From Flavivirga sp. 57AJ16 (GTDB taxonomy: Bacteria; Bacteroidota; Bacteroidia; Flavobacteriales; Flavobacteriaceae): a DNA stretch of 64,000 nucleotides. The translations under genes were made by a program, and so were the position numbers. This document shows positions 1 through 64,000 of the stretch, piece by piece. Below the pieces are notes generated by a model, which was not told where the DNA came from, searched no databases, and worked only from the letters and a program-made list of their open reading frames with translations. Numbering within the stretch: the first letter of the stretch is position 1; every line of letters starts with the position of its first letter. The stretch covers positions 62,001 to 126,000 of the forward strand of contig NZ_JAQZAT010000005.1 of the NCBI RefSeq assembly GCF_028736925.1. The letters run 5' to 3'.

Positions 1-1400
1 GAAGTCCGCCGTAACGTTAATGGTCTCACAAAGGTCCGTAATGGTCCAGGTAACGGTCGTCGTTCCGCCGTCGCACAGTACTGGTGCTGAAAGCGATGCG
101 CTGTCGTTTGAAAGAACAGGGGAGCACCCATTGGCAGGCGCTATGGCAGCGGACTGGGCGATAACCCAGTTATCGAAAGCCGTATTTACCTCGGTCTGGT
201 CCGCAAAGTCACAGGACTGTACATTATTATCTATAGGGTTTGTAAATGCGATCGCTATAGGGGCGGCCAGATTGAAGTCCGCAGTAACGTTAATGGTTTC
301 ACAAAGATCCGTAATGGTCCAGGTAACGGTCGTCGTACCGCCATCGCACAGTACTGGCGCTGAAAGTGATGCGCTGTCGTTTGTAAGGACTGGCGAACAA
401 CCATTGGCAGGAGCCATAGTGGCAGACTGAGCGGCAACCCAGTTGTCGAAAGCCGTGTTTACCTCGGTCTGGTCAGCAAAGTCACAGGATTGCACATTGC
501 TATCTATAGGATTCGTAAATGAAATGGCATTAGGCGCATTTAAAGTATAAGTAGCTGTAGGTGTTATAGTTTCACAAATATCATCAATAGTCCAGGTAAC
601 TGTAATACTACCACCAGTACATAAATCAATAGATTGATTAGTGAAATCATTGCTTACAGTAGGGGAACCGCCAGTTAAACTGCCATTAATTATAGCAGTT
701 TGATCAGCAACCCAAGCAGCTATGCTAGTATCAAGATCATTTTGGGCAACAATAGGATCATCATTATCAAAATCACAAGAATTAACCGTGTTTCCAGAAG
801 GGTTAGTGAAACTTATTCCCTCAGGCTGCGTAAAGCTATAATTAGCAGATACATTAATGGTTTCACAAAGATCCGTAATAGTCCAAGTAATGGTTATGGT
901 TCCTGAATTACAGAATGTAATAGATTGATTCGTAAAATCATTTGTAACAACAGGAGCACACCCATTAGTAATGCTTCCATTTAGGGCGGCAGTTTGATCC
1001 GCAACCCATGCAGCAATATCAGCATCAAGATTAGCTTGAGCGACATTAGGGTCAGGGTCATCAAGTTCCGCAGCTGTTGAGGAGTCATTAGCAGGATTCG
1101 TAAAAGAAATGTCCGTAGGCGCAGTTAAATTAAAGTCTGCGGTAATATTTATGGTTTCACAAAGATCCGTGATGGTCCAAGTAACTGTTGTCGTACCGCC
1201 ATCACACAATAGAGGCGTAGAAACGGATGCACTGTTATTAGAGAGCACAGGAGAACAGCCATTGGCAGGGGCGATAGCAGCAGACTGAGCGGTAACCCAG
1301 TTGTCAAATGCCGTGTTCACCTCCGTTTGATCATCAAAATCACAAGATTGTACATTGCTGTCTACAGGATTCGTATAGATAATAGCAGTTGGAGTAATAT
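1..1400 (-). repeat. Five ~273-294 bp tandem repeats inside the adhesin gene
   Basis: The anchor (G)GTYTCACAAA recurs at 23, 296, 569, 860 and 1154, giving periods of 273, 273, 291 and 294 bp, all multiples of three. The two units at 1-546 are nearly identical and visibly richer in G and C than the older units, which suggests recent duplication. Each unit encodes one 91-98-residue Ig-like module. The array continues past the window edge. Confidence 0.85.
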
Positions 1401-4400
1401 TAATAGTTTGAGAAGCAGGGCTAGAATTTCCACAAGTATCAGTAATCGTATAAGTTCTTATAACCTCTAAAGGGCAACTCGAATTAGGAGTGATTACATC
1501 TATATATGTAATACTTGCTATTTCAACATCATCTGAAGCAGTATAGCCACTAGCTATGTAAGTATCTTTAATATCACTAGATTGAGTTGCACTATAAGGA
1601 TATCTTGCATTTAATGCAGTAATGTCATTTTCATCACATCCTTCAATATCTATTGTTGAAGGAGCAGTTATTACAGGGTCGGAAGAATCAAGTACCGATA
1701 GTGTAACTTGCAATGGTGAGGGGTCTGAACAGCCATTATTGTCTTTTGCATATATGGTATGCGTACCAGCAGCAAGGCCATTAAATACACCAGATGTATT
1801 ACTAAAATCTACATTGTCTAAACTATAACTATAGGGTGCATCTCCTCCGCTTGCTGTAACTGTAATGGAACCATCAGAACCATCTGCACAGGTTACATCT
1901 TTATGATCGGCCAGAGTTTCAGAAGTATTAATGCCTACAACATTAATATCAAAATCACAAGTTAAAATAACAGGGTCACCACTAGCGGGTGTATATGTAG
2001 CTGTATAAGTTACTATAGTTTCCCCAGGGACAAATAGGTCTCCAGGATTGTGAGTAGACGTTACTACAAAGTTAATTCCATTGGCACAATTAGTATCTAG
2101 AAGTGTCGCGTTGTAGTACATTCTATCAATTTCTATGTGATCATTAGCACCTAAACCTGTTCCATTATCGTCAAATACAAACTTTAACTTATAGGCACCA
2201 CTAGGTACTGTATTCGGTATTGTTATGGTTTGTGTACCATCACTGGAAATCCCGGTAATTGTTTGTGTATGTACAATATTAGCACCGTCGAGCACTTGTA
2301 AAGTCCAATCGAAAGTACCACTAGGAACAATTAGTTCCATATTTATTGGGGTACCACTACTATTATCAAAATATTGTAAAGGCGTTGTAAAATCTACATT
2401 GGTACCATTAGATTGGAAGAGTCTAAGGTTATTGCTTCCTATACGTTGAACTCGATTATAGTCCCAACATGCATTGGAGCCTTCCGGTAAATCAAACTCA
2501 ATAAAAAAGGAATAGTCATCTCCAGTAATTGAAGTACAGCATTCGTACGCAAAACTAGGTGGTGTCCAAACAACATTACTACCTGAATCTGAATCAGCAC
2601 AAACGGTTCCTGTCACTGGAGGGCAATTTGCTACCGTAATATCACAAGTTGTTAATGCCGGTTCTGTAATAGTTATTTGTTTTTGTTCATTTGCAGGCTC
2701 ACAAACATTAGAATCTGTCACTGTTACGGTATATATACCAGCTGCCAAATTGCTAATATCTTCTGAGCTGGATACAAACCCATCAGGGCCTATCCATGAA
2801 TACGTATATGGTGCAACACCGTTAGTAACCGTTATATTAATATCTCCAGTACTTTCACCATTACATAATACATTGTTTTGGGTATGTGCTATATTAGGTT
2901 CGGCTGTAGGTTGAATAACGTTAATTGCCACGGGATCTAAAATCCCTACCCCGCAAGCATCTAAGCTAGCAGAACTTAAAGTGGATTGTTGGGCCGGATT
3001 TTGCTCTCCTTGATAAGTAGCTTCTAGTTGTAGATTAAAATCTAGGGTACAATCTGTTTCCAAAAAGTAAGTGTCGTTTTGAATTTGTAAATCAAAATCT
3101 ACATCTATTGCGGGGTCACCGACATTAACAAAATCATCATCTACAAAAAATGTAAGTAGACCACCACTATTTGTATAGGTTATACCGGCCGGTAAAGCAA
3201 TAGGTTCTATGAGTGTTACTTGAGGCGGTAATGTCATTGACACTTCCAAGCCTACTGCATTATCATTTCCTTTATTTTCAACAGTAAAGCTAGCTCCAAA
3301 AGTGTCACCTGGGCTTAGAGAAGTATTTGGCGTGTCTAATGTTAAATGAATAGGACCTATGTTTGGTGACCAAACATCTACAGAAAATCCTAATAAAAAT
3401 AAACCATATGTTTCTTGAGTAGAGGTTAATCTAAATGTTGCTGAAGTCTGATTGTTTCCAATAATTGTGTTACTGGGGTTTGATAATTGAAAAATGGCAG
3501 CATCAAAACCTAAGGTATTTGTACTGGCAGGCGTTCTATCGGTAAAATCTGCATTACCAATAGTAATTTTACTATTAAAAAAGTTATCGGTAGTTCTTAT
3601 AGGACTTGTAGGAGACGTTGATAAATCCACAAAAACATTAGAGCTATTTTCTATTTGTAACCTATCGCCACTAAGCCCTAGGTCACCTTCTAAAGCCCCA
3701 ACAAGGATATTGGCATTTACATTACCTACAGGAACTGTTTGAAATCCATTAAAATCAATATTATAACTACCTTGTCCATTAACAACATGACCATAGCCAT
3801 CAAAAATCGCAATATTCTTTAATGGTAATATAGGGCTTTCGTATACAAAAACTATTTGCCAACCTCCAGAAACACCAGTGGGTATGTTAGTATCGTGATC
3901 ATTTAAAGCTCCTATCTTCCCTTCAACATTTGCTACTTGATAAGTACCATAAGGGCTTATGCTATTATCAATTAAATCAGTTACCGAACTTGTAATGTCT
4001 TTTACACAGAAATAAGGATCATTGCTAAAATGACCGTCATTAGGAGCTCCAACATGATCTTCTCGGCCTCTGTATAAAACTTCATCTGCTGTATAAGTTG
4101 TATACGACGTTTCAGATGGTAACATGAGTTTTATGTCGTTGTAATTCCAATTGGGTTGATTTTCTGATGCGGGGTCATTGGCATCTGGTTCTTGATCTGA
4201 GGCAGCCCAATATAAGAGTACTTTTTTTATTGTTAAACAACCCGCTGTTGGAGCTGGATTAACAAAATTAGCACTACTCGAATTGAATGTCGTATTGTCA
4301 TTATCAATATCTACATATACCAGATTAGAAAATTGGTTGTTATCATTTGCTCCAATATAATCACCTGTAGCCGTCGTGGAAATCATATTATTTGCGATAA

Positions 4401-4539
4401 TGGCAAAATCTCCATTCACGGCCTCATTAAAGCGAGGATCAAAAGAGTTCTTTAACTGGGCTTGAGCAAAAGCACTGATCAAAAGTATGATCATGAGCAT
4501 TGCTTTATGATAGTTTATATATTTGGTAAAGATTTTCAT
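1..4539 (-). CDS. Large repetitive secreted adhesin, SprB-like (3' part outside window)
   Basis: I checked this frame triplet by triplet from the ATG at 4539 down to base 1: it is open for 1513 codons and runs off the window. Residues 1-28 form a signal peptide ending AQAQ. Residues ~29-400 resemble the conserved N-terminal region of flavobacterial repeat adhesins. Two SprB-type repeats, with C(N/A)G and PY(T/S)Y motifs, lie near residues 555-614 and 878-935. From ~1046 onward there are five 91-98-residue Ig/HYR-like repeats carrying TWTITDLCETI. In this family the missing C-terminus usually carries a type IX secretion or gliding-motility sorting domain; that is inference here. The likely role is cell-surface adhesion or gliding. 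The 175-aa gene at 4576-5103 lies 36 bp upstream on the same strand and may be co-transcribed. Confidence 0.85.
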   Translation of the reverse strand, partial: MKIFTKYINYHKAMLMIILLISAFAQAQLKNSFDPRFNEAVNGDFAIIANNMISTTATGDYIGANDNNQFSNLVYVDIDNDNTTFNSSSANFVNPAPTAGCLTIKKVLLYWAASDQEPDANDPASENQPNWNYNDIKLMLPSETSYTTYTADEVLYRGREDHVGAPNDGHFSNDPYFCVKDITSSVTDLIDNSISPYGTYQVANVEGKIGALNDHDTNIPTGVSGGWQIVFVYESPILPLKNIAIFDGYGHVVNGQGSYNIDFNGFQTVPVGNVNANILVGALEGDLGLSGDRLQIENSSNVFVDLSTSPTSPIRTTDNFFNSKITIGNADFTDRTPASTNTLGFDAAIFQLSNPSNTIIGNNQTSATFRLTSTQETYGLFLLGFSVDVWSPNIGPIHLTLDTPNTSLSPGDTFGASFTVENKGNDNAVGLEVSMTLPPQVTLIEPIALPAGITYTNSGGLLTFFVDDDFVNVGDPAIDVDFDLQIQNDTYFLETDCTLDFNLQLEATYQGEQNPAQQSTLSSASLDACGVGILDPVAINVIQPTAEPNIAHTQNNVLCNGESTGDINITVTNGVAPYTYSWIGPDGFVSSSEDISNLAAGIYTVTVTDSNVCEPANEQKQITITEPALTTCDITVANCPPVTGTVCADSDSGSNVVWTPPSFAYECCTSITGDDYSFFIEFDLPEGSNACWDYNRVQRIGSNNLRLFQSNGTNVDFTTPLQYFDNSSGTPINMELIVPSGTFDWTLQVLDGANIVHTQTITGISSDGTQTITIPNTVPSGAYKLKFVFDDNGTGLGANDHIEIDRMYYNATLLDTNCANGINFVVTSTHNPGDLFVPGETIVTYTATYTPASGDPVILTCDFDINVVGINTSETLADHKDVTCADGSDGSITVTASGGDAPYSYSLDNVDFSNTSGVFNGLAAGTHTIYAKDNNGCSDPSPLQVTLSVLDSSDPVITAPSTIDIEGCDENDITALNARYPYSATQSSDIKDTYIASGYTASDDVEIASITYIDVITPNSSCPLEVIRTYTITDTCGNSSPASQTINITPTAIIYTNPVDSNVQSCDFDDQTEVNTAFDNWVTAQSAAIAPANGCSPVLSNNSASVSTPLLCDGGTTTVTWTITDLCETINITADFNLTAPTDISFTNPANDSSTAAELDDPDPNVAQANLDADIAAWVADQTAALNGSITNGCAPVVTNDFTNQSITFCNSGTITITWTITDLCETINVSANYSFTQPEGISFTNPSGNTVNSCDFDNDDPIVAQNDLDTSIAAWVADQTAIINGSLTGGSPTVSNDFTNQSIDLCTGGSITVTWTIDDICETITPTATYTLNAPNAISFTNPIDSNVQSCDFADQTEVNTAFDNWVAAQSATMAPANGCSPVLTNDSASLSAPVLCDGGTTTVTWTITDLCETINVTADFNLAAPIAIAFTNPIDNNVQSCDFADQTEVNTAFDNWVIAQSAAIAPANGCSPVLSNDSASLSAPVLCDGGTTTVTWTITDLCETINVTADF

Positions 4540-4575
4540 AAGCCTTTAATTAACTAATTAATATTGTAATGAATT

Positions 4576-5103
4576 TTAGTGACCTAAAATGTTTGGGTTC
4601 GGGATAAAAGATCTTATTATTACAGATTTTCCAATCTTTTTATCATTTAATGGGTTTGCTACTATTTTAAAACATTTCCATGTTCCTATTTCTGTATCAT
4701 TTTGTCGTGTAATTTTAGCATAGAATTGAATGGACTCATTTGGAGTTAGAGTTATTTTGTTGATCTTCTTACTTAATGTCTTATTATAGATTTCAAGAGT
4801 TAAGCTAGATGCGCTTTTTTTATTAATAACATCATCATCATTATCAATAGCACCAATTTTATTGCGAACGACATCATTATGTTCGGCTTTACACATTACT
4901 TCTTTATTAGAAAGACTAATATTCAATACTTTATTTGAATTATTTGTAAGTGATAAAAGGTGTAAGTGGACGACATCTGCATCTGGCTTATCGCTATAAT
5001 TAACTATTTCTAAATCAAAGGTATCTTGCTGTGCATTTACTGATAGTGAAAAGAAACACAATAATAGAAAAGAGTAAAACTTTAAAGTCGATTTGTTTTT
5101 CAT
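4576..5103 (-). CDS. Exported protein of unknown function
   Basis: A 175-aa protein with a clear signal peptide (residues 1-24, ending VNAQ after a Leu/Phe-rich core). The mature part alternates hydrophobic and polar residues as expected for a beta-sandwich, with phrases such as LTNNSNKVLNISLSNKEV and LTPNESIQFYAKI that resemble Ig-like or CARDB-like modules. I do not recognise the family. The stop lies 36 bp before the adhesin start on the same strand, so the two may form an operon and this protein may be an accessory periplasmic or surface factor for it (inference). The single Cys pair (near residues 66 and 144) could form a disulfide. Confidence 0.7.
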   Translation of the reverse strand: MKNKSTLKFYSFLLLCFFSLSVNAQQDTFDLEIVNYSDKPDADVVHLHLLSLTNNSNKVLNISLSNKEVMCKAEHNDVVRNKIGAIDNDDDVINKKSASSLTLEIYNKTLSKKINKITLTPNESIQFYAKITRQNDTEIGTWKCFKIVANPLNDKKIGKSVIIRSFIPNPNILGH

Positions 5104-5490
5104 GATTTAGTAAAATTATTTTATTTAAAACTATATATAATAGACACTAATGCGCCAGAATAGTCACCATTAGATGTTTCTGTTAATTATTAATAAAAAA
5201 GCTTTCGAGGGAAAAAACTGTGAGGGAAAAACATTGTTTAACAATGCTATATTGATGTATGATATTGGGTTCAGGTTCATAACTTTATATCTTAAGTAGG
5301 TAGTACAAAAGAATACATATACTACTTTCTTTTCAAAAATATATGGTAAATCACCTATAAATTCGTTTAAAAGCTTTCGTCAAGCGTTTAGTCGTTATAA
5401 TAAGTTTTTTGTCGGTTTCTCAACTATGTATTAGTTTTATTCTCCCTTAATCCGTAATTTTTAAATGTTTATAATATCTTTCTGACATGG
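5104..5490. other. Intergenic, no gene recognised
   Basis: About 390 bp of AT-rich DNA between the divergent exported-protein and SixA-like genes. It should hold the promoter of the exported-protein/adhesin unit, but I could not find a clean TAnnTTTG box for the minus strand. Two short GAGGGAAAAA repeats occur at ~5207-5230. No convincing small ORF was seen. Confidence 0.4.
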
Positions 5491-5498
5491 TAACTTTG
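5491..5498 (+). promoter_or_regulatory. Promoter -7 box for SixA-like phosphatase
   Basis: TAACTTTG matches the Bacteroidota -7 consensus TAnnTTTG. It lies 90 bp before the preferred ATG at 5581. No TTTG -33 box is evident at the usual spacing. Confidence 0.4.
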
Positions 5499-5580
5499 TC
5501 AAATTTTTAATACAAATAAATTCAATTTCATCGATAAAAACAACTTTTTATCGATGAAATTTTCACTTAATCGAATTTTT

Positions 5581-6066
5581 ATGAAAAGAATAGTTTTAGT
5601 AAGACATGCAAAATCTTCGTGGAAGCATAACGTAATAGACCATGAAAGACCTCTTAATAATAGAGGGTTTAAAGATGCAAATTTGGTTTCAGCCAACTTA
5701 AAGGAAAGTCCCTTGAATATAGACTTGGTTTTGTCAAGCGATGCCATGCGTGCAAAAACGACTGCTGATATTTTTATTTCTAACCTTAACATCAATACAG
5801 GTATTGTCCATTTAAATCACGCGTTATATGATTTTTCGGGAACTAATCTTATTGAGGTCATCAAAGCTTGTGATCATTCTGTTAATACACTCATGTTATT
5901 TGGGCATAATCATGCTATCACGGCTTTTGTAAATACTTATGGAGATCGTTACATAGATAACGTTCCTACCAGTGGTGTGGTGGTTATAGATTTTGATATT
6001 GAGGCGTGGGAAAATTTAAATAAAGGAACAACCATACAAACCTTATTTCCTAGGGATTTAAAATAA
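5581..6066 (+). CDS. Histidine phosphatase, SixA-like
   Basis: Phosphohistidine phosphatase family of the histidine phosphatase (phosphoglycerate mutase-like) superfamily. The catalytic RHG-type motif is VRHAKSSW with R8 and H9. Arg-rich LSSDAMRAKTTA is the second conserved block. GHNHA (H109) supplies the second catalytic histidine. An in-frame ATG 27 bp upstream (5554) would add nine residues before MKRIVLVRHA; family members begin almost exactly at that point, so I prefer 5581 (161 aa). SixA of E. coli dephosphorylates phosphohistidine on signalling or PTS proteins; the substrate here cannot be told. It is cytoplasmic. It precedes ppk but is separated from it by a repeat element and ppk's own promoter. 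Confidence 0.85.
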   Translation: MKRIVLVRHAKSSWKHNVIDHERPLNNRGFKDANLVSANLKESPLNIDLVLSSDAMRAKTTADIFISNLNINTGIVHLNHALYDFSGTNLIEVIKACDHSVNTLMLFGHNHAITAFVNTYGDRYIDNVPTSGVVVIDFDIEAWENLNKGTTIQTLFPRDLK

Positions 6067-6078
6067 TATTAACTAACC

Positions 6079-6240
6079 TATAGCTAAATCAATATAAAAT
6101 AACATGAACCTTCAGAGTAAAAAGCCGAATTTCTTCGTTAAAAATACTCGCCGTAACTAAGCTATGCCTACGCTTTTTGCCTTGAACTTCAATTTTTTAT
6201 ATCTAAATATTCTATGCCATTTTATATCGACTTAGCTATA
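6079..6240. repeat. 162-bp MITE-like inverted-repeat element (family 1)
   Basis: The ends are imperfect ~22-bp inverted repeats: TATAGCTAAATCAATATAAA at 6079 and its complement ending TATATCGACTTAGCTATA at 6240 (two mismatches). The interior carries a second palindrome-like segment around CGTAACTAAGCTATGCCTACG. There is no coding capacity. The left end recurs as a truncated copy at 51473-51492, which supports a dispersed family. Confidence 0.7.
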
Positions 6241-6442
6241 ATAGGTTTGTAACTTATAAAAAGAGACAATACTTAACTTTTTAAGTGAGTATGGGTGGGC
6301 TTTTTCAATAGATCAACTTGATTTCGATCAATAATTAATTGTATATCAATTTTTCGCACCAAAATATCGATGTTTGGCTAAATCATTAAACTTATATGCA
6401 ACCACTAACTCATTCGAAACCTTTCTATTTCATATTGGTTTT

Positions 6443-6475
6443 ATTGATATATTAAGCTTAAATAGAATATATTTG
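6443..6475 (+). promoter_or_regulatory. Promoter of ppk-ppx
   Basis: ATTG at 6443-6446 (-33 like) is followed by 21 bp and then TATATTTG at 6468-6475, an exact TAnnTTTG -7 box. The G of a GTG at 6475 lies inside this box, so that GTG cannot be the translation start. This supports the ATG at 6508. Confidence 0.6.
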
Positions 6476-6507
6476 TGAATCTATTTCTAAATCACGAATC
6501 ACCCTAT

Positions 6508-8571
6508 ATGACGAAACCAGAATCACAGGACAATAATTATATAAATAGAGAAATAAGTTGGCTACAGTTTAACGCTAGAGTTTTACAGGAAGCATCAGAT
6601 GAAAATGTGCCATTAATAGAACGCTTGCGATTTTTAGGTATTTTTTCTAATAATTTGGATGAATTTTTCAAGGTTAGATATGCCACGGTTAAGCGTATTG
6701 TTGAGGCAGGAAAAGGAGGAAAGAACGCTTTAGGGGGTATTAAAGCTAAAGAGTTATTGGAGATTATAACTCAAATTGTTATAGATCAACAAAGTAAAAG
6801 TTTAGAAATATTAAATACTATTCACCAAAGATTAGAGGAAGAGAATATTTATATCATTGATGAAAATCAAATTGATGATGTACAACACGACTTTATAAAA
6901 AAATATTTTTTAAGAAAAGTCAGTCCTGCGTTAGTGACCATTATTTTAAATGACTCTGTAGTGCTTCCCAATTTAAAAGATAGTGGTGCCTATTTAGCGG
7001 TTAGAATGTTGATGTCTAATGATGAAAGGCAGTTTGCGCTAGTAGAAATACCAAAGTCCTTTAACCGATTTGTTGTATTGCCAAGAGAAGACGAAAAGAA
7101 CTATATTATAATGATAGACGATTTACTTCGTCATTGTTTAAGTGATATTTTTAACATCTTCGATTATAAAAGTATTTCTGCCCACATGATTAAAATTACT
7201 CGGGATGGTGAATTGGATTTTGAGAGTGATTTAAGCAAGAGTTTTATCGAAAAAATATCCGATAGCGTTAAGCACAGACAAAAGGGTGAGCCCGTTCGTT
7301 TTGTATATGATAAAACAATCGATAAGGAAACCTTAGCGTATTTAATGGCTAAAATGGGAATTGACGAAACAGATAGTATTATACCTGGCGGTCGTTATCA
7401 TAATAGAAGGGATTATATGGGGTTTCCCAGTTTAGGTAGAAATGATCTTCTTTATGAAAAAATAGAAGCTTTACCGGTTAAAGGCCTTAGTTTGGAGTCC
7501 AGTATTTTTACGGCTATTAAGAAAAAGGATTATTTACTTCAGGCACCGTACCAAACTTTTTCTTATGTTGTTAAGTTCTTAAGGGAGGCAGCTTTAGATC
7601 CAAATGTGAAAACTATAAAGATCACTATTTATCGTTTGGCCCAAATTTCACATATAGCGAGCTCACTTATTAATGCTGCCATTAATGGCAAATCCGTTAC
7701 GGTATCTATAGAATTGCAGGCCAGATTTGATGAGCAGGCGAATATTGATTATGCGCAACAGATGGAAGAAGAAGGGGTGAATTTGGTTTTTGGAGTGGCA
7801 GGTTTAAAGGTACACAGTAAAATGTGTGTTATAGAAAGAGAGGAAGGAAAAAAATTGAAGCGCTATGGTTTTATTAGTACAGGGAATTTTAACGAATCTA
7901 CTGCAAAAATCTATACGGATTATACATTGTTTACTTCCAACCAACGCATTTTAAAAGAAGTAAATAAAATTTTCAGCTTCTTTGAGACTAATTATAAAAT
8001 TTTTACATATAAGCATTTAATAACATCCCCTCATTATACCCAAAAAGCAATTTTTAAATTAATAGATGCCGAAATTGAAAGTGCCAAAAATGGAAATGAG
8101 GGCAGTATAAGATTAAAAATGAACAGTATTTCCAGCTATAAAGTCATTGATAAGCTTTATGAAGCAAGTAGGGCGGGCGTAAAAATCCAAATGATTGTGA
8201 GAGGTATTTGTTGTTTAATTCCTGGCGTAAAAGGCATGAGTGAAAATATAGAGGTTATTAGTGTTGTGGACAAGTTTTTAGAACATTCTCGGATTTATAT
8301 TTTTGGTAATAATGGAGATTCTAAAGTTTATATTTCTTCTGCGGATTGGATGACGAGGAATATTGAAAATAGAGTAGAAGTGAGCTGTCCTATTTATGAC
8401 GAGGATATTAAAAAAGAAATTATTGAGACGTTTAATATTAGTTGGAGCGATAATGTTAAAGCCAGACTGTTAAACGAATCACAAGAAAATAATTATAGAA
8501 TAAATGATAAGGAAAAAGTGAGGTCTCAATTTGCTATGTATAATTATTATTTAAAAAAGCTAGAGAGTTAA
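6508..8571 (+). CDS. ppk1: Polyphosphate kinase 1
   Basis: PPK1 reversibly polymerises the ATP gamma-phosphate into inorganic polyphosphate. The protein is 687 aa from the ATG at 6508, the usual family length. The N-terminal domain opens with NREISWLQFNARV and carries NNLDEFFKVR. The two conserved histidines are in GLKVHSKM (H436, the phosphorylated residue in E. coli PPK numbering 435) and FLEHSRIYIF (H593; E. coli 592). A GTG start at 6475 would add 11 residues but overlaps the promoter box. ppx follows after a single base, so the two are translationally coupled and balance polyphosphate synthesis and breakdown. Confidence 0.96.
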   Translation: MTKPESQDNNYINREISWLQFNARVLQEASDENVPLIERLRFLGIFSNNLDEFFKVRYATVKRIVEAGKGGKNALGGIKAKELLEIITQIVIDQQSKSLEILNTIHQRLEEENIYIIDENQIDDVQHDFIKKYFLRKVSPALVTIILNDSVVLPNLKDSGAYLAVRMLMSNDERQFALVEIPKSFNRFVVLPREDEKNYIIMIDDLLRHCLSDIFNIFDYKSISAHMIKITRDGELDFESDLSKSFIEKISDSVKHRQKGEPVRFVYDKTIDKETLAYLMAKMGIDETDSIIPGGRYHNRRDYMGFPSLGRNDLLYEKIEALPVKGLSLESSIFTAIKKKDYLLQAPYQTFSYVVKFLREAALDPNVKTIKITIYRLAQISHIASSLINAAINGKSVTVSIELQARFDEQANIDYAQQMEEEGVNLVFGVAGLKVHSKMCVIEREEGKKLKRYGFISTGNFNESTAKIYTDYTLFTSNQRILKEVNKIFSFFETNYKIFTYKHLITSPHYTQKAIFKLIDAEIESAKNGNEGSIRLKMNSISSYKVIDKLYEASRAGVKIQMIVRGICCLIPGVKGMSENIEVISVVDKFLEHSRIYIFGNNGDSKVYISSADWMTRNIENRVEVSCPIYDEDIKKEIIETFNISWSDNVKARLLNESQENNYRINDKEKVRSQFAMYNYYLKKLES

Positions 8572-8572
8572 T

Positions 8573-9478
8573 ATGCTTACAATAAAGAAATATGCAGCTA
8601 TAGATATTGGCTCTAATGCTGTCAGGTTACTTATTTCAAATATAATTGAACAAAAGGGGAGACCTGTGCAATTCAAGAAAAACTCGTTGGTTCGTGTGCC
8701 CATACGTTTGGGAGCCGATGTATTCGTAAAAAACAAGATCTCCATAGAAAATACGCAACGCCTTCTTGATACCATGTTGGCGTTCAAATTGTTGATGAAA
8801 TCGCATAAGGTAGTAAAATACAAAGCTTGTGCGACATCGGCGATGCGGGAATCTGCAAATGGTAAACACGTGGTAGATTTGGTTTTAAAAGAATCGGGCA
8901 TAAGTATTGATATTATTAAAGGAAAGGAAGAAGCTGCTATTATAGCCGCGACGGATTTGCACAAGTACATAGATGATAATAAAACGTATCTGTATGTCGA
9001 TGTAGGTGGTGGTAGCACGGAGTTTACCGTTATCCACAGAGGAAAACAAGTCGCATCAAGATCCTTTAAAATAGGAACCGTTAGACTTCTTAATGATATC
9101 GTTAAAAAGGAATCATGGAGAGAGTTGGAGGCTTGGATAGAAAAACATGCAAAATCGTACCATAAAATTGAGGTTATAGGTTCTGGAGGGAATATTAATA
9201 AAATATTTAAGATCTCTGGGAAGGCTATGGGCAAACCCCTAACTTACTTCTACCTATCATCTTATTATAATACATTGCAAAGCTACTCTTACGAAGAACG
9301 TATTACGGAATTAGGCTTAAATCAAGACCGGGCAGATGTTATTATTCCTGCTATGCGGATTTACCTTTCTTCAATGAAATGGAGCGGAGCCAAAAATATT
9401 TATGTACCAAAAATCGGCTTGGCAGATGGCATAATTAAAAGTATCTATTATGATACGGTTTCTAGTAATACACAGTAA
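8573..9478 (+). CDS. ppx: Exopolyphosphatase / Ppx-GppA family phosphatase
   Basis: A 301-aa protein of the ASKHA (actin-like ATPase) fold. AAIDIGSNAVRLLI (residues 8-21) is the first phosphate-binding loop, GKEEA contains the likely catalytic Glu (E120, matching E121 of E. coli Ppx), and VDVGGGSTEF (142-151) is the second loop. It has only the two core domains and lacks the C-terminal HD-type domains of long E. coli Ppx, as is common in Bacteroidota. It hydrolyses terminal phosphate from polyphosphate, or possibly pppGpp; the two activities cannot be separated by sequence. It starts one base after the ppk1 stop and shares its promoter. Confidence 0.93.
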   Translation: MLTIKKYAAIDIGSNAVRLLISNIIEQKGRPVQFKKNSLVRVPIRLGADVFVKNKISIENTQRLLDTMLAFKLLMKSHKVVKYKACATSAMRESANGKHVVDLVLKESGISIDIIKGKEEAAIIAATDLHKYIDDNKTYLYVDVGGGSTEFTVIHRGKQVASRSFKIGTVRLLNDIVKKESWRELEAWIEKHAKSYHKIEVIGSGGNINKIFKISGKAMGKPLTYFYLSSYYNTLQSYSYEERITELGLNQDRADVIIPAMRIYLSSMKWSGAKNIYVPKIGLADGIIKSIYYDTVSSNTQ

Positions 9479-9579
9479 AATTGTGCACTTTACCTTTTAT
9501 AGTTGTCATTTTTTAATTTTATAATATATATTCGTACACAACTTAATTGCTTAAATTTATATTTCAAACCTAATTTACT

Positions 9580-10107
9580 ATGAAAAAAATATTACTATTA
9601 ACAGTCCTGTTTACTTTTTCAAATTATGGCTTTTCTCAAGATGTAAAATATGGAGTAAGAGGTGGTTTGAATATTTCAAATTTAGATTTCGATAATAACA
9701 CGACGCCTGTAAATAAACACAGAAATAGCATGTATATTGGTTTTTTTGCGAACATAGGCTTGTCTAAAACCATTGCAATCATGCCAGAAATACAGTTCTC
9801 TGCAGAAGGCGCCAAGGCAGAGCCATTGCATTTGGATTATATTCAAGCTCCTATTTTCCTAAAGTTTAGGTTAAGCGAAAAAATTCATGTTGGAGCAGGT
9901 CCACAAGTGGGGCTTAAAGTACATAAAGAAGATGACGGTATGAAGAATTTTGCTTATTCTGGTGTTGCTGGTATAGAATATAAAATTAACTATGCCATAT
10001 TTGCAGATGTAAGGTATACTTATGGTTTCTCCAATATTTTTGATGACAACCTAGGTGTTGAAGCCAAAAACTCAAATATACAAATAGGCATCGGTTATAA
10101 GTTTTAA
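9580..10107 (+). CDS. Small outer-membrane beta-barrel protein (PorT/OmpW-like fold)
   Basis: A 175-aa protein with a signal peptide (residues 1-20, ending GFSQ) followed by VKYGVRGGLNISNL, the typical first strand of the Bacteroidota outer membrane beta-barrel family (PF13568 type). Alternating aromatic and glycine strands continue to the C-terminal IQIGIGYKF, which ends in the phenylalanine expected of a barrel substrate. No enzymatic motif is present; a structural or small-pore role is inferred. It lies ~100 bp after ppx but is probably a separate unit, because ppx is followed by an AT-rich gap. Confidence 0.85.
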   Translation: MKKILLLTVLFTFSNYGFSQDVKYGVRGGLNISNLDFDNNTTPVNKHRNSMYIGFFANIGLSKTIAIMPEIQFSAEGAKAEPLHLDYIQAPIFLKFRLSEKIHVGAGPQVGLKVHKEDDGMKNFAYSGVAGIEYKINYAIFADVRYTYGFSNIFDDNLGVEAKNSNIQIGIGYKF

Positions 10108-10148
10108 CCGTGTATAGCTTCCGTATTAGTTATACTTCCATTTAAGCG

Positions 10149-10672
10149 TTATATTACTAGAGAACTAGGGTTATCTGTTGTAACCTTCGTGGCGCAGCCC
10201 AAAGGGGTAGTAGTTTATGCGTTTTTTTCAACGGTGGTCACCTTTTACAGCCTACCGCTCCAAAGAGCAGCTACAAAAATTTTATTTTTAAGAACGTATA
10301 CTAAAACCACACTAGCGATAAAGTGTGGTTTCTTATTTTCATTTATTGCCTACTCGATACGGCACTCGTCAAAGACGAAGCGCTAGCGCATACGAGGACT
10401 AGCAGGGGTTATATTACTAGAGAGAACTAGGGTTATCTGTTGTAACCTTCGTGACGCAGCCCAAAGGGGTAGTAGTTTATGCGTTTTTTTCAACGGTGGT
10501 CACCTTTTACAGCCTACCGCTCCAAAGAGCAGCTACAAAAATTTTATTTTTAAGAACGTATACTAAAACCACACTAGCGATAAAGTGTGGTTTCTTATTT
10601 TCATTTATTGCCTACTCGATACGGCACTCGTCAAAGACGAAGCGCTAGCGCATACGAGGACTAGCAGGGGGT
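10149..10672. repeat. Two tandem ~262-bp direct repeats, each with a terminator-like hairpin
   Basis: The block beginning ATATTACTAGAGA at 10151 is repeated from 10411 with only a few differences; the anchor TTATCTGT lies at 10171 and 10433, a 262-bp period. Each copy contains the perfect 10-bp stem AAACCACACT/AGTGTGGTTT (10304-10331 and 10566-10593) and a palindromic GCGCTAGCGC. The 65-codon ORFs that run through each copy span the hairpin and have no family similarity, so I do not call them genes. Confidence 0.8.
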
Positions 10673-10679
10673 ATAAACA

Positions 10680-11092
10680 AAAACCACACTACAGCTATTT
10701 AATGTGACTTGTGTGTTTTTCTTACTCGGTATGCCACTAGTTTTTAAAACTAGCGGTAGCGGGGATAAGTGCGTCCGTTCGTGACATAATCCAACAAAAA
10801 ACTTGAAAAAAACAAAGAACACTAAAAATCCAGATAGGATTTTTAGTGTTCTTCATCATTGATTAAAATTTATAGACTATTTTCTGAAAGTGCCTATCTA
10901 ATGTGGCTTGTGTTTTTTTCTTACTCGGTACGCCACTAGTTTTTAAAACTAGCGGTAGCGGGGGAAGCCTAGCGCATACGAGGGCTAGCAGGGGGTATAA
11001 ACAAAAACCACACTACAACTATTTAATGTGGCTTGTGTTTTTTTTCTTACTCGGTACGCCACTAGTTTTAAAAACTAGCGGTAGCGGGGAAA
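10680..11092. repeat. Three dispersed copies of a ~65-bp hairpin repeat
   Basis: ACTCGGTA(C/T)GCCACTAGTTTT, then AAAACTAGCGGTAGCGGG, occurs at about 10724, 10923 and 11049. CTAGTTTT/AAAACTAG form a hairpin in each. A preceding segment with CCACA..TGTGG arms is partly repeated too and resembles the AAACCACAC stem of the 262-bp repeats. Together with 10149-10672 this makes almost 950 bp of repeat-derived, gene-free DNA between the barrel protein and miaE. Confidence 0.7.
10815..10853. terminator. Strong bidirectional hairpin terminator
   Basis: A perfect 17-bp stem, AAGAACACTAAAAATCC pairing with GGATTTTTAGTGTTCTT, with a 5-nt loop AGATA. A-rich and T-rich flanks make it usable in both directions. 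It is embedded in the repeat block and is the best candidate for stopping transcription reading towards the convergent miaE end. Confidence 0.6.
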
Positions 11093-11154
11093 AATGAGAT
11101 GGAATATTTAGCAAGTTATAGCAAGGCTAGAAATTTTCTAGTGTGTAACTTGGA

Positions 11155-11736
11155 CTAACCATGTATGGTCTCTTTATTACCTAAGTTAGACATAATTTCG
11201 GCTTCATATTCAAGAAGTTGCTGCCATTTCGCATCCACTTCCTTTTTATTTCCATACTTACGGGCAAAGCCTAAAAACATAGTGTAATGGTTGGCTTCAC
11301 TAACCATTAAATTTCTATAAAAAGTTGCTAGTTCTTTGTCTTGGAGTTGTTCTGAGAGCAGTCTAAAGCGTTCACAGCTTCTGGCTTCGATTAATGCCGC
11401 ATAAAGTAGGCGATGTACCAATTGTGTCGTTCTGCTACCACCTTTAGGAAAGAATTTTACAAGTTGAATGACATAATCGTCACGTCTATCGCGTCCTAGC
11501 GCCCATCCACGCTCTATAATTTTATCATGAACCATTTTAAAATGACTCATTTCTTCTTTCACCAGTGCCGTCATTTCTTGTACCAATTCAGTGTATTCGG
11601 GAAAACTTACAATGAGTGAAATAGCAGTGCTTGTTGCTTTTTGTTCACAAAAAGCGTGATCGGTAAGTATTTCTTCAATGTTTTTTTCTACAATATTAAC
11701 CCAGCGCGGGTCTGTTGGAAGCTTTAGTCCTAGCAT
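11155..11736 (-). CDS. miaE: tRNA-(ms2io6A) hydroxylase MiaE
   Basis: A 193-aa ferritin-like diiron protein that hydroxylates the isopentenyl side chain of ms2i6A37 in tRNA. Metal-ligand helices are visible: DHAFCEQKA (Glu ligand), KEEMSHFKMVH (ExxH), LIEARSCERF (Glu) and SEANHYTMF (ExxH). Length matches the family. It is the last gene of a minus-strand run, downstream of a lipoprotein gene (3-bp gap) and dnaX (10 bp further), suggesting one operon with no functional link beyond housekeeping. Confidence 0.93.
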   Translation of the reverse strand: MLGLKLPTDPRWVNIVEKNIEEILTDHAFCEQKATSTAISLIVSFPEYTELVQEMTALVKEEMSHFKMVHDKIIERGWALGRDRRDDYVIQLVKFFPKGGSRTTQLVHRLLYAALIEARSCERFRLLSEQLQDKELATFYRNLMVSEANHYTMFLGFARKYGNKKEVDAKWQQLLEYEAEIMSNLGNKETIHG

Positions 11737-11738
11737 GA

Positions 11739-12308
11739 TTATATAGTATTGGAAAAAATGTTTATTTCTTCAATTTGAATAACACCTTGTTTATTAATTT
11801 TAAGCGTAAAATCTTTGCATTCATTTGTATTGGGAATACAAAAAGAAGTATTTAACCGTAGTATATCTTTATTTGAAGCTTCATGATCGACCCATATAAA
11901 TTGCATGATGGCGTTTGTCCAAAACGAAGCGCCTTCAAATTTATAAAAGCATTTTTTATTAATGAGGCTTCTGTTGATGATGGTGTTGTTTTTTAATACT
12001 AGAAGTTGTGCTTCGAAATTTTTGTAGTGAATTTTGGTTACTGAATCGCCTTTAGATTTTCTGGTCTCTAAAACAAAATCATTTTCTAAAGAGCGGTAGT
12101 TTATTTTAACTTCAAACCCACTACTTAAAATAGTATCTGTTTTTATTTCAGTATACGTTTCTGGAACAAACTTTATTTCTTGATTAAAAGATTCTAAAAG
12201 GTTATTTTCTTTTAAAACCTCTGCGTTGGTTTTATATTTTCTATTTCGACCATCACAGCTTGCTAAAGTAAGGGTAAATATAAGAAGTATAAATACTAAT
12301 TTATTCAT
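11739..12308 (-). CDS. Lipoprotein of unknown function (DUF4738-like)
   Basis: A 189-aa protein with a lipoprotein signal: MNKLVFILLIFTLTLASC, lipobox cysteine at residue 18. The mature part is beta-rich. Two cysteines (NECKDFTLKI and SFCIPN, ~150-158) are close enough to form a disulfide. It resembles small Bacteroidota lipoproteins grouped as DUF4738, but I am not certain of that assignment. It is translated with the flanking genes: dnaX stops 10 bp upstream and miaE starts 3 bp downstream. No function can be stated. Confidence 0.75.
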   Translation of the reverse strand: MNKLVFILLIFTLTLASCDGRNRKYKTNAEVLKENNLLESFNQEIKFVPETYTEIKTDTILSSGFEVKINYRSLENDFVLETRKSKGDSVTKIHYKNFEAQLLVLKNNTIINRSLINKKCFYKFEGASFWTNAIMQFIWVDHEASNKDILRLNTSFCIPNTNECKDFTLKINKQGVIQIEEINIFSNTI

Positions 12309-12318
12309 TTTTAATGAT

Positions 12319-14052
12319 TTATATGTCTAGATCGAAAGTTTTTCTTAAAAGATCTATATTAGGGTTTTTTTCTTTTAATTTTTCGAATTTGTCCGCAGGC
12401 GTGTAAGCGTACTTCTTTTCCATAACTTCATTTACACTAATCGATAAGTTAATGTCATAGTTATTTAAGGACTTTCTAACGTGCGATAAAAGATCATATT
12501 GGTTCCGTTCCACTTCTACCTTATTTGTAGCGTTAGGGAATTCTAAATAAACGGTTGTTTCCTTGACTTTTGGTGTGTCAATGGATAGTATGGAAGCTAA
12601 ATTATGCTTTCCTTTTTCTCTTATTATTTCTATGTAAGTATTCCAAACATTTATAAGTTCTTTCTCGGTAAAATCTTCCTTAGGTAAATCCTCTTCTTCA
12701 ATAACAACATCCATTTGTTTAATGAGATGTTCTTTTTTAGCTTTTATACTACTTAGGGAAAGCCCAGAAGTACGTTTTGTTTCTTTTTTTAGGATAATTT
12801 TTGGAGGTTCATTAACTCGAAAAGCTTCTGCGGCGTTAGAGTTTGATAATTGAGGCTCTTTATTTTCTTCTTTTAAATTAGAGGTGGCTAAACTATTTTG
12901 TTCTTTCTTAGGGGGTGTTACGGGAATAGGGGTAATGCCCTTTTTTTTAAAGTAAGAAGCAGGAATTATGTAATGTCTGCTATTTTTTTTTTCTCCATCA
13001 AAAGTGATAGAGGCAAGTTGCATTAAGCATAACTCGATAAGTAAGCGTTGGTTTTTACTGGTTTTATATTTGAGGTCGCAATCGTTTGCCAAGTTTATAC
13101 CTTGGAGCAGGAATTCCTGTGGCACTTTTTTAGATTGTTCTAAATATTTAGCTTTGGTTTGCTCACCTACTTCAAGTAGTTCCATCGTCTCGGGGGCTTT
13201 GCTTACCAGTAAATCTCTAAAATGAGATGCCAACCCACTAATATAATGATGGCCATCAAACCCTTTGGATAGTGTGCTGTTGAATTGTAATAGCAATTCG
13301 GGAATCTTATTTTCTAAAATTAGATCGGTACTCGTAAAATAGGTTTCGTAGTCAAGTACATTTAAATTTTCTGTAACAGCTTGTCTGGTTAAATTTTTGC
13401 CCGAAAAACTAACCACCCTGTCAAAAATAGATAGGGCATCTCGCATAGCGCCATCGGCTTTCTGGGCGATAATATGTAAGGCATCGTCATCGGCAGTTAT
13501 GCTTTGTTCTTTTGCTATATATTTTAAATATTCCTTGGCATCTTTTACTGTAATGCGTTTAAAATCAAAAATTTGACAACGCGATAAAATAGTTGGAATA
13601 ATTTTATGCTTTTCGGTAGTTGCTAAAATGAAAATACAGTGTTTTGGAGGCTCTTCCAACGTTTTAAGAAAAGCATTGAAAGCCGCTTGCGATAACATAT
13701 GTACCTCATCAATGATATAGACTTTGTATTTACCAACTTGTGGGGGGATTCGAACTTGATCTGTTAAACTTCTAATGTCATCAACGGAATTGTTTGAAGC
13801 AGCATCGAGTTCAAAAATATTAAAGGCAAAATCTTCATCATTGGTTTCGGAGCCATCACTATTAATCATTTTAGCGAGAATACGTGCGCAAGTCGTTTTA
13901 CCAACACCACGAGGCCCGGTAAAAAGCAGGGCTTGAGCTAAATGATTGTTATCTATGGCATTCAATAAAGTATTTGTAATAGCTTGTTGACCTACAACGT
14001 CTTTAAATGTTTGTGGTCTGTATTTTCTAGCCGATACTACAAAGTGTTCCAA
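12319..14052 (-). CDS. dnaX: DNA polymerase III subunit gamma/tau
   Basis: Clamp-loader ATPase, 577 aa. Walker A GPRGVGKTT is at residues 46-54, Walker B IIDEVHML at 113-120, sensor 1 ATTEK and the SRC arginine-finger motif just after residue 160. The AAA+ core ends around residue 350; then come a linker with Pro/Lys-rich stretches (~365-450) and a C-terminal tau-like domain (~455-577). The four-cysteine zinc module that usually sits between Walker A and B in gamma/tau is absent: the loop reads INSDGSETNDEDFAF instead. I recall the same loop in other flavobacterial DnaX proteins, so it is probably a lineage trait. It is the first gene of the dnaX-lipoprotein-miaE run. Confidence 0.95.
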   Translation of the reverse strand: MEHFVVSARKYRPQTFKDVVGQQAITNTLLNAIDNNHLAQALLFTGPRGVGKTTCARILAKMINSDGSETNDEDFAFNIFELDAASNNSVDDIRSLTDQVRIPPQVGKYKVYIIDEVHMLSQAAFNAFLKTLEEPPKHCIFILATTEKHKIIPTILSRCQIFDFKRITVKDAKEYLKYIAKEQSITADDDALHIIAQKADGAMRDALSIFDRVVSFSGKNLTRQAVTENLNVLDYETYFTSTDLILENKIPELLLQFNSTLSKGFDGHHYISGLASHFRDLLVSKAPETMELLEVGEQTKAKYLEQSKKVPQEFLLQGINLANDCDLKYKTSKNQRLLIELCLMQLASITFDGEKKNSRHYIIPASYFKKKGITPIPVTPPKKEQNSLATSNLKEENKEPQLSNSNAAEAFRVNEPPKIILKKETKRTSGLSLSSIKAKKEHLIKQMDVVIEEEDLPKEDFTEKELINVWNTYIEIIREKGKHNLASILSIDTPKVKETTVYLEFPNATNKVEVERNQYDLLSHVRKSLNNYDINLSISVNEVMEKKYAYTPADKFEKLKEKNPNIDLLRKTFDLDI

Positions 14053-14233
14053 ATCTTGCTGAATTTATTTCAGCATCTTTTTTGATGCTAATTTTAGAAT
14101 GTTTAACAAAGTTAAAAATTCAGCTTAAAATTAAAGATAAAGCACATAAAATTTAAAAGGAGTTATTAACAACTTTTAGTGATAAGTGTCCGAAGTAAAA
14201 AGTATTTTAAAGTTATGGAAATGATTGTATTTT

Positions 14234-14266
14234 TTTGAAGTTTAAAATTTCTTTATTGTAATTTTG
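14234..14266 (+). promoter_or_regulatory. rnpB promoter
   Basis: TTTG at 14234-14237, a 21-bp spacer, then TAATTTTG at 14259-14266: an exact Bacteroidota -33/-7 pair. The predicted transcription start about 6 bp downstream coincides with the P1 strand of the RNase P RNA. Confidence 0.7.
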
Positions 14267-14271
14267 CAAAT

Positions 14272-14617
14272 AAGTAGATTGCCTTATCGCTCACATACTG
14301 GACTTGCTCTAGCATGTGGGAGGAAAGTCCGAACACCATAGTGCAACATAGTGGTTAATAGCCACCAGTCGTGAGGCTAGGAAAAGTGCAACAGAAAGTA
14401 TGTACAGGTCATGCTGTAGTGAAACCAGGTAAACTCTATGTGGTGCAATGCCATGTATACCAGTGTTTGAGGGCTGCACGCTCGATACTGGAGGGTAGGC
14501 AGCTAAAGTGTTTTGGTAACAATGCACGCAGATAAATGATAAGGGTTTTTTGTACTTGTTTTAGGGGATCCTGAAACAGGTTCGGGAAATACAGAATTCG
14601 GCTTATAGATTTACTTT
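14272..14617 (+). ncRNA. rnpB: RNase P RNA, bacterial class A
   Basis: The catalytic RNA of RNase P, which matures tRNA 5' ends. The universal core is visible: GAGGAAAGTCCGAAC (14320-14334, P4/J3-4) and the distal partner ACAGAATTCGGCTTATAG (14591-14608). AAGTAGATT at the start can pair with GATTTACTT at the end to form P1. The length (~346 nt) is normal. Ends are set by P1 and are accurate to a few bases. It is followed at once by a strong terminator hairpin. It is divergent from dnaX. Confidence 0.95.
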
Positions 14618-14623
14618 ACCATA

Positions 14624-14654
14624 AAAACCCTTCTTGAATTTCAAGAAGGGTTTT
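14624..14654. terminator. Terminator after rnpB
   Basis: AAAACCCTTCTTGAA pairs with TTCAAGAAGGGTTTT in a ~15-bp stem with a minimal loop. Being symmetric and T/A-flanked it can also stop transcription arriving from the convergent pseudogene side. Confidence 0.75.
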
Positions 14655-14679
14655 CGGTTAAAAAATGATTGGTTAGTAA

Positions 14680-14897
14680 TTAATCCTTTTTAGGGGAATA
14701 AGATAAATCGGGTCTCATTTCTCCACTATATTCTTCACTTTATTGAAAAATTATTTTGCAATTTTTTCGTATTCCATAATCATTGAAGGTCTAACATTGT
14801 CTTGATGTACCGAGAACATTTTCTGTGCTTGAGATAGATGGCACATTAAACTTAGTGGCAAGACTAGTGCTAAAGTTGTTCTAATTGTTTTCACCAT
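14680..14897 (-). pseudogene. Internally deleted exported-protein gene (remnant)
   Basis: From ATG 14897 a 48-codon frame encodes a signal peptide (TTLALVLPLSLMCHLSQAQ) and then KMFSVHQDNVRPSMIMEYEK, stopping at 14751-14753. Shortly after, in another frame, codons for SEEYSGEMRPDLSYSPKKD run to a stop at 14680-14682. Both pieces resemble the first and last segments of a flavobacterial exported protein family of ~230 aa that I recall (SVHxDNVKPSMxMEYEKIAKEF at the start). I infer a deletion of the middle with a frame change. The 48-aa piece could still be translated and exported but is unlikely to fold. It lies downstream of the NTF2-like lipoprotein gene, separated by a TTAG tract. Confidence 0.65.
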
Positions 14898-14907
14898 TTA
14901 TTTATTG

Positions 14908-15477
<570 letters not shown>

Positions 15478-15575
15478 TTCTTAATGGTTTTAAGGTTAGT
15501 GTTTAAATTAACCACAAACAATAGTAAGAAAAGAAATACTTTATTAGATGAGATAAATTATGTATAGAGCCTGGG

Positions 15576-15596
15576 GACTCTTAAGAAGTAAGAGTC
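15576..15596. other. Short hairpin downstream of rsmD
   Basis: GACTCTTA and TAAGAGTC form an 8-bp stem with a 5-nt loop between rsmD and the lipoprotein gene. There is no downstream T tract on the minus strand, so a terminator role is only possible. Confidence 0.3.
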
Positions 15597-15643
15597 TAAA
15601 GTACTGAAAAAAAAGGAATTAACAAAAAAAGATATGTGAGGGT

Positions 15644-16183
15644 TTAAGTTATTTCAAAAAAACTAAACATATTACCACCATAGCTTTTAGAATAGCTATA
15701 ATGGTTTAAGTTAGATAAATTCGTGTGTTTAGAGTGCTCAACAATTAGAATACCGTCTTCAAGCAGCATGTTGTTTTGAAAAACCAATTCTGGAATTTTA
15801 GCAAACTCTTCTTCTGAAAAGTTATAAGGAGGGTCTGCAAATATAACGTTGGTTTGTAAATTAGATTTTTCTAAAAATTTAAAAACATCACTTTTTATAG
15901 TGTTTATTGGCATTTCAAAAGATTCGGCTGTTTGGTTTATAAACTTGATACAGCCATAGTCTTGGTCTACACAGGTAATATTTTGGGTGCCTCTTGATGC
16001 AAATTCATAACTTATATTGCCTGTTCCTGCAAACAAATCTAAAACAGAAATATCGTCAAAATAAAACAGGTTATTTAAAATATTAAATAGGGATTCCTTT
16101 GCCATATCTGTTGTTGGTCTCACCGGTAAATTTTTTGGTGCAACAATTTTTCTGCTTTTATAAGTTCCTGAAATAATGCGCAT
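15644..16183 (-). CDS. rsmD: 16S rRNA (guanine966-N2)-methyltransferase
   Basis: A 179-aa SAM-dependent methyltransferase. MRIISGTYKSRKI is the RsmD signature start, VRPTTDMAKESLFNIL the substrate-side motif, LDLFAGTG (48-55) the SAM-binding motif I and ADPPY (116-120) the catalytic motif IV that methylates the exocyclic amine of guanine. Its start codon overlaps the stop of the upstream DUF3822 gene (TAATG), so the two are translationally coupled. Confidence 0.95.
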   Translation of the reverse strand: MRIISGTYKSRKIVAPKNLPVRPTTDMAKESLFNILNNLFYFDDISVLDLFAGTGNISYEFASRGTQNITCVDQDYGCIKFINQTAESFEMPINTIKSDVFKFLEKSNLQTNVIFADPPYNFSEEEFAKIPELVFQNNMLLEDGILIVEHSKHTNLSNLNHYSYSKSYGGNMFSFFEIT

Positions 16184-17031
16184 TAAAAACTTTTTATTAA
16201 AGTGAAATCTGAATGTTCGTATTTAGGGTTTTCGTAATATTCGTAATGGTCATTTCGGTTACCAAAACTTACATTTCTTATATATTTGTATGCTATTTGA
16301 TATAAATCATCTTCTTTGTGTATCGTACCAATTAAAACTAAATTTAGCGTTTCTGGGTTTAGTTTTAACTGTTCTACAGTAAATAGGACATAATATATAA
16401 AGTCTTCTTTTGTAACGTATTCAAATGTATTATAAAGTAAAAGTTTGCCTTTTTCTATAACAATTATTTCAAAATGATTTTTGTTTACGTTTAAATATAC
16501 TTTAGTCGTATTCGTGTTTTTTTCAATATGTAGAATTTCCTCAATTAATATAGTGGAAACATGCTTAAAGGTAAAAGCACCAAATTTTTCATATATAAAA
16601 TTATTAATATTTATATAGGGCACATATACATTTACGCTATCGTTTAATACGATATCGTCGTAAGTAATAAAATCTGATTTAAGGATTTTAGAATTAAATT
16701 TTAAATAATCAGCTAAACTAGCTTCTTCAAAAAGTGGTCTTGGTACAAGGGTAGATAGCTCGTTGTCATGAATGACACAGATTTTAGAGAATGATTCCTG
16801 TAGAATAGCCTCTGTGTTAAAGATCTTTTTAAGAGAATCTAATATATCTAAAGGGTTTAGTTTTTTATTAAAGTCAAAGTGCTTTAAGGCAGAAATAGTG
16901 CTTAATTCTTTCTCTAGTATACAAAAAGAAAGTCCACTCAAATTTATTTGAATGGACAATTCTAAATTAGTTGGTTTGCTAGTTTTTGTTTTTTTATTCG
17001 TTAGCGCCATAAGTTTTTGGCCAGTTTCCAA
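16183..17031 (-). CDS. DUF3822 family protein
   Basis: A 282-aa protein of a family I know as DUF3822, restricted to Bacteroidota and routinely found beside rsmD. It looks like a degenerate actin/ASKHA-type fold (repeated beta-strand pairs such as KVYLNVNKNHFEIIVIEKGKL), but catalytic residues are not evident. The first ATG (17031) overlaps the upstream gene by 38 bp; the internal start MALTNKK at 17010 would cut the overlap to 17 bp and is at least as likely. Function is unknown; its conserved pairing with rsmD suggests a role around ribosome or RNA modification, which is inference only. Confidence 0.85.
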   Translation of the reverse strand: METGQKLMALTNKKTKTSKPTNLELSIQINLSGLSFCILEKELSTISALKHFDFNKKLNPLDILDSLKKIFNTEAILQESFSKICVIHDNELSTLVPRPLFEEASLADYLKFNSKILKSDFITYDDIVLNDSVNVYVPYININNFIYEKFGAFTFKHVSTILIEEILHIEKNTNTTKVYLNVNKNHFEIIVIEKGKLLLYNTFEYVTKEDFIYYVLFTVEQLKLNPETLNLVLIGTIHKEDDLYQIAYKYIRNVSFGNRNDHYEYYENPKYEHSDFTLIKSF

Positions 17032-17731
17032 TTGTTTTAACTTCGTCCATAGAACCTACTCTTAGCATGTTACCATTTACCCCATCCACAGAAACAACCT
17101 GATTCTCTTGCATAAGAAGATCTGGATCTTGATCGTATAAAATAACGTCCTTTTCTACAGAAGCTTCAAAAACAGGTATCTGTATATCATTTTGTTCTAA
17201 ATATCCGGCTTGAAGTTTAAATTTGGCACCTTCTTTTCCCACAGGAACATTCATCATACTTTTGTAACGATCTGAAGTCTTAAATAAAGAATCTTTTACA
17301 GAAACAAACCCTAAAGTATCAATAACAACAATTTCTTTAGTAGTATCTACCCCGTATAATTTAGTTAATTCTTTGTCTATAACAGTAGAATCCCTACGTT
17401 GGGTAATAGTGTACTGAGCTGTGTCAATAAACTTAATTAAGTTTTCGAAATTACCAGAAAACTTACCAGTTACCTGTTTGTGAGCTAGCTGAGCATCTCT
17501 AATGTCAATCAAACTTGAAATAACCGTTTTGTAACGTTTGTTTTTAAGTTTGTTAAATTTAATGGGCTCATAAATAGATAAATATGTTTGATACCCTAAA
17601 AAACCTATTAACAGCCATAAAGCAATTGTTAAAACAGGTTTAAATTTTGAAGGTATGAATTTGTCAACCAGCTTTACCAAGCCAATTGTAACTAGTATCA
17701 CTGCAACTGCGATAAGAATAAATTTCAACAT
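16994..17731 (-). CDS. Membrane-anchored protein of unknown function
   Basis: A 245-aa protein with two N-terminal transmembrane helices (about residues 3-20 and 32-52, the second being PVLTIALWLLIGFLGYQTYL) and then a soluble domain, probably periplasmic. The segment ISSLIDIRDAQLAHKQVTGKFSGNFENLIKFI resembles the region after the TM helix in pseudopilin-like proteins, in which residues are counted for a small sheet, but no pilin cleavage site exists. It is conserved beside DUF3822 and rsmD in relatives as far as I recall. It is the first gene of this minus-strand unit and overlaps the next by 38 bp. Confidence 0.75.
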   Translation of the reverse strand: MLKFILIAVAVILVTIGLVKLVDKFIPSKFKPVLTIALWLLIGFLGYQTYLSIYEPIKFNKLKNKRYKTVISSLIDIRDAQLAHKQVTGKFSGNFENLIKFIDTAQYTITQRRDSTVIDKELTKLYGVDTTKEIVVIDTLGFVSVKDSLFKTSDRYKSMMNVPVGKEGAKFKLQAGYLEQNDIQIPVFEASVEKDVILYDQDPDLLMQENQVVSVDGVNGNMLRVGSMDEVKTIGNWPKTYGANE

Positions 17732-17813
17732 AGTATGTTTTTAGTTAAAAGTCTTTTCGCAAATCTACAATTTTTTTTTAACCGTAAAAATCTATAGAGA
17801 GTAAAAATCGTTC

Positions 17814-17821
17814 TATCTTTG
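17814..17821 (+). promoter_or_regulatory. Promoter -7 box for the RecD-like helicase
   Basis: TATCTTTG is an exact TAnnTTTG match, 29 bp before the ATG at 17850. A start at TTG 17835 would leave almost no leader. Confidence 0.5.
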
Positions 17822-17849
17822 AATAATTTTTAATTTGTCAAAACTTTTA

Positions 17850-19277
17850 ATGACCTCATCTGAATTTTATTCTCTTATAAACCAGCAATTTCCGTTTAAT
17901 CCAACGCTAAAACAGCATATTGTTTTACAACAGCTTTCAGAATTTATTTTTAACAAATCTCCCAATGCCCTTTATGTACTTAAAGGCTATGCAGGTACGG
18001 GTAAGACTACAATTGTTGGAACTATCGTTTCTAATTTATGGAAAGCAAAAAAAAGTGCCGTTTTAATGGCTCCAACAGGTAGGGCGGCTAAGGTTATCTC
18101 TAATTACTCTGGAAAAGAAGCGTTTACCATACATAAAAAAATATATTTTCCGAAAAAAGAAAAAAATGGCGGCGTTAAGTTTGTTCTACAGCCTAATAAG
18201 CATAAAAACACCGTTTTTATTGTCGATGAGGCATCCATGATACCAGATACACCAGGTGAGTCAAAACTTTTTGAAAATGGTTCGTTGTTGGACGATTTAA
18301 TACAATATGTATATTCAGGGCATCAATGTAAATTACTTTTAATTGGAGATACGGCTCAATTACCGCCGGTTAAGCTGGATTTAAGTCCTGCATTAAATGA
18401 AGATTCCCTTGGATTAAACTACAACAAGGAAGTTACCAGAATGGAATTAGATGAAGTTGTAAGGCAAGAACAAAATTCTGGTATCCTTGCAAATGCTACT
18501 GTATTGCGTGAGGCTATATCACATAGCATTCACGATAGTTTTAAATTTGATTTAGCAGATTTTAAAGATATTGTTAGGTTAATAGACGGCTATGAGATCA
18601 TGGATGCTATTAATGACGCCTATGGCGATTTGGGTAAAGAGGAAACTGCTATTATCGTAAGAAGTAATAAACGTGCTAATTTATATAATCAGCAAATACG
18701 GAATAGGATATTATTTAATGAGAGCGATCTTGCTACGGGGGATTATTTAATGGTGGTCAAGAATAATTATTTTTGGATCAAGGCAACCACCGAAGCCGGG
18801 TTTATTGCAAATGGCGATATTATTGAGGTTCTCGAAATTTTTGGCATTCAGGAGCTTTACGGTTTTCGTTTTGCAGAAGTGAAGATCAGGATGATAGATT
18901 ATCCAAAAATGAGGCCTTTTGAAACGGTTTTGCTTTTAGATACCATTGCAGCGGAAACACCATCTTTGTCTTATGATGATTCCAATAGATTATATCAAGA
19001 AGTCATGAAGGATTTCGAAGGCGAATCCAGTAAATATAAAAAGTTTTTAAAGGTAAAAGGTAGTAAACACTTTAATGCCCTTCAGGTAAAATTTTCTTAT
19101 GCCATGACATGCCATAAATCTCAAGGTGGGCAATGGAATACTGTTTTTGTGGAACAGCCTTATTTGCCAAACGGCATTGATAAAGAATATTTACGTTGGT
19201 TATATACTGCTGTAACCAGGGCTAAAGAAAAACTGTACCTTATTGGTTTTAAGGATGATTTTTTTGAAGAAGATTAA
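17850..19277 (+). CDS. RecD/Pif1-like superfamily 1 DNA helicase
   Basis: A 475-aa SF1B-type helicase. Walker A GYAGTGKTT (46-54), MAPTGRAA (motif Ia), VDEASM (Walker B, 126-129), GDTAQLPP (motif III, 166-173), then the C-terminal UvrD-like half with MTCHKSQGGQW (motif V) and YTAVTRAKEKLYLIG (motif VI). A TTG five codons upstream (17835) is an alternative start; relatives that I recall begin near MTSSEFYSL, so ATG is preferred. It likely unwinds DNA 5'-3' in repair or recombination. It is divergent from the DUF3822/rsmD unit and stands alone, with no RecB/RecC partners. Confidence 0.9.
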   Translation: MTSSEFYSLINQQFPFNPTLKQHIVLQQLSEFIFNKSPNALYVLKGYAGTGKTTIVGTIVSNLWKAKKSAVLMAPTGRAAKVISNYSGKEAFTIHKKIYFPKKEKNGGVKFVLQPNKHKNTVFIVDEASMIPDTPGESKLFENGSLLDDLIQYVYSGHQCKLLLIGDTAQLPPVKLDLSPALNEDSLGLNYNKEVTRMELDEVVRQEQNSGILANATVLREAISHSIHDSFKFDLADFKDIVRLIDGYEIMDAINDAYGDLGKEETAIIVRSNKRANLYNQQIRNRILFNESDLATGDYLMVVKNNYFWIKATTEAGFIANGDIIEVLEIFGIQELYGFRFAEVKIRMIDYPKMRPFETVLLLDTIAAETPSLSYDDSNRLYQEVMKDFEGESSKYKKFLKVKGSKHFNALQVKFSYAMTCHKSQGGQWNTVFVEQPYLPNGIDKEYLRWLYTAVTRAKEKLYLIGFKDDFFEED

Positions 19278-19280
19278 TCT

Positions 19281-19299
19281 AGTGTTCAGTATTCAGTTC
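19281..19299. repeat. Degenerate CAGT heptamer repeat (short copy)
   Basis: AGTGTTC AGTATTC AGTT: three degenerate 7-mers just after the helicase stop. It belongs to the dispersed CAGTNTT-type family seen at 30014, 34928, 35954 and 44821. Confidence 0.5.
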
Positions 19300-19513
19300 G
19301 CATTGGCTATCGGTTACATGGTATTCCTTTGCGCCTTTGGCACCTTCGCGAGAAAATACTATAGGTATAGATAAGGCGTGTTCAGTTTTAGCCACAACTT
19401 TCCTAACTTTATGCTCCGGTTGCATTGAACGGTTAATTGTTTTTAATGCCCATAAATAGTAGACATTGTTTATGATTTTTTATGTTGTCTGAAAGTTTAG
19501 GCTTTATAAAAGT

Positions 19514-19553
19514 AGAATCTAATAATAATTATTCTATTTTTGAATTAGATTCT
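19514..19553. promoter_or_regulatory. Inverted repeat around the kdsB -7 box
   Basis: AGAATCTAAT (19514-19523) and ATTAGATTCT (19544-19553) are a perfect 10-bp inverted repeat bracketing TATTTTTG (19535-19542), a TAnnTTTG -7 box, 25 bp before the kdsB ATG. This could be an operator or a 5'-UTR hairpin. The remaining 19300-19513 gap shows nothing recognisable. Confidence 0.4.
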
Positions 19554-19567
19554 GACCACTAATAATT

Positions 19568-20296
19568 ATGAAAATAATTTCAATGATTCCTGCGCGTTAT
19601 AGTGCATCGCGGTTTCCAGGAAAACTTATGCAAGACCTAGCGGGGAAAACGGTTATATTGCGCACATACGAAGCTGCACTGGCTACTAATTTGTTTGATG
19701 GTGTATTTGTTGTTACCGATAGCAAAATTATTTATGATGAAATTGTAAATAATGGCGGGAAGGCCATAATGAGTAAAAAAGAGCATGATTGCGGTAGTGA
19801 TAGAATAGCTGAAGCCGTTGAGTTTATGGATGTGGATATTGTGATTAATGTACAGGGGGACGAGCCTTTTACAGATAAAGAATCATTGGCCAAATTGATT
19901 GAGGTTTTTAAAGAAGATCACAATAAAAATATTGATTTAGCATCTTTAATGGTTCATATTACGGATCTTGATGAAATTAATAATCCCAATACGGTAAAGG
20001 TGATTGTTGACCAAACAAATTTTGCGCTTTATTTTTCCCGGAGTCCAATTCCTTATCCAAGAGAAAATAACGTAGGGGTAAAATACTATAAGCACAAAGG
20101 TGTTTATGCTTTTAGAAAAGAAGCGATACTAGATTTTTACAAACTACCAATGCAACCATTGGAAGCTTCAGAAAAAATAGAATGTATTCGTTATTTGGAG
20201 TATGGAAAACGTATTAAAATGGTAGAAACAGATGTTCAGGGCATTGAGATTGATACACCGGAAGACTTAGAGCGTGCTAAAAAAATATGGCCATAG
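19568..20296 (+). CDS. kdsB: 3-deoxy-manno-octulosonate cytidylyltransferase (CMP-Kdo synthetase)
   Basis: A 242-aa cytosolic nucleotidyltransferase that activates Kdo (or Kdo8N) with CTP for lipid A core assembly. The N-terminal [21 protein letters not shown] is the CTP/Mg-binding signature, VVTDS and [13 protein letters not shown] bind sugar, and NVQGDEPF carries a metal-binding Asp. VEAxEKIE appears as [12 protein letters not shown]. It is normal length. It heads a plus-strand cluster with a HAD phosphatase, an acyltransferase, a KdnB-like dehydrogenase and a PlsC-type acyltransferase. Confidence 0.95.
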
Positions 20297-20360
20297 TATG
20301 TGATGAACTTTTTGCTGAATTTAGGGTAGTTGTTTTAGTAACTTATTAAATGAAAATAAA

Positions 20361-21065
20361 TTGATAAAAGAATACGAAAATATAAAGGTTATAGGTTTTG
20401 ATGCGGATGATACGCTTTGGGTAAATGAGACCTATTTTCGTGAGGCTGAAGAAGCGTTTGGAGCATTATTGTCAGATTATGAAACCCCAAATAAAATAGA
20501 TCAGGAATTGTTTAAGATGGAAATAAGCAACTTATCTATATATGGATATGGGGTGAAGGCATTTGTGCTATCTATGGTACAATCTGCTTTGGAATTATCT
20601 AACTATGATGTGCCAAATAAAACAATTGAAGCGATACTTGACATTGGCAAAAACATGCTTAATAAACCAGTGGAATTGCTTGATGGGGTCGAAGATGTTT
20701 TAGAGGTGTTGTCAAAAAAATACCGTTTAATACTTGCAACAAAAGGCGATTTGTTAGATCAAGAGCGTAAGTTGGAAAAGTCTGGTCTTACAAGTTATTT
20801 TCACCATATAGAGGTATTAAGCGATAAAAAAGAAGTCAATTATTCTAAATTATTAAACCATTTGGATATTAAACCATCGGAATTTTTAATGGTAGGAAAT
20901 TCTTTAAAATCAGATGTGTTGCCATTGGTAAATATAGGGGCTCATGCCATCCATGTACCTTTTCATACTACTTGGGCACACGAGCAAGTCACAGAAAAAG
21001 ACACAAACGGAAAAGTATATAAGACGATAAATAGCTTGAGAGATGTTATTAAATTATTGAGCTAA
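20361..21065 (+). CDS. HAD-superfamily hydrolase (YjjG/phosphatase type)
   Basis: A 234-aa HAD phosphatase. Motif I is GFDADDTLW (nucleophile Asp in the DxDxT-like position), motif II LATKGD, motif III Lys in LEKSG and motif IV GNSLKSDVLP. A helical cap lies between motifs I and II (residues ~25-95). The start is TTG at 20361: an ATG ten bases upstream runs into TGA at once, so TTG is the first usable codon before FDADDT. The substrate is unknown; placement directly after kdsB suggests a sugar-phosphate, but this is inference. The next gene starts immediately after its stop. Confidence 0.85.
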   Translation: MIKEYENIKVIGFDADDTLWVNETYFREAEEAFGALLSDYETPNKIDQELFKMEISNLSIYGYGVKAFVLSMVQSALELSNYDVPNKTIEAILDIGKNMLNKPVELLDGVEDVLEVLSKKYRLILATKGDLLDQERKLEKSGLTSYFHHIEVLSDKKEVNYSKLLNHLDIKPSEFLMVGNSLKSDVLPLVNIGAHAIHVPFHTTWAHEQVTEKDTNGKVYKTINSLRDVIKLLS

Positions 21066-21683
21066 TTGAAGATAATAGATATAAATACTTGGAATAGAAA
21101 ACAGCATTACGAGCATTTTTGTGGGTTGAAAGACCCTTATTTTGCCTTAACAATTCCTTTTAATGTCACTAAAGCATATAGATTTTCAAAAGAAAGCAAT
21201 AAAAGTTTTTTTGCGAAATATTTGCATGATTGTATGAAAGCCATAAATAGGGTCGATAATTTTAGGTATAGAATAAAAGATGGGAACGTTATAGATTATA
21301 GTGTTATTCATGCATCTGCAACAATAATGAGAAGTAATAAAACGTTTGGGTTTTCTTTTATTGAATATCACGACGATTTAAATGTTTTTATAGAAAATAT
21401 AAGAATGGAAAAAGAAAGAATTGAAAATTCAACAGATTTATATCCTCCTCAAAATGAGTTAAACTGTATACATTGTTCTGCCATGCCCTGGCTGCATTTT
21501 TCAGGACATAAAGAACCTGTTTCTGGAGCATTGGATTCTGTACCAAAAATAGCATTTAGTAAAGTAAGCAAAGTCAATAATGAATTAATGATGTATGTTT
21601 CTGTTCATGTAAATCATGCATTAGTAGATGGTTATCATGTTAGCTTATTTTCAGAAAAATTTCAAGAATATTTAAGTCAATAA
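21066..21683 (+). CDS. Chloramphenicol acetyltransferase-fold acyltransferase
   Basis: A 205-aa member of the trimeric CAT family. The signature near the C-terminus is VNHALVDGYHVSLF: H184 is the general base and D188-G189 the structural pair of HHxxxDG; the first His of that motif is Asn here (N183), which does not remove the catalytic residue. Other CAT-type phrases are FALTIPFNVTKAY and CSAMPWLHFSG. The start is TTG, abutting the HAD stop, so it is translated from the kdsB operon. That context argues for acetyl or acyl transfer to an envelope or metabolic substrate rather than antibiotic resistance. Confidence 0.8.
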   Translation: MKIIDINTWNRKQHYEHFCGLKDPYFALTIPFNVTKAYRFSKESNKSFFAKYLHDCMKAINRVDNFRYRIKDGNVIDYSVIHASATIMRSNKTFGFSFIEYHDDLNVFIENIRMEKERIENSTDLYPPQNELNCIHCSAMPWLHFSGHKEPVSGALDSVPKIAFSKVSKVNNELMMYVSVHVNHALVDGYHVSLFSEKFQEYLSQ

Positions 21684-21731
21684 TATTTAAAATAAATACT
21701 ATTTTTACTTTTTGTAAAAAAAAACTGTTAA

Positions 21732-22814
21732 ATGAATTATAAGAACTTTCCAATGGTGCCAAGGATAATTTTTGGCAGAGGTAGTTTCAATCAGTTAAAC
21801 GAAATTTTAGCCCCAAAACGTTTAAACAGCCATGCACCATTTATTTATTTGGTAGATGATGTTTTTAAAAGCAATGCTTGGTTAACCTCAAGAATACAAT
21901 TATCGTATGATGATAAGATTATTTTTATTTCATCAAAAGAAGAACCAAAAACGTCTCAGGTAGATGCTTTGGTTGAAGAAATTATTCTATTAACAAAAGA
22001 ACGTCCATCGGGAATTATTGGTATAGGAGGCGGAACCATTTTAGACTTAGCTAAAGCTGTTTCCATAATGTTGACCAATGAGGGTGAAGCTAAAGATTAC
22101 CAAGGTTGGGATTTAGTGAAAAATGCAGGGGTCTATCATGTTGGTATTCCAACAATATCCGGAACAGGGGCAGAGGTTTCCAGAACAACAGTGCTTACCG
22201 GGCCAGATAAAAAACTTGGTATAAATTCAGATTTTACACCATTTGACCAAGTGGTGCTAGACTCCGAACTTACGAAAGATGTACCTACGGACCAATGGTT
22301 TTATACAGGAATGGATTGTTATATTCATTGTATAGAATCCTTAAAGGGAACTTATTTAAACGCTTTTAGTCAAAGTTATGGTGATATGGCCTTAAGCTTA
22401 TGTAAAGAGATATTTTTAAGTGATAATCTTACAGAACTGGAAGCTCAAGAAAAATTGATGATGGCTTCATGGCATGGAGGTATGAGTATTGTTTACTCCC
22501 AAGTAGGGGTTGCACATGCCATGAGCTATGGTCTATCTTATTTACTGGGTACAAAGCATGGGATTGGTAATTGTATTGTTTTTGATCATTTGGAAGAATT
22601 TTATCCAGAAGGGGTCACCCTTTTTAAGGAAATGAAAGAAAAGCATAATATTGTACTGCCCAACGGTCTTTGCGCTCATTTAACAGATGAGGAATTCAAT
22701 ACAATGATTGATATTTCATTGAGTTTGGAACCACTTTGGGAAAATGCTTTAGGGGCAAATTGGAAAAAAACGATGACTCGTGAGAAATTAAGAGCGCTTT
22801 ATCAAAAAATGTAG
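21732..22814 (+). CDS. Iron-containing alcohol dehydrogenase family, KdnB-like
   Basis: A 360-aa group III alcohol dehydrogenase. GIGGGT (97-102) binds NAD(P), SGTGAE (143-148) is the second dinucleotide loop, and the metal ligands are D195 and H199 (MDCYIH), H261 (GVAHAMSYG) and H275 (GTKHG). The N-terminus NYKNFPMVPRIIFGRGSF is the style of KdnB, the Kdo 8-oxidase that prepares Kdo for conversion into 8-amino-3,8-dideoxy-Kdo; linkage to kdsB supports this. KdnA, the partner aminotransferase, is not in the window, so the assignment stays tentative; a generic dehydrogenase is the alternative. Confidence 0.75.
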   Translation: MNYKNFPMVPRIIFGRGSFNQLNEILAPKRLNSHAPFIYLVDDVFKSNAWLTSRIQLSYDDKIIFISSKEEPKTSQVDALVEEIILLTKERPSGIIGIGGGTILDLAKAVSIMLTNEGEAKDYQGWDLVKNAGVYHVGIPTISGTGAEVSRTTVLTGPDKKLGINSDFTPFDQVVLDSELTKDVPTDQWFYTGMDCYIHCIESLKGTYLNAFSQSYGDMALSLCKEIFLSDNLTELEAQEKLMMASWHGGMSIVYSQVGVAHAMSYGLSYLLGTKHGIGNCIVFDHLEEFYPEGVTLFKEMKEKHNIVLPNGLCAHLTDEEFNTMIDISLSLEPLWENALGANWKKTMTREKLRALYQKM

Positions 22815-22815
22815 T

Positions 22816-23364
22816 ATGCGATGGCTGGCCAAACTTATTTATTTTAAATTATTAGGGTGGCAAGTTGTAGATCCTACTCATATCTCAAAAAACTTAGTTA
22901 AAAAAGCAATAATCATTATGGTGCCGCATACGAGTTGGCATGACTTTTATATTGCTGTTTTACTGCGTTCCGTATTACATGTAAAAACTCATTTTATAGC
23001 CAAAAAAGAATTATTTACATTTCCGATGGGATGGTTTTTTAGAGCATTGGGAGGCATACCAATTAATAGGCAAGCTAAAGAGAATAAAGTAGATTTAATA
23101 GCCAAATTATTTGAAGAAAAAGAAGAATTTAGGGTGGCTCTGGCGCCAGAAGGTACACGTACAAAAGTAGATAAATGGCGTACAGGCTTTTATTATATAG
23201 CTAAAAAAGCCAAGGTGCCCATCATAATGATTACACTCGATTTTGAAAATAAGCAAAATAAAATCTCAAAACCCTTTTATCCAACAGAGGATGTGGAAGG
23301 TGATTTTAAGTTTATGCACGGTTTTTTTAAAGATGTAAAAGGAAAAATATCTCATTTTTCTTAA
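22816..23364 (+). CDS. 1-acyl-glycerol-3-phosphate acyltransferase-like (PlsC domain)
   Basis: A 182-aa acyltransferase. The HX4D motif is VPHTSWHDF (H38 to D43), GGIPINR is motif II and APEGTRTK (PEGTR 111-115) motif III. It is short and lacks clear membrane helices apart from a hydrophobic stretch around residues 30-50, like the small PlsC-type enzymes of Bacteroidota. It starts one base after the dehydrogenase stop (TAGTATG), so coupling is likely. The acceptor may be lysophosphatidic acid or another envelope lipid; the cluster context leaves both open. Confidence 0.88.
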   Translation: MRWLAKLIYFKLLGWQVVDPTHISKNLVKKAIIIMVPHTSWHDFYIAVLLRSVLHVKTHFIAKKELFTFPMGWFFRALGGIPINRQAKENKVDLIAKLFEEKEEFRVALAPEGTRTKVDKWRTGFYYIAKKAKVPIIMITLDFENKQNKISKPFYPTEDVEGDFKFMHGFFKDVKGKISHFS

Positions 23365-23415
23365 CAAACTCATTTATGGTCCTATGGGCCTTCATTATTG
23401 TTGTTACTGGTCTTA

Positions 23416-23576
23416 TACCAATTATGAATTAAAATGAGCTACAGAAAACGACATTGCTTATTTGTTTTAGCCTGCTGCGAGTTATTTGCATAGCCTAAGC
23501 TATGGAAATGATGAGCAAAGTGATAAAACGAATTAATGAATGAGTTTGAATAGCGTATTTTAATTCATAATTGGTA
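23416..23576. repeat. 161-bp inverted-repeat element (family 2)
   Basis: The perfect 20-bp arms TACCAATTATGAATTAAAAT and ATTTTAATTCATAATTGGTA bound a non-coding core with its own partial palindrome CATAGCCTAAGCTATG. The organisation and length are very similar to family 1 at 6079-6240, although the arms differ. Confidence 0.75.
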
Positions 23577-23705
23577 TTACCCTCAAATAGGTATTAATTA
23601 TTAAAGTGGCACGGAATTTGAATGATACTAATTGTAATAGGAAATGAAACATAAAGTAAACAATTGTTTGTCCCTAAAAAGAAACATTTCTAATCCATAA
23701 AAATT

Positions 23706-23841
23706 AAAGAGGCTGTCTAAAAAGTCTTTATATCTGATTTGTCAGGTTGAGCCTGTCGAAACCAATATTGATTATCAATAAGTTAAAAATATTTCGACAA
23801 GCTCAATATGACACCGAATTTACTTTTTAGACAGCCTCTTT
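23706..23841. repeat. 136-bp MITE-like element with IS-type ends (family 3)
   Basis: Perfect 20-bp arms: AAAGAGGCTGTCTAAAAAGT and its complement ending CAGCCTCTTT. GAGGCTGTCT is a common end of Bacteroidota insertion sequences. A nested inverted pair lies inside: GTTGAGCCTGTCGAAA against TTTCGACAAGCTCAATATGA. There is no coding capacity. It sits 33 bp before the convergent metalloprotease stop and may also act as a bidirectional terminator. Confidence 0.75.
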
Positions 23842-23874
23842 TTGTTTAAAAGCATACTTTATGGTGCTTTAACT

Positions 23875-26475
23875 TTATTTTACTTCTTTTAAAGCATTAT
23901 CAATAAGTGTTCTTAAATGTTGTTTATGTGCTCTGGACGATATATTTCCTGTATTAGAGGCCATTGTTTTAATGTTTTTTAAATTAAACAAAGCCATGGA
24001 CTTTGCATTATTTGTATATCTGCTGTTTTGCTTTCCTGTAAGGATGTCTATGAGCATGTTAGTATATTGTAATTGTAAATTTTGTCTAAAAGAGTTTATG
24101 TTCGAATAAATATCTACTTTAAAAATAGCTCGGTTTAATTCGTTCATAAAAGTAGATAGCCCATATTCATTACCGTATAATTCGGAATCTGTAATTCTTT
24201 GTAATGTATTATAGTGCAATAGGTGATCAAGCACATTTTTTTGATATCCTAGGACTTGCCCATGAATTTTTGGATCTTCAGGGGTCCTAAAATTATAACC
24301 TCTTCGTTGCATGGCTAAATAATTATACAAATCATGAGGTGCATTAAAAGCATCTGGTGCAAAAACATATTTACTTAAAGCTGCCATGGCTCTTTTTTGA
24401 TCGGCTAAGCTTACTGGTGTATAAGGTTGCTTTTCACCATGTTGCCCAGCCATAGCTCTATCTACATATACGCCGCCAATAAACCTTGAAATAACATTGG
24501 CAGCACTTCCTCTTTGACTACTTAAAATATAATAGGCTTGTCTTAACTCTTGATAGGATTGACCAGATTTGGTAAACTTATCTTTTATGCCATGCATCAT
24601 GGTATTAATAACCTCAAACCGATCCATAGAGTATTTAATTTGGTCGTTAGACATATCTCCAACCATAACCCTTGGGTCAATAGCTTTTCCAGGGGAGCGC
24701 ATATCGTCTGCATCATTGCCGAAAATAAGCTCTGGTTTGGTTGATTGCTCTAATAATTCTGTTCTTTCAAGTTTGGTTTTAAAAGGCGTATATCCAAATT
24801 GAATGGCCCAAACATCATAGGGGCCAACTGCTGTATCATAGTATTGTCCTTGTTTTGTTCTGTCTTTTGTTATATTAATAGCTGCATAATCCATGACTGA
24901 GCCTGTTAAGCATTTACCTTTAATAAAATCGGCATCAGCTAATTGTTCGGGTGAGAATAATTGACTGGCTTTCATGTTGTGGTTTAGGCCTAATGTGTGT
25001 CCTACTTCATGCATGATCAAAGCGGTCATGGCTTCTTTTTTCATCCGTTTCATCTCTAAATCCGAAGCGTCTGTAGCTTTCAATACTGCATTTCCAAAAA
25101 GTGTGTTTTCATGCATAACGTGCCCTAAAGAGCAATACATTTTATGATCTTCTTCTGTGTTTGAATTTTTAAAAGGTTTATGCAACGAGGCAAGATTAAA
25201 CAATTTATCGTACATGACTCTGTTGGTAAAATGCACATATTCTAACATAATATCTGCGCCTAAAATCTGCCCCGTTTTTGGATTTACAAAACTAGGACCA
25301 TAACCACCAAAAGGGGGTTGCGGAGAAGATGTCCAACGCAATACATTATACCTTATGTCCCCAGCATCCCAATTTGCATCATCTGGTTGGATTTTAACGG
25401 TTATGGCATTTTTAAATCCCGCTTTTTCAAAAGCGACATTCCATTGTAAAACCGCATTTTTAATAGTTTCACGCCATTCTATTGGTGTCGAATTCTCTAT
25501 CCACCAAGTAATAGGCTCAATAGGTTCTGAAATAGCTGCATTTGGGTCTTTCTTTTTTAAATTCCAGCGGTGTACTAAATCGCGATACGGTGTGGTGCTT
25601 GTAGATGTTTGGTCATCTACTTGGGTTGTAAAATAACCAACCCTGGGGTCGTCATATCTAATTTCATAATCGTTTTCTGGCAATGCTATTAAGCTATGAA
25701 ATACTTTAATGCTTACATTTCTTCCATCTGCTAGAGCATTAGATCCCCCATTTAAAACAGAAGGAGAAGAATAAACATATTCCACTACTAAATCTGTATT
25801 ATTATCATAATTACGAATCGCGTCTATTTTTGTTTTTGTCTTATTTAAATTACCCAATTTAAAAGCGGTGGGTGGGGTCCCTGGCGAATTTGGCCGTTTA
25901 ATCTGTGAGAGTGTTTCTGCTAAAAACAGATTATCGGCCTTTATGAGATAAAGTCCCTTTTTTATGTCATGACTTTCAATTTTTATGCTAGCCATATTTC
26001 CGTTACTAATATTGGCATCTTTAGATTTTGAAAGCGCGCTTTCAGGGTCAAAGTAAAACGATGTGTTTTGTGTTATAAATTCAATCTTATCAAAATACTT
26101 TTCAATTTTAAACACTTTAGAACCTTTATAAGACCCTCTAATAATTCTTCCAGCATCCATAACACCATTGGCAATTTGACTAAAATAGATGTACTCTTTG
26201 TTTATTTGGTCATCAGAAATAATCATTTGTATAGACCCCGTTATGGTATCTTGGTAAATGGTGAATAAACCATCCATTTTTTTACTGGACTTAACCAGTT
26301 CGGCAATCGTTTTTATTTTTGTTTTTTTCTTGACAGGTTTGTCAGTAACTTCTACCTGATCCTTTTTCTTGTCTTTTTTTCTTTTTTGGGCTTGAACATT
26401 TTCAGATATAGAAAAAAGCATTATTGTTAGCACAAAACAAATAAGTCTTTTAGTTTTTAGATTTTTGAACGTCAT
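23875..26475 (-). CDS. Exported zinc-dependent metalloprotease (DUF5117/DUF4953 type)
   Basis: An 866-aa protein with a signal peptide (residues 1-29, ending VQAQ) and a Lys-rich stretch just after it. The catalytic zinc motif is MHEVGHTLGLNHN: H489, E490, H493 and H499 form an extended metzincin-like HExxHxxGxxH. The order fits the large Bacteroidota family with an N-terminal DUF5118/DUF5117 region (~40-420) and a C-terminal DUF4953 zinc-protease region (~430-830). A structural Met-turn-like SVMDYAA follows the zinc motif. It is predicted to act in the periplasm or outside the cell. It stands alone; the element at 23706-23841 lies at its 3' end. Confidence 0.9.
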   Translation of the reverse strand: MTFKNLKTKRLICFVLTIMLFSISENVQAQKRKKDKKKDQVEVTDKPVKKKTKIKTIAELVKSSKKMDGLFTIYQDTITGSIQMIISDDQINKEYIYFSQIANGVMDAGRIIRGSYKGSKVFKIEKYFDKIEFITQNTSFYFDPESALSKSKDANISNGNMASIKIESHDIKKGLYLIKADNLFLAETLSQIKRPNSPGTPPTAFKLGNLNKTKTKIDAIRNYDNNTDLVVEYVYSSPSVLNGGSNALADGRNVSIKVFHSLIALPENDYEIRYDDPRVGYFTTQVDDQTSTSTTPYRDLVHRWNLKKKDPNAAISEPIEPITWWIENSTPIEWRETIKNAVLQWNVAFEKAGFKNAITVKIQPDDANWDAGDIRYNVLRWTSSPQPPFGGYGPSFVNPKTGQILGADIMLEYVHFTNRVMYDKLFNLASLHKPFKNSNTEEDHKMYCSLGHVMHENTLFGNAVLKATDASDLEMKRMKKEAMTALIMHEVGHTLGLNHNMKASQLFSPEQLADADFIKGKCLTGSVMDYAAINITKDRTKQGQYYDTAVGPYDVWAIQFGYTPFKTKLERTELLEQSTKPELIFGNDADDMRSPGKAIDPRVMVGDMSNDQIKYSMDRFEVINTMMHGIKDKFTKSGQSYQELRQAYYILSSQRGSAANVISRFIGGVYVDRAMAGQHGEKQPYTPVSLADQKRAMAALSKYVFAPDAFNAPHDLYNYLAMQRRGYNFRTPEDPKIHGQVLGYQKNVLDHLLHYNTLQRITDSELYGNEYGLSTFMNELNRAIFKVDIYSNINSFRQNLQLQYTNMLIDILTGKQNSRYTNNAKSMALFNLKNIKTMASNTGNISSRAHKQHLRTLIDNALKEVK

Positions 26476-26681
26476 AATATTATTTTGAATTAGTCATGCT
26501 AAAAGTAAAGAATTTATTGAAACCAACGAAATTCGGGTGCAGTCGAAGTATACTTAAAAGAAATTTAATGGTATTTAAAATGACTTTCTAAAACTTGTTC
26601 TTTTTCACCTATGTAAATAATAGTTATATTTTATCGAGTAATTTTAATTATCTATTTTAGATATCTGTATCTTTAGGCATT

Positions 26682-27410
26682 ATGATAAAAGACACCAAGA
26701 TTGCTATATTAATTGACGGCGATAATATTCCATCTAAATATATTTCTGAAATGATGGAGGAAATTGCAAAGTATGGAACGCCAACCATAAAACGGATTTA
26801 TGGGGATTGGACGAAACCACACCTTTCCAAATGGAAACATATTTTGCTCGAAAATGCTATTACACCTATTCAGCAGTATGGTTATACCACAGGAAAGAAC
26901 GCTACAGATTCTGCTATGATAATTGATGCGATGGATATTTTATATTCGGAAAAAGTCAATGGTTTTTGTTTAGTGTCTTCTGATAGTGATTTTACAAAAT
27001 TAGCAACACGGTTACGAGAAGCTGGGATGCAGGTTTATGGTATGGGTGAAAAGAAAACACCTAATCCTTTTATTGTGGCTTGTGATAAGTTTATTTATCT
27101 GGAAATCCTTCAAAAAGATGTTGAAAAAGGAGATAAAGGGGGGGGCTCCAAAAAAGACAATTTATATAATATCACCCCTAAAGTTATAAAACTTCTTGAA
27201 AATTCAGTGTCGGATGCTGCAGATGATGATGGCTGGGCATTTCTTGGGGATGTTGGTTCTCTCATACTAAAAAAACAACCTAATTTTGATTCTAGAAATT
27301 TTGGTTTTGATAAGTTAACGCCTCTTTTTAAATCGTTAGATCGTTTTGAAATGGAACAACGCGACCAAAGCAATGGACGGTTTAAATTGATTTTTGTTAG
27401 GAATAAATGA
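26682..27410 (+). CDS. NYN-domain ribonuclease-like protein with OST-HTH/LOTUS domain
   Basis: A 242-aa protein. Residues 1-145 are a NYN (PIN-like) domain: ILIDGDNIP gives D12 and D14, TDSAMIIDAMD and SSDSDFTKLATRLRE supply the other acidic residues expected of a metal-dependent nuclease. A short linker rich in Lys/Gly (150-165) leads to a LOTUS/OST-HTH winged helix at ~168-242, ending NGRFKLIFVRN, a putative RNA-binding module. The pair (NYN plus LOTUS) is a known bacterial RNA-processing architecture whose targets are unknown. It is monocistronic, with a weak TATCTTTA box ~20 bp before the ATG. Confidence 0.88.
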   Translation: MIKDTKIAILIDGDNIPSKYISEMMEEIAKYGTPTIKRIYGDWTKPHLSKWKHILLENAITPIQQYGYTTGKNATDSAMIIDAMDILYSEKVNGFCLVSSDSDFTKLATRLREAGMQVYGMGEKKTPNPFIVACDKFIYLEILQKDVEKGDKGGGSKKDNLYNITPKVIKLLENSVSDAADDDGWAFLGDVGSLILKKQPNFDSRNFGFDKLTPLFKSLDRFEMEQRDQSNGRFKLIFVRNK

Positions 27411-28158
27411 TCTATTCCTGCGCAGGCAGGAACCCCATCATCATATTTTAACGTGAGTTCGATTTAAAACCTGTCTGCCGACAGGCAGGCAAGGGCGTTT
27501 TTAACAATAAATTCACTAATAAAACGATTTGTCGCCTTTAGTACTTCGACTATAGTTTATCTTGAGCGAAGTCGAAAGGCTCAGCATAAACTAAAGTCGA
27601 AAGGTCATTAAAACCCACTATTTAAATGGGTTTCGACAGAGCCTGTGCTGAGTTTACCGAAGTACTCAACCTGACATTAATATTAAATTACTAATAGTCA
27701 GCTCAATAGTATTATGCTTATATCGAACTCACGTTATTTTATCATCCAAAGTGGATTCCTGCCTTCGCAGGAATGACAGTGGCGTTTATAGCAAATAACT
27801 AATAATAACCAGATTCCGACGTAAGTTTTATTGTAAAGAATCATTAATCACCAGAAATACAGTTAATTGTCATGAAGACAGCGCGAAGGATGAGCCTTTC
27901 GACTAGCGTTTATGCAGTGCAGCCGAAGCACTCAAGATAAACTTGAGACATCTCTATATAATGAGATGCCTCCTTGGAAACTTCGCTTAATATCTTCAAA
28001 CTAAATATATTTTGTTTTGGATAGCGTTCGGATTGCCAAGGTTTCTTTTTTATAATATCTTTAATACCTGTTTACCTATTTGTAATATATCGAACTGACG
28101 TTAATTAATAATAAGATGCCTGCCTTACTGAAACGAGTTCAGCACAGGGTGCAGGAAT
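27411..28158. repeat. Repeat-rich intergenic region with a long inverted composite
   Basis: Outer arms: ATTCCTGCGCAGGCAGGAA (27414-27432) and ATTCCTGCCTTCGCAGGAAT (27755-27774). Inner arms: TAACGTGAGTTCGAT (27449-27463) and ATCGAACTCACGTTA (27722-27736), a perfect 15-bp pair. Between them lie fragments of the CTTCGACT/TCGAAAGGCTCAG type and the hairpin AAACCCA/TGGGTTT. A decayed third copy, ATCGAACTGACGTTA, is near 28089. The outer motif is the same palindrome that builds the array at 55176-56606. No gene is seen in these ~750 bp. Confidence 0.7.
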
Positions 28159-29151
28159 TTAGTTGCCCAGAATTTTATCCATAACCCAACTCGTGTGAAG
28201 TGCTGAACCTCCAGAAGAAGGATGTGTGTAATTTTTTTTGATCAACATATCCCTCATGCCTTCTACATGGTATAGTTGTATATGTTTTGGGTTTTCAATA
28301 ACCAGTTCTTCTTGTTTTGTATCGCTGTTTAATATGATGGGGTTATCATGAAAAACAGAAAATAGAATGGTGCCTTTGCTCCCAAAAATTTGAGCTTTAT
28401 CGGTATGGTCGCTACAACCAAAGTTCCAGCAACCAGATCCTGTAGTGCCATTTTTATGGACCCAACAAGCCGTTACGGCATCTTTTGAAGAATAAAGACC
28501 TTGCTGATTAAGACTGAGTCCTGATACATTTTCTATATCTCCCAAAAGATATGTAAACAAATCGAGGCCATGGCTTGCCAGATCATCAAAATAGCCGCCA
28601 GGTGCTATTTTGGAGTCGGTACGCCAATTGTATGATTTTGATTTGTCTATATCGTTAGCTGGTTTGTTTAAATGCCAGTTAATATGTCTTACTTCCCCTA
28701 TATATTTATTTTCTAACCAATTTTTTATTTGATTAAAACGTGGTAATGACCTTCTGTAATATGCGACGAATAATGGTAAATCTTTATCCTTGTAAGTGTT
28801 GTATATTTTCAGACTCTCTTTATAGGAAGGAGACATAGGCTTTTCTATGCAACAAATTTTTCCTGCGTTCGCCACTTTTAATGCATAAAACATATGTGTG
28901 TCTGGGGGTGTTGCAATATATACTGCATCGATGTCGTCGGCATTAATTAAATCATCAGCATTTTCATAAACCTTACTTATATTATGTCTTTGGGCATAAT
29001 CTTTTGCTTTATCAAAATCACGCCTCATAACAGCGGCTATTTTAAAACCTTCTGTTGCTTTATAAGCAGGGCCACTTTTAACTTCAGTGACTTTTCCACA
29101 GCCAATAATTCCCCAGTTAATTGTTTTATCGTTTTTTTTAAAATTACTCAC
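28159..29151 (-). CDS. Gfo/Idh/MocA family NAD(P)-dependent oxidoreductase
   Basis: A 330-aa protein. The N-terminal Rossmann fold reads NWGIIGCGKVTEVK (GxGxxT type). EKP in ICCIEKPMS is the family hallmark with the catalytic-site Lys. The C-terminal alpha/beta domain includes GGYFDDLASHGLDLF, where the His near residue 180 is the usual catalytic partner. Family members oxidise sugars, inositols or biliverdin; the substrate cannot be read from sequence. It lies 26 bp downstream of yebC on the same strand. Confidence 0.9.
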   Translation of the reverse strand: MSNFKKNDKTINWGIIGCGKVTEVKSGPAYKATEGFKIAAVMRRDFDKAKDYAQRHNISKVYENADDLINADDIDAVYIATPPDTHMFYALKVANAGKICCIEKPMSPSYKESLKIYNTYKDKDLPLFVAYYRRSLPRFNQIKNWLENKYIGEVRHINWHLNKPANDIDKSKSYNWRTDSKIAPGGYFDDLASHGLDLFTYLLGDIENVSGLSLNQQGLYSSKDAVTACWVHKNGTTGSGCWNFGCSDHTDKAQIFGSKGTILFSVFHDNPIILNSDTKQEELVIENPKHIQLYHVEGMRDMLIKKNYTHPSSGGSALHTSWVMDKILGN

Positions 29152-29177
29152 GTCGTTTTATTAAAATAGATAGCTGT

Positions 29178-29897
29178 TTATTCAGTACTTTCTTCCATGG
29201 TATGGTACACATTCTGTACATCGTCATCTTCTTCCAACTTTTCTAAAAGCTTTTCAACATCGGCAGCTTGTTCAGTAGTCAGTGGTTTTGTGACTTGTGG
29301 AATACGCTCAAAACCAGAAGATAAAATGTCTATTTCCCGATTTTCCAATTCGGATTGAATGGCTCCAAAGCTTTCGAAAGGGGCGTATATTAATATACCG
29401 TCCTCATCAGCAAAAACCTCTTCGGCACCAAAATCTATAAATTCCAGTTCGATTTCTTCAGGGTCTAAACCATCCCCATTAATTCTAAAATTACAAGTAT
29501 GATCAAACATAAAAACGACAGAACCTGATGTCCCTAAACTACCATCACATTTATTAAAATAGCTACGTACATTGGCTACGGTGCGGGTGTTATTATCGGT
29601 GGCTGTTTCAACTAAAACAGCAATTCCGTGGGGTGCATACCCTTCAAAAATAACTTCTTTATAATCGCCTTGACTTTTATCACTTGCTTTTTTAATAGCC
29701 CGTTCTACATTATCCTTAGGCATATTAACGGCCTTGGCATTTTGTATAACGGCTCTTAAACGGGAATTACTAGCGGGATCCGGACCTCCTTCTTTAACTG
29801 CCATAACTATATCTTTGCCTATGCGAGTAAAGGCTTTGCTCATAGCGGACCAACGTTTCATTTTCCTTGCTTTTCTAAATTCAAAAGCTCTTCCCAT
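29178..29897 (-). CDS. YebC/PmpR family protein
   Basis: A 239-aa protein of the YebC family (TACO1 homologues), reported both as a DNA-binding regulator and as a factor easing ribosome stalling. It has the Bacteroidota-style start MGRAFEFRKARKMKRW, the basic AFTRIGKDIVMAVKEGG block, and the long acidic C-terminal alpha/beta domain. EGYAPHGIAVLVE and NNTRTVANVRSYFNK are diagnostic. A hairpin GTTCC/GGAAC lies in the 5' UTR (about 29917-29932), of unknown use. Confidence 0.93.
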   Translation of the reverse strand: MGRAFEFRKARKMKRWSAMSKAFTRIGKDIVMAVKEGGPDPASNSRLRAVIQNAKAVNMPKDNVERAIKKASDKSQGDYKEVIFEGYAPHGIAVLVETATDNNTRTVANVRSYFNKCDGSLGTSGSVVFMFDHTCNFRINGDGLDPEEIELEFIDFGAEEVFADEDGILIYAPFESFGAIQSELENREIDILSSGFERIPQVTKPLTTEQAADVEKLLEKLEEDDDVQNVYHTMEESTE

Positions 29898-30013
29898 AAC
29901 TGTATACTTTATTTATCGTTCCCGTAGGAACCTGTTTTTATTTTATGCCAACAAATTTAAAAAAATCTACCAACCAAAATAATAGTTGCCCGTTTTAATT
30001 TTTTGGATGTGTT

Positions 30014-30045
30014 GACTGCCTACTGCTAACTGAACACTGCAACTG
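30014..30045. repeat. Degenerate CAGT heptamer repeat (reverse orientation)
   Basis: ACTGCCT ACTGCTA ACTGAAC ACTGCAA CTGG: a period-7 tract just downstream of phhB. It is the reverse complement type of the dispersed CAGTNTT family. Confidence 0.5.
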
Positions 30046-30047
30046 GA

Positions 30048-30341
30048 TTACTCCTCATCCGGTTCAACAATGGTCTCAATGGCCTCAGCTAATTTAAAGT
30101 CTTTATTGGTAACACCATTGGCATCATGGGTGGATAACGAAATGGTAAGCACATTGTATACATTGGTCCAATTTGGGTGATGGTTTAAAGCTTCACATTC
30201 AAAAGCAATTCTGCTCATAGCACTAAAGCAATCTTTAAAATTCTCAAATTCGAATTCGGCATGAATGGCATTATCATAGTAATCCCAGTCTGGAAAGTGT
30301 AATAACCGTTTTTCTATATCCTGTTCTGAAAGTTTACTCAT
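30048..30341 (-). CDS. phhB: Pterin-4a-carbinolamine dehydratase
   Basis: A 97-aa enzyme that dehydrates 4a-hydroxytetrahydrobiopterin, recycling the cofactor of aromatic amino acid hydroxylases. The catalytic histidine motif is EALNHHPNWTNVYN (H54, H55, P56) with the third His in THDANGVTNKDFKLA (H72). Length and fold (alpha-beta-beta-alpha-beta-beta-alpha) match DCoH/PhhB. No phenylalanine hydroxylase is in the window. An acidic tail EPDEE ends the protein. Confidence 0.95.
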   Translation of the reverse strand: MSKLSEQDIEKRLLHFPDWDYYDNAIHAEFEFENFKDCFSAMSRIAFECEALNHHPNWTNVYNVLTISLSTHDANGVTNKDFKLAEAIETIVEPDEE

Positions 30342-30404
30342 AAAAATGAAATGTTTAAGTACATGTTATTCTACTAATTTAACGATTTTTGGGATTAAAA
30401 TCAA

Positions 30405-31238
30405 TTATAATTTTAACTCTGATATTATTTGCCGACTTATAAGTTGGAGGTGTTTTGGTAATAGGTTATATTTTGGTAATACAGCTAGGTACCTATCGTC
30501 GTTAGTGGTGTAAACATTTTTATAAATTACTTTGTTGTGCAACTCAAAGGAATCAACAATTTCTTTTATAAAATCATCATGGTGTACCAGATCACTGCTG
30601 CCCAAATGAAAAATACCTGATTTATTCCTATTGATAATATAATGAACTTGCTGCGTTACTTTTAGAGCGTTTGTCACATTCATTATTAAGTTAGGAAACA
30701 CTTCTATAGGTTCTTTTTCTTTTATGTTTTTATGCATTTCCATTATTCTGGGAGATTGTACACCAAAAACCATTGGTAACCTTAAAATAACAACTTGCCT
30801 TTTGGGCATGCGTAACAACATATTTTCAATCTTAATTTTGAAGTGCCCATAAATACTGTTACTTAAAGTTTTATCGGTTTCGTAACTTGGGTATTTACTG
30901 TAGGCATCAAAAACATTTGCAGAGGATAAAAAAATGAGTTTTATCTTGTTTGTAAACACATATTCCGCCAAATGTTGGTGCGCTACTAATTGCGCTGAAA
31001 AATCCCCTCGGAGTGCAGAAATAACAATGGAAGGTTTTACTATTTCTAATATCTCATAAACATCATCTTCCTCCATGTTATATTGAAAGAAATGTTTGTT
31101 TTTTTCATGTTCTTTATTTGAGGTATTATATGTTCCGAATGTTTTAAAGTAGGGGCAGAGCTCTTTGTAAATAGCACCACCCAAAAAGCCGCTGGCACCT
31201 AATATTAAAATGCTATGTTTTATCTCTCTTTTCATCAT
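30405..31238 (-). CDS. RmlD-like NAD(P)-dependent sugar reductase/epimerase
   Basis: A 277-aa extended SDR. The nucleotide-binding motif is ILILGASGFLGGAIYKEL (GxxGxxG). FLSSANVFDAY supplies the Ser region and YETDKTLSNSIYGHFKIKIE gives YxxxK with Tyr and Lys four apart, the catalytic pair. It resembles RmlD (dTDP-4-dehydrorhamnose reductase) but is not linked to rml genes, so the substrate is open. MM at the start gives two possible ATGs, one codon apart. It lies 23 bp downstream of the glutaminase start region on the same strand as its neighbours. Confidence 0.82.
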   Translation of the reverse strand: MMKREIKHSILILGASGFLGGAIYKELCPYFKTFGTYNTSNKEHEKNKHFFQYNMEEDDVYEILEIVKPSIVISALRGDFSAQLVAHQHLAEYVFTNKIKLIFLSSANVFDAYSKYPSYETDKTLSNSIYGHFKIKIENMLLRMPKRQVVILRLPMVFGVQSPRIMEMHKNIKEKEPIEVFPNLIMNVTNALKVTQQVHYIINRNKSGIFHLGSSDLVHHDDFIKEIVDSFELHNKVIYKNVYTTNDDRYLAVLPKYNLLPKHLQLISRQIISELKL

Positions 31239-31261
31239 GCATCAAACTCATAAAAAACTTT

Positions 31262-32176
31262 TTAGAATATAGATAATTTTGTTTTTGTAGTGAATTTTTC
31301 CAATGTTTTCATTCCTAATAACGAATTGCCTTTTATATTAAGTCCAGGAGACCATGTCGCAATCACAAAATTATCTGGTAAAAGTGCTACGATACCACCG
31401 CCAACGCCGCTTTTTCCAGGTAAGCCAACTTCAAAGGCAAACTCACCAGCTTCATCATAAAAACCACAGGTGAGCATCATGGCATTAATACGTTTTGCCT
31501 GTGTTTTTGTTAATCGGATCTTATTTGATAAACAATTTCCTTTGTTGGACAAAAAGAAAAAAGCTTTGGTCAGTTGCTGGCAACTCATTTCAATAGCACA
31601 TTGATGAAAGTAGAAATCTAAAACATCATCAACAGGGTTGTTCAAATTTTTGAAAGATTTTAAAAGGTTTGCGGCTGCATAATTTTTAAAACCTGTCACT
31701 TTTTCTGAATGGGCCACATCTGTATTAAAATTGATAGTGTCATCTCCCGAAAGGTCTCTTATATAATTTAAGAAATCTTCTTTTGGGTTTTGCAAATTAG
31801 AAACAAGAATATCTGCAATAACAAGGGCACCGGAATTGATTAACGGATTTCTGGGAATGCCATTTTCAATTTCTAATAATGCCAACTGATTGAATGGATG
31901 CCCAGAAGGCTCCACATCCACACGTTTCCAAATATTTTCTCCAATGAGTTCCATAGCTTTAGATAAGGCCAAAACTTTAGAGATACTTTGAATAGAAAAT
32001 ACTTTTTTATAATCACCAGCACCATAATCTTTTCCATCGGCAGTTTTTAAGTGAATCCCAAAATTATTTTTATCAATATACGCCAATTCAGGGATGTATG
32101 AAGCCACCGTACCTTTATCGGAAGCATTCATAGCTTCTCGATAAAGACCTTCTAAAATGGCTTGAAAATCAGGCAT
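31262..32176 (-). CDS. glsA: Glutaminase
   Basis: A 304-aa serine-type glutaminase (beta-lactamase fold) that hydrolyses glutamine to glutamate and ammonia. The catalytic SxxK is SIQSISKV (S64, K67). NPLINSGALV and GGGIVALLP are family motifs, with the latter near the substrate pocket. It is cytosolic and of normal length. It follows gcvT with a 3-bp gap, so it is co-transcribed. Confidence 0.95.
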   Translation of the reverse strand: MPDFQAILEGLYREAMNASDKGTVASYIPELAYIDKNNFGIHLKTADGKDYGAGDYKKVFSIQSISKVLALSKAMELIGENIWKRVDVEPSGHPFNQLALLEIENGIPRNPLINSGALVIADILVSNLQNPKEDFLNYIRDLSGDDTINFNTDVAHSEKVTGFKNYAAANLLKSFKNLNNPVDDVLDFYFHQCAIEMSCQQLTKAFFFLSNKGNCLSNKIRLTKTQAKRINAMMLTCGFYDEAGEFAFEVGLPGKSGVGGGIVALLPDNFVIATWSPGLNIKGNSLLGMKTLEKFTTKTKLSIF

Positions 32177-32179
32177 ACA

Positions 32180-33259
32180 TTATTTGTAAAAAGGTAATTT
32201 TATGACAGTTGCGGGAACCGTATTTTTACGTATTTGAATATTGATTTTACTGTTAACATTTGCCAAAACAGTTGGTACATAGCCTAAACCAATCCCTTTG
32301 TTTAATGATGGTGACATTGTACCAGAAGTCACTATCCCAATTTTGTTTCCGTTGTTATCGACGATATCATAACCCTGTCTTGGAATACCACGCTCGTCCA
32401 ATTCGAAAGCTATTAACTTACGTTCTGGTCCTCGTTCTTTTTCTGCTTTTAAGGCTTCAGAGTTTGTAAAATCTTTGGTAAACTTTGTAATCCAGCCTAA
32501 ACCGGCTTCAATAGGAGAGGTGGTATCGTCAATATCGTTTCCGTAAAGACAATAGCCCATTTCCAGACGTAATGTGTCTCGAGCTGCTAATCCAATAGGC
32601 TTGATACCATAATCTTCACCTGCTTTGAATACGTTATCCCAAACCTGTTTTACCTCGCTGTTCTTACAGTAGATTTCAAAACCACCACTTCCAGTATAGC
32701 CTGTAGCCGATATGATGACATTTTCTATACCTGCAAAATCACCAATTACAAAATTGTAGAACTTTATAGCCGATAGATCATGACTGGTAATAGATTGCAT
32801 GGCTTCAATGGCTTTTGGGCCTTGAATGGCAAGTAATGCATAGTCGTCACTTAAATTGCGCATGGTGGCGCCCATATCATTTTTAGACTGGATCCAGTTC
32901 CAATCTTTTTCAATATTACTAGCATTCACCACTAATAAATAGGTGTCTTCTTTAATTTTGTAAATAATCAGATCATCAACAATACCGCCATTATCATTAG
33001 GTAAACAGCTGTATTGGGCTTTCCCGATAGTTAATTTAGAGGCGTCGTTACTAGATACTTTTTGTATAAGATCCAGTGCGTGTTCACCTTCAATTAAAAA
33101 TTCTCCCATATGCGATACATCAAATACCCCTACAGATTGTCTTACCGTTCCATGTTCTATATTTACACCTTCGTATTGTACTGGCATATTGTAGCCCGCA
33201 AAAGGTACCATTTTAGCTCCAAGAGCTTCGTGAGTTGATGATAAAGCAGTGTTTTTCAT
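32180..33259 (-). CDS. gcvT: Glycine cleavage system T protein (aminomethyltransferase)
   Basis: A 359-aa folate-dependent enzyme that releases ammonia from the aminomethyl-lipoyl H protein and forms methylene-THF. [13 protein letters not shown] and [12 protein letters not shown] are the N-terminal signature, DDLIIYK precedes the substrate region with the conserved Asp, and [14 protein letters not shown] lies in the C-terminal part. gcvP and gcvH are not in the window, as is common in Bacteroidota, where gcv genes are scattered. No glycine riboswitch is visible upstream. Confidence 0.95.
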
Positions 33260-33516
33260 TATTGATTATTGAATAGTTAATTTTTGTAGCGCAAAACTAC
33301 ATAAATTCATATTATTACTATTAAAAAAAAATTGTTAAATAAGTTAATGTAATAATGTTTTGTTGGTCCTTTAATCAAAAATAAATCCTAGACGTTCTGT
33401 GTCTGGCCTGTCTGCCTATAAAGACAGGGTTTCCGTTAAAATTGGTAACCCGTGACAGTCTCAAGGATAGAATATTTAGGGAATTGATAGGTATGAATAT
33501 ATATCACATCTTAAAG

Positions 33517-34809
33517 TTATTGCAATAAATAACCTTTCAAATCTTCATAGGTAGAAATCAAAATAGAAACCTTTTCTTTACCCATAACCGATTGAATTTG
33601 TTCTGGAAGCGGTTGTGTTTCCTTTATAACGTCTTCAACAACATCCAAAAACTTGGTTGGGTGTGCCGTTTCCAAAAACACACAATGCGTATTAGGATGC
33701 GCTTCGAGATAGGCTTTAGAGCCTAAATAGCCAACAGCACCATGTGGGTCTGCCACATAGTTATATTGCGTATGGATTTCTTTCATGGCTTCTCTGGTTT
33801 CATCATCAGAAAAACTAAACGAAGACACATGCTCCTTTAAGGTGTCAAATTTGTTTTTATAGATTTCCTGAATACGGATAAAGTTGCTGGGATCTCCAAC
33901 ATCCATAGCGTTACTAATTGTTTGTACCGATGGTTTAGGCGTATATAACTGTGTTTTTAAATACTCGGTCACTACATTGTTTTTGTTGTTTGATGCAACA
34001 AAGTGATGGATTGGCAAACCTAATTGTTGGGCCATCATACCAGCACAAACATTTCCGAAATTACCGCTTGGTACGGAAAACACAATATTATCATACTTTT
34101 TATATAGTTGTTTGTATGCAAACATAAAGTAAAATAATTGTGGCAACCAGCGTGCTACATTGATAGAATTGGCAGAGGTTAACTGCATGTTGCTTGTTAA
34201 GGTTTCATCTAAAAAGGCCTTCTTTACCATGGCCTGGCAATCATCGAATGTCCCATTAACTTCTAAAGCGGTAATGTTTTGCCCGAGTGTTGTTAGTTGT
34301 TTTTCTTGAATATCGCTCACTTTTCCGCTAGGGTAGAGTATCACCACGTTTACCCCTTTAACACCTAAAAAACCGTTTGCTACAGCACCTCCTGTGTCAC
34401 CAGAAGTGGCTACTAAAACGGTCACCTCATTGGTGTTATCTTTATTGAAATACCCTAAACACCGTGCCATAAAACGTGCGCCAACATCTTTAAATGCCAT
34501 GGTTGGACCATGAAACAATTCTAAGGTCGAAATAGAGTCGTTTAGTTGAACTACCGGAAACTCAAAAGACAGGGTCTCTTGAACAATGGTTTTTAAAATG
34601 GCCTCAGGAATCTCGGGAGATACAAATTGTTTAATGGCTTGAAATGCAATTTCTGTATGCGATAATGCGTCCATGTTTTTAAAGAAATCATCGCTTAAAG
34701 GCGTTATGCTTTCTGGGAAATACAATCCTTTGTCTGGAGCTAATCCTTTTATAACGGCATCTTTAAAAGAGGCGTTTGGTGCTTGTTTGTTTAGTGAGTA
34801 ATAGTTCAT
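33517..34809 (-). CDS. thrC: Threonine synthase
   Basis: A PLP enzyme that converts O-phosphohomoserine to threonine, 430 aa from the ATG at 34809. The PLP lysine is in FHGPTMAFKDVGARFMAR (K107). SGDTGGAVANGF binds the PLP phosphate. An ATG 14 codons upstream (34851) would add a segment not seen in threonine synthases, which begin near MNYYSLNKQAP, so 34809 is preferred. It ends the thrABC operon; thrB stops 90 bp before this start. Confidence 0.93.
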   Translation of the reverse strand: MNYYSLNKQAPNASFKDAVIKGLAPDKGLYFPESITPLSDDFFKNMDALSHTEIAFQAIKQFVSPEIPEAILKTIVQETLSFEFPVVQLNDSISTLELFHGPTMAFKDVGARFMARCLGYFNKDNTNEVTVLVATSGDTGGAVANGFLGVKGVNVVILYPSGKVSDIQEKQLTTLGQNITALEVNGTFDDCQAMVKKAFLDETLTSNMQLTSANSINVARWLPQLFYFMFAYKQLYKKYDNIVFSVPSGNFGNVCAGMMAQQLGLPIHHFVASNNKNNVVTEYLKTQLYTPKPSVQTISNAMDVGDPSNFIRIQEIYKNKFDTLKEHVSSFSFSDDETREAMKEIHTQYNYVADPHGAVGYLGSKAYLEAHPNTHCVFLETAHPTKFLDVVEDVIKETQPLPEQIQSVMGKEKVSILISTYEDLKGYLLQ

Positions 34810-34899
34810 TATTTTTAAAATAGACCATTGATGGAAGACCGAAAATTCCATTGATGGTGGTTTAATTAATATTTTTTCTAAATGCGTGCATCATGTTTA

Positions 34900-35871
34900 T
34901 TAATGTGTATGCGTCGGTTTTCTGTTATCAGTCTTCAGTCTTCTGTCTTCAAGCACCTTAATCCCTTCCGTATTAATTCTGGTCATATGTATTTCGAATA
35001 CAATGCCAGTTTTAGAATACACGCTTTCCATAGCATCTTTTACATTTTGGGCATTTTCTAATCCTTTACTCAATGTAAAAATTGCTGGGCCAGAGCCTGA
35101 TATTCCGGCACCCAAGGCACCATGTTGTAACACCGCTTTTTTTACGTCTTCATAATGAGGGATCAGTTTGCTTCTATGGGGTTCTACAATCACATCGTGT
35201 AAGGATCTTTGTATTAAACCATAATCGCTTGTATGTAGACCATGAATTAGGCTGCCAAAATTTGCCCATTGTTTTATAGCGTTTTGCAAAGGCACTTCTT
35301 TAGGAAGTATGGCTCGAGCTTCGGAGGTCTTTATTTCTATTTGCGGGTGAATAATGGTCGCATATAGATCTTTTGGAGAAGGGATTTCTAAAATTTCCAG
35401 AGGGGAGACACTTTTAACCAATGTAAAGCCTCCAAAAATGGCTGGTGCAAGGTTGTCGGCATGTTCACATTTACTAGCTAAGGCTTCTCCTTTTATAGCA
35501 AATTGTGTTAATTCCGTTTTGTTATAAGGTCTTCCCAAAAGCTCGTTCATTCCAAAAACACTACCAACAGCACTTGCAGCACTGCTACCAATCCCACTAC
35601 CAGGCTTTATATTTTTATAAATTTCTATTTCGAAACCACAATCCGGTTTTAGGGCTTCGTACATCGCTAGTGCAGACACACCGGCAACATTTAAGGTTGT
35701 TTCAAAAGGCAGGTCAAACCCTTCAATTTTGGTAATATAAATACCTTTTTTATCCGTTTTCCTTATAACCATCTCATCTCCAATAGTGTCTAGGCAGAAT
35801 CCTAAAACATCAAAGCCACAGGCTACATTGGCGACTGTTGCGGGCGAAAATATCTTTATGTCGTTTTTCAT
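34900..35871 (-). CDS. thrB: Homoserine kinase
   Basis: A 323-aa GHMP kinase that phosphorylates homoserine. SPATVANVACGFDVLGF is the N-terminal signature, PGSGIGSSAASAVG the ATP-binding GHMP motif and GAGISGSGPAIFTL motif 3. The last ~18 residues (EDRRLKTDNRKPTHTH region) are encoded by a degenerate CAGTCTT heptamer tract at 34928-34951 and are not part of the usual kinase, so the repeat has extended the reading frame. Confidence 0.94.
   Translation of the reverse strand: MKNDIKIFSPATVANVACGFDVLGFCLDTIGDEMVIRKTDKKGIYITKIEGFDLPFETTLNVAGVSALAMYEALKPDCGFEIEIYKNIKPGSGIGSSAASAVGSVFGMNELLGRPYNKTELTQFAIKGEALASKCEHADNLAPAIFGGFTLVKSVSPLEILEIPSPKDLYATIIHPQIEIKTSEARAILPKEVPLQNAIKQWANFGSLIHGLHTSDYGLIQRSLHDVIVEPHRSKLIPHYEDVKKAVLQHGALGAGISGSGPAIFTLSKGLENAQNVKDAMESVYSKTGIVFEIHMTRINTEGIKVLEDRRLKTDNRKPTHTH
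34928..34951. repeat. Heptamer repeat inside the thrB 3' end
   Basis: CAGTCTT CAGTCTT CTGTCTT: three near-perfect 7-mers, read as the complementary strand in thrB. They code for the non-conserved tail of the kinase. Confidence 0.65.
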
Positions 35872-35953
35872 TTTAAATTTAATTCTAAATTATGCGATTT
35901 CTCACATATGTTCGAAATGACAACTCTTTGTTGTATTAATTATCATAAACTAG

Positions 35954-35984
35954 TTAACTGCAAACTGGGACTGAATACTGTTCA
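35954..35984. repeat. Degenerate heptamer repeat between thrB and thrA
   Basis: TAACTGC AAACTGG GACTGAA TACTGTT shows a period-7 ACTG pattern in the 133-bp gap between thrA and thrB. It is the same family as at 30014 and 44821. Confidence 0.45.
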
Positions 35985-36004
35985 CTTTTTTCAGTTTACT
36001 AAAA

Positions 36005-38449
36005 TTAATTGTTCCCTATTCTAATAATATCGGCAAATAACCCCGAAGCTGTTACTTCTGCACCAGCACCAGCACCTTTAATAATCATAGGCTGTTCTGG
36101 GTAGCGTTGGGTATAAAACATAACGATATTGTCCTTTCCTTCCAAGTTATAAAATGGATGGCCTTCTGGAATTTCCTGTAAACCAACATTTGCCTTTCCG
36201 TTGTTTAGCTGTGCTACATACTTTAACTGGCTGTTTTTTGCGTTTGCAGAAGCGTATAGGGCTTGATAATGCCCTTCATCGGCAATAAGCGTTTGATAAA
36301 AATCGTCAACCGAATCACTCTTTAATCCCGATTCAGATAAGAAAGGTATGTTTGAAATATCCTCCAAATTCATTTGTATTCCGCTTTCCCTGGCCAAGAT
36401 CAATATTTTTCTGGCCACATCAACACCACTTAGGTCTATTCTTGGATCTGGCTCCGTATAGCCTTCTGCTGCTGCCTGTTTAACCACATCGTAAAATTTA
36501 GTGGTATCATTAAAATTATTAAATACGAAATTTAAACTTCCAGATAAGACCGCCTGAATGGACGTGACTTTATCACCAGAAGCAATTAAATTATTAAGCG
36601 TGTCAATAATAGGTAAACCAGCACCCACATTAGTCTCAAATAAATAAGGCGCATTGTATTTAAGCGATAAGCGCTTTAACAAACTATAGTTTTCGTAATC
36701 GCTTGAGCATGCAATTTTATTACAGGCTACCACACCAATACTTTGACGTAAATAATCGGCATATAAATTCGCAACATCTTTATTTGCTGTAACATCAACA
36801 AAAATACTATTGCGTAAATTAAGTGATTTAGTGTTTTCAAAAAAGCCTTCTAAAGTGGCTTTTTCTCCTGAAGCGAGCTGATCTTTCCAGTTTTTTAAAT
36901 CAATTCCATTTTCATTAAAAATCATTGTTCTGGAATTTGATAAGCCGGCAACGCGTAAATTGATTTTTAAATTCTCTTTTAAATACGTGCTCTGTTGTTC
37001 TATTTGATCGACTAATTTCTCACCAACATTTCCAACGCCCGTAATAAACACATTGAGCTGTTTTGTTTCAATCTCAAAAAACTGCTCATGCAAAGTGTTT
37101 AAAGCCTTTTTTACATCTTTTTCTGATATAACGGCCGAAATATTCTTCTCTGAGGCCCCTTGAGCTATAGCACGGATATTGATATTGTTTTTTCCTAAAG
37201 TACTAAACATTTTACCGCTGATCCCTTGGTGGTTTTTCATGTTATCACCAACTAATGCAATAATCGAAAGATTAGTTTCAACTATGATGGGGTTTATTTT
37301 ATTTAGGGCAATTTCATTTTCAAAAACAGCATCGATAGCTTTTTTGGCTTCATGGGCATCTTTTTCTTCAATACCCAAACAAATAGAATGTTCAGATGAT
37401 GCCTGGGTAATCAAGATGACATTAATTTTTTCTTGAGAAAGGGTTTCGAATAAGCGCTTGGAAAATCCAGGGATACCAACCATGCCACTGCCTTCTAAGG
37501 TTAACAGGGCAATATGTCCTATGTTACTAATGCCCTTTACGGGCGATGTCACATTTACCGCATCATTAGAAATAATAGTACCCGCAGCTTCTGGTTCTAA
37601 GGTGTTCTTTATGTGTATGGGAATTTCCAGATCTAAAACAGGCTGTACTGTAGGCGGGTATAAAACTTTGGCACCAAAGTGTGATAATTCCATAGCTTCC
37701 TGATAAGAAATCTTTTTGATAGGGTAGGCTTGTTTTACCAATTTAGGGTTGGTAGTATACATCCCGCTTACATCGGTCCAAATCTCTAACTGCTCTACTT
37801 TTAATGCGGCGGCAACAATAGCGGCAGTAAAATCTGATCCACCACGACCCAATGTGGTTTGTTCTCCTACTAAAGATTTTGAAACAAACCCGGGAAGTAT
37901 AGTAATTTGCTGCGCTACTGTTTTAAAATAGTCTCTTATATTTTTATTGGTTATGTTATAATCAACTTCAGCCTTAGTGAAATTTGAATTTGTTATAATT
38001 AATTCCTGAGCGTTTTTACGATCTACGGATAAACTACGATGCTTCATCGTTTCCGATATAATGTATGAAGATAATAACTCGCCAAAACTCACTAATTTAT
38101 CAGATGTTTTAGGGGATAGCTCATTTATTAAATAAATACCGTCCAGTAAATTTTTTAATTCATCCAGTCTGGTTTCGACGTATGCTATAATGTCGTCTGT
38201 ATAACTAGGGTTTAATTCATTTATAATATTTAAATGAATATCTTTTATAGTATGGAACGTTTCTTTAAAACGGGTGTCTTTATTTTGAGCTTGTTTACCA
38301 GCTAAAAGGAGCTTATCCGTAATGCCCCCTACGGCCGATACAACACATATTATGGCATCCTTTTTTGAGTATGCAGTTAATATATCTATGACATTATTTA
38401 TGTTTTTTGCAGAACCTACCGAAGTTCCACCAAATTTTAAAACTTTCAT
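36005..38449 (-). CDS. thrA: Bifunctional aspartate kinase / homoserine dehydrogenase I
   Basis: An 814-aa fusion. Residues 1-~290 are the aspartokinase (KFGGTSVGSAKNI; TTLGRGGSDFTAA), ~310-455 the tandem ACT regulatory domains with motifs such as VALVGDNMKNHQGISGKMFS, and ~465-814 the homoserine dehydrogenase (FITGVGNVGEKLVDQI Rossmann motif; GLPIIDTLNNLIASGD and the catalytic Lys region). ACT domains imply feedback control by threonine. It is the first gene of thrABC, and a Thr-rich leader ORF with hairpins precedes it, so transcription is probably attenuated by threonyl-tRNA supply too. Confidence 0.96.
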   Translation of the reverse strand: MKVLKFGGTSVGSAKNINNVIDILTAYSKKDAIICVVSAVGGITDKLLLAGKQAQNKDTRFKETFHTIKDIHLNIINELNPSYTDDIIAYVETRLDELKNLLDGIYLINELSPKTSDKLVSFGELLSSYIISETMKHRSLSVDRKNAQELIITNSNFTKAEVDYNITNKNIRDYFKTVAQQITILPGFVSKSLVGEQTTLGRGGSDFTAAIVAAALKVEQLEIWTDVSGMYTTNPKLVKQAYPIKKISYQEAMELSHFGAKVLYPPTVQPVLDLEIPIHIKNTLEPEAAGTIISNDAVNVTSPVKGISNIGHIALLTLEGSGMVGIPGFSKRLFETLSQEKINVILITQASSEHSICLGIEEKDAHEAKKAIDAVFENEIALNKINPIIVETNLSIIALVGDNMKNHQGISGKMFSTLGKNNINIRAIAQGASEKNISAVISEKDVKKALNTLHEQFFEIETKQLNVFITGVGNVGEKLVDQIEQQSTYLKENLKINLRVAGLSNSRTMIFNENGIDLKNWKDQLASGEKATLEGFFENTKSLNLRNSIFVDVTANKDVANLYADYLRQSIGVVACNKIACSSDYENYSLLKRLSLKYNAPYLFETNVGAGLPIIDTLNNLIASGDKVTSIQAVLSGSLNFVFNNFNDTTKFYDVVKQAAAEGYTEPDPRIDLSGVDVARKILILARESGIQMNLEDISNIPFLSESGLKSDSVDDFYQTLIADEGHYQALYASANAKNSQLKYVAQLNNGKANVGLQEIPEGHPFYNLEGKDNIVMFYTQRYPEQPMIIKGAGAGAEVTASGLFADIIRIGNN

Positions 38450-38486
38450 TTTTTAATGAATTGATAATTGAAAAAATATTTGAGAT

Positions 38487-38510
38487 ATTGTAATTATTAA
38501 AAATCACAAT
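38487..38510 (-). terminator. Candidate attenuator hairpin before thrA
   Basis: On the minus strand ATTGTGATT pairs with AATTACAAT (9 bp, one G-U) with a 6-nt loop, 20-40 bases after the leader stop. A T-rich stretch ATATTTTTTC follows about 10 bp later. The perfect palindrome CAACCCCTTGGGGTTG at the leader's last codons could be the competing structure. The folding scheme is inferred. Confidence 0.4.
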
Positions 38511-38531
38511 GATGGCCTGAAGAATATATAG

Positions 38532-38645
38532 TTAGCAACCCCAAGGGGTTGTAGTAGTAGTAATTGTAGTAGTACCAAAAATAGAAATGGTTCCTTCTGT
38601 TAAAGAAGAAAAACTTGCAACTGTATTTTGGTTTAAATGATTCAC
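38532..38645 (-). CDS. thrL: thr operon leader peptide
   Basis: A 37-codon ORF, GTG start at 38645, stop at 38532-38534. Codons 20-33 read ISIFGTTTITTTTT: eight Thr and two Ile codons in 14, followed by PWGC. This is the composition of the E. coli thr leader (Thr/Ile runs) though the sequence is unrelated. It lies 82 bp upstream of thrA and ~20 bp downstream of a good promoter, so ribosome stalling at scarce Thr-tRNA would act on the hairpins between leader and thrA. The GTG start is the first in-frame start after the promoter; a shorter form cannot be excluded. Confidence 0.75.
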   Translation of the reverse strand: MNHLNQNTVASFSSLTEGTISIFGTTTITTTTTPWGC

Positions 38646-38667
38646 TATATTCTATATAAATATAGAC

Positions 38668-38702
38668 CAAAAGTATTACTTTTAACCCAATAAAAAAACA
38701 AA
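38668..38702 (-). promoter_or_regulatory. Promoter of thrL-thrABC
   Basis: On the minus strand TTTG (38702-38699), 23 bp, then TACTTTTG (38675-38668), a TAnnTTTG -7 box. The spacing is slightly longer than the usual 19-21 bp. Transcription would start just before the leader GTG. Confidence 0.55.
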
Positions 38703-38856
38703 AGCTGTCTTTTTATAGTATTCTTATATAGAAACTATTTTATTGAAAGAAAAGTGGTTAAAATGATTGAGGATTGAAAAATTAATAACAGAACCCATTC
38801 CGGGTTTCCGCTTAAATATAAAAGTCAAGAAACATTCATCAATAATTAAGGAGTAA

Positions 38857-40422
38857 ATGAAATTATTTTCCAAAGAACAGATTTATGAGGGCGATAAACT
38901 AACAGCCGAACGTCAAAATATATCTTCAACAGATTTGATGGAGCGTGCAGGAACGCAAATTTTTAATTGGATGCACATGCGTATGCAGGGTGCTCAAGTG
39001 CCTATTCATATATTTTGCGGCATTGGAAATAATGGAGGAGATGGATTGGTACTTGCCAGGCATTTAATTTTAGATGGCTACCATGTTAAAACTTATGTTG
39101 TTAACTGTAGTGATAAGCGATCAAAAGATTTTTTAATTAATTATGATCGCATTAAAAATGTGACTAAAGATTGGCCAACGCTTTTAAATTGTACCGCAGA
39201 TTTTCCTGAAATTCATCCAGATGATATTATTGTTGATGCCATTTTTGGTATTGGACTAAACAGACCTATTGATAAATGGGTAAAGTCATTGTTTGTACAT
39301 TTTAGAAAGACAAAGGCATTTACTTTATCTATTGATATTCCATCTGGTTTAAGTACGGAAAAAGCCCCAGAAGACGAAGATGGTGTAGTTTGGGCTGGTT
39401 TTACATTGAGCTTTGCATCTCCTAAATTGGTTTTTTTCTTGCCGGAAACCGCTAAGTACACCGTGCAATGGGAAGTATTGGATATAGGTCTTGACCAGGA
39501 ATTTTTATTCACAACAAATACCGAGGCAGAATTAATTGGCAAGCATGAAGTGTTACCATTATACCGGCCTCGAGAAAAGTTTTCACATAAAGGCCAATTT
39601 GGACATAGCCTTATCGTTGGTGGGAGCTATGGTAAAATGGGTGCTGTAACATTGGCAAGCAGGGGCGCTTTATCTGCTGGATCTGGTTTAATCACCGCAT
39701 ATGTGCCTAAATGTGGCTATGTACCTTTACAAGCATCTTTTCCAGAAGCTATGGTTATAACAGATGCCGATGAGGAAATAATTACAGATATTAAATTTGA
39801 TATAGCGCCTACTGTTATTGGTTTTGGGGTAGGAGCAGGGACGCATCCTAAAACCATGAGTGCTTTTGAAGCCCTTTTAAAGAAAAGTAAGGCCTCTTTA
39901 GTTATTGATGCCGACGGGATTAATATACTATCTAAAAAGAAGGCCTTATTAAAACTTTTGCCAAAACAAACCGTTTTAACACCGCATCCTAAAGAGTTGG
40001 AGCGTTTAATTGGAACCTGGAAAGATGATTTCGATAAATTAAAAAAAGTAAAAGCGTTTTCACAAAAGCATGCCTGTATCGTTGTCATAAAAGGCGCCAA
40101 TACTATTACCGTGTTTGATGGTAAACTTTATGTGAACGCTACGGGGAATCCAGGACTGTCTACTGCTGGAAGCGGGGATGTCTTAACCGGAATTATTACC
40201 GGACTCATATCGCAAGGTTATCATCCATTAGAAGCGACCATATTTGGAGTGTATTTACATGGAAGGTCTGCCGATATAGCGGTTGAGGATTTTGGTTACC
40301 AAAGTTTAATTGCCAGTCATGTTATAGACTATTTGGGAACCGCTTTTATTGATTTATTTAAGCAACCGGAACAACCAACAGAAGTTGTAGAAAAAGAGCA
40401 GGAGCAAGAACAACAAGAATAG
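38857..40422 (+). CDS. nnr: Bifunctional NAD(P)H-hydrate epimerase / ADP-dependent dehydratase
   Basis: A 521-aa metabolite-repair fusion. The N-terminal YjeF_N epimerase (1-~215) has GIGNNGGDGLVLARHL and DAIFGIGLNRPI; the C-terminal ribokinase-like dehydratase (~235-500) has GGSYGKMGAVTLASRGAL, LTPHPKELERLIG and NPGLSTAGSGDVLTGII, the last being the anion-hole/ATP motif with catalytic Asp. It repairs damaged NADHX/NADPHX. The C-terminus ends in a Glu/Gln-rich low-complexity tail (EKEQEQEQQE) of no known role. It is divergent from thrABC. Confidence 0.95.
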   Translation: MKLFSKEQIYEGDKLTAERQNISSTDLMERAGTQIFNWMHMRMQGAQVPIHIFCGIGNNGGDGLVLARHLILDGYHVKTYVVNCSDKRSKDFLINYDRIKNVTKDWPTLLNCTADFPEIHPDDIIVDAIFGIGLNRPIDKWVKSLFVHFRKTKAFTLSIDIPSGLSTEKAPEDEDGVVWAGFTLSFASPKLVFFLPETAKYTVQWEVLDIGLDQEFLFTTNTEAELIGKHEVLPLYRPREKFSHKGQFGHSLIVGGSYGKMGAVTLASRGALSAGSGLITAYVPKCGYVPLQASFPEAMVITDADEEIITDIKFDIAPTVIGFGVGAGTHPKTMSAFEALLKKSKASLVIDADGINILSKKKALLKLLPKQTVLTPHPKELERLIGTWKDDFDKLKKVKAFSQKHACIVVIKGANTITVFDGKLYVNATGNPGLSTAGSGDVLTGIITGLISQGYHPLEATIFGVYLHGRSADIAVEDFGYQSLIASHVIDYLGTAFIDLFKQPEQPTEVVEKEQEQEQQE

Positions 40423-40492
40423 TTTTAAAATAGCTTGATGCCTCAATCCAGAGAGCTTCTCAAGAGATCTTTTCATAAAAACCATATCACTA

Positions 40493-40528
40493 AAAAAGCC
40501 TATGAAACAAGTGTTTCATAGGCTTTTT
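40493..40528. terminator. Bidirectional terminator between nnr and the TlpA-type gene
   Basis: AAAAAGCCTATGAAAC pairs with GTTTCATAGGCTTTTT in a perfect 16-bp stem, 4-nt loop AAGT, with A and T tracts on each side. It serves both convergent genes. Confidence 0.88.
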
Positions 40529-40551
40529 ATTTTATGCTTTTTAAATTCGTA

Positions 40552-41562
40552 TTATATGTCCAAAGACGTAAATAATTCAATTAGTTTTGGGCTGGACGGT
40601 CTTGGTGCATCTGCGTTAACCACATTGCCAGCTGGATCTATAAGGATAAAACGAGGGATCCCTTGAATTTTATAGTCTTGAATGAATTTTGATTTCCAAT
40701 CGCTATCGGCCAATAATTGTACGCCACCTAATTCCTTATCGGTCACCATTTTCTTCCAGGCATCATGTTTTTTTTGATCGTCTATTGAAATGCTCACAAA
40801 TTCAATATTTTTTCCATGGTATTGTTCTTCAACCTTTTTAAGAAAAGGGATTTCAGCTTTACAAGGCCCGCACCAGGTTGCCCACACATCTATGTAAATA
40901 TACTTTCCTTTTAAATCTGTTAAGGATGTTGTACCGCCTTTGTGGTTCTCATAATCAACAAAATCGGGAGATGGCTTGCCTATAAAACTGGCCATTTGTA
41001 CAGCTCTCTGTTTTTGTCGGTTATAACTGGTCAAAAGATTTTCGCCAAGTTTTTCCAAGCCAGCTTTTTCGTTTGCATAAATTGTAGAGTCAATATTTTT
41101 ATTTTTTTCTATAAACTCAGTGAGTTTATTTTCAATTTCATCTACTTTAGTCTTAAAAGCAGCCTCTTCTAAATCTAATAGATCTGGTGTAAAAAGACTT
41201 TCTTGCAATAAAGATTTTTGTGCCAGGTAGTTACTGGTTTCAGCACCAATACCTGTATATTTAATAGTCTCATCAAACTCTTTTGTATCCAGGGTTACAT
41301 TGATATCAAATCCATTTTCGAGATACATATTACTCGATTCCTTACCATCATAAATATTATGAACACCAGCTACCACCTTTAAGGTATCCTTAAAAGTGCC
41401 ATCTTCATTTACTTGAATGGTTTTTGAATATGTTCGTGTTCTAACGACCAAGGAATCACTATTCTTATCAGTGATTTTACCAGATAAAGTGACATAGTCT
41501 TTGGGAGCATTTTCACAAGCAACTAGCGCTATTGTAAATGCCAAAAAAAGTATTTTTTTCAT
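40552..41562 (-). CDS. TlpA-family thiol-disulfide lipoprotein
   Basis: A 336-aa lipoprotein (lipobox ALVAC, Cys16). Residues ~25-130 form a beta-rich DUF4369-like N-terminal domain, then a helical linker (~130-195), and residues ~200-336 are a thioredoxin/TlpA domain with VWATWCGPCK (C231 and C234 active pair) and the cis-Pro IQGIPRFILI. It is expected to reduce periplasmic disulfides, for example during cytochrome c maturation; the cognate substrate is unknown. Confidence 0.92.
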   Translation of the reverse strand: MKKILFLAFTIALVACENAPKDYVTLSGKITDKNSDSLVVRTRTYSKTIQVNEDGTFKDTLKVVAGVHNIYDGKESSNMYLENGFDINVTLDTKEFDETIKYTGIGAETSNYLAQKSLLQESLFTPDLLDLEEAAFKTKVDEIENKLTEFIEKNKNIDSTIYANEKAGLEKLGENLLTSYNRQKQRAVQMASFIGKPSPDFVDYENHKGGTTSLTDLKGKYIYIDVWATWCGPCKAEIPFLKKVEEQYHGKNIEFVSISIDDQKKHDAWKKMVTDKELGGVQLLADSDWKSKFIQDYKIQGIPRFILIDPAGNVVNADAPRPSSPKLIELFTSLDI

Positions 41563-41630
41563 TTTTTTAGTTTATTATTTCGATCAAAAATAAGCCTTTG
41601 CATAATAAAATGTTAATTATTAACTTAATT

Positions 41631-42503
41631 TTAATTATTTATAGCTTGGGGGTCATGAAGGACCAATGTCTCGTAATCTGCTATTTCAGGTATAATATTT
41701 AAAGCATGCAGTTGTTTTTGCACATTCATTATGGTTTGCCTGTCGATTAAATTTTGGGACCATTCGGTAATACTTAACCATTCTTGTACATCTTCAAGCT
41801 GTTGTTCATATCGATTTGCGATTGTTTCATCTATACTTGGTATCTCTTTAAATGTAGAGGTTGTATTATTAATAATTTTTAAAATGGTTGCCAGATCATC
41901 TTCATTGGATTCTATAAAATCTTCTCGTGCAGCAATTACAAAGCAGGGCCAGGGTGAGGGACAGTTGCCTATGCGTCTAAATACCCCTTCGTCGACCAGT
42001 GGTTTTGTTGTGAATTTTTCCCATAAAAAATAATCAGCTTCGCCGGTCGTTAATCCTTCTACAGCACCATCCAAATTTTTTATAATCTCAAAATCGAGAT
42101 CTTTTTTTAGATCCCAGTTATTATTTTCAGCATTGATATAAGCCATTAAATGTGAGCCAGAACCATATCGACTTATAGCGGCTTTGGTTCCTTTTAAATC
42201 TTTTATGGTTTTATAAGACGAATTATGTGCGACATGAACTCCCCAAATTAGAGGGGTTTTTACAAAAGTCTGCACAATTTTACTAGGATTGCCATCTATG
42301 ATGTCTTTTATAATACCTTCGGTAAGTATAATAGCCATATCGATCTCTTTATTTCGGAGGGCTTTACACATGGCGCCTGTACCTCCTGGATAATCATGCC
42401 AACGTAAATTAATATTTTCTTTTTTGTAATCGCCATTTTTTAACGTTAGGTACCATGCCAAGTTAAAATGTTCGGGTACGCCACCAATATTTACTTTCTT
42501 CAT
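41631..42503 (-). CDS. Solute-binding-like protein without signal peptide
   Basis: A 290-aa protein of the periplasmic-binding-protein type II fold (NMT1/TauA-like). VNIGGVPEHFNLAWYLTLKNG and ALRNKEIDMAIILTEG are the typical ligand-site loops, with LKGTKAAISRYGSGSHLMA as the domain-2 crossover. It starts MKKVNIGG with no signal sequence or lipobox, and there is no ABC permease or ATPase nearby. It may act as a cytosolic ligand-binding protein or enzyme (as MqnA/MqnD and HMP synthase THI5 show is possible). The ligand is unknown. Confidence 0.75.
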   Translation of the reverse strand: MKKVNIGGVPEHFNLAWYLTLKNGDYKKENINLRWHDYPGGTGAMCKALRNKEIDMAIILTEGIIKDIIDGNPSKIVQTFVKTPLIWGVHVAHNSSYKTIKDLKGTKAAISRYGSGSHLMAYINAENNNWDLKKDLDFEIIKNLDGAVEGLTTGEADYFLWEKFTTKPLVDEGVFRRIGNCPSPWPCFVIAAREDFIESNEDDLATILKIINNTTSTFKEIPSIDETIANRYEQQLEDVQEWLSITEWSQNLIDRQTIMNVQKQLHALNIIPEIADYETLVLHDPQAINN

Positions 42504-42547
42504 TGAGAACTTATTTAATCTTTTTCAATCGGCTAAAAAATCGCCCT

Positions 42548-42625
42548 TTTTACACCCATTTTTGTCTTTTTTCCTTCCGTAGGCCCTGTTATGCAACTCA
42601 AAAAAGCCTTCGAATGGGTGTAAAA
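42548..42625. repeat. 78-bp inverted-repeat element
   Basis: TTTTACACCCATT (42548-42560) and AATGGGTGTAAAA (42613-42625) are perfect 13-bp arms around a 52-bp core. It lies between two same-strand genes and has no coding capacity. Confidence 0.6.
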
Positions 42626-42679
42626 TAGCTAATTTTCGCTACAATCCAAAAAGCTTAAAATGAGTTCTAAATCAATCTA

Positions 42680-43549
42680 TTAATTTGCAATTTTATCGAT
42701 TGTGTATTTTATAAGATTTTCAATAACTTCTGAAGGGTTTTTGCTAAAAGTTCCAGAAGCCCTGTTAGCAATGATAGCATTTAGCGATAAAGCATGATGC
42801 CCCAAAAGTTTTGCTAAACCATATATAGCAGATGTTTCCATCTCTAGATTTGTGATACGGATACCCTTAAAATTAAAAGTATCCATTTTATTGTTTAAAC
42901 CAGCATCTTGAATGGGCAACCGCAAGACGCGTCCTTGAGGCCCATAAAACCCACCTGCTGTAGCGGTTAGCCCTTTATGGGTCTTAGGGCTTTCAAATTG
43001 TTTTTCGAGGGCATTGCTGTTTTTTATAACAATAGGTCTTGCCTTAAATTCATGCCAATTTGTTTGCTTTATAAAAGCGGCTTCAATATCAGGGTTGTTA
43101 ATGGTATGTATTTGGTAGGCATGTAGCATACCATTAAGGTCTAGGCCGAAAGTGCTTAAAAGAAACGAGTCTACAGGAATATCTTTTTGCAGCGAACCGG
43201 ATGTGCCTATCCTAATAATATTCAAACTCGTAATGATCTGTTTTGGGGTTTTTGTAATTAAATCTATATTAAAAAGGGCATCCAATTCGTTTAGAACAAT
43301 ATCTATGTTGTCTGGCCCAATTCCAGTAGATATAACTGTTATGCGCTTACCTTTATAATGTCCCGTTTGAGTTTTAAATTCCCGTTTTTGAGTTGAAAAT
43401 TCAATACTATCAAAATGTTTTGATACTTTTTCAACACGATCTTGGTCACCGACCAAAATGATGGTGCTCGAAACATTTTCTGGTTTTAAATTTAAATGAT
43501 AAACACTACCGTCTGGATTCAATATTAATTCGGAGTCCTTAATGGGCAT
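42680..43549 (-). CDS. Uridine phosphorylase-like nucleoside phosphorylase
   Basis: A 289-aa member of the PNP/UDP phosphorylase family. VGDQDRVEKVSKHF is the phosphate-binding start, STGIGPDNIDIVLNEL and IRIGTSGSLQ line the ribose and phosphate sites, and ITNLEMETSAIYGLAKLLGH holds the EMET ribose-binding motif. It most likely cleaves uridine or a related nucleoside with phosphate. Its start overlaps the 3' end of the DUF1835 gene by 11 bp. It is cytosolic. Confidence 0.88.
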   Translation of the reverse strand: MPIKDSELILNPDGSVYHLNLKPENVSSTIILVGDQDRVEKVSKHFDSIEFSTQKREFKTQTGHYKGKRITVISTGIGPDNIDIVLNELDALFNIDLITKTPKQIITSLNIIRIGTSGSLQKDIPVDSFLLSTFGLDLNGMLHAYQIHTINNPDIEAAFIKQTNWHEFKARPIVIKNSNALEKQFESPKTHKGLTATAGGFYGPQGRVLRLPIQDAGLNNKMDTFNFKGIRITNLEMETSAIYGLAKLLGHHALSLNAIIANRASGTFSKNPSEVIENLIKYTIDKIAN

Positions 43550-44480
43550 TTAGTACGGTTTTTAAAAGTTTATTTTGTTTCTTATTGAATTGAAAATCGG
43601 ATTTTTCAACGCCTCCATAAACCATGTTGTTATCAATTTCAATGGCCACATTATGCTGTCCTAACAATGCTTCATGGCCTTTCCTGTTAAGCGTTATGTC
43701 ATGTGCTTCTTTGGTAAAAAATACACTTAGCTTTTCTATAATCCTAGAAATTTGAAGATCTCCATAACCATAATATCCTTGGTAGTTAAGTACATAGCCC
43801 AATAAATGGTGCTTGGATTTTATACTATTGTTTTTAACGATTTCCAGTATGTTTTTTTCTAATACATTTAAGCCATATATTAAATCTGGAAAACGCTCCA
43901 AGTGTGCTTTTAGACAATTACTTAAATATTTGAACGATGATACGGTTAGGATAAAAGGTTTTAGTAAGTTGTGGTCTTTGCCACAATAAATGCCCCATAA
44001 GGTTTTAGCCAATTCTAGATCTTTAGACGTTAGTTTCACTCTTTTTTTATAATGATCTATTAATTGCTCGTCGTTAAGTTCGGATAAGCCTTTTAATGCT
44101 TTATCCCCTTTAATTCTACCACTGCAAACTAAAGAAATAGGCAGGTCGATTTTTTTTTGTATGATAAGATTGATAACGGCAATCATATTGATGTGACAAA
44201 ATAGATCATATTCAAACCATAGGATAATTTCTGAATATTCCTTGTAAACATTCAGTTTGTTTAATTCAAACTTAATGCTGTCCGTATCTAAATCAATATC
44301 ATAAAATTCACTAAAAAATGATTTTCGGAGGTCCAAAAACTTTTCGGAATTTATCTCAATAATGGTTGGCCCTTCACAAAGCATTTCTTGCCAGGTAAGC
44401 TTTTCGCCAACGATATCCAACTCATCTAAATAATTTGTTAAAACATCGCCATTGGTAATATGAAGTGGTTGTTTGCTCAT
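43539..44480 (-). CDS. DUF1835 domain protein
   Basis: A 313-aa protein. The N-terminal HITNGDVLTNYLDEL and the WQEMLCEGP phrase are the DUF1835 signature, followed by a helical middle and a C-terminal DUF3658-like domain with GQHNVAIEIDNNMVYGG. Function is unknown across the family; no catalytic motif is clear. It is four bases downstream of the SUI1 gene stop region on the same strand and overlaps the phosphorylase by 11 bp, so the three are probably one operon. Confidence 0.82.
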   Translation of the reverse strand: MSKQPLHITNGDVLTNYLDELDIVGEKLTWQEMLCEGPTIIEINSEKFLDLRKSFFSEFYDIDLDTDSIKFELNKLNVYKEYSEIILWFEYDLFCHINMIAVINLIIQKKIDLPISLVCSGRIKGDKALKGLSELNDEQLIDHYKKRVKLTSKDLELAKTLWGIYCGKDHNLLKPFILTVSSFKYLSNCLKAHLERFPDLIYGLNVLEKNILEIVKNNSIKSKHHLLGYVLNYQGYYGYGDLQISRIIEKLSVFFTKEAHDITLNRKGHEALLGQHNVAIEIDNNMVYGGVEKSDFQFNKKQNKLLKTVLNAH

Positions 44481-44484
44481 AACA

Positions 44485-44814
44485 TTAACCTCCTACACGC
44501 TTTACGCTAAAGCCTTTTTCTTGGAGTATTTTCATTATTTTTTCCCGATAATCTCCCTGAATAATAATTTTATCATCCTTAAAACTGCCGCCAACACTTA
44601 GCGTTGTTTTAATCTCTTTGGCTAAAGCCTTAAAATCTTCATTTGCACCAGTGTACCCTTCCAATATAGTAATTGGTTTGCCTTTGCGTTTTTCATATTT
44701 GCAAATAATGGGATCGTCCTGCATCCATATTTTAGAAGTTTCACTATCGTTTTCAGCAGATTCTGTTTGAACATGATCTGGAAACAAATTTTTTAATTGG
44801 TCCTGTAAATCCAT
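44485..44814 (-). CDS. SUI1/eIF1 family translation factor (YciH-like)
   Basis: A 109-aa protein. The C-terminal SUI1 domain (~45-109) includes KGKPITILEGYTG, KALAKEIKTTLSVGGSFKD and IIIQGDYREKI, matching bacterial YciH. It may bind the 30S subunit and affect start-codon choice or stress translation. The N-terminal ~40 residues are acidic and non-conserved. Its start lies next to a heptamer tract. Confidence 0.92.
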   Translation of the reverse strand: MDLQDQLKNLFPDHVQTESAENDSETSKIWMQDDPIICKYEKRKGKPITILEGYTGANEDFKALAKEIKTTLSVGGSFKDDKIIIQGDYREKIMKILQEKGFSVKRVGG

Positions 44815-44820
44815 TTTTTT

Positions 44821-44870
44821 AGTATTCAGTCCTCAGTCCTCAGTCCTCAGTGTTCAGTCTTCAGTGTTCG
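44821..44870. repeat. Heptamer (CAGTCCT)n / (CAGTGTT)n tract
   Basis: Seven consecutive units starting CAGT, with a period of exactly seven: CAGTCCT three times, then CAGTGTT, CAGTCTT, CAGTGTT. A degenerate run TTTCAACTTCAACTTCAATT follows to ~44917. This is the longest member of the dispersed heptamer family and fills the gap between the SUI1 gene and the oxygenase. Confidence 0.8.
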
Positions 44871-44932
44871 GTTTCGATTTCAACTTCAACTTCAATTTCA
44901 GTGTTCAATTTCAACCAACCGAATACCGTGGA

Positions 44933-45883
44933 CTATTTTTTTATCAGCCCTAATTCTATTAATCGTTCATTTAAAAATTCACCAGCCGTAATATCTTCAA
45001 ATGCTTTAGGGTTATTCTCGTCGATACAGCCTTCTAATACATCCAGCTTCATTTCACTTATGGGATGCATAAAAAATGGAATGGAGTAGCGTGATGTTCC
45101 CCAAAGTTCTTTTGGAGGGTTTATAACTTGATGTATGGTAGATTTTAATTTGTTATTGGTGTGTCTGGAGAGCATATCCCCAACATTGATCATGAGTTCA
45201 TCAGGTTGTGCAATGGCATCTATCCATTCACCTTTATGGTTTTGCACTTGCAAGCCCAGACCTTGTGCCCCCATTAATAATGTTATCAAGTTAATATCCC
45301 CATGTGCAGCCGCACGAACAGCTTCCTTAGGTGCTTCTGTAATTGGTGGATAGTGAATGGGCCTTAAAATAGAATTCCCATTATAAATGAATTTATCAAA
45401 ATAGGTTTCTTCAAGATTTAAATGTAAGGCCAATGCACGTAAAACATACTTAGCTGTTTTTTCGAGCATTTTATAAGTTTTTTTGCCTATGGCATTAAAT
45501 TCCGGAAGTTCGGTAACGGTTACGTTTTCTGGATATTCTGCTTCAAGTTTCGGGTCGTTTTCAACGTATTGACCAAAATGCCAAAACTCCTTTAAATCGC
45601 CTTCTTTTTTACCTTTAGCGCTTTCCTTTCCAAATGAAACATAGCCGCGTTGTCCACCAATCCCAGGGATTTCATAGCGTTGTTTGATTTCTGTGGGTAA
45701 ACTAAAAAAACGTTTGACTTCTGTGTATAAGTTTTCGACTAGCGTATCATCTAAAAAATGGCCCTTTAGGGCTACAAAACCAATGTCTTCATATGCTTTA
45801 CCAATAGCATCGACAAATTGTTGCTTTCTAGTAGGATCGTTAGAAATAAAATCACTTAAATCTACACTTGGTATACTAGTCAT
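44933..45883 (-). CDS. Isopenicillin-N-synthase-like Fe(II)/2-oxoglutarate oxygenase
   Basis: A 316-aa double-stranded beta-helix oxygenase. The iron facial triad is H194, D196 (AAHGDINLI) and H251 (STIHQV); R265 in RYSIPF is the 2-oxoglutarate anchor. The N-terminal DIOX_N-like domain (1-~110) contains GFVALKGH and GYVSFGKESAKG. Related enzymes desaturate or hydroxylate amino acids or small metabolites; the substrate is unknown and the gene stands alone. Confidence 0.9.
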   Translation of the reverse strand: MTSIPSVDLSDFISNDPTRKQQFVDAIGKAYEDIGFVALKGHFLDDTLVENLYTEVKRFFSLPTEIKQRYEIPGIGGQRGYVSFGKESAKGKKEGDLKEFWHFGQYVENDPKLEAEYPENVTVTELPEFNAIGKKTYKMLEKTAKYVLRALALHLNLEETYFDKFIYNGNSILRPIHYPPITEAPKEAVRAAAHGDINLITLLMGAQGLGLQVQNHKGEWIDAIAQPDELMINVGDMLSRHTNNKLKSTIHQVINPPKELWGTSRYSIPFFMHPISEMKLDVLEGCIDENNPKAFEDITAGEFLNERLIELGLIKK

Positions 45884-45986
45884 AAGTTGTAATTTATAAT
45901 GAATGTATTACAAATGTACAAAAACATTGTAAAGTTTGGCATACCGTGGTTTATATAACTTTTATATTGTTTTTGTCTTTTTATGG

Positions 45987-45994
45987 TATATTTG
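45987..45994 (+). promoter_or_regulatory. Promoter -7 box for the fused E1 gene
   Basis: TATATTTG matches TAnnTTTG, 22 bp before the ATG at 46016. A TTG at 45967-45969 is at 17 bp spacing, a weak -33 candidate. Confidence 0.45.
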
Positions 45995-46015
45995 ATCAAG
46001 TAATATGTTTAATTT

Positions 46016-48019
46016 ATGAATACAGAACCCACTTCGATTAATATGGAATATCATATTGAAAATCTTGACAAAGAGGTATTAATGGCATTGTATAAAAACA
46101 TATTAAAGCCAAGACTCATAGAGGAAAAGATGCTTATATTACTAAGGCAGGGAAAAATAGGCAAATGGTTTTCCGGTATTGGGCAAGAGGCTATTGCTGT
46201 AGGGGTTACCATGGCTTTAAATACCAACGAGTATATATTGCCCATGCATAGAAATTTGGGAGTATTCACGTCTCGAGAAATTCCGTTATATAGATTATTT
46301 GCGCAATGGCAGGGAAAAGCTTCTGGGTTTACAAAGGGAAGGGACCGATCCTTCCATTTTGGAACACAGAAATATAAAATAATTGGAATGATTTCCCATT
46401 TAGGGCCACAATTAGGCGTAGCAGATGGTATTGCCTTGGCTTCTAAATTAAGAAAACGACATGAGGTAACGGCTGTGTTTACAGGCGAAGGCGGCACCAG
46501 TGAGGGCGATTTTCATGAAGCTTTAAATGTCGCTTCAGTTTGGCAATTACCTGTTTTGTTCTGTGTTGAAAATAATGGTTATGGGTTGTCTACGCCTACC
46601 AAAGAACAATACAATTGTGTAAATATTGCAGATAGGGGGCTGGGATATGGCATAGAATCCCATATTATCGATGGAAATAATATCATTGAGGTTTATAAAA
46701 AGGTAAGTGAGTTAGCGGAAAGTGTAAGGGGAAACCCAAGGCCGATTTTATTGGAATTTAAAACGTTTAGGATGCGCGGGCATGAAGAGGCTAGTGGTAT
46801 TAAATACGTGCCACAGGAACTTATGGATGCCTGGGCTGCTAAAGATCCCGTATTAAATTTTGAGGCTTTCCTAAAAGACACTGGTATTTTAAATGACGAT
46901 GAGCATGCTGCCATTCAAGAGGCTATAAAGGCAGAAATTAATGAGCATTTGGATATGGCCTTTATGGAAGAAGCAATAATTCCTGATAAAACAAATGAAT
47001 TAAATGATGTATATCAAGATTTTGATTATCAAGAAATTAAAAATGAAAATAAATTAAAGAAGATCCGTTTTATTGATGCTATTTCAGAGAGCTTAAAACA
47101 GAGTATGGAGCATCACGAAGATCTGGTCATTATGGGGCAGGATATTGCCGAATATGGTGGTGCATTTAAAATAACAGATGGATTTGTAGCCCAATTTGGA
47201 AAAGAACGTGTACGCAACACGCCCATTTGCGAATCTGCCATTATAGAAACGGCTATGGGTTTATCTATAGCAGGTATTAAGAGTATTGTTGAAATGCAGT
47301 TTGCAGATTTTGTCAGCTCTGGTTTTAATCCTATTGTTAACTATTTGGCCAAGTCTCATTACAGATGGGGACAGCAAGCCGATGTTGTTATTAGAATGCC
47401 TTGTGGAGGCGGTGTGGCAGCGGGGCCTTTTCATTCTCAGACCAACGAGGCCTGGTTTACAAAAACACCAGGATTAAAAGTGGTTTATCCGGCCTTCCCT
47501 TATGACGCAAAAGGCTTATTGGCCACAGCAATTAATGATCCGAACCCTGTTTTGTTTTTTGAACACAAAGGCTTGTACAGAAGCATTCGTCAAGAAGTTC
47601 CAGTAGATTACTACACCTTGCCTTTTGGAAAAGCATCTGTGATTAACGAAGGTAACGATGTAACTATTATTAGCTTTGGAGCTGCTGTTCATTGGGCTCT
47701 AGAGACTTTGGAAAATGACCCCGAAATTTCGGCAGATGTTATAGACCTACGAACACTCCAGCCTTTGGATACGGATACCATATATCAATCGGTTAGAAAA
47801 ACAGGAAAAGCAATCATTTTACAGGAAGATTCTTTGTTTGGTGGGATTGCAAGTGATATTTCCGCATTAATTATGGAACACTGTTTCCAATCCCTTGATG
47901 CACCGGTTAAGCGTGTTGCCAGTTTAGAAACACCTATACCGTTTGCTAGTCAATTAGAAGCACAGTATCTACCTAAAAAAACGTTTGAAGAAGCACTAAA
48001 GACACTTTTAGCATATTGA
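46016..48019 (+). CDS. Branched-chain 2-oxoacid dehydrogenase E1, fused alpha-beta subunits
   Basis: A 667-aa thiamine-diphosphate enzyme in one chain. The alpha half (1-~320) has FTGEGGTSEGDFHEALN (ThDP/Mg motif of the GDG type) and ENNGYGLST; the beta half (~345-667) has MGQDIAEYGGAFKIT, PICESAIIETAMGLSIAG and VIDLRTLQPLD. It decarboxylates 2-oxoisovalerate-type acids and passes the acyl group to a lipoyl E2, which is not in the window. The fusion is usual in Bacteroidota. Two nearby starts exist; the first ATG gives a short Thr/Ser lead-in and is kept. Confidence 0.93.
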   Translation: MNTEPTSINMEYHIENLDKEVLMALYKNILKPRLIEEKMLILLRQGKIGKWFSGIGQEAIAVGVTMALNTNEYILPMHRNLGVFTSREIPLYRLFAQWQGKASGFTKGRDRSFHFGTQKYKIIGMISHLGPQLGVADGIALASKLRKRHEVTAVFTGEGGTSEGDFHEALNVASVWQLPVLFCVENNGYGLSTPTKEQYNCVNIADRGLGYGIESHIIDGNNIIEVYKKVSELAESVRGNPRPILLEFKTFRMRGHEEASGIKYVPQELMDAWAAKDPVLNFEAFLKDTGILNDDEHAAIQEAIKAEINEHLDMAFMEEAIIPDKTNELNDVYQDFDYQEIKNENKLKKIRFIDAISESLKQSMEHHEDLVIMGQDIAEYGGAFKITDGFVAQFGKERVRNTPICESAIIETAMGLSIAGIKSIVEMQFADFVSSGFNPIVNYLAKSHYRWGQQADVVIRMPCGGGVAAGPFHSQTNEAWFTKTPGLKVVYPAFPYDAKGLLATAINDPNPVLFFEHKGLYRSIRQEVPVDYYTLPFGKASVINEGNDVTIISFGAAVHWALETLENDPEISADVIDLRTLQPLDTDTIYQSVRKTGKAIILQEDSLFGGIASDISALIMEHCFQSLDAPVKRVASLETPIPFASQLEAQYLPKKTFEEALKTLLAY

Positions 48020-48137
48020 AGTGGTTTCATTTTAGTTATAGTGGCCCGTCTAAGAAGAAAATGAAAAGAGCATTAAGTTAGATACGCAGTCGAAGTATGA
48101 CAAATAAAAAATATTAGATATAAACACATGAAACGAG

Positions 48138-48167
48138 CATTAAACCTGCCAGCAAGCAGGTTTAATG
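48138..48167. terminator. Hairpin between the E1 gene and the sulfite oxidase
   Basis: CATTAAACCTGC and GCAGGTTTAATG form a perfect 12-bp stem with a 6-nt loop. There is no T tract after it, so it may be either a weak terminator or part of a small repeat. Confidence 0.4.
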
Positions 48168-48242
48168 TGAGAGCGTAGCGGTTGCATACGTTCTCAATTT
48201 TATAATTAACATCAAATCAAACAATTATAAAGATTTAAACGT

Positions 48243-49463
48243 ATGAAAAGAAGAAAGTTTATAAGAAATACTTTTCTTGGTACCGCGGCATCGCTCATTG
48301 GTGCAGACATCGTATTTTCTTCTTCAATGCCTAAAAACTATACCCCCATTGGACTGAAAGACCCAGATCCCTATACGCTATTCAATAAGGATAAGGATAT
48401 GACCGTATTGAACGATAAACCATGGAATATAGAGGCAAAAGCGCATTTATTGGATGATAAAATCACACCTAATAAATATATGTTTATACGGAATAATGGC
48501 AACATTCCCCAGAATATTGATGTGGCTCATTGGAAACTGATTATTGATGGGGAATCTGTTTCTACACCAAAAACATATACGCTTCAAGCGCTGAAAAGTA
48601 AATTTAAAAACCATACCTACCAATTAACATTGGAATGTGGTGGCAATGGTAGGAGTGAGTTTAATCCACCAGCAAAAGGCAATCAATGGACTGTAGGTGC
48701 TGTTTCGTGTGCCGTGTGGACTGGTGTTAGATTAAAAGATGTCCTAGAAGATGTAGGTATTAAAGACGATGCTGTTTACATAGGCTATCATGCTGCAGAT
48801 ACTCATTTAAGTGGAGATCCGGAAAAGGAACCGATTTCAAGAGGGGTCCCCATAGAGAAAGCGCTTCAGGAAGAAACATTGCTAGCTTTTAAGATGAACG
48901 GTAGGGACATTCCGCTTGCACATGGCTACCCGTTACGATTGGTTGCAGGCGGTTGGCCAGCGTCTGCTTCTGGAAAGTGGATACACAGAATAAGTGTTAG
49001 GGATAAAGTGCATGATGGCACAAAAATGAAAGCGCCAGCCTATAGAGTGCCCTGTAAACCCGTTGCGCCTGGAGAAAAAGTAAAAGATGCCGATATGTGC
49101 ATTATCGAAAGCATGCCCGTAAAATCTTTGATAACCTACCCTAGGTCCGGAGCTATGATTAGCCAAGGAGAAAAACTCCATATTAGAGGCCATGCCTGGG
49201 CAGGAGAATTGGAAGTTCAGGCCATGGCGTATTCTATAGACTTTGGGGCAACCTGGCATACCTGCCGTATTGAGAAACCTATAAACCGTTTAGCGTGGCA
49301 ACACTTTAACGCCTCAATTGCATTTCCCAAAAAGGGCTATTACGAAGTTTGGGCCAGGGCTACGGATGTTGATGGGGTAAGTCAGCCCATGCTAGTACCG
49401 GGTTGGAATCCCAAAGGCTATCTTAATAATGCTTGTCATAGAATTGCTGTTAAAGTTAAATAA
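48243..49463 (+). CDS. Molybdopterin sulfite oxidase/dehydrogenase (SorA/SorT-like)
   Basis: A 406-aa Mo enzyme that oxidises sulfite to sulfate. The N-terminus MKRRKFIRNTFLGTAASL is a twin-arginine-like signal, so it is exported folded. LTLECGGNGRSEF holds the Mo-ligand Cys (C132). GVRLKDVLEDVGI and HGYPLRLVAGGWPASASGKW are the pterin-binding signature, and the C-terminal Mo-co dimerisation domain starts near residue 290. Its stop overlaps the next ATG (TAATG), coupling it to a monohaem cytochrome c, the usual electron acceptor in SorAB/SorTU systems. Confidence 0.93.
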   Translation: MKRRKFIRNTFLGTAASLIGADIVFSSSMPKNYTPIGLKDPDPYTLFNKDKDMTVLNDKPWNIEAKAHLLDDKITPNKYMFIRNNGNIPQNIDVAHWKLIIDGESVSTPKTYTLQALKSKFKNHTYQLTLECGGNGRSEFNPPAKGNQWTVGAVSCAVWTGVRLKDVLEDVGIKDDAVYIGYHAADTHLSGDPEKEPISRGVPIEKALQEETLLAFKMNGRDIPLAHGYPLRLVAGGWPASASGKWIHRISVRDKVHDGTKMKAPAYRVPCKPVAPGEKVKDADMCIIESMPVKSLITYPRSGAMISQGEKLHIRGHAWAGELEVQAMAYSIDFGATWHTCRIEKPINRLAWQHFNASIAFPKKGYYEVWARATDVDGVSQPMLVPGWNPKGYLNNACHRIAVKVK

Positions 49464-49930
49464 TGGAAAATCAGGGATTTAAAAATAAAGTAAAACGTAT
49501 TTATTATGGACTCACCCTATTTTTTGGATTGCTGCTTATTTTATCTGGGGGATTGGTTTATAAGATGGTAGATCCTTCGTTTTTAACTTTTCCTAATGAA
49601 GTAGAAACCGAAACGTATGTTGATGTGGTAGGTTTTGACAACATTGAAAATGGGATTCATCTGGAGACAGGTTTTAAAGATGATGAGGGGCTTCAAACTG
49701 TTATAGTAAATTGTACGTCTTGCCACTCAGCAAAATTAGTCACTCAAAACAGAGCGAATAAAGAAGGTTGGATAAGTATTATTCGCTGGATGCAAGAGAC
49801 TCAAAACCTATGGGATTTAGGAACTAATGAGGTTGTTATAGTTAATTATTTAGCTAAAAATTATGGCATTGAAGAGAAGGGGAGACGTGATAACTTGGAA
49901 AATGTAGAATGGTATGATTTAAAGAATTAA
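49463..49930 (+). CDS. Monohaem cytochrome c (SorB/SorU-like)
   Basis: A 155-aa protein with an N-terminal TM anchor (about residues 15-34, after the basic KNKVKRIYY) and one haem site, NCTSCHS (C84, C87, H88). A distal Met candidate is M110 in IIRWMQETQNLWDLG. It is predicted to take electrons from the sulfite oxidase at the periplasmic face. It is coupled by a TAATG overlap. The mature domain is short, so the fold is the minimal class I type. Confidence 0.9.
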   Translation: MENQGFKNKVKRIYYGLTLFFGLLLILSGGLVYKMVDPSFLTFPNEVETETYVDVVGFDNIENGIHLETGFKDDEGLQTVIVNCTSCHSAKLVTQNRANKEGWISIIRWMQETQNLWDLGTNEVVIVNYLAKNYGIEEKGRRDNLENVEWYDLKN

Positions 49931-50129
49931 AGCGGTTTATGTGTATTGTTATTCTAGGGTTCGCTTAGCTCATGTAACCTTTATTCTAACAGAATTACGG
50001 GGTTTTAAAAATGTGAAAAATTATGATGGTTCTTGGGTGGAATGGCGTTTCAATAAAGATTTACCTTTTAAACAAGACACTATAATGACTTTATTTAACA
50101 ACTATGAATACTTATATAGAAGCTTTTAA
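49931..50129 (+). pseudogene. Rhodanese (sulfurtransferase) C-terminal remnant
   Basis: Reading the frame through 49929-50129 gives KAVYVYCYSRVRLAHVTF, then TELRGFKNVKNYDGSWVEW. The second part is the well-known C-terminus of thiosulfate/3-mercaptopyruvate sulfurtransferases (GFKNVKNYDGSWTEWG), and the first aligns with their active-site Cys loop. No start with an upstream rhodanese domain exists: the 5' two-thirds are gone and the frame runs on past the normal end (RFNKDLPFKQDT, then a non-conserved tail). It overlaps the start of the hydroxylase gene by 26 bp. I read it as a decayed third gene of a sulfur-oxidation unit. Confidence 0.75.
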
Positions 50130-50979
50130 AAATGCCTTTTTAGGTACCGTGGATTGGACATGGAAATCGATACTTTTTGAGGTGCCATGGTACACCAATT
50201 ATTTCTGGGGATTGGTCGTTATATCTGTAATTGTTTGGCTTTTGGAAATACTATTTCCTTGGCGAAAAGAACAGGCGATTTTTAGGAAAGATTTTTGGCT
50301 AGATGCTGTTTATATGTTCTTCAATTTCTTTGTTTTCGCCATTATCATAAGTGGTGTTTATGCGGTTTTAGAGCAATTTTTTTTAAGTATAGGGGGCACC
50401 ATGCAATCTATTGTTCTGCTAAATTTAAAAGCGTTACCGGTATGGGGGCAATTATTAATATTCTTTTTGGTGTTGGATTTTGTGCAATGGTTTACGCATG
50501 TATTATTACATAGATTTAACTTTTTATGGCGTTTTCATAAAGTACACCATTCTGTTAAGGAAATGGGATTTGCAGCCCATTTGCGTTACCATTGGATGGA
50601 AAACATTTTATATAAACCGCTTAAAATATTCGCTGTGATGCTACTTGGTGGTTTTGAGCCAGAACAAGCCTTTGTTGTACATTTTATAGCCATTGCTATG
50701 GGCCATTTAAATCATGCCAATGTCAAGCTCAACTATGGCCCTTTGAAATATATATTTAACAATCCCATTATGCACTTGTACCATCATGCCTATGCTTTGC
50801 CAAAAGAACACCATTATGGCGTTAATTTTGGGATTAGCTTAAGTCTTTGGGATTATATTTTTAAAACAGATTATATTCCGGAAGCTAGCGGAAAAATAGC
50901 TTTGGGGTATCCTGATGACACAAACATGCCTAAAAACTTTTTTATGCAGTTGTTTTATGGATTTAAGAGAAATGATTAA
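50104..50979 (+). CDS. Fatty acid hydroxylase / sterol desaturase family membrane protein
   Basis: A 291-aa membrane di-iron oxygenase with about four TM helices (residues ~33-50, 65-90, 102-125 and 170-195). The histidine boxes are HVLLHRFNFLWRFHKVHHS (HxxxH and HxxHH), HLRYHWMEN and HLYHHAYALPKEHHYG. The family hydroxylates or desaturates lipid chains; the exact substrate is unknown. It starts inside the rhodanese remnant and is followed after 13 bp by the 3D-domain lipoprotein gene. Confidence 0.88.
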   Translation: MNTYIEAFKNAFLGTVDWTWKSILFEVPWYTNYFWGLVVISVIVWLLEILFPWRKEQAIFRKDFWLDAVYMFFNFFVFAIIISGVYAVLEQFFLSIGGTMQSIVLLNLKALPVWGQLLIFFLVLDFVQWFTHVLLHRFNFLWRFHKVHHSVKEMGFAAHLRYHWMENILYKPLKIFAVMLLGGFEPEQAFVVHFIAIAMGHLNHANVKLNYGPLKYIFNNPIMHLYHHAYALPKEHHYGVNFGISLSLWDYIFKTDYIPEASGKIALGYPDDTNMPKNFFMQLFYGFKRND

Positions 50980-50992
50980 TTTTTAGTTGCTT

Positions 50993-51403
50993 ATGTTCAG
51001 AAATAAATATGTCATACTAATTATTGTTTTAACCTTCTTTCATTGTAAAGAAAAAGAAAGCGATGAAGATCTTTATGAGTGGCAAACTATCAATGTTACC
51101 GCAACAGCTTATAATTCATTGGCATATCAAACAAACTCAAATCCAAGTATAACCGCCTTTGGAGATAGTTTAAAATCAGGAATGCGATGTGTTGCTGTCT
51201 CCAGGGATTTGCTCAAAATGGGGTTAACGCATAACACGCCTATTACAATTGAAGGTTTTGACAGTATTTATTTAGTTAAGGACAAAATGCATACACGTTG
51301 GAAAAAGCGCATAGATATTTATATGGGAACAGATGTAAAAGCAGCAAGGAATTGGGGCAGGAAAAAGGTGACTATAAGCTATCGTGTTCCTAAGAAAAAG
51401 TAG
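50993..51403 (+). CDS. 3D-domain (double-psi barrel) lipoprotein
   Basis: A 136-aa lipoprotein (signal MFRNKYVILIIVLTFFHC, lipobox Cys18). The mature part is a 3D domain, as at the C-terminus of MltA and in Gram-positive stationary-phase lytic enzymes: TATAYNSLAYQTN, ITAFGDSLKSGMRCVAV and KKRIDIYMGTDVKAARNWG with conserved Asp residues. A TTG at 50987 is an alternative start two codons upstream. It may act on peptidoglycan, but no glycosidase domain is attached. Confidence 0.82.
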   Translation: MFRNKYVILIIVLTFFHCKEKESDEDLYEWQTINVTATAYNSLAYQTNSNPSITAFGDSLKSGMRCVAVSRDLLKMGLTHNTPITIEGFDSIYLVKDKMHTRWKKRIDIYMGTDVKAARNWGRKKVTISYRVPKKK

Positions 51404-51437
51404 ATAGTAAATCTGCAACAAGGTTCATTTTTAAAAG

Positions 51438-51492
51438 GACACGAATTTCACAAATTTTCACTAATTGTCCTGTATAGCTAAATCAATATAAG
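51438..51492. repeat. Two truncated interspersed elements side by side
   Basis: GACACGAATTTCACAAATTT (from 51438, ending near 51466) is the left end of the 105-bp element at 53837-53941. Directly after it, TATAGCTAAATCAATATAA (51473-51491) is the left end of the 162-bp element at 6079-6240. Neither copy has its partner arm. Confidence 0.65.
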
Positions 51493-51506
51493 CAAACATG
51501 GGCTGT

Positions 51507-52064
51507 TTATTTCGTTTCTGCTTCCGAAAGTATAAAAGGATAGGCGTCTTTCACATGTTTTAACGCGCTTTTTGATAGCTCGTCTACAGGCTTTCTTAAT
51601 ACATTTATACTATACGCCTCTCTTAATTCGTAATAAGCTTTTGAGAGTTCATCCTGTACCGCAATAAATTGTTTATAAGACGTATGTCTACCGTTTTGTA
51701 ATGATACTACTGCTCTTTTAGGATTATCGGATGCGTTTGGACTTTTTGCACCATGACAATAATTACAAGTACCATCGCCATTGTTATCCAAAAAGCTTTT
51801 GGTGATCTCTTTTAATTCGGAAATGGAAACCACGTTATTTTCTATCATAATTTCATCATTATTGTTTATTAGAATGCGAAGTATATTGCGTTCAGATATT
51901 TTACTATCACAAACCGTTCCGGGCGGACATTCTTTTGGAAGGCGCCTATCGATCCCTTCATCTGAAGATATGGTGGCGGTTACAAGAAAAAAGATAAGTA
52001 ATAAAAATGCAATGTCTGCCATAGATCCTGCATTTACTTCAGGAATTAATTTTGAATGCCTCAT
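51507..52064 (-). CDS. ExbD/TolR-family biopolymer transport protein (solo)
   Basis: A 185-aa protein with one TM helix (about 14-33); the proton-path Asp is D17 in SMADIAFLLLIFF. The periplasmic part carries GTCNYCHGA (C100, C103, H104), a CxxCH string, and CPPGTVC (C46, C52), both in the insert that flavobacterial ExbD proteins show. ExbD works with ExbB to energise TonB or TolA; no exbB or tonB is beside it. Whether haem is bound is doubtful, since a disulfide is simpler. Its 5' side is the small-ORF region. Confidence 0.85.
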   Translation of the reverse strand: MRHSKLIPEVNAGSMADIAFLLLIFFLVTATISSDEGIDRRLPKECPPGTVCDSKISERNILRILINNNDEIMIENNVVSISELKEITKSFLDNNGDGTCNYCHGAKSPNASDNPKRAVVSLQNGRHTSYKQFIAVQDELSKAYYELREAYSINVLRKPVDELSKSALKHVKDAYPFILSEAETK

Positions 52065-52174
52065 AATTATAGATTTAAATGTTAATATGTTAATGAAATC
52101 ACAAAAACAATACCATAAATCTTATTATATTACCAATCACGTATGCATACAAATATTGAATCATAAAAAGTTGT

Positions 52175-52263
52175 ACACGAATGGCAAAAATTCACACGAA
52201 TCTAATTACTTAATGGCGTAGATTGGACTCAACATATTAGTGAAAATTTGTGCCATTCGTGTC
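52175..52263. repeat. Interspersed inverted-repeat element, copy 2 (ATTCGTG family)
   Basis: ACACGAATGGCAAAAATT and its counterpart ending TGCCATTCGTGT bound ~90 bp. The interior TAGATTGGACTCAACAT closely matches TAGATTGGACCCAACAT, the complement of the interior of the element at 53837-53941, so the two are inverted copies. The rest of 52065-52414 shows nothing else. Confidence 0.7.
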
Positions 52264-52414
52264 TTTTTAAAAATGTGTATTTACAATTTTGGAATTAAAA
52301 TTTCTGGTTGAAAAGACACTTAAATCTAAAAAATAAAAAGTTATAATATATAAAGTGATTTGTCATTCAATGTAAATCCTGATACTCTAATATGTCTTAG
52401 ATCATGTCTCTCTA

Positions 52415-52549
52415 TTAATAAGCATAGCATTTTATGCGTTTCCATGCATTCTCATGTGAATTATCATGGTTTGGTATGATGCTATCTGTAATTGAGTTTT
52501 CTTGAGTGATACTATTTAAGTACCTCGATATTTTAGTAGTTGATTTCAT
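52415..52549 (-). CDS. Small ORF C, 44 aa, unknown
   Basis: ATG at 52549, stop at 52415-52417. It reads MKSTTKISRYLNSITQENSI and ends NAWKRIKCYAY: polar, with a basic start and end, one Cys, no signal peptide or TM segment. It lies 44 bp downstream of ORF B on the same strand. I do not recognise it, and without a paralogue in the window its coding status rests on position alone. Confidence 0.4.
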   Translation of the reverse strand: MKSTTKISRYLNSITQENSITDSIIPNHDNSHENAWKRIKCYAY

Positions 52550-52593
52550 TTTGATTATTTGATTGATGAAAAAATTGTTTTAAAAGACGCTAC

Positions 52594-52680
52594 TTATCTG
52601 TAACGTCTTTTACTGTTCCAATTGTAACTTTTTGTAGTGTTTAAAGTGCCACTTAGTTGATTGTTGTTTAATGTTCTCAT
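52594..52680 (-). CDS. Small ORF B, 28 aa micro-protein, paralogue of ORF A
   Basis: ATG at 52680, stop TAA at 52594-52596. The N-terminal half is MRTLNNNQLSGTL, identical to ORF A; the C-terminal half ends YNWNSKRRYR, against NQWNRKRRFR in A. 22 of 28 residues match, while seven matching residues (9-13, 16 and 22) use different codons. That pattern points to selection on the peptide. It is strongly basic at the C-terminus, with a conserved Trp, and has no signal peptide. It matches no family I know. Confidence 0.65.
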   Translation of the reverse strand: MRTLNNNQLSGTLNTTKSYNWNSKRRYR

Positions 52681-52782
52681 GGTTTTTGATTTAATGTTGA
52701 TACTGAAATAGGTATAATTCATTTCAAAAAATTCAGTATAGGTTGATTAATTGATTGATGATTTTCAATAACTTAAAATAAC

Positions 52783-52869
52783 TTATCTAAAACGTCTTTT
52801 TCTATTCCATTGGTTACTTTTAGTTCCAGTTAGTGTTCCGCTTAATTGATTGTTGTTTAATGTTCTCAT
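52783..52869 (-). CDS. Small ORF A, 28 aa micro-protein, paralogue of ORF B
   Basis: ATG at 52869, stop TAA at 52783-52785; exactly the length of ORF B, 189 bp upstream of it. It begins MRTLNNNQLSGTLTGTK and ends WNRKRRFR. The replacements against B are at residues 14, 15, 19, 20, 23 and 27 (27 being Phe for Tyr). The downstream flanks share ATCAATCAA plus TAATCAA motifs, so the duplication covered the flank as well. A role as RNA- or membrane-binding peptide would fit the basic tail, but that is only inference. Confidence 0.65.
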   Translation of the reverse strand: MRTLNNNQLSGTLTGTKSNQWNRKRRFR

Positions 52870-52929
52870 AATTGTTGTTTTTTGAATGGTTTATACTAGA
52901 TAGACGACCATAAATGAAAAACGTTACAG

Positions 52930-52948
52930 TACTATGTATAACAAAGTA
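52930..52948. promoter_or_regulatory. Imperfect palindrome in the divergent region
   Basis: TACTATG-TATAA-CAAAGTA (one mismatch between arms) lies ~60 bp upstream of ORF A and ~190 bp upstream of the exported-protein gene. It could be an operator or promoter shared by the divergent units. No exact TAnnTTTG box was found for either. Confidence 0.35.
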
Positions 52949-53134
52949 ATAAATTAACATATTTTAACGATTTTGAAGGGATTTTAGTAAGCAACAACCC
53001 TTTTTTCGGACTTTTAAAGTGTTTTAGGAATGATTATTGTGTTAAATGAATACAAAATTTAGCTAAGAGTAGATATGTTTTCAGATAAAAAAATATCTTT
53101 GAAATATGTTAGCTGCATTATTAATAAAAAACAA

Positions 53135-53809
53135 ATGAGACTTTACTTTTCATTTTTTATACTATTTGTTTTTTCGCTATCAACTTATGCTCAGATTGAT
53201 GTGAAAAAAAAATCTATTGCCATACCCGCTGTTAAAAGTAAAGATTCAGTTGATGCTAATCCGTTTTTGCCGTCTAAGCCTGACAACAATACGCCAATCG
53301 ATAATATAAATACCCCTAGGGTATCTAATAATCTCAATATACCCCAAAAAGAGTTTTCTATGTTTGGGGGTGAGAAATTTGGTAATCCAGGAGAGCTTTA
53401 TGAGGACCGACTTAATAAAAGTTTGGATCACTTAAAGTTAAGTCAGGAAGAGTTGGAATTGAAAAATGGCAGTACAACAGATCAATATTTTGGTGACTTT
53501 AAGAGTAAGGCCAAGTTTGTGAATGTGGTATATAGGGACCATGGTTATGTTGATGGCGATATCATTCAAGTTTTGGTAAATGATGACATTATTCATGCCA
53601 GGGTATATTTAACAGGTGGATTTAAAGGTTTTAAACTCGATTTGCAACCAGGGTTTAATAAAATAGATTTCTTAGCTTTAAACCAAGGGGAATCAGGGCC
53701 CAATACCGCCGAATTTAAAGTGGTCGACGACCAGGGAAATTTGGTGTCTTCAAATCGTTGGAATCTGGCTACGGGCGTGAAAGCAACCGTTATCATTGTA
53801 AAGGAATAG
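53135..53809 (+). CDS. Exported protein of unknown function
   Basis: A 224-aa product from the ATG at 53135, which places a clean signal peptide (MRLYFSFFILFVFSLSTYAQ) at the N-terminus; an upstream ATG at 53075 would bury it. After a Lys/Pro/Asn-rich linker (~25-90), the C-terminal ~100 residues form a beta-sandwich-like domain: VVYRDHGYVDGDIIQVLVND, VYLTGGFKGFKLDLQPGFN and FLALNQGESGPNTAEF. I recall similar exported proteins in Flavobacteriaceae, but no function. It is divergent from the small ORFs. Confidence 0.75.
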   Translation: MRLYFSFFILFVFSLSTYAQIDVKKKSIAIPAVKSKDSVDANPFLPSKPDNNTPIDNINTPRVSNNLNIPQKEFSMFGGEKFGNPGELYEDRLNKSLDHLKLSQEELELKNGSTTDQYFGDFKSKAKFVNVVYRDHGYVDGDIIQVLVNDDIIHARVYLTGGFKGFKLDLQPGFNKIDFLALNQGESGPNTAEFKVVDDQGNLVSSNRWNLATGVKATVIIVKE

Positions 53810-53836
53810 GAGCGGGGCTTATCTTTCTTTAAAAAA

Positions 53837-53941
53837 GACACGAATTTCACAAATTTTCACTAATTAATCGATAAGTGTTCATGTTGGGTCCAATCTATAC
53901 CATTAAGTATTAGATTCGTGTGAATTTGTGAAATTCGTGTC
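53837..53941. repeat. 105-bp inverted-repeat element, copy 1 (ATTCGTG family)
   Basis: GACACGAATTTCACAAATT (53837-53855) and AATTTGTGAAATTCGTGTC (53923-53941) are perfect 19-bp arms. It directly follows the exported-protein gene and may serve as its terminator. A nearly full inverted copy is at 52175-52263 and a half copy at 51438. Confidence 0.8.
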
Positions 53942-53996
53942 TAAACTTTTATTGTTCAATATTTGTATGTACCCCTTATCCACTATCCAATAATAT

Positions 53997-55010
53997 TTAA
54001 GAGACTATTTTATCGATCAGTTTTAATTCATCTTCAGAAAAATCCAAATGATCTACGGCCTTTATGTTTTCTTTTAATTGATTTGGTGAACTAGCACCAA
54101 TGAGCACCGATGCCACTTGCGGCTGTCTTAAAATCCAGGCAATGGCCATTTGCGATAATTTTTGTCCGCGTTCCTGTGCAATCGCATTTAAACTTTGAAT
54201 TTTTTCTATATGACTATTTACGGTATCGACATTTAAATAAGTAAGGTCTTTTGCAGCTCTGGAGCTTTCGGGGATTCCTTTTAAATATTTTTCGGTCAGC
54301 ATACCCTGGGCCAGCGGTGAAAAGGCTATACAGCCCACACCATTTTGTTCTAAGGTATCTAAAAGTCCTTGCTCCACCCAACGATCGAACATGGAATAGC
54401 GTGCTTGGTGCAGAATAAACGGTACATTTAAACTTTTAAGGATCTCAGCAGCTTTTTGAGTGTCTTCCGGTTGGTAATTGGAAATCCCAACGTATAGCGC
54501 TTTTCCTTGTCGTACAATATCTGCCAATGCCCCCATGGTTTCTTCTAAAGGGGTTTCGGGATCTGGCCTATGGTGATAAAAAATATCAACATAATCCAGG
54601 CCCATACGCTTTAAGCTTTGATCTAAACTTGAGATTAAATATTTTCTCGACCCCAAATTACCATAAGGTCCCGGCCACATATCATAACCTGCCTTAGTGG
54701 CGATAAATAATTCATCTCTATAAGGCTTAAAATCTTTTTTAAAGATAGTACCAAAATTTTCTTCGGCAGATCCATATGGGGGGCCGTAATTATTAGCTAA
54801 ATCTAAATGTGTAATACCAAGATCGAAGGCACATCTAATAATATCTCTTCCGTTTTGTATATTATCGACAAAGCCAAAGTTATGCCATAATCCTAATGAG
54901 ATTGCCGGTAAGAGCACACCGCTTTTTCCAGACCTTTTATAGGTCATGGTATTATACCTTTGGTTAGAAGCTTGATAATTTGTTGTTCCAGATTTGTCGT
55001 TGATTTGCAT
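53997..55010 (-). CDS. Aldo/keto reductase (YghZ-type)
   Basis: A 337-aa TIM-barrel NADPH oxidoreductase. The catalytic tetrad is visible: D in THLDLANNYGPPYGSAE with Y four residues on, K in FIATKAGYDMW and H in YVDIFYHHRPDP. The C-terminal SVLIGASSPNQLKENI binds NADPH. It resembles the E. coli YghZ (L-glyceraldehyde-3-phosphate reductase) group and probably detoxifies aldehydes. It stands alone between repeat regions. Confidence 0.93.
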   Translation of the reverse strand: MQINDKSGTTNYQASNQRYNTMTYKRSGKSGVLLPAISLGLWHNFGFVDNIQNGRDIIRCAFDLGITHLDLANNYGPPYGSAEENFGTIFKKDFKPYRDELFIATKAGYDMWPGPYGNLGSRKYLISSLDQSLKRMGLDYVDIFYHHRPDPETPLEETMGALADIVRQGKALYVGISNYQPEDTQKAAEILKSLNVPFILHQARYSMFDRWVEQGLLDTLEQNGVGCIAFSPLAQGMLTEKYLKGIPESSRAAKDLTYLNVDTVNSHIEKIQSLNAIAQERGQKLSQMAIAWILRQPQVASVLIGASSPNQLKENIKAVDHLDFSEDELKLIDKIVS

Positions 55011-55175
55011 GTTTAGAGTAACTAATAATTAAGGCTGTAAATGTATAAATTATATTGCTAATATTCGATAAATATGCGAATCCGTATGGCTAAGAACCAA
55101 GATTTGCCCCTAATTAACCGACAAGCATGTGCCCACATCTTTTTAAGCTATTTTCCCTGTTGGTTTAGTCAATTT

Positions 55176-56606
55176 GTCATTCCTGCGAAGGCAGGAATCC
55201 ACTATTAAGTTAATAAGTCCAATTTTCATTCTTTAACATCAAGATAAAACGGGGCATCGTTTTTTATATAAAATCATTTAGTAAGCCAGTGGATTCCTGC
55301 TTATGCAGGAATGACAAACTGACTCCATTACACGTGCTAGTTAAAAAAATTAATTAGGATCTTTTGTGGTTGTGGTGTTTTACACTACTATTGAAGTGAT
55401 TGCTCAAATAACTTGTTTATGAGTTATTAGGTAGATTTCATAAATATGGTTCTTTTACATTAATCTAAATAGTTTATTATGATGTTAATAGCAAAAACGA
55501 ACCTGTCTGTCATTCCTGCGAAGGCAGGAATCCATTATTAAGTTAATAAGTTTAATTTTCATTCTTTAACATCAAGATAAAACGGGGGCATCGTTTTTAT
55601 ATCAAATCATTTGGTAAGCCAGTGGATTCCTGCCTTCGCAGGAATGACAAACGGACTCCATTACACGAGCTAGTTAAAAAATTTAATTAGGATCTTTTGT
55701 GGTTGTGGTGTTTTATACTACTATTGAAGTGATTGCTCAAATCATAAATATGGTTCCTTTACATTGATCTAAATAGTTTATTACGATGTTAATGGCAAAA
55801 ACGAACCTGTCTGTCATTCCTGAGAAGGCAGGAATCCATTATTAAGTTAACAAGTCCAATTTTCATTCTTTAACATCAAGAAAAAACGGGGCATCGTTTT
55901 TATATAAAATCATTTAGTAAGCCAGTGGATTCCTGCTTATGCAGGAATGACAAACTAACTCCATTACACGTGCTAGTTAAAAAATTTAATTAGGATCTTT
56001 TGTGGTTGTGGTGTTTTATACTACTATTGAAGTGATTGCTCAAATCATAAATATGGTTCCTTTACATTGATCTAAATAGTTTATTACGATGTTAATGGCA
56101 AAAACGAACCTGTCTGTCATTCCTGCGAAGGCAGGAATCCATTATTAAGTTAATAAGTATTTTCATTCTTTAACATCAAGATAAAACGGGGCATCGTTTT
56201 TTATATAAAATCATTTAGTTAGCCAGTGGATTCCTGCTTATGCAGGAATGACAAACTAACTCCATTACACGTGCTAGTTAAAAAATTTAATTAGGATCTT
56301 TTGTGGTTGTGGTGTTTTACACTACTATTGAAGTGATTGCTCAAATAACTTGTTTATGAGTTATTAGGTAGATTTCATAAATATGGTTCTTTTACATTAA
56401 TCTAAATAGTTTATTATGATGTTAATAGCAAAAACGAACCTGTCTGTCATTCCTGCGAAGGCAGGAATCCATTATTAAGTTAATAAGTCCAATTTTCATT
56501 CTTTAACATAAAGAAAAAACGGGGCATCGTTTTTTATATAAAATCATTTAGTAAGCCAGTGGATTCCTGCTTATGCAGGAATGACAAACTAACTCCATTA
56601 CACGTG
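55176..56606. repeat. Tandem array of five hairpin repeats (~303-333 bp period)
   Basis: GTCATTCCTGCGAAGGCAGG begins units at 55176, 55509, 55813, 56116 and 56446. Within each unit a complementary arm (TGGATTCCTGCTTATGCAGG or the CCTTCGC form) follows ~120 bp later, so each unit can fold into a long hairpin whose arms are themselves palindromes. The rest of each unit (AACGGGGCATCGTTTT, GGATCTTTTGTGGTTGTGG and more) is also repeated. The ~303-bp units lack a 28-bp segment present in the 330-bp ones. It holds no ORF. Confidence 0.88.
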
Positions 56607-56611
56607 CTAGT

Positions 56612-56664
56612 TAAAAAAATTAATACCCGTTCTGATTTGAATAATTTTAAATCAGAACGGGTAT
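56612..56664 (-). terminator. Terminator of the S9 peptidase gene
   Basis: ATACCCGTTCTGATTT pairs with AAATCAGAACGGGTAT (56623-56664), a perfect 16-bp stem. On the minus strand it is followed by TTAATTTTTTTAAC, a T tract of seven, so it is a typical intrinsic terminator ~36 bp after the stop. Confidence 0.85.
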
Positions 56665-56699
56665 AATACGACGCTTCTCTTAAACGTTATGCCTGCTTT

Positions 56700-59006
56700 T
56701 TAATCCTTTAAGGATTGCTTAACTTCCTTTTTTAAATGTTTAGCATAAAAGCCCATCATAGACTCGTAGAGTGCAATTTGGTTTTCCTCTCTACCAAACC
56801 CATGGCCTTCATCATATTTCACCATATAGGGCACATCAAAACCTTTAGCGCGCAGCGCGCTTACTATTTGATCGGATTCGTCTATATTGACTCTGGGGTC
56901 GTTAGCGCCTTGAACGACAAAAAGCGGTTTTTTGATTTTATCTATTTGATATACTGGTGATACTTCTTTCATGATGGCTTTTTCTTCTGGAACGTCTTCA
57001 TCGTACCATATTTCCTTGATGATCTTTAAATAAGGTTTCCAATAAGGGGGAATTGTTTTCATAAAGGAAAATAAATTGGACACGCCAACATAATCAACAC
57101 CACAGGCATATAAATCTGGCGTTTTTGTCAAACCGCGCAGTACGGCATACCCGCCATGGCTACCACCATAGATAGCTACATTATCTTTATCTACCCAACC
57201 TTGATCTATTACATATTGCAGACCATCCTCAACATCGTCCATGGCTTTTCTTCCTATTTGCTTAAATCCAGATTCTAAAAATTCTTTTCCATAACCACCG
57301 GAAATCCTAAAATTGACCTGTAAAGTAGCATAACCACGACTGGCAAACAATTGCGCTTCTGGATTAAAGCCCCAAGAATCCCTTATTCCCTGTGGCCCAC
57401 CATGCGGATTAACAATAACAGGCACTTTTTTACCATTAAGGGCTTCTTTAGGTAATGTAATATAGCCATGCATGGTTTTTCCATCCCTACTTTTAAAAGT
57501 AATAGGGCGCATTTCTGCCATATCTTTTTCAATAAGATTGGGCATGAGGTTGTAAAGTAATTTAAAGGCATCTTTTTTGGCATCATACGAATAATAAGTG
57601 CCATACAGTTTATCGCTTTGCAAAAAGATTAAATATTTACTCTCATCGTCTGTTACGTCAGGAATTGAATAATTATATCCAGGGAATTTAGTAGTGATTT
57701 TGTTATGTAATTTTTTGTAATACTTGCTTACGGGTATGATATGTCTTTTTTCACCTTCATACGAAAAATAGTCCAGTTCATAGCCTCTATTTCTGGATAG
57801 TCCTAATCCGGAAACATCGTATTGATCATTGGAAAACAGCTTTTTAATGATTTTATCCTCTTTGAGGTCATATAAATATATTTGAGCCTTATCACTATCC
57901 AGATTTGATGTTATATAGGCGTCGTGTGGATGGCTCGAAGCATAATTAAACGACACAATATTAAAGTTGTCTTTCCAGTTTAATTGTTTTTTCACTTCGT
58001 AGTTTTTGCCATCTACGGTATAATACACATCAATGTTTACGCCATCACGAAGTTTAGCAAACCCACGTAAATTTCCATCTTTATCAAATACATAGCTATT
58101 GATTGGGTTTGCTGCATCTTCATTTTTATATAATTGCTTTAGTTCACCAGTTTCAATATTAATTTTATAGGGTTCGAATATTTGGGGATTATTTTGGTTC
58201 ATAGAAATAATCATATGATCCTTATCTTCTTTAAGGCCCTCTAGAATATTTACTTTCACACCTTCAAAAGGCGTTAGTTCTTTAGCATTACTGCCATCGA
58301 TGTTTACAGCAAATAAATGATAGTCTTCATTACCTCCTTTATCCATGACATAAACCAACCGACCTTCATTTGCCCAGCCAAAACCACGGATCAATTCATC
58401 TTTTTCCTCAATAACCCTTGTAACTTCGTTTGTTTCAAGATTTTTTACATACACATGGTTTTTTGTGTTTTTATCTTTTTCCCGATATGATAAATACGTA
58501 CCATTAGGTGAAAAGCTAAAAGATCTGGCCTTTGGCCTTGCAAAATAATCCTTAACGGCATATTTGTAATTTGTAGGATTCCAATTGGCCAGTGTTTCCA
58601 AATCTTCATCAGAAGTTGGTAAAGACGTATCTCCAGGAAGTGTTTTTACTGTTTTTGATAGTACTAGGGGGAATTCTTTACCACCTTGATAAAAGACACC
58701 GGTGAGGGTGTTCTCTTTTAACGTGGCCATATACTTTATGCCTGCCTGATTAAATTTAATGGTAAGCGTATCGTTTAAATAAAGTGTTTCGTCCATAGGT
58801 ATGCCCGTGGCTCCTTGTGATGGACTATCCATAGTTGAGGTATAGCCATCCTCTTCACTTTTAATATCAAATAATAGAGGCATCTCTGTTCCTTGAACAG
58901 ATAATTTTCCTTTCCAAGAGCCAACAATGTCTTGGGCATGCGTTTGAGCTACTGTACATAAAAAAAGCATTAGTGTACCGCTTAGTTTTAGAATAATAGT
59001 TTTCAT
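56700..59006 (-). CDS. Exported S9-family (prolyl oligopeptidase-like) serine peptidase
   Basis: A 768-aa protein with a signal peptide (1-25, ending THAQ). Residues ~28-120 are a lipocalin-like N-terminal domain (IVGSWKGKLSVQGTE), ~150-480 a beta-propeller and ~500-768 the alpha/beta hydrolase. The catalytic triad is S616 (YGGSHGGY), D703 (GANDPRVN) and H735 (DEGHGFG). It is likely a periplasmic oligopeptidase or acylaminoacyl/dipeptidyl peptidase; the exact specificity cannot be stated. Confidence 0.93.
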   Translation of the reverse strand: MKTIILKLSGTLMLFLCTVAQTHAQDIVGSWKGKLSVQGTEMPLLFDIKSEEDGYTSTMDSPSQGATGIPMDETLYLNDTLTIKFNQAGIKYMATLKENTLTGVFYQGGKEFPLVLSKTVKTLPGDTSLPTSDEDLETLANWNPTNYKYAVKDYFARPKARSFSFSPNGTYLSYREKDKNTKNHVYVKNLETNEVTRVIEEKDELIRGFGWANEGRLVYVMDKGGNEDYHLFAVNIDGSNAKELTPFEGVKVNILEGLKEDKDHMIISMNQNNPQIFEPYKINIETGELKQLYKNEDAANPINSYVFDKDGNLRGFAKLRDGVNIDVYYTVDGKNYEVKKQLNWKDNFNIVSFNYASSHPHDAYITSNLDSDKAQIYLYDLKEDKIIKKLFSNDQYDVSGLGLSRNRGYELDYFSYEGEKRHIIPVSKYYKKLHNKITTKFPGYNYSIPDVTDDESKYLIFLQSDKLYGTYYSYDAKKDAFKLLYNLMPNLIEKDMAEMRPITFKSRDGKTMHGYITLPKEALNGKKVPVIVNPHGGPQGIRDSWGFNPEAQLFASRGYATLQVNFRISGGYGKEFLESGFKQIGRKAMDDVEDGLQYVIDQGWVDKDNVAIYGGSHGGYAVLRGLTKTPDLYACGVDYVGVSNLFSFMKTIPPYWKPYLKIIKEIWYDEDVPEEKAIMKEVSPVYQIDKIKKPLFVVQGANDPRVNIDESDQIVSALRAKGFDVPYMVKYDEGHGFGREENQIALYESMMGFYAKHLKKEVKQSLKD

Positions 59007-59158
59007 TTATTGATATGGATTAAATTATTGACATTTTAGACACAAATTATCGCATCATAAATATAACGATGTCTAATAGTTAGAAGAAAAAAAATGAATT
59101 TTGTTACAAATCCATTTAAAATTGTACTTATTTATAGTAGTACAAAGTCAAGGTGAGT

Positions 59159-60463
59159 TCAATGTCTAATCTCGGATAATTTAGTTGTTAGCTCAAGTTT
59201 TACGGTAGCATCGTTATTACTTAAAGTCCCTTGATTTGCATTTAGAAGATTCGGGCTTTCCAAAGGATTGTCATTTAAATTGAACAAAGCTTCAGAGCCA
59301 TTATTAAAATGAATGTATTTATGAGTGGCGTTTCTAATAGTAAAATCTTCATTTTCAGCATATACATAAGCTCTTTTGCTACTATTGTCACTGCTTGTAA
59401 GTAAACTTTTAAAACTTTTACTGTCATGAATCCCTGTATCTGATGTTCCAGCGATATTAGCTATTGTCGCGAATAAATCTGTAGTATTTATAAGGGCATT
59501 TTCTGTTTCGTTCATGCGTATCACATTTTTTCCCGAAACGATCATAGGAACATTAATACCGCCTTGATAGATACTGCCCTTAGCTCTTGTAGGTGGATGT
59601 TCTTGTACAACTTGGTTGGGAGTACCATTGTCCCCTATAAAAATAATAACTGTATTATCCTTTTCTTCCGTAGACATTGAATTGATTAATCTGCCCATTT
59701 CAGCATCCATAGCTTCAAGTGCGGCCATGTAATAGGGGAGTGGGTTGCTGTCTATGCTCGCTTGATCTGAAGGTAAGGCCCCTTGGGAATGTAAATCGTT
59801 AGGAGGCAGATGAAAAGGGGTGTGCGGTGCATTGTAAGCCAACCATAAAAACCAAGGTGTTGTTTGCTCTGCAACCCAATTAATAGCTAAATCCGTAAAC
59901 TTGGTTGTGGTATATTCTGTTGATTTTGTTGTGATCCCGTTTATTGTCAGGTTCCAGTTCCAATACGACTGAACTCCTCCCCCTATAAGGCCTGCAAAAT
60001 GATTAATTCCCATATTATTAGGGTGGTTCTCATTATTTGACAAGTGCCATTTGCCAATAACAGCATGGTTATATGATGTACTGGAGTTTGTGTCTATATA
60101 GCTTTGCAAAGAAGTTTCGGAAGCAGATAAAATATCACCTGCATCAAGCACGCCGGTTTTAAATCCATATTTGCCCGTTAAGATAGTTGCCCTTGTAGGA
60201 GAGCATGTTGGATTAGCCCATAGGTTGGTAAACTTAATTCCTGATGTCATCAAACTCTGTAAGTTGGGCATATGGGGTTTAACAATACCTATGTCGTAAC
60301 CAGGAGAAGCATCTAGCCCCATGTCGTCTGCAATAATTAGTAAAATATTGGGCATATTATTTTTTGGGGACTCTATTTCTTCTTCGGCATAGGCCATAGT
60401 TTCAATGGAATGATCACAAGAAAAGAATACTATAAACAGGCTGATAAATATAGAACGCATCAT
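59159..60463 (-). CDS. Sulfatase (formylglycine-dependent, family S1)
   Basis: A 434-aa lipoprotein (IFISLFIVFFSC lipobox). The active-site signature is TCSPTRATILTG, in which C87 is converted to formylglycine (CxPxR). NILLIIADDMG gives the first calcium-binding Asp pair, IGKWHLS the Lys-Trp-His motif and FIGDNGTP the second metal Asp-Asn. It desulfates a polysaccharide or other sulfate ester; no glycoside hydrolase neighbours tell which. The anaerobic or aerobic maturase is not in the window. Confidence 0.92.
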   Translation of the reverse strand: MMRSIFISLFIVFFSCDHSIETMAYAEEEIESPKNNMPNILLIIADDMGLDASPGYDIGIVKPHMPNLQSLMTSGIKFTNLWANPTCSPTRATILTGKYGFKTGVLDAGDILSASETSLQSYIDTNSSTSYNHAVIGKWHLSNNENHPNNMGINHFAGLIGGGVQSYWNWNLTINGITTKSTEYTTTKFTDLAINWVAEQTTPWFLWLAYNAPHTPFHLPPNDLHSQGALPSDQASIDSNPLPYYMAALEAMDAEMGRLINSMSTEEKDNTVIIFIGDNGTPNQVVQEHPPTRAKGSIYQGGINVPMIVSGKNVIRMNETENALINTTDLFATIANIAGTSDTGIHDSKSFKSLLTSSDNSSKRAYVYAENEDFTIRNATHKYIHFNNGSEALFNLNDNPLESPNLLNANQGTLSNNDATVKLELTTKLSEIRH

Positions 60464-60791
60464 AATTTTTGAGTGATTAGTCCACGCTTATGGCATGGAA
60501 AAAATGGCTAAGTAACGGCAATACCTTCAAAACAGATAGTTGAACCACATTTTTGTCGTGGTGGGCTAATTTCGCTTTATGTGCTGAACCAGTCTCAGTA
60601 TTTTAGTACTACCTTTTATTGGGTATTGCCTTGCTTACTGTAAAGTTTGACTTAAAAAAAACAGATAGGTTTAATTGCTGTTTAACATATTCATTTTCAG
60701 TAAATAAAAATATTCATTTACAATTTTCGCATCAAACATTCGTGATAAACCCTACAAAGGTGTTATTTTTGCACGTCATAAAATTATAGGA
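60464..60791. other. Intergenic with a degraded inverted repeat and a promoter
   Basis: AAGTAACGGCAATACC (60510-60525) is partly complementary to GGTATTGCCTTGCTTACT (60622-60639): 9 perfect base pairs plus a gapped extension, reminiscent of the other small elements. TATTTTTG at 60764-60771 is a TAnnTTTG -7 box 20 bp before the helicase ATG. Confidence 0.45.
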
Positions 60792-62345
60792 ATGTCCGTC
60801 TCAATAACAGAATTAGAAGAAAGAAAAGCAGGAAAAGATCTGTATAGCTACCAAAAAGGGGCTATTGATAAAATATTTAAGAGTTTTGATGAATCACCTC
60901 ACGATTATCATTTATTATACCAATTACCAACTGGAGGTGGGAAAACAGTAATTTTTTCTGAAATTGTTAGACAGTATCTTAAAAACCATAAGAAGAAGGT
61001 ATTGGTGATGACACACCGTATTGAATTGTGCAAGCAAACATCTAATATGCTTACGGAATTTGGTGTGAAAAACAAGGTTGTAGACAGTAAAGCCAATTTA
61101 AGTGACCAAGCAGATTATAGCTGTTTTGTGGCCATGGTTGAAACCTTAAATAATAGGTTGAATGATGATAAGCTGGATATTTCCGATATAGGTCTGGTGA
61201 TTATTGATGAAGCGCATTATAATTCATTCACGAAGCTCTTTAAATTTTTTAGTCAATCATTTATTTTAGGAGTTACCGCAACGCCTTTAAGTTCTAGTAT
61301 AGAATTACCAATGACCGATAATTATGATGAATTGATTGTTGGAGAAAGTATAGAATCTTTAATAGAGAATGGATTTTTAGCTCGTGCCGAAATGTTCTCC
61401 TATAATGTTGGTCTAACTTCATTAGTAGTAGGGGCCAACGGTGATTATACAGTTAAATCTTCTGAGGATTTATATACAGATAATGATATGCTTGGTAAAC
61501 TCTTGCAAGCTTATGAAGAACGCTCTAAAGGGAAAAAGACATTGATTTTCAATAACGGCATTAATACGTCGTTGCATGTTTATGATACTTTTAGGAGGGC
61601 TGGATATCCTATTGCACATTTGGATAATACGAATACAAAAAAAGAACGTGCGCTTATTTTGAAATGGTTTAAAAAAACACCGGATGCCATTTTAACTTCG
61701 GTAAGTATTTTAACGACTGGGTTTGATGAGCCCACGGTAGAGAGTATTATCTTAAATAGAGCGACTAAATCATTAACGCTTTATTATCAAATGATAGGTC
61801 GTGGATCCCGTATTCTAAAAAATAAGGATACATTTAGTGTTATTGACCTGGGAAATAATTTTCATCGATTTGGGCCTTGGGGGGATAGCTTAGATTGGCA
61901 GCGTATTTTTAAATCGCCAAATTACTATTTAGATGCTATTTTGAGCGATGAAGAATTAGAAAGTAATTTTAGGTATGAAATGCCAGATGAATTGCGAAAA
62001 GAATTTTCTAAATCCCAAGAAGTTTATTTCGATATACAAAAAACGTATATAGAATCTATTAGAGGTGGTGAATCCTCAAAAGTTGTTTTAGAACGTTCCA
62101 TAGAGCAACACGCAAAAATTTGTATTGAAAATAGTGAGGATGTGTACGACGCTCTAGGGTTGGCAAAAATGCTGGGAGACGATATCGATTTTAGAATACA
62201 ACGGTATACAAAGTGTATAAGCAAAAGCACTTATAATTTTGTAGAATGGTTAAAGGGGGATTATAGAAAAAAATTAAATGCCTATTTACGCTCAAATTTT
62301 GATGAGGTTTTTGAGACTATTCATGGGTATGCACCAGAGGATTAG
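60792..62345 (+). CDS. DEAD/DEAH-box (SF2) helicase
   Basis: A 517-aa SF2 helicase of the type III restriction/UvrB-like class. The Q-tip start LYSYQKGAIDKIF, Walker A LPTGGGKT (45-52), DEAH (139-142), TATP just after 160, then the C-terminal RecA fold with LTTGFDEPTVESIIL (motif V) and YQMIGRGSR (motif VI). A unique ~130-aa C-terminus (from ~385) is mixed helical with no nuclease motif. No methylase or specificity gene is adjacent, so I treat it as a stand-alone ATP-dependent nucleic-acid translocase. Confidence 0.9.
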   Translation: MSVSITELEERKAGKDLYSYQKGAIDKIFKSFDESPHDYHLLYQLPTGGGKTVIFSEIVRQYLKNHKKKVLVMTHRIELCKQTSNMLTEFGVKNKVVDSKANLSDQADYSCFVAMVETLNNRLNDDKLDISDIGLVIIDEAHYNSFTKLFKFFSQSFILGVTATPLSSSIELPMTDNYDELIVGESIESLIENGFLARAEMFSYNVGLTSLVVGANGDYTVKSSEDLYTDNDMLGKLLQAYEERSKGKKTLIFNNGINTSLHVYDTFRRAGYPIAHLDNTNTKKERALILKWFKKTPDAILTSVSILTTGFDEPTVESIILNRATKSLTLYYQMIGRGSRILKNKDTFSVIDLGNNFHRFGPWGDSLDWQRIFKSPNYYLDAILSDEELESNFRYEMPDELRKEFSKSQEVYFDIQKTYIESIRGGESSKVVLERSIEQHAKICIENSEDVYDALGLAKMLGDDIDFRIQRYTKCISKSTYNFVEWLKGDYRKKLNAYLRSNFDEVFETIHGYAPED

Positions 62346-62400
62346 GACGCGCACTTATTATTTTACTTCTAAATTATTACAACATCCTTAAAATAAGGCG

Positions 62401-62408
62401 TATCTTTG
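62401..62408 (+). promoter_or_regulatory. Promoter -7 box for the cold-shock-domain gene
   Basis: TATCTTTG, exact TAnnTTTG, 42 bp before the ATG, leaving a leader of about 35 nt (GTACTTAAGTATTAAC region). No -33 TTTG at standard spacing. Confidence 0.5.
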
Positions 62409-62449
62409 TACTTAAGTATTAACATTAAATAAGTACAGTATTATAAACT

Positions 62450-62902
62450 ATGGCAAAATCTCAAGTAACTTTTAATAAGATTGAAAAAGAAAAAAAACGC
62501 TTAAAGAAAAGAGAAGAAAAACAAAAAAAGAAAGAAGCTCGCAGAGCAGAAGCTAAAGAAAACCCTCAAGGGATTCAATTTGCTTATGTAGACTTCAACG
62601 GCAATTTAACAGACACGCCTCCAGATCCTGCAATGCGCGAGAAAGTAGAGGCTGAAAGTATTGAGTTGGGAATTCCTAAGAAAGAAGATAGGGAAGAAGA
62701 AGAGCCAGCAAATAAAGAAGGAAAAGTGTCATTCTTTGATCATTCCAAAGGTTTTGGTTTTATAATTGATAGCATAAATCAAGAAAAATATTTCGTACAT
62801 GTAAGTGGATTGCTCGAGCCTATTGAAGAAAACGATAAAGTTACTTATGAGTTGGAACGCGGTCAAAAAGGGATGAACGCAGTTCGAGTGAAAAAGATAT
62901 AG
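62450..62902 (+). CDS. Cold-shock-domain RNA-binding protein with basic N-terminus
   Basis: A 150-aa protein. Residues 10-37 are almost all Lys, Glu and Arg (a charged coiled-coil-like helix), ~38-88 a linker, and 89-150 a cold shock domain with RNP1 KGFGFI (100-105) and RNP2 YFVHVS (114-119). It should bind single-stranded RNA or DNA as a chaperone. It is twice the size of CspA because of the N-terminal extension, an architecture known in Bacteroidota. Confidence 0.93.
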   Translation: MAKSQVTFNKIEKEKKRLKKREEKQKKKEARRAEAKENPQGIQFAYVDFNGNLTDTPPDPAMREKVEAESIELGIPKKEDREEEEPANKEGKVSFFDHSKGFGFIIDSINQEKYFVHVSGLLEPIEENDKVTYELERGQKGMNAVRVKKI

Positions 62903-62969
62903 TATCTTTTTTAAGCTTTTTAGAATAATATTTAAGTGCTCTCATATTTTATTTCAATTATAGGCATAA

Positions 62970-63884
62970 ATGAGTATATCGCGAAAAACGATTCTTATAA
63001 TTTTAGCTTTTATTGCCATTTATGTTATCTGGGGGTCTACTTATCTACTCAATAAAATAGCGGTAACAGAAATACCACCTTTTTTTGTGGCTGCTAACCG
63101 TTTTACCTTTGCAGGACTCATCATATTTGTTATAGCTAAGTTTATGAAACTTAAACTTGCCATTAGCAGAAAACAATTTATTAATTGTGTTATTGTTGGT
63201 TTTTTATTTTTAGTATATGGCAATGGTGTTTTTATTTGGGCATTACAGTACTTAGATAGTGGCTTTGCTGCTCTTGAAGCTTCTACCCAGCCTCTTTTTG
63301 TGTTATTGTTGATGCGGCTTATAGATGGTAAAAAAATGCAGATAAAATCTTTAATAGGTGTCGCATTGGGTATTATTGGTATGTATCTTTTAGTAAGCCA
63401 AAAGGAACTGGTTACCAATGATGAAAGTTTGTTGGGTATGTTTATGATCCTTACCTGTGTTTTAAGTTGGAGCTATGCCAGTGTTTATGTTGCTAAAGCC
63501 GATTTACCACCCAATTATTTTGTTAGTACGGCATACCAAATGATTATTGCCGGCGTGCTTTTAACTATAATAAGTTTGCTCTTAAATGAAAATTGGCTTT
63601 CACCTATCGATTGGAGCCCTGAGGTACAATGGTCCTTAATTCTTTTAATTGTATTTGGAAGTGTTATTGCTTTTACAGCATTTAATTATTTGCTTAAAGT
63701 TGTTTCTACAGAGAAAGCTGCTACTTCGGCTTATGTAAACCCTATAGTTGCAATAATATTAGGTTGGTTTGTACTTGATGAAACCATTACAGGTCAAACC
63801 ATTATGGCAGCTTGTATTCTTTTAACAGGTGTTTTCTTTATCACTTCGCGCAAAAGAATGAAAACCAGAACTATTGGAAGTTAA
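62970..63884 (+). CDS. EamA/DMT-family transporter
   Basis: A 304-aa inner-membrane protein with ten predicted TM helices in two EamA repeats (about 1-140 and 150-300). YVIWGSTYLLNKIAV is the usual first helix and AATSAYVNPIVAIILGWFVLDE the usual ninth. It exports or imports a small metabolite such as an amino acid or drug; the substrate is not predictable. A second EamA gene begins at its stop codon. Confidence 0.92.
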   Translation: MSISRKTILIILAFIAIYVIWGSTYLLNKIAVTEIPPFFVAANRFTFAGLIIFVIAKFMKLKLAISRKQFINCVIVGFLFLVYGNGVFIWALQYLDSGFAALEASTQPLFVLLLMRLIDGKKMQIKSLIGVALGIIGMYLLVSQKELVTNDESLLGMFMILTCVLSWSYASVYVAKADLPPNYFVSTAYQMIIAGVLLTIISLLLNENWLSPIDWSPEVQWSLILLIVFGSVIAFTAFNYLLKVVSTEKAATSAYVNPIVAIILGWFVLDETITGQTIMAACILLTGVFFITSRKRMKTRTIGS

Positions 63885-64000
63885 GAGTGCTATAAAATTT
63901 ATGCTTATTAGTACATTGGCATTTGCTTGTATGAATGCCATCGTTAAGCAGTTACTACATATTGATGCCTTTCAGATTGTTTTTTTTAGATCGATAGGCT
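63874..64000 (+). CDS. EamA-family transporter, N-terminal fragment (window edge)
   Basis: The open frame runs off the window. From ATG 63901 it reads MLISTLAFACMNAIVKQLLH, then IDAFQIVFFRSIG, the first helix and loop of an EamA transporter. In-frame upstream codons KSAIKF match the start of relatives, so a TTG at 63874, overlapping the previous stop, is my preferred start; 63901 is the safe alternative. It is probably co-translated with the preceding EamA gene. Confidence 0.75.
   Translation, partial: MEVKSAIKFMLISTLAFACMNAIVKQLLHIDAFQIVFFRSIG

Follow-up and report, generated by a model that had tools for sequence, protein, structure and literature searches.

The window analyzed here, the whole 64,000-nucleotide stretch of the Flavivirga sp. 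57AJ16 genome, carries on its minus strand two tandem open reading frames of 28 codons each, ORF A (52783-52869; MRTLNNNQLSGTLTGTKSNQWNRKRRFR) and ORF B (52594-52680; MRTLNNNQLSGTLNTTKSYNWNSKRRYR), the first and second 28-aa microprotein genes of an array. A recount bears out the initial annotation, which had placed the pair at these positions with 22 of 28 residues identical; the 13 codons that differ comprise seven silent changes (codons 9-13, 16, and 22) and six replacements (codons 14, 15, 19, 20, 23, and 27). ORF B can also be read with a 14-codon N-terminal extension, and the start used by the family is MRTL. Searching the genome with ORF A returned ORF A itself and ORF B (E 2e-8), with no others at E<=10. 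The surrounding gap of ~1 kb had been described as otherwise free of genes; ORFs A and B do lie there, but so does a third conserved micro-ORF of 44 aa (52415-52549, minus strand; MKSTTKISRYLNSITQENSITDSIIPNHDNSHENAWKRIKCYAY), recognized by profile matches and pN/pS as the third micro-gene of the putative operon. This gene had been overlooked, as had a long conserved promoter and the occurrence of the same promoter before other basic microproteins. The predicted alternative-sigma (ECF-type) promoter of the array lies at 52891-52939 on the minus strand as the conserved element ATACATAGTACTGTAACG-N14-TCGTCTATCTAGTATAA, and a 13-bp hairpin (52581-52612, minus strand; dG -16.1 kcal/mol) crosses the ORF B stop codon. 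Downstream is an ExbD/TolR-like gene (51507-52064, minus strand; Pfam ExbD E 1.4e-18), which is probably its own transcription unit, and upstream a divergent gene (53135-53809, plus strand) encodes a 224-aa secreted-looking protein of unknown family that has homologues at the other loci. Between the 44-aa gene and the ExbD-like gene is an inverted repeat (52175-52262) with 27-nt arms, 85% complementary and 34 nt apart, that resembles a small repeat element. Elsewhere in the window, several near-identical short ORFs (MKIGLINLIMDSCLRRNDRQ...) at 55143-56499, where long ORFs are absent, point to a dispersed DNA repeat, and a bacterial RNase P class A RNA is found at 14271-14621 (195 bits).

Coding selection, previously argued from the silent changes within this one pair, extends across the homologues, which keep the frame and show a strong contrast in pN/pS between frames; the refuting outcomes named in the initial annotation were not borne out, with pN/pS standing in for RNAcode. 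The window and the loci fetched yielded 235 copies, 156 of them distinct once identical flanks were collapsed. An ATG stands at the expected place in 154 of the 156, the remaining two being an out-of-register piece and a fragment; 145 of these 154 encode exactly 28 aa, seven encode 29 aa, and two encode 31 aa. M1, T3, L4, N7, W21, N22, R25, and R26 are invariant in the 154, and one copy in the L075 array is shortened to 20 aa. Among 60 of 153 distinct copies sampled, pN/pS was 0.345 in frame compared with 1.53 and 0.99 in the other forward frames; the reverse-strand frames gave 1.96, 0.58, and 1.02, so that one of them is also low. The last eight codons had a pN/pS of 0.164. The N-terminus is conserved too, with a pN of 0.117 in codons 1-13 versus 0.094 in codons 21-28, and silent variation is reduced in codons 1-13 (pS 0.33 versus 0.57-0.66 elsewhere). 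Two further types of micro-gene described below behave similarly. For the 37-codon type, a sample of 45 out of 55 distinct copies gave a pN/pS of 0.39 in frame versus 1.48 and 0.95 in the remaining forward frames, and for the 44-codon gene, 57 distinct copies gave 0.56 versus 1.00 and 0.87. In the start context of the 28-aa genes, 95% of the 154 copies have A at -3 and 79% have it at -6, against a background of 0.40. In Flavobacterium johnsoniae, A at -3 and -6 are positive determinants of initiation, in a phylum without Shine-Dalgarno sites (PMC6847099). On the sequence evidence, ORFs A and B are thus tandemly duplicated coding genes that evolve under purifying selection and belong to a single conserved promoter, described below.

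Full-length copies, one to four per genome, were present in all 12 Flavivirga genomes searched, including that of the window. In Flavobacteriaceae as a whole, a 20-row profile detected the 28-aa family in at least 109 of 397 genomes at E<=1e-6 (counted by hand) and in at least 174 of 397 at E<=0.1, many of the latter being weak matches; at most 20 candidates were scored per genome, and the counts are thus lower bounds. Named carriers among the best 79 of 228 confirmed stretches include Flavivirga, Algibacter, Flaviramulus, Lacinutrix, Winogradskyella, Mangrovimonas, Olleya, Hyunsoonleella, Seonamhaeicola, and Psychroserpens. In an order-level survey at E<=1e-4, 6 of 296 genomes matched, all six within the same bacterial family, and g127, the commonest genus among the rows listed, had no match. 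The earlier suggestion that the family is undescribed agrees with searches of Pfam, NCBIfam, PHROGs, PADLOC, and the PDB, which gave stray matches only (E 0.07 to 5.5, including one PHROG at E 0.08 for the 44-aa protein). The 28-aa and 44-aa proteins of the window matched no family in the first four libraries, 26 members of the 37-aa type matched none in Pfam or NCBIfam and one member none in PHROGs or PADLOC, and the 28-, 37-, and 44-aa profiles matched no PDB sequence. A literature search found none of these families named, supplementary files and most subscription journals being outside its reach, and the genes may exist in RefSeq as hypothetical proteins.

The promoter of the array has the consensus ATRCATAGTACTGTAACA-N14-TCGTCTATCTAGTATAA. 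Of 96 first copies, 91 are preceded by the pattern [A/G]TAAC-N16-CGTC[T/A], as is a single one of 58 later copies; a stricter pattern precedes 74 of the 96 and none of the 58. The spacing is 16 at 90 of the 91 sites even though spacers of 8-24 were permitted, and the start codon follows GTAAC by 55-87 nt at 88 of 90 sites. Ninety distinct sites have AT(A/G)CATAGTACTGTAACA, 14 A+T-rich bases, and TCGTCTATCTAGTATAA in common; GTAAC and CGTC were fixed by the search pattern, and columns that it left free are conserved on both sides of it. The five first copies without the promoter are those of L094, L058 (second cluster), and L027-L029. Among 19 stretches with copies from distant genera, 14 contain the pattern and two more a near match. 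Within the window, GTAACN{13,18}CGTCTA matched once, whereas shuffled sequence would give 0.05 matches. Each of the 12 Flavivirga genomes has one perfect TGTAACAN14-15TCGTCTAT, which in 11 of them is at the array, and the reversed control matched once in the 12 genomes. The promoter of the window's own array is one base off this strict pattern (G for A), and the perfect site of the same genome (TGTAACA-N15-CGTCTAT; L139, 1501-1527) precedes what appears by eye to be a gene for a secreted ankyrin-repeat-like protein. The short core GTAACN{15,16}CGTCTA is no commoner in this genome than its reversed control (four sites each), and therefore only the long element is specific. That element, as AGTACTGTAACAN13-15CGTCT, was found at 109 places in 91 of 249 genomes of the family with no match for the reversed control; in a phylum-wide set it occurred in 4 of 218 genomes, all four among the 22 of this family, and was absent from all 196 genomes outside it.

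The assignment of -35 and -10 halves to an ECF-type promoter draws in part on general features of such promoters, and the CGT box in the -10 half suggests recognition by a sigma factor of the ECF type. The SM6 motif of Flavobacterium psychrophilum likewise has a CGT box at -10, and its promoters are described as induced by low nutrients and as a predicted ECF-sigma regulon (PMC9723704), and by this likeness ECF-type control would be expected for the arrays as well. The array promoter resembles SM6 in its CGT-containing -10 and in a conserved -35 at fixed spacing upstream of the 91 first copies, yet it is far longer, is linked to arrays, and keeps its -35 half, ATRCATAGTACTGTAAC, fixed. Genes named under SM6 include T9SS parts, Band-7 proteins, sigma and anti-sigma factors, and an sRNA, none of which is a microprotein array (PMC9723704). 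Inspection of the 22 largest neighbor clusters listed for 83 loci found no ECF gene beside the array.

In genomes without the 28-aa family, the same promoter often precedes arrays of other basic proteins, mostly of 36-37 aa. Among 40 stretches retrieved with promoter sites in them, 36 came from genomes outside the 109 carriers of the 28-aa family; 27 of the 40 encode 36-39-aa proteins such as MKASITKTATESKTGQYFSSFRNSKRAQWAQYRNYNR, with 71 copies in total and at least two copies in 24 of the 27, and others encode 41-44-aa or variant 28-aa proteins. Several of the 36-39-aa arrays are headed by a 38-43-aa protein with a GFGW stretch. A profile of the 37-aa type matched 55 of 397 family genomes at E<=1e-5, and it shares two genomes with the 28-aa family against 15 expected (P 1.5e-6, with relatedness ignored). 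At the cutoffs used, the 28-aa family was found in 72 of 249 genomes (56 with the exact promoter), the 37-aa family in 30 (20 with the promoter), and neither in 148 (15 with the promoter). By these counts, other microprotein families behind the promoter largely replace the 28-aa family in related genomes. The initial annotation is supported yet incomplete, as the pair is one instance of promoter-linked micro-gene arrays that occur family-wide. An alignment of the 28-aa and 37-aa families by hhalign (E 0.0016, probability 16) was not taken to show homology.

A common core nevertheless recurs near the C-terminus of these proteins. We considered 59 distinct sites of the 109 and defined a micro-ORF as 20-60 aa with A at -3 and lying within 420 nt; such an ORF was present at 54 of the 59. 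The motif W-x3-[RK]-x-[YFH] is found in the first micro-ORF at 49 of the 54 sites and in any such ORF at 52, whereas shuffling gave 1.35 on average and 5 at most; with the 28-aa type excluded, the first micro-ORF has it at 26 of 31 sites. Related sites entered these counts separately, and because the motif was noticed in the same material before testing, the test excludes composition as the explanation but does not show prediction. Five sites are without a qualifying ORF: two are followed by a gene for a 188-aa secreted-looking protein, the L295 site by a receptor-like gene, L298 reads as a chance match, and L292 on inspection does show 37-aa ORFs. The promoter also precedes genes whose products are not microproteins. 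On the minus strand of L271, two tandem genes for 188-aa secreted-looking proteins each have their own array promoter (sites 981 and 2018). In two genera, GTAAC-N16-CGTCTA lies ~200-300 nt upstream of similar receptor-like genes (L136, site 1501-1527 and gene from 1689; L295, site 968); these genes, outer-membrane receptor-like by eye, are possible further regulon members, though the window's genome has as many reversed-control sites as short-core sites.

Behind the 28-aa genes there is usually a second type of micro-gene. A pattern search assigned the gene after the last 28-aa copy to a 43-46-aa family in 65 of 95 arrays, with more by eye, including the window's own, and to a 22-23-aa acidic microprotein without the basic Trp tail in 14; the remaining 16 were not assigned a type by pattern, and three of these precede a 113-aa secreted-looking protein, which in L103, L106, and L073 sits directly downstream of the array in place of the 44-aa one. 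In more distant genera, a small ORF also follows at this place in most of 20 stretches, with a length of 22-23 or 38-45 aa. A profile of the 44-aa protein matched 57 of 397 family genomes at E<=1e-3, and 56 of these are also among the 109 with the 28-aa family; the lone match outside them (G400) contains three stops. Homology between the 28-aa and 44-aa proteins (hhalign probability 3) was not taken as shown, and an AlphaFold model of the 44-aa protein with two helices (mean pLDDT 69, pTM 0.29) was not used. AATC tetranucleotide runs stand before several micro-genes, as in the spacers of L015, L094, L106, and others, and could be simple-repeat slippage or an aid to initiation.

In the ORF B hairpin, the KRRYR codons pair with sequence past the stop in a terminator- or attenuator-like arrangement. 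Among 91 last copies, 28 have hairpins with at least 11 of 12 arm pairs, and among 51 earlier copies one does (0.06 and 0.04, respectively, with shuffled downstream bases), leaving 63 of 91 last copies without a strong hairpin. Covariation of the arms is slight: in 246 swaps between differing loci, the arm's own partner was better in 50, worse in 2, and equal in the rest. The idea that the tail is conserved merely as a hairpin arm was rejected, since pN in codons 24-28 was 0.052 in 70 last copies and 0.064 in 53 earlier copies, which are mostly free of hairpins. Selection on the protein thus explains the tail, and the hairpin is an addition to it.

The surroundings of the arrays are partly constant. 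At 77 of 83 loci, an upstream gene that runs the other way encodes a homologue of the secreted-looking divergent protein, with its near end no more than 0.9 kb from the first copy at 64 loci and 1.8-3.1 kb from it at 13. The AlphaFold model of the 224-aa protein is weak (mean pLDDT 57.6), with a beta-domain at a pLDDT of ~75 in residues 117-223, and Foldseek with this model returned no match at E<=0.001. Of the 83 loci, 54 have an ExbD-like gene close to the array, and 48 of the 57 matches lie downstream. Some copies lie elsewhere. Three loci from one genome (L225, L226, and L228) are standalone units of one or two copies of the 28-aa gene, with no co-directional ORF of at least 110 aa within ~1.6 kb and no ORF of at least 20 aa starting within 200 nt. 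At four loci (L094, L188, L183, and L236), 28-aa copies lie ahead of genes that by eye encode MacA/MacB-like exporters; those of L236 are behind the array promoter, and the other three have upstream a TGGCAC...TTG site that we take to be sigma-54-like. In L094, L188, and L183, an ORF of 38-63 aa (for L094, 39 aa when read in the family register) stands between the 28-aa genes and the exporter genes. Copies precede ABC transporter genes in L229 and L233 and lie inside a TetR/NTF2-like/hydrolase operon in L029 and L235 (gene names by eye). Because some copies stand ahead of or inside other operons and behind other promoters, one trigger does not cover all of them.

We tentatively propose, at somewhat less than an even chance, that ORFs A and B are the start of a dedicated-promoter operon making stress-induced, high-dose, cytosolic basic microproteins that act in trans by docking on RNA or the ribosome. 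The array of 28-aa genes and the following 44-aa gene would form one operon and transcript. Starvation or stress would activate its alternative-sigma promoter through an ECF-type factor, translation would begin at the strong A-3/A-6 start contexts, and tandem copies with good initiation sites would yield a large dose of peptide. The peptides would remain in the cytosol and act in trans, as the standalone units with no genes behind them support. The basic tail with its invariant Trp would dock on RNA, most likely that of the ribosome or another abundant RNA-protein machine, and the hairpin over the last stop codon may, in some arrays, tune read-through to the downstream micro-gene. The gene system is well supported by comparative evidence, and the target, RNA or the ribosome, is proposed from composition. 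Mean net charge is +5.9 for the 28-aa family, +6.1 for the 37-aa family, and +5.6 for the 44-aa family, and arginine-rich RNA-binding peptides such as lambda N are likewise short and basic with Trp beside Arg or Lys; the 37-aa tail SKRAQWAQYRN resembles lambda N in this sense. Unlike lambda N, the microproteins form tandem arrays in bacterial genomes and have no phage relative that we found, and the likeness is one of composition. Short basic ribosomal or ribosome-associated peptides of the bTHX kind are also alike in size, charge, and a single Trp, whereas the 28-aa family is multicopy, stands behind a predicted alternative promoter, was found only within one bacterial family, and gave no PDB sequence match. 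Membrane binding, which had also been raised for the tail, is unlikely from sequence, as no hydrophobic stretch was seen by eye in such highly charged proteins.

An unlikely alternative is that the ORFs encode cis-acting leader peptides, in which ribosome pausing near the stop would control the hairpin and transcription of the next gene. TnaC and SpeFL are leader peptides that work by such pausing, and they are similar in their shortness and conserved C-terminal Trp or Arg. The invariant Trp and Arg near the C-terminus of the 28-aa family, the stop-codon stem-loop in some of its copies, and the single or few copies before exporter or transporter genes at the six loci named above are all in keeping with this mechanism, and a gene follows immediately at other loci, but not at the standalone units. 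Moreover, the 28-aa family differs from TnaC and SpeFL in being conserved over its whole length, including the N-terminus, in having tandem as well as standalone copies, and in the lack of a strong stem-loop at most last copies. Both the standalone units and the comparable constraint on earlier and last copies speak against this leader-peptide reading.

Exported signals, bacteriocins, or RiPP precursors, which we consider quite unlikely, would account for the fixed length and tandem variants and for the exporter and ABC transporter genes behind some copies; the K-x3-W spacing of the 28-aa peptides is also that of some radical-SAM RiPPs. K17, however, is Arg in 5 of 154 copies, no GG of a double-glycine leader occurs in the 20-row family alignment, and no signal peptide was evident by eye. 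Nor was a recurrent maturase seen among the 22 largest neighbor clusters listed for the 83 loci, in which one ABC-type gene lies ~5.6 kb upstream at 12 loci. The lack of leader motifs and of a recurrent, close exporter speaks against secreted peptides, and the exporter-linked copies leave some room for them.

We give little credence to a defense or toxin-antitoxin module composed of the basic 28-aa peptide and a second, sometimes acidic, microprotein. The two-gene layout, the fast-changing second gene, and the promoter-linked replacement by other families would be expected of such a module, but apart from the stray PHROG match no relative appeared in PHROGs or PADLOC, tblastn with ORF B found no match in 72,556 plasmid records, none of 46 viral-contig stretches that fit a pattern was confirmed, and 77 of 83 loci retain the secreted-protein gene at the flank. 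The hydrophobic membrane segment of a type I toxin is likewise missing from the residue table as inspected by eye. Finally, a conserved RNA or DNA element with incidental ORFs, to which the low pS of codons 1-13 and the hairpin at some last copies might be ascribed, is very improbable and in the main refuted by frame-specific selection in the 28-aa, 37-aa, and, more weakly, 44-aa families and by a 28-codon length kept in 145 of 154 copies, and Rfam gave no match at the site at the gathering threshold (window) or at E<=1 (51500-53300).

Extending the reading of cytosolic, trans-acting microproteins to the bacterial family as a whole is possible but more doubtful than not. In this view, an alternative-sigma regulon of Flavobacteriaceae would be devoted mainly to bulk production, from tandem arrays, of 28-45-aa basic microproteins, drawn from interchangeable families that are not demonstrably homologous and that keep W-x3-[RK]-x-[YF] near the C-terminus, and one conserved target, probably an RNA-protein machine such as the ribosome, would be bound by fast-changing peptides. 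If the promoter-defined slot with interchangeable microprotein arrays is new as a system, its target may still prove to be a known one. The overall picture looks like an overlooked system of miniature proteins, and its promoter offers a sequence-independent handle on micro-genes, leading from one 28-aa family to several that are absent from the profile libraries used. The arrays also provide many natural variants, 28-37 residues long, with which to study how sequence relates to function. In a major marine group whose sigma-factor network is poorly mapped, they supply a concrete regulon that can be tested. If it is true that the shared W-x3-R-x-Y core binds one target, it would mark a site on a cellular machine that is regulated by small peptides in this bacterial family.
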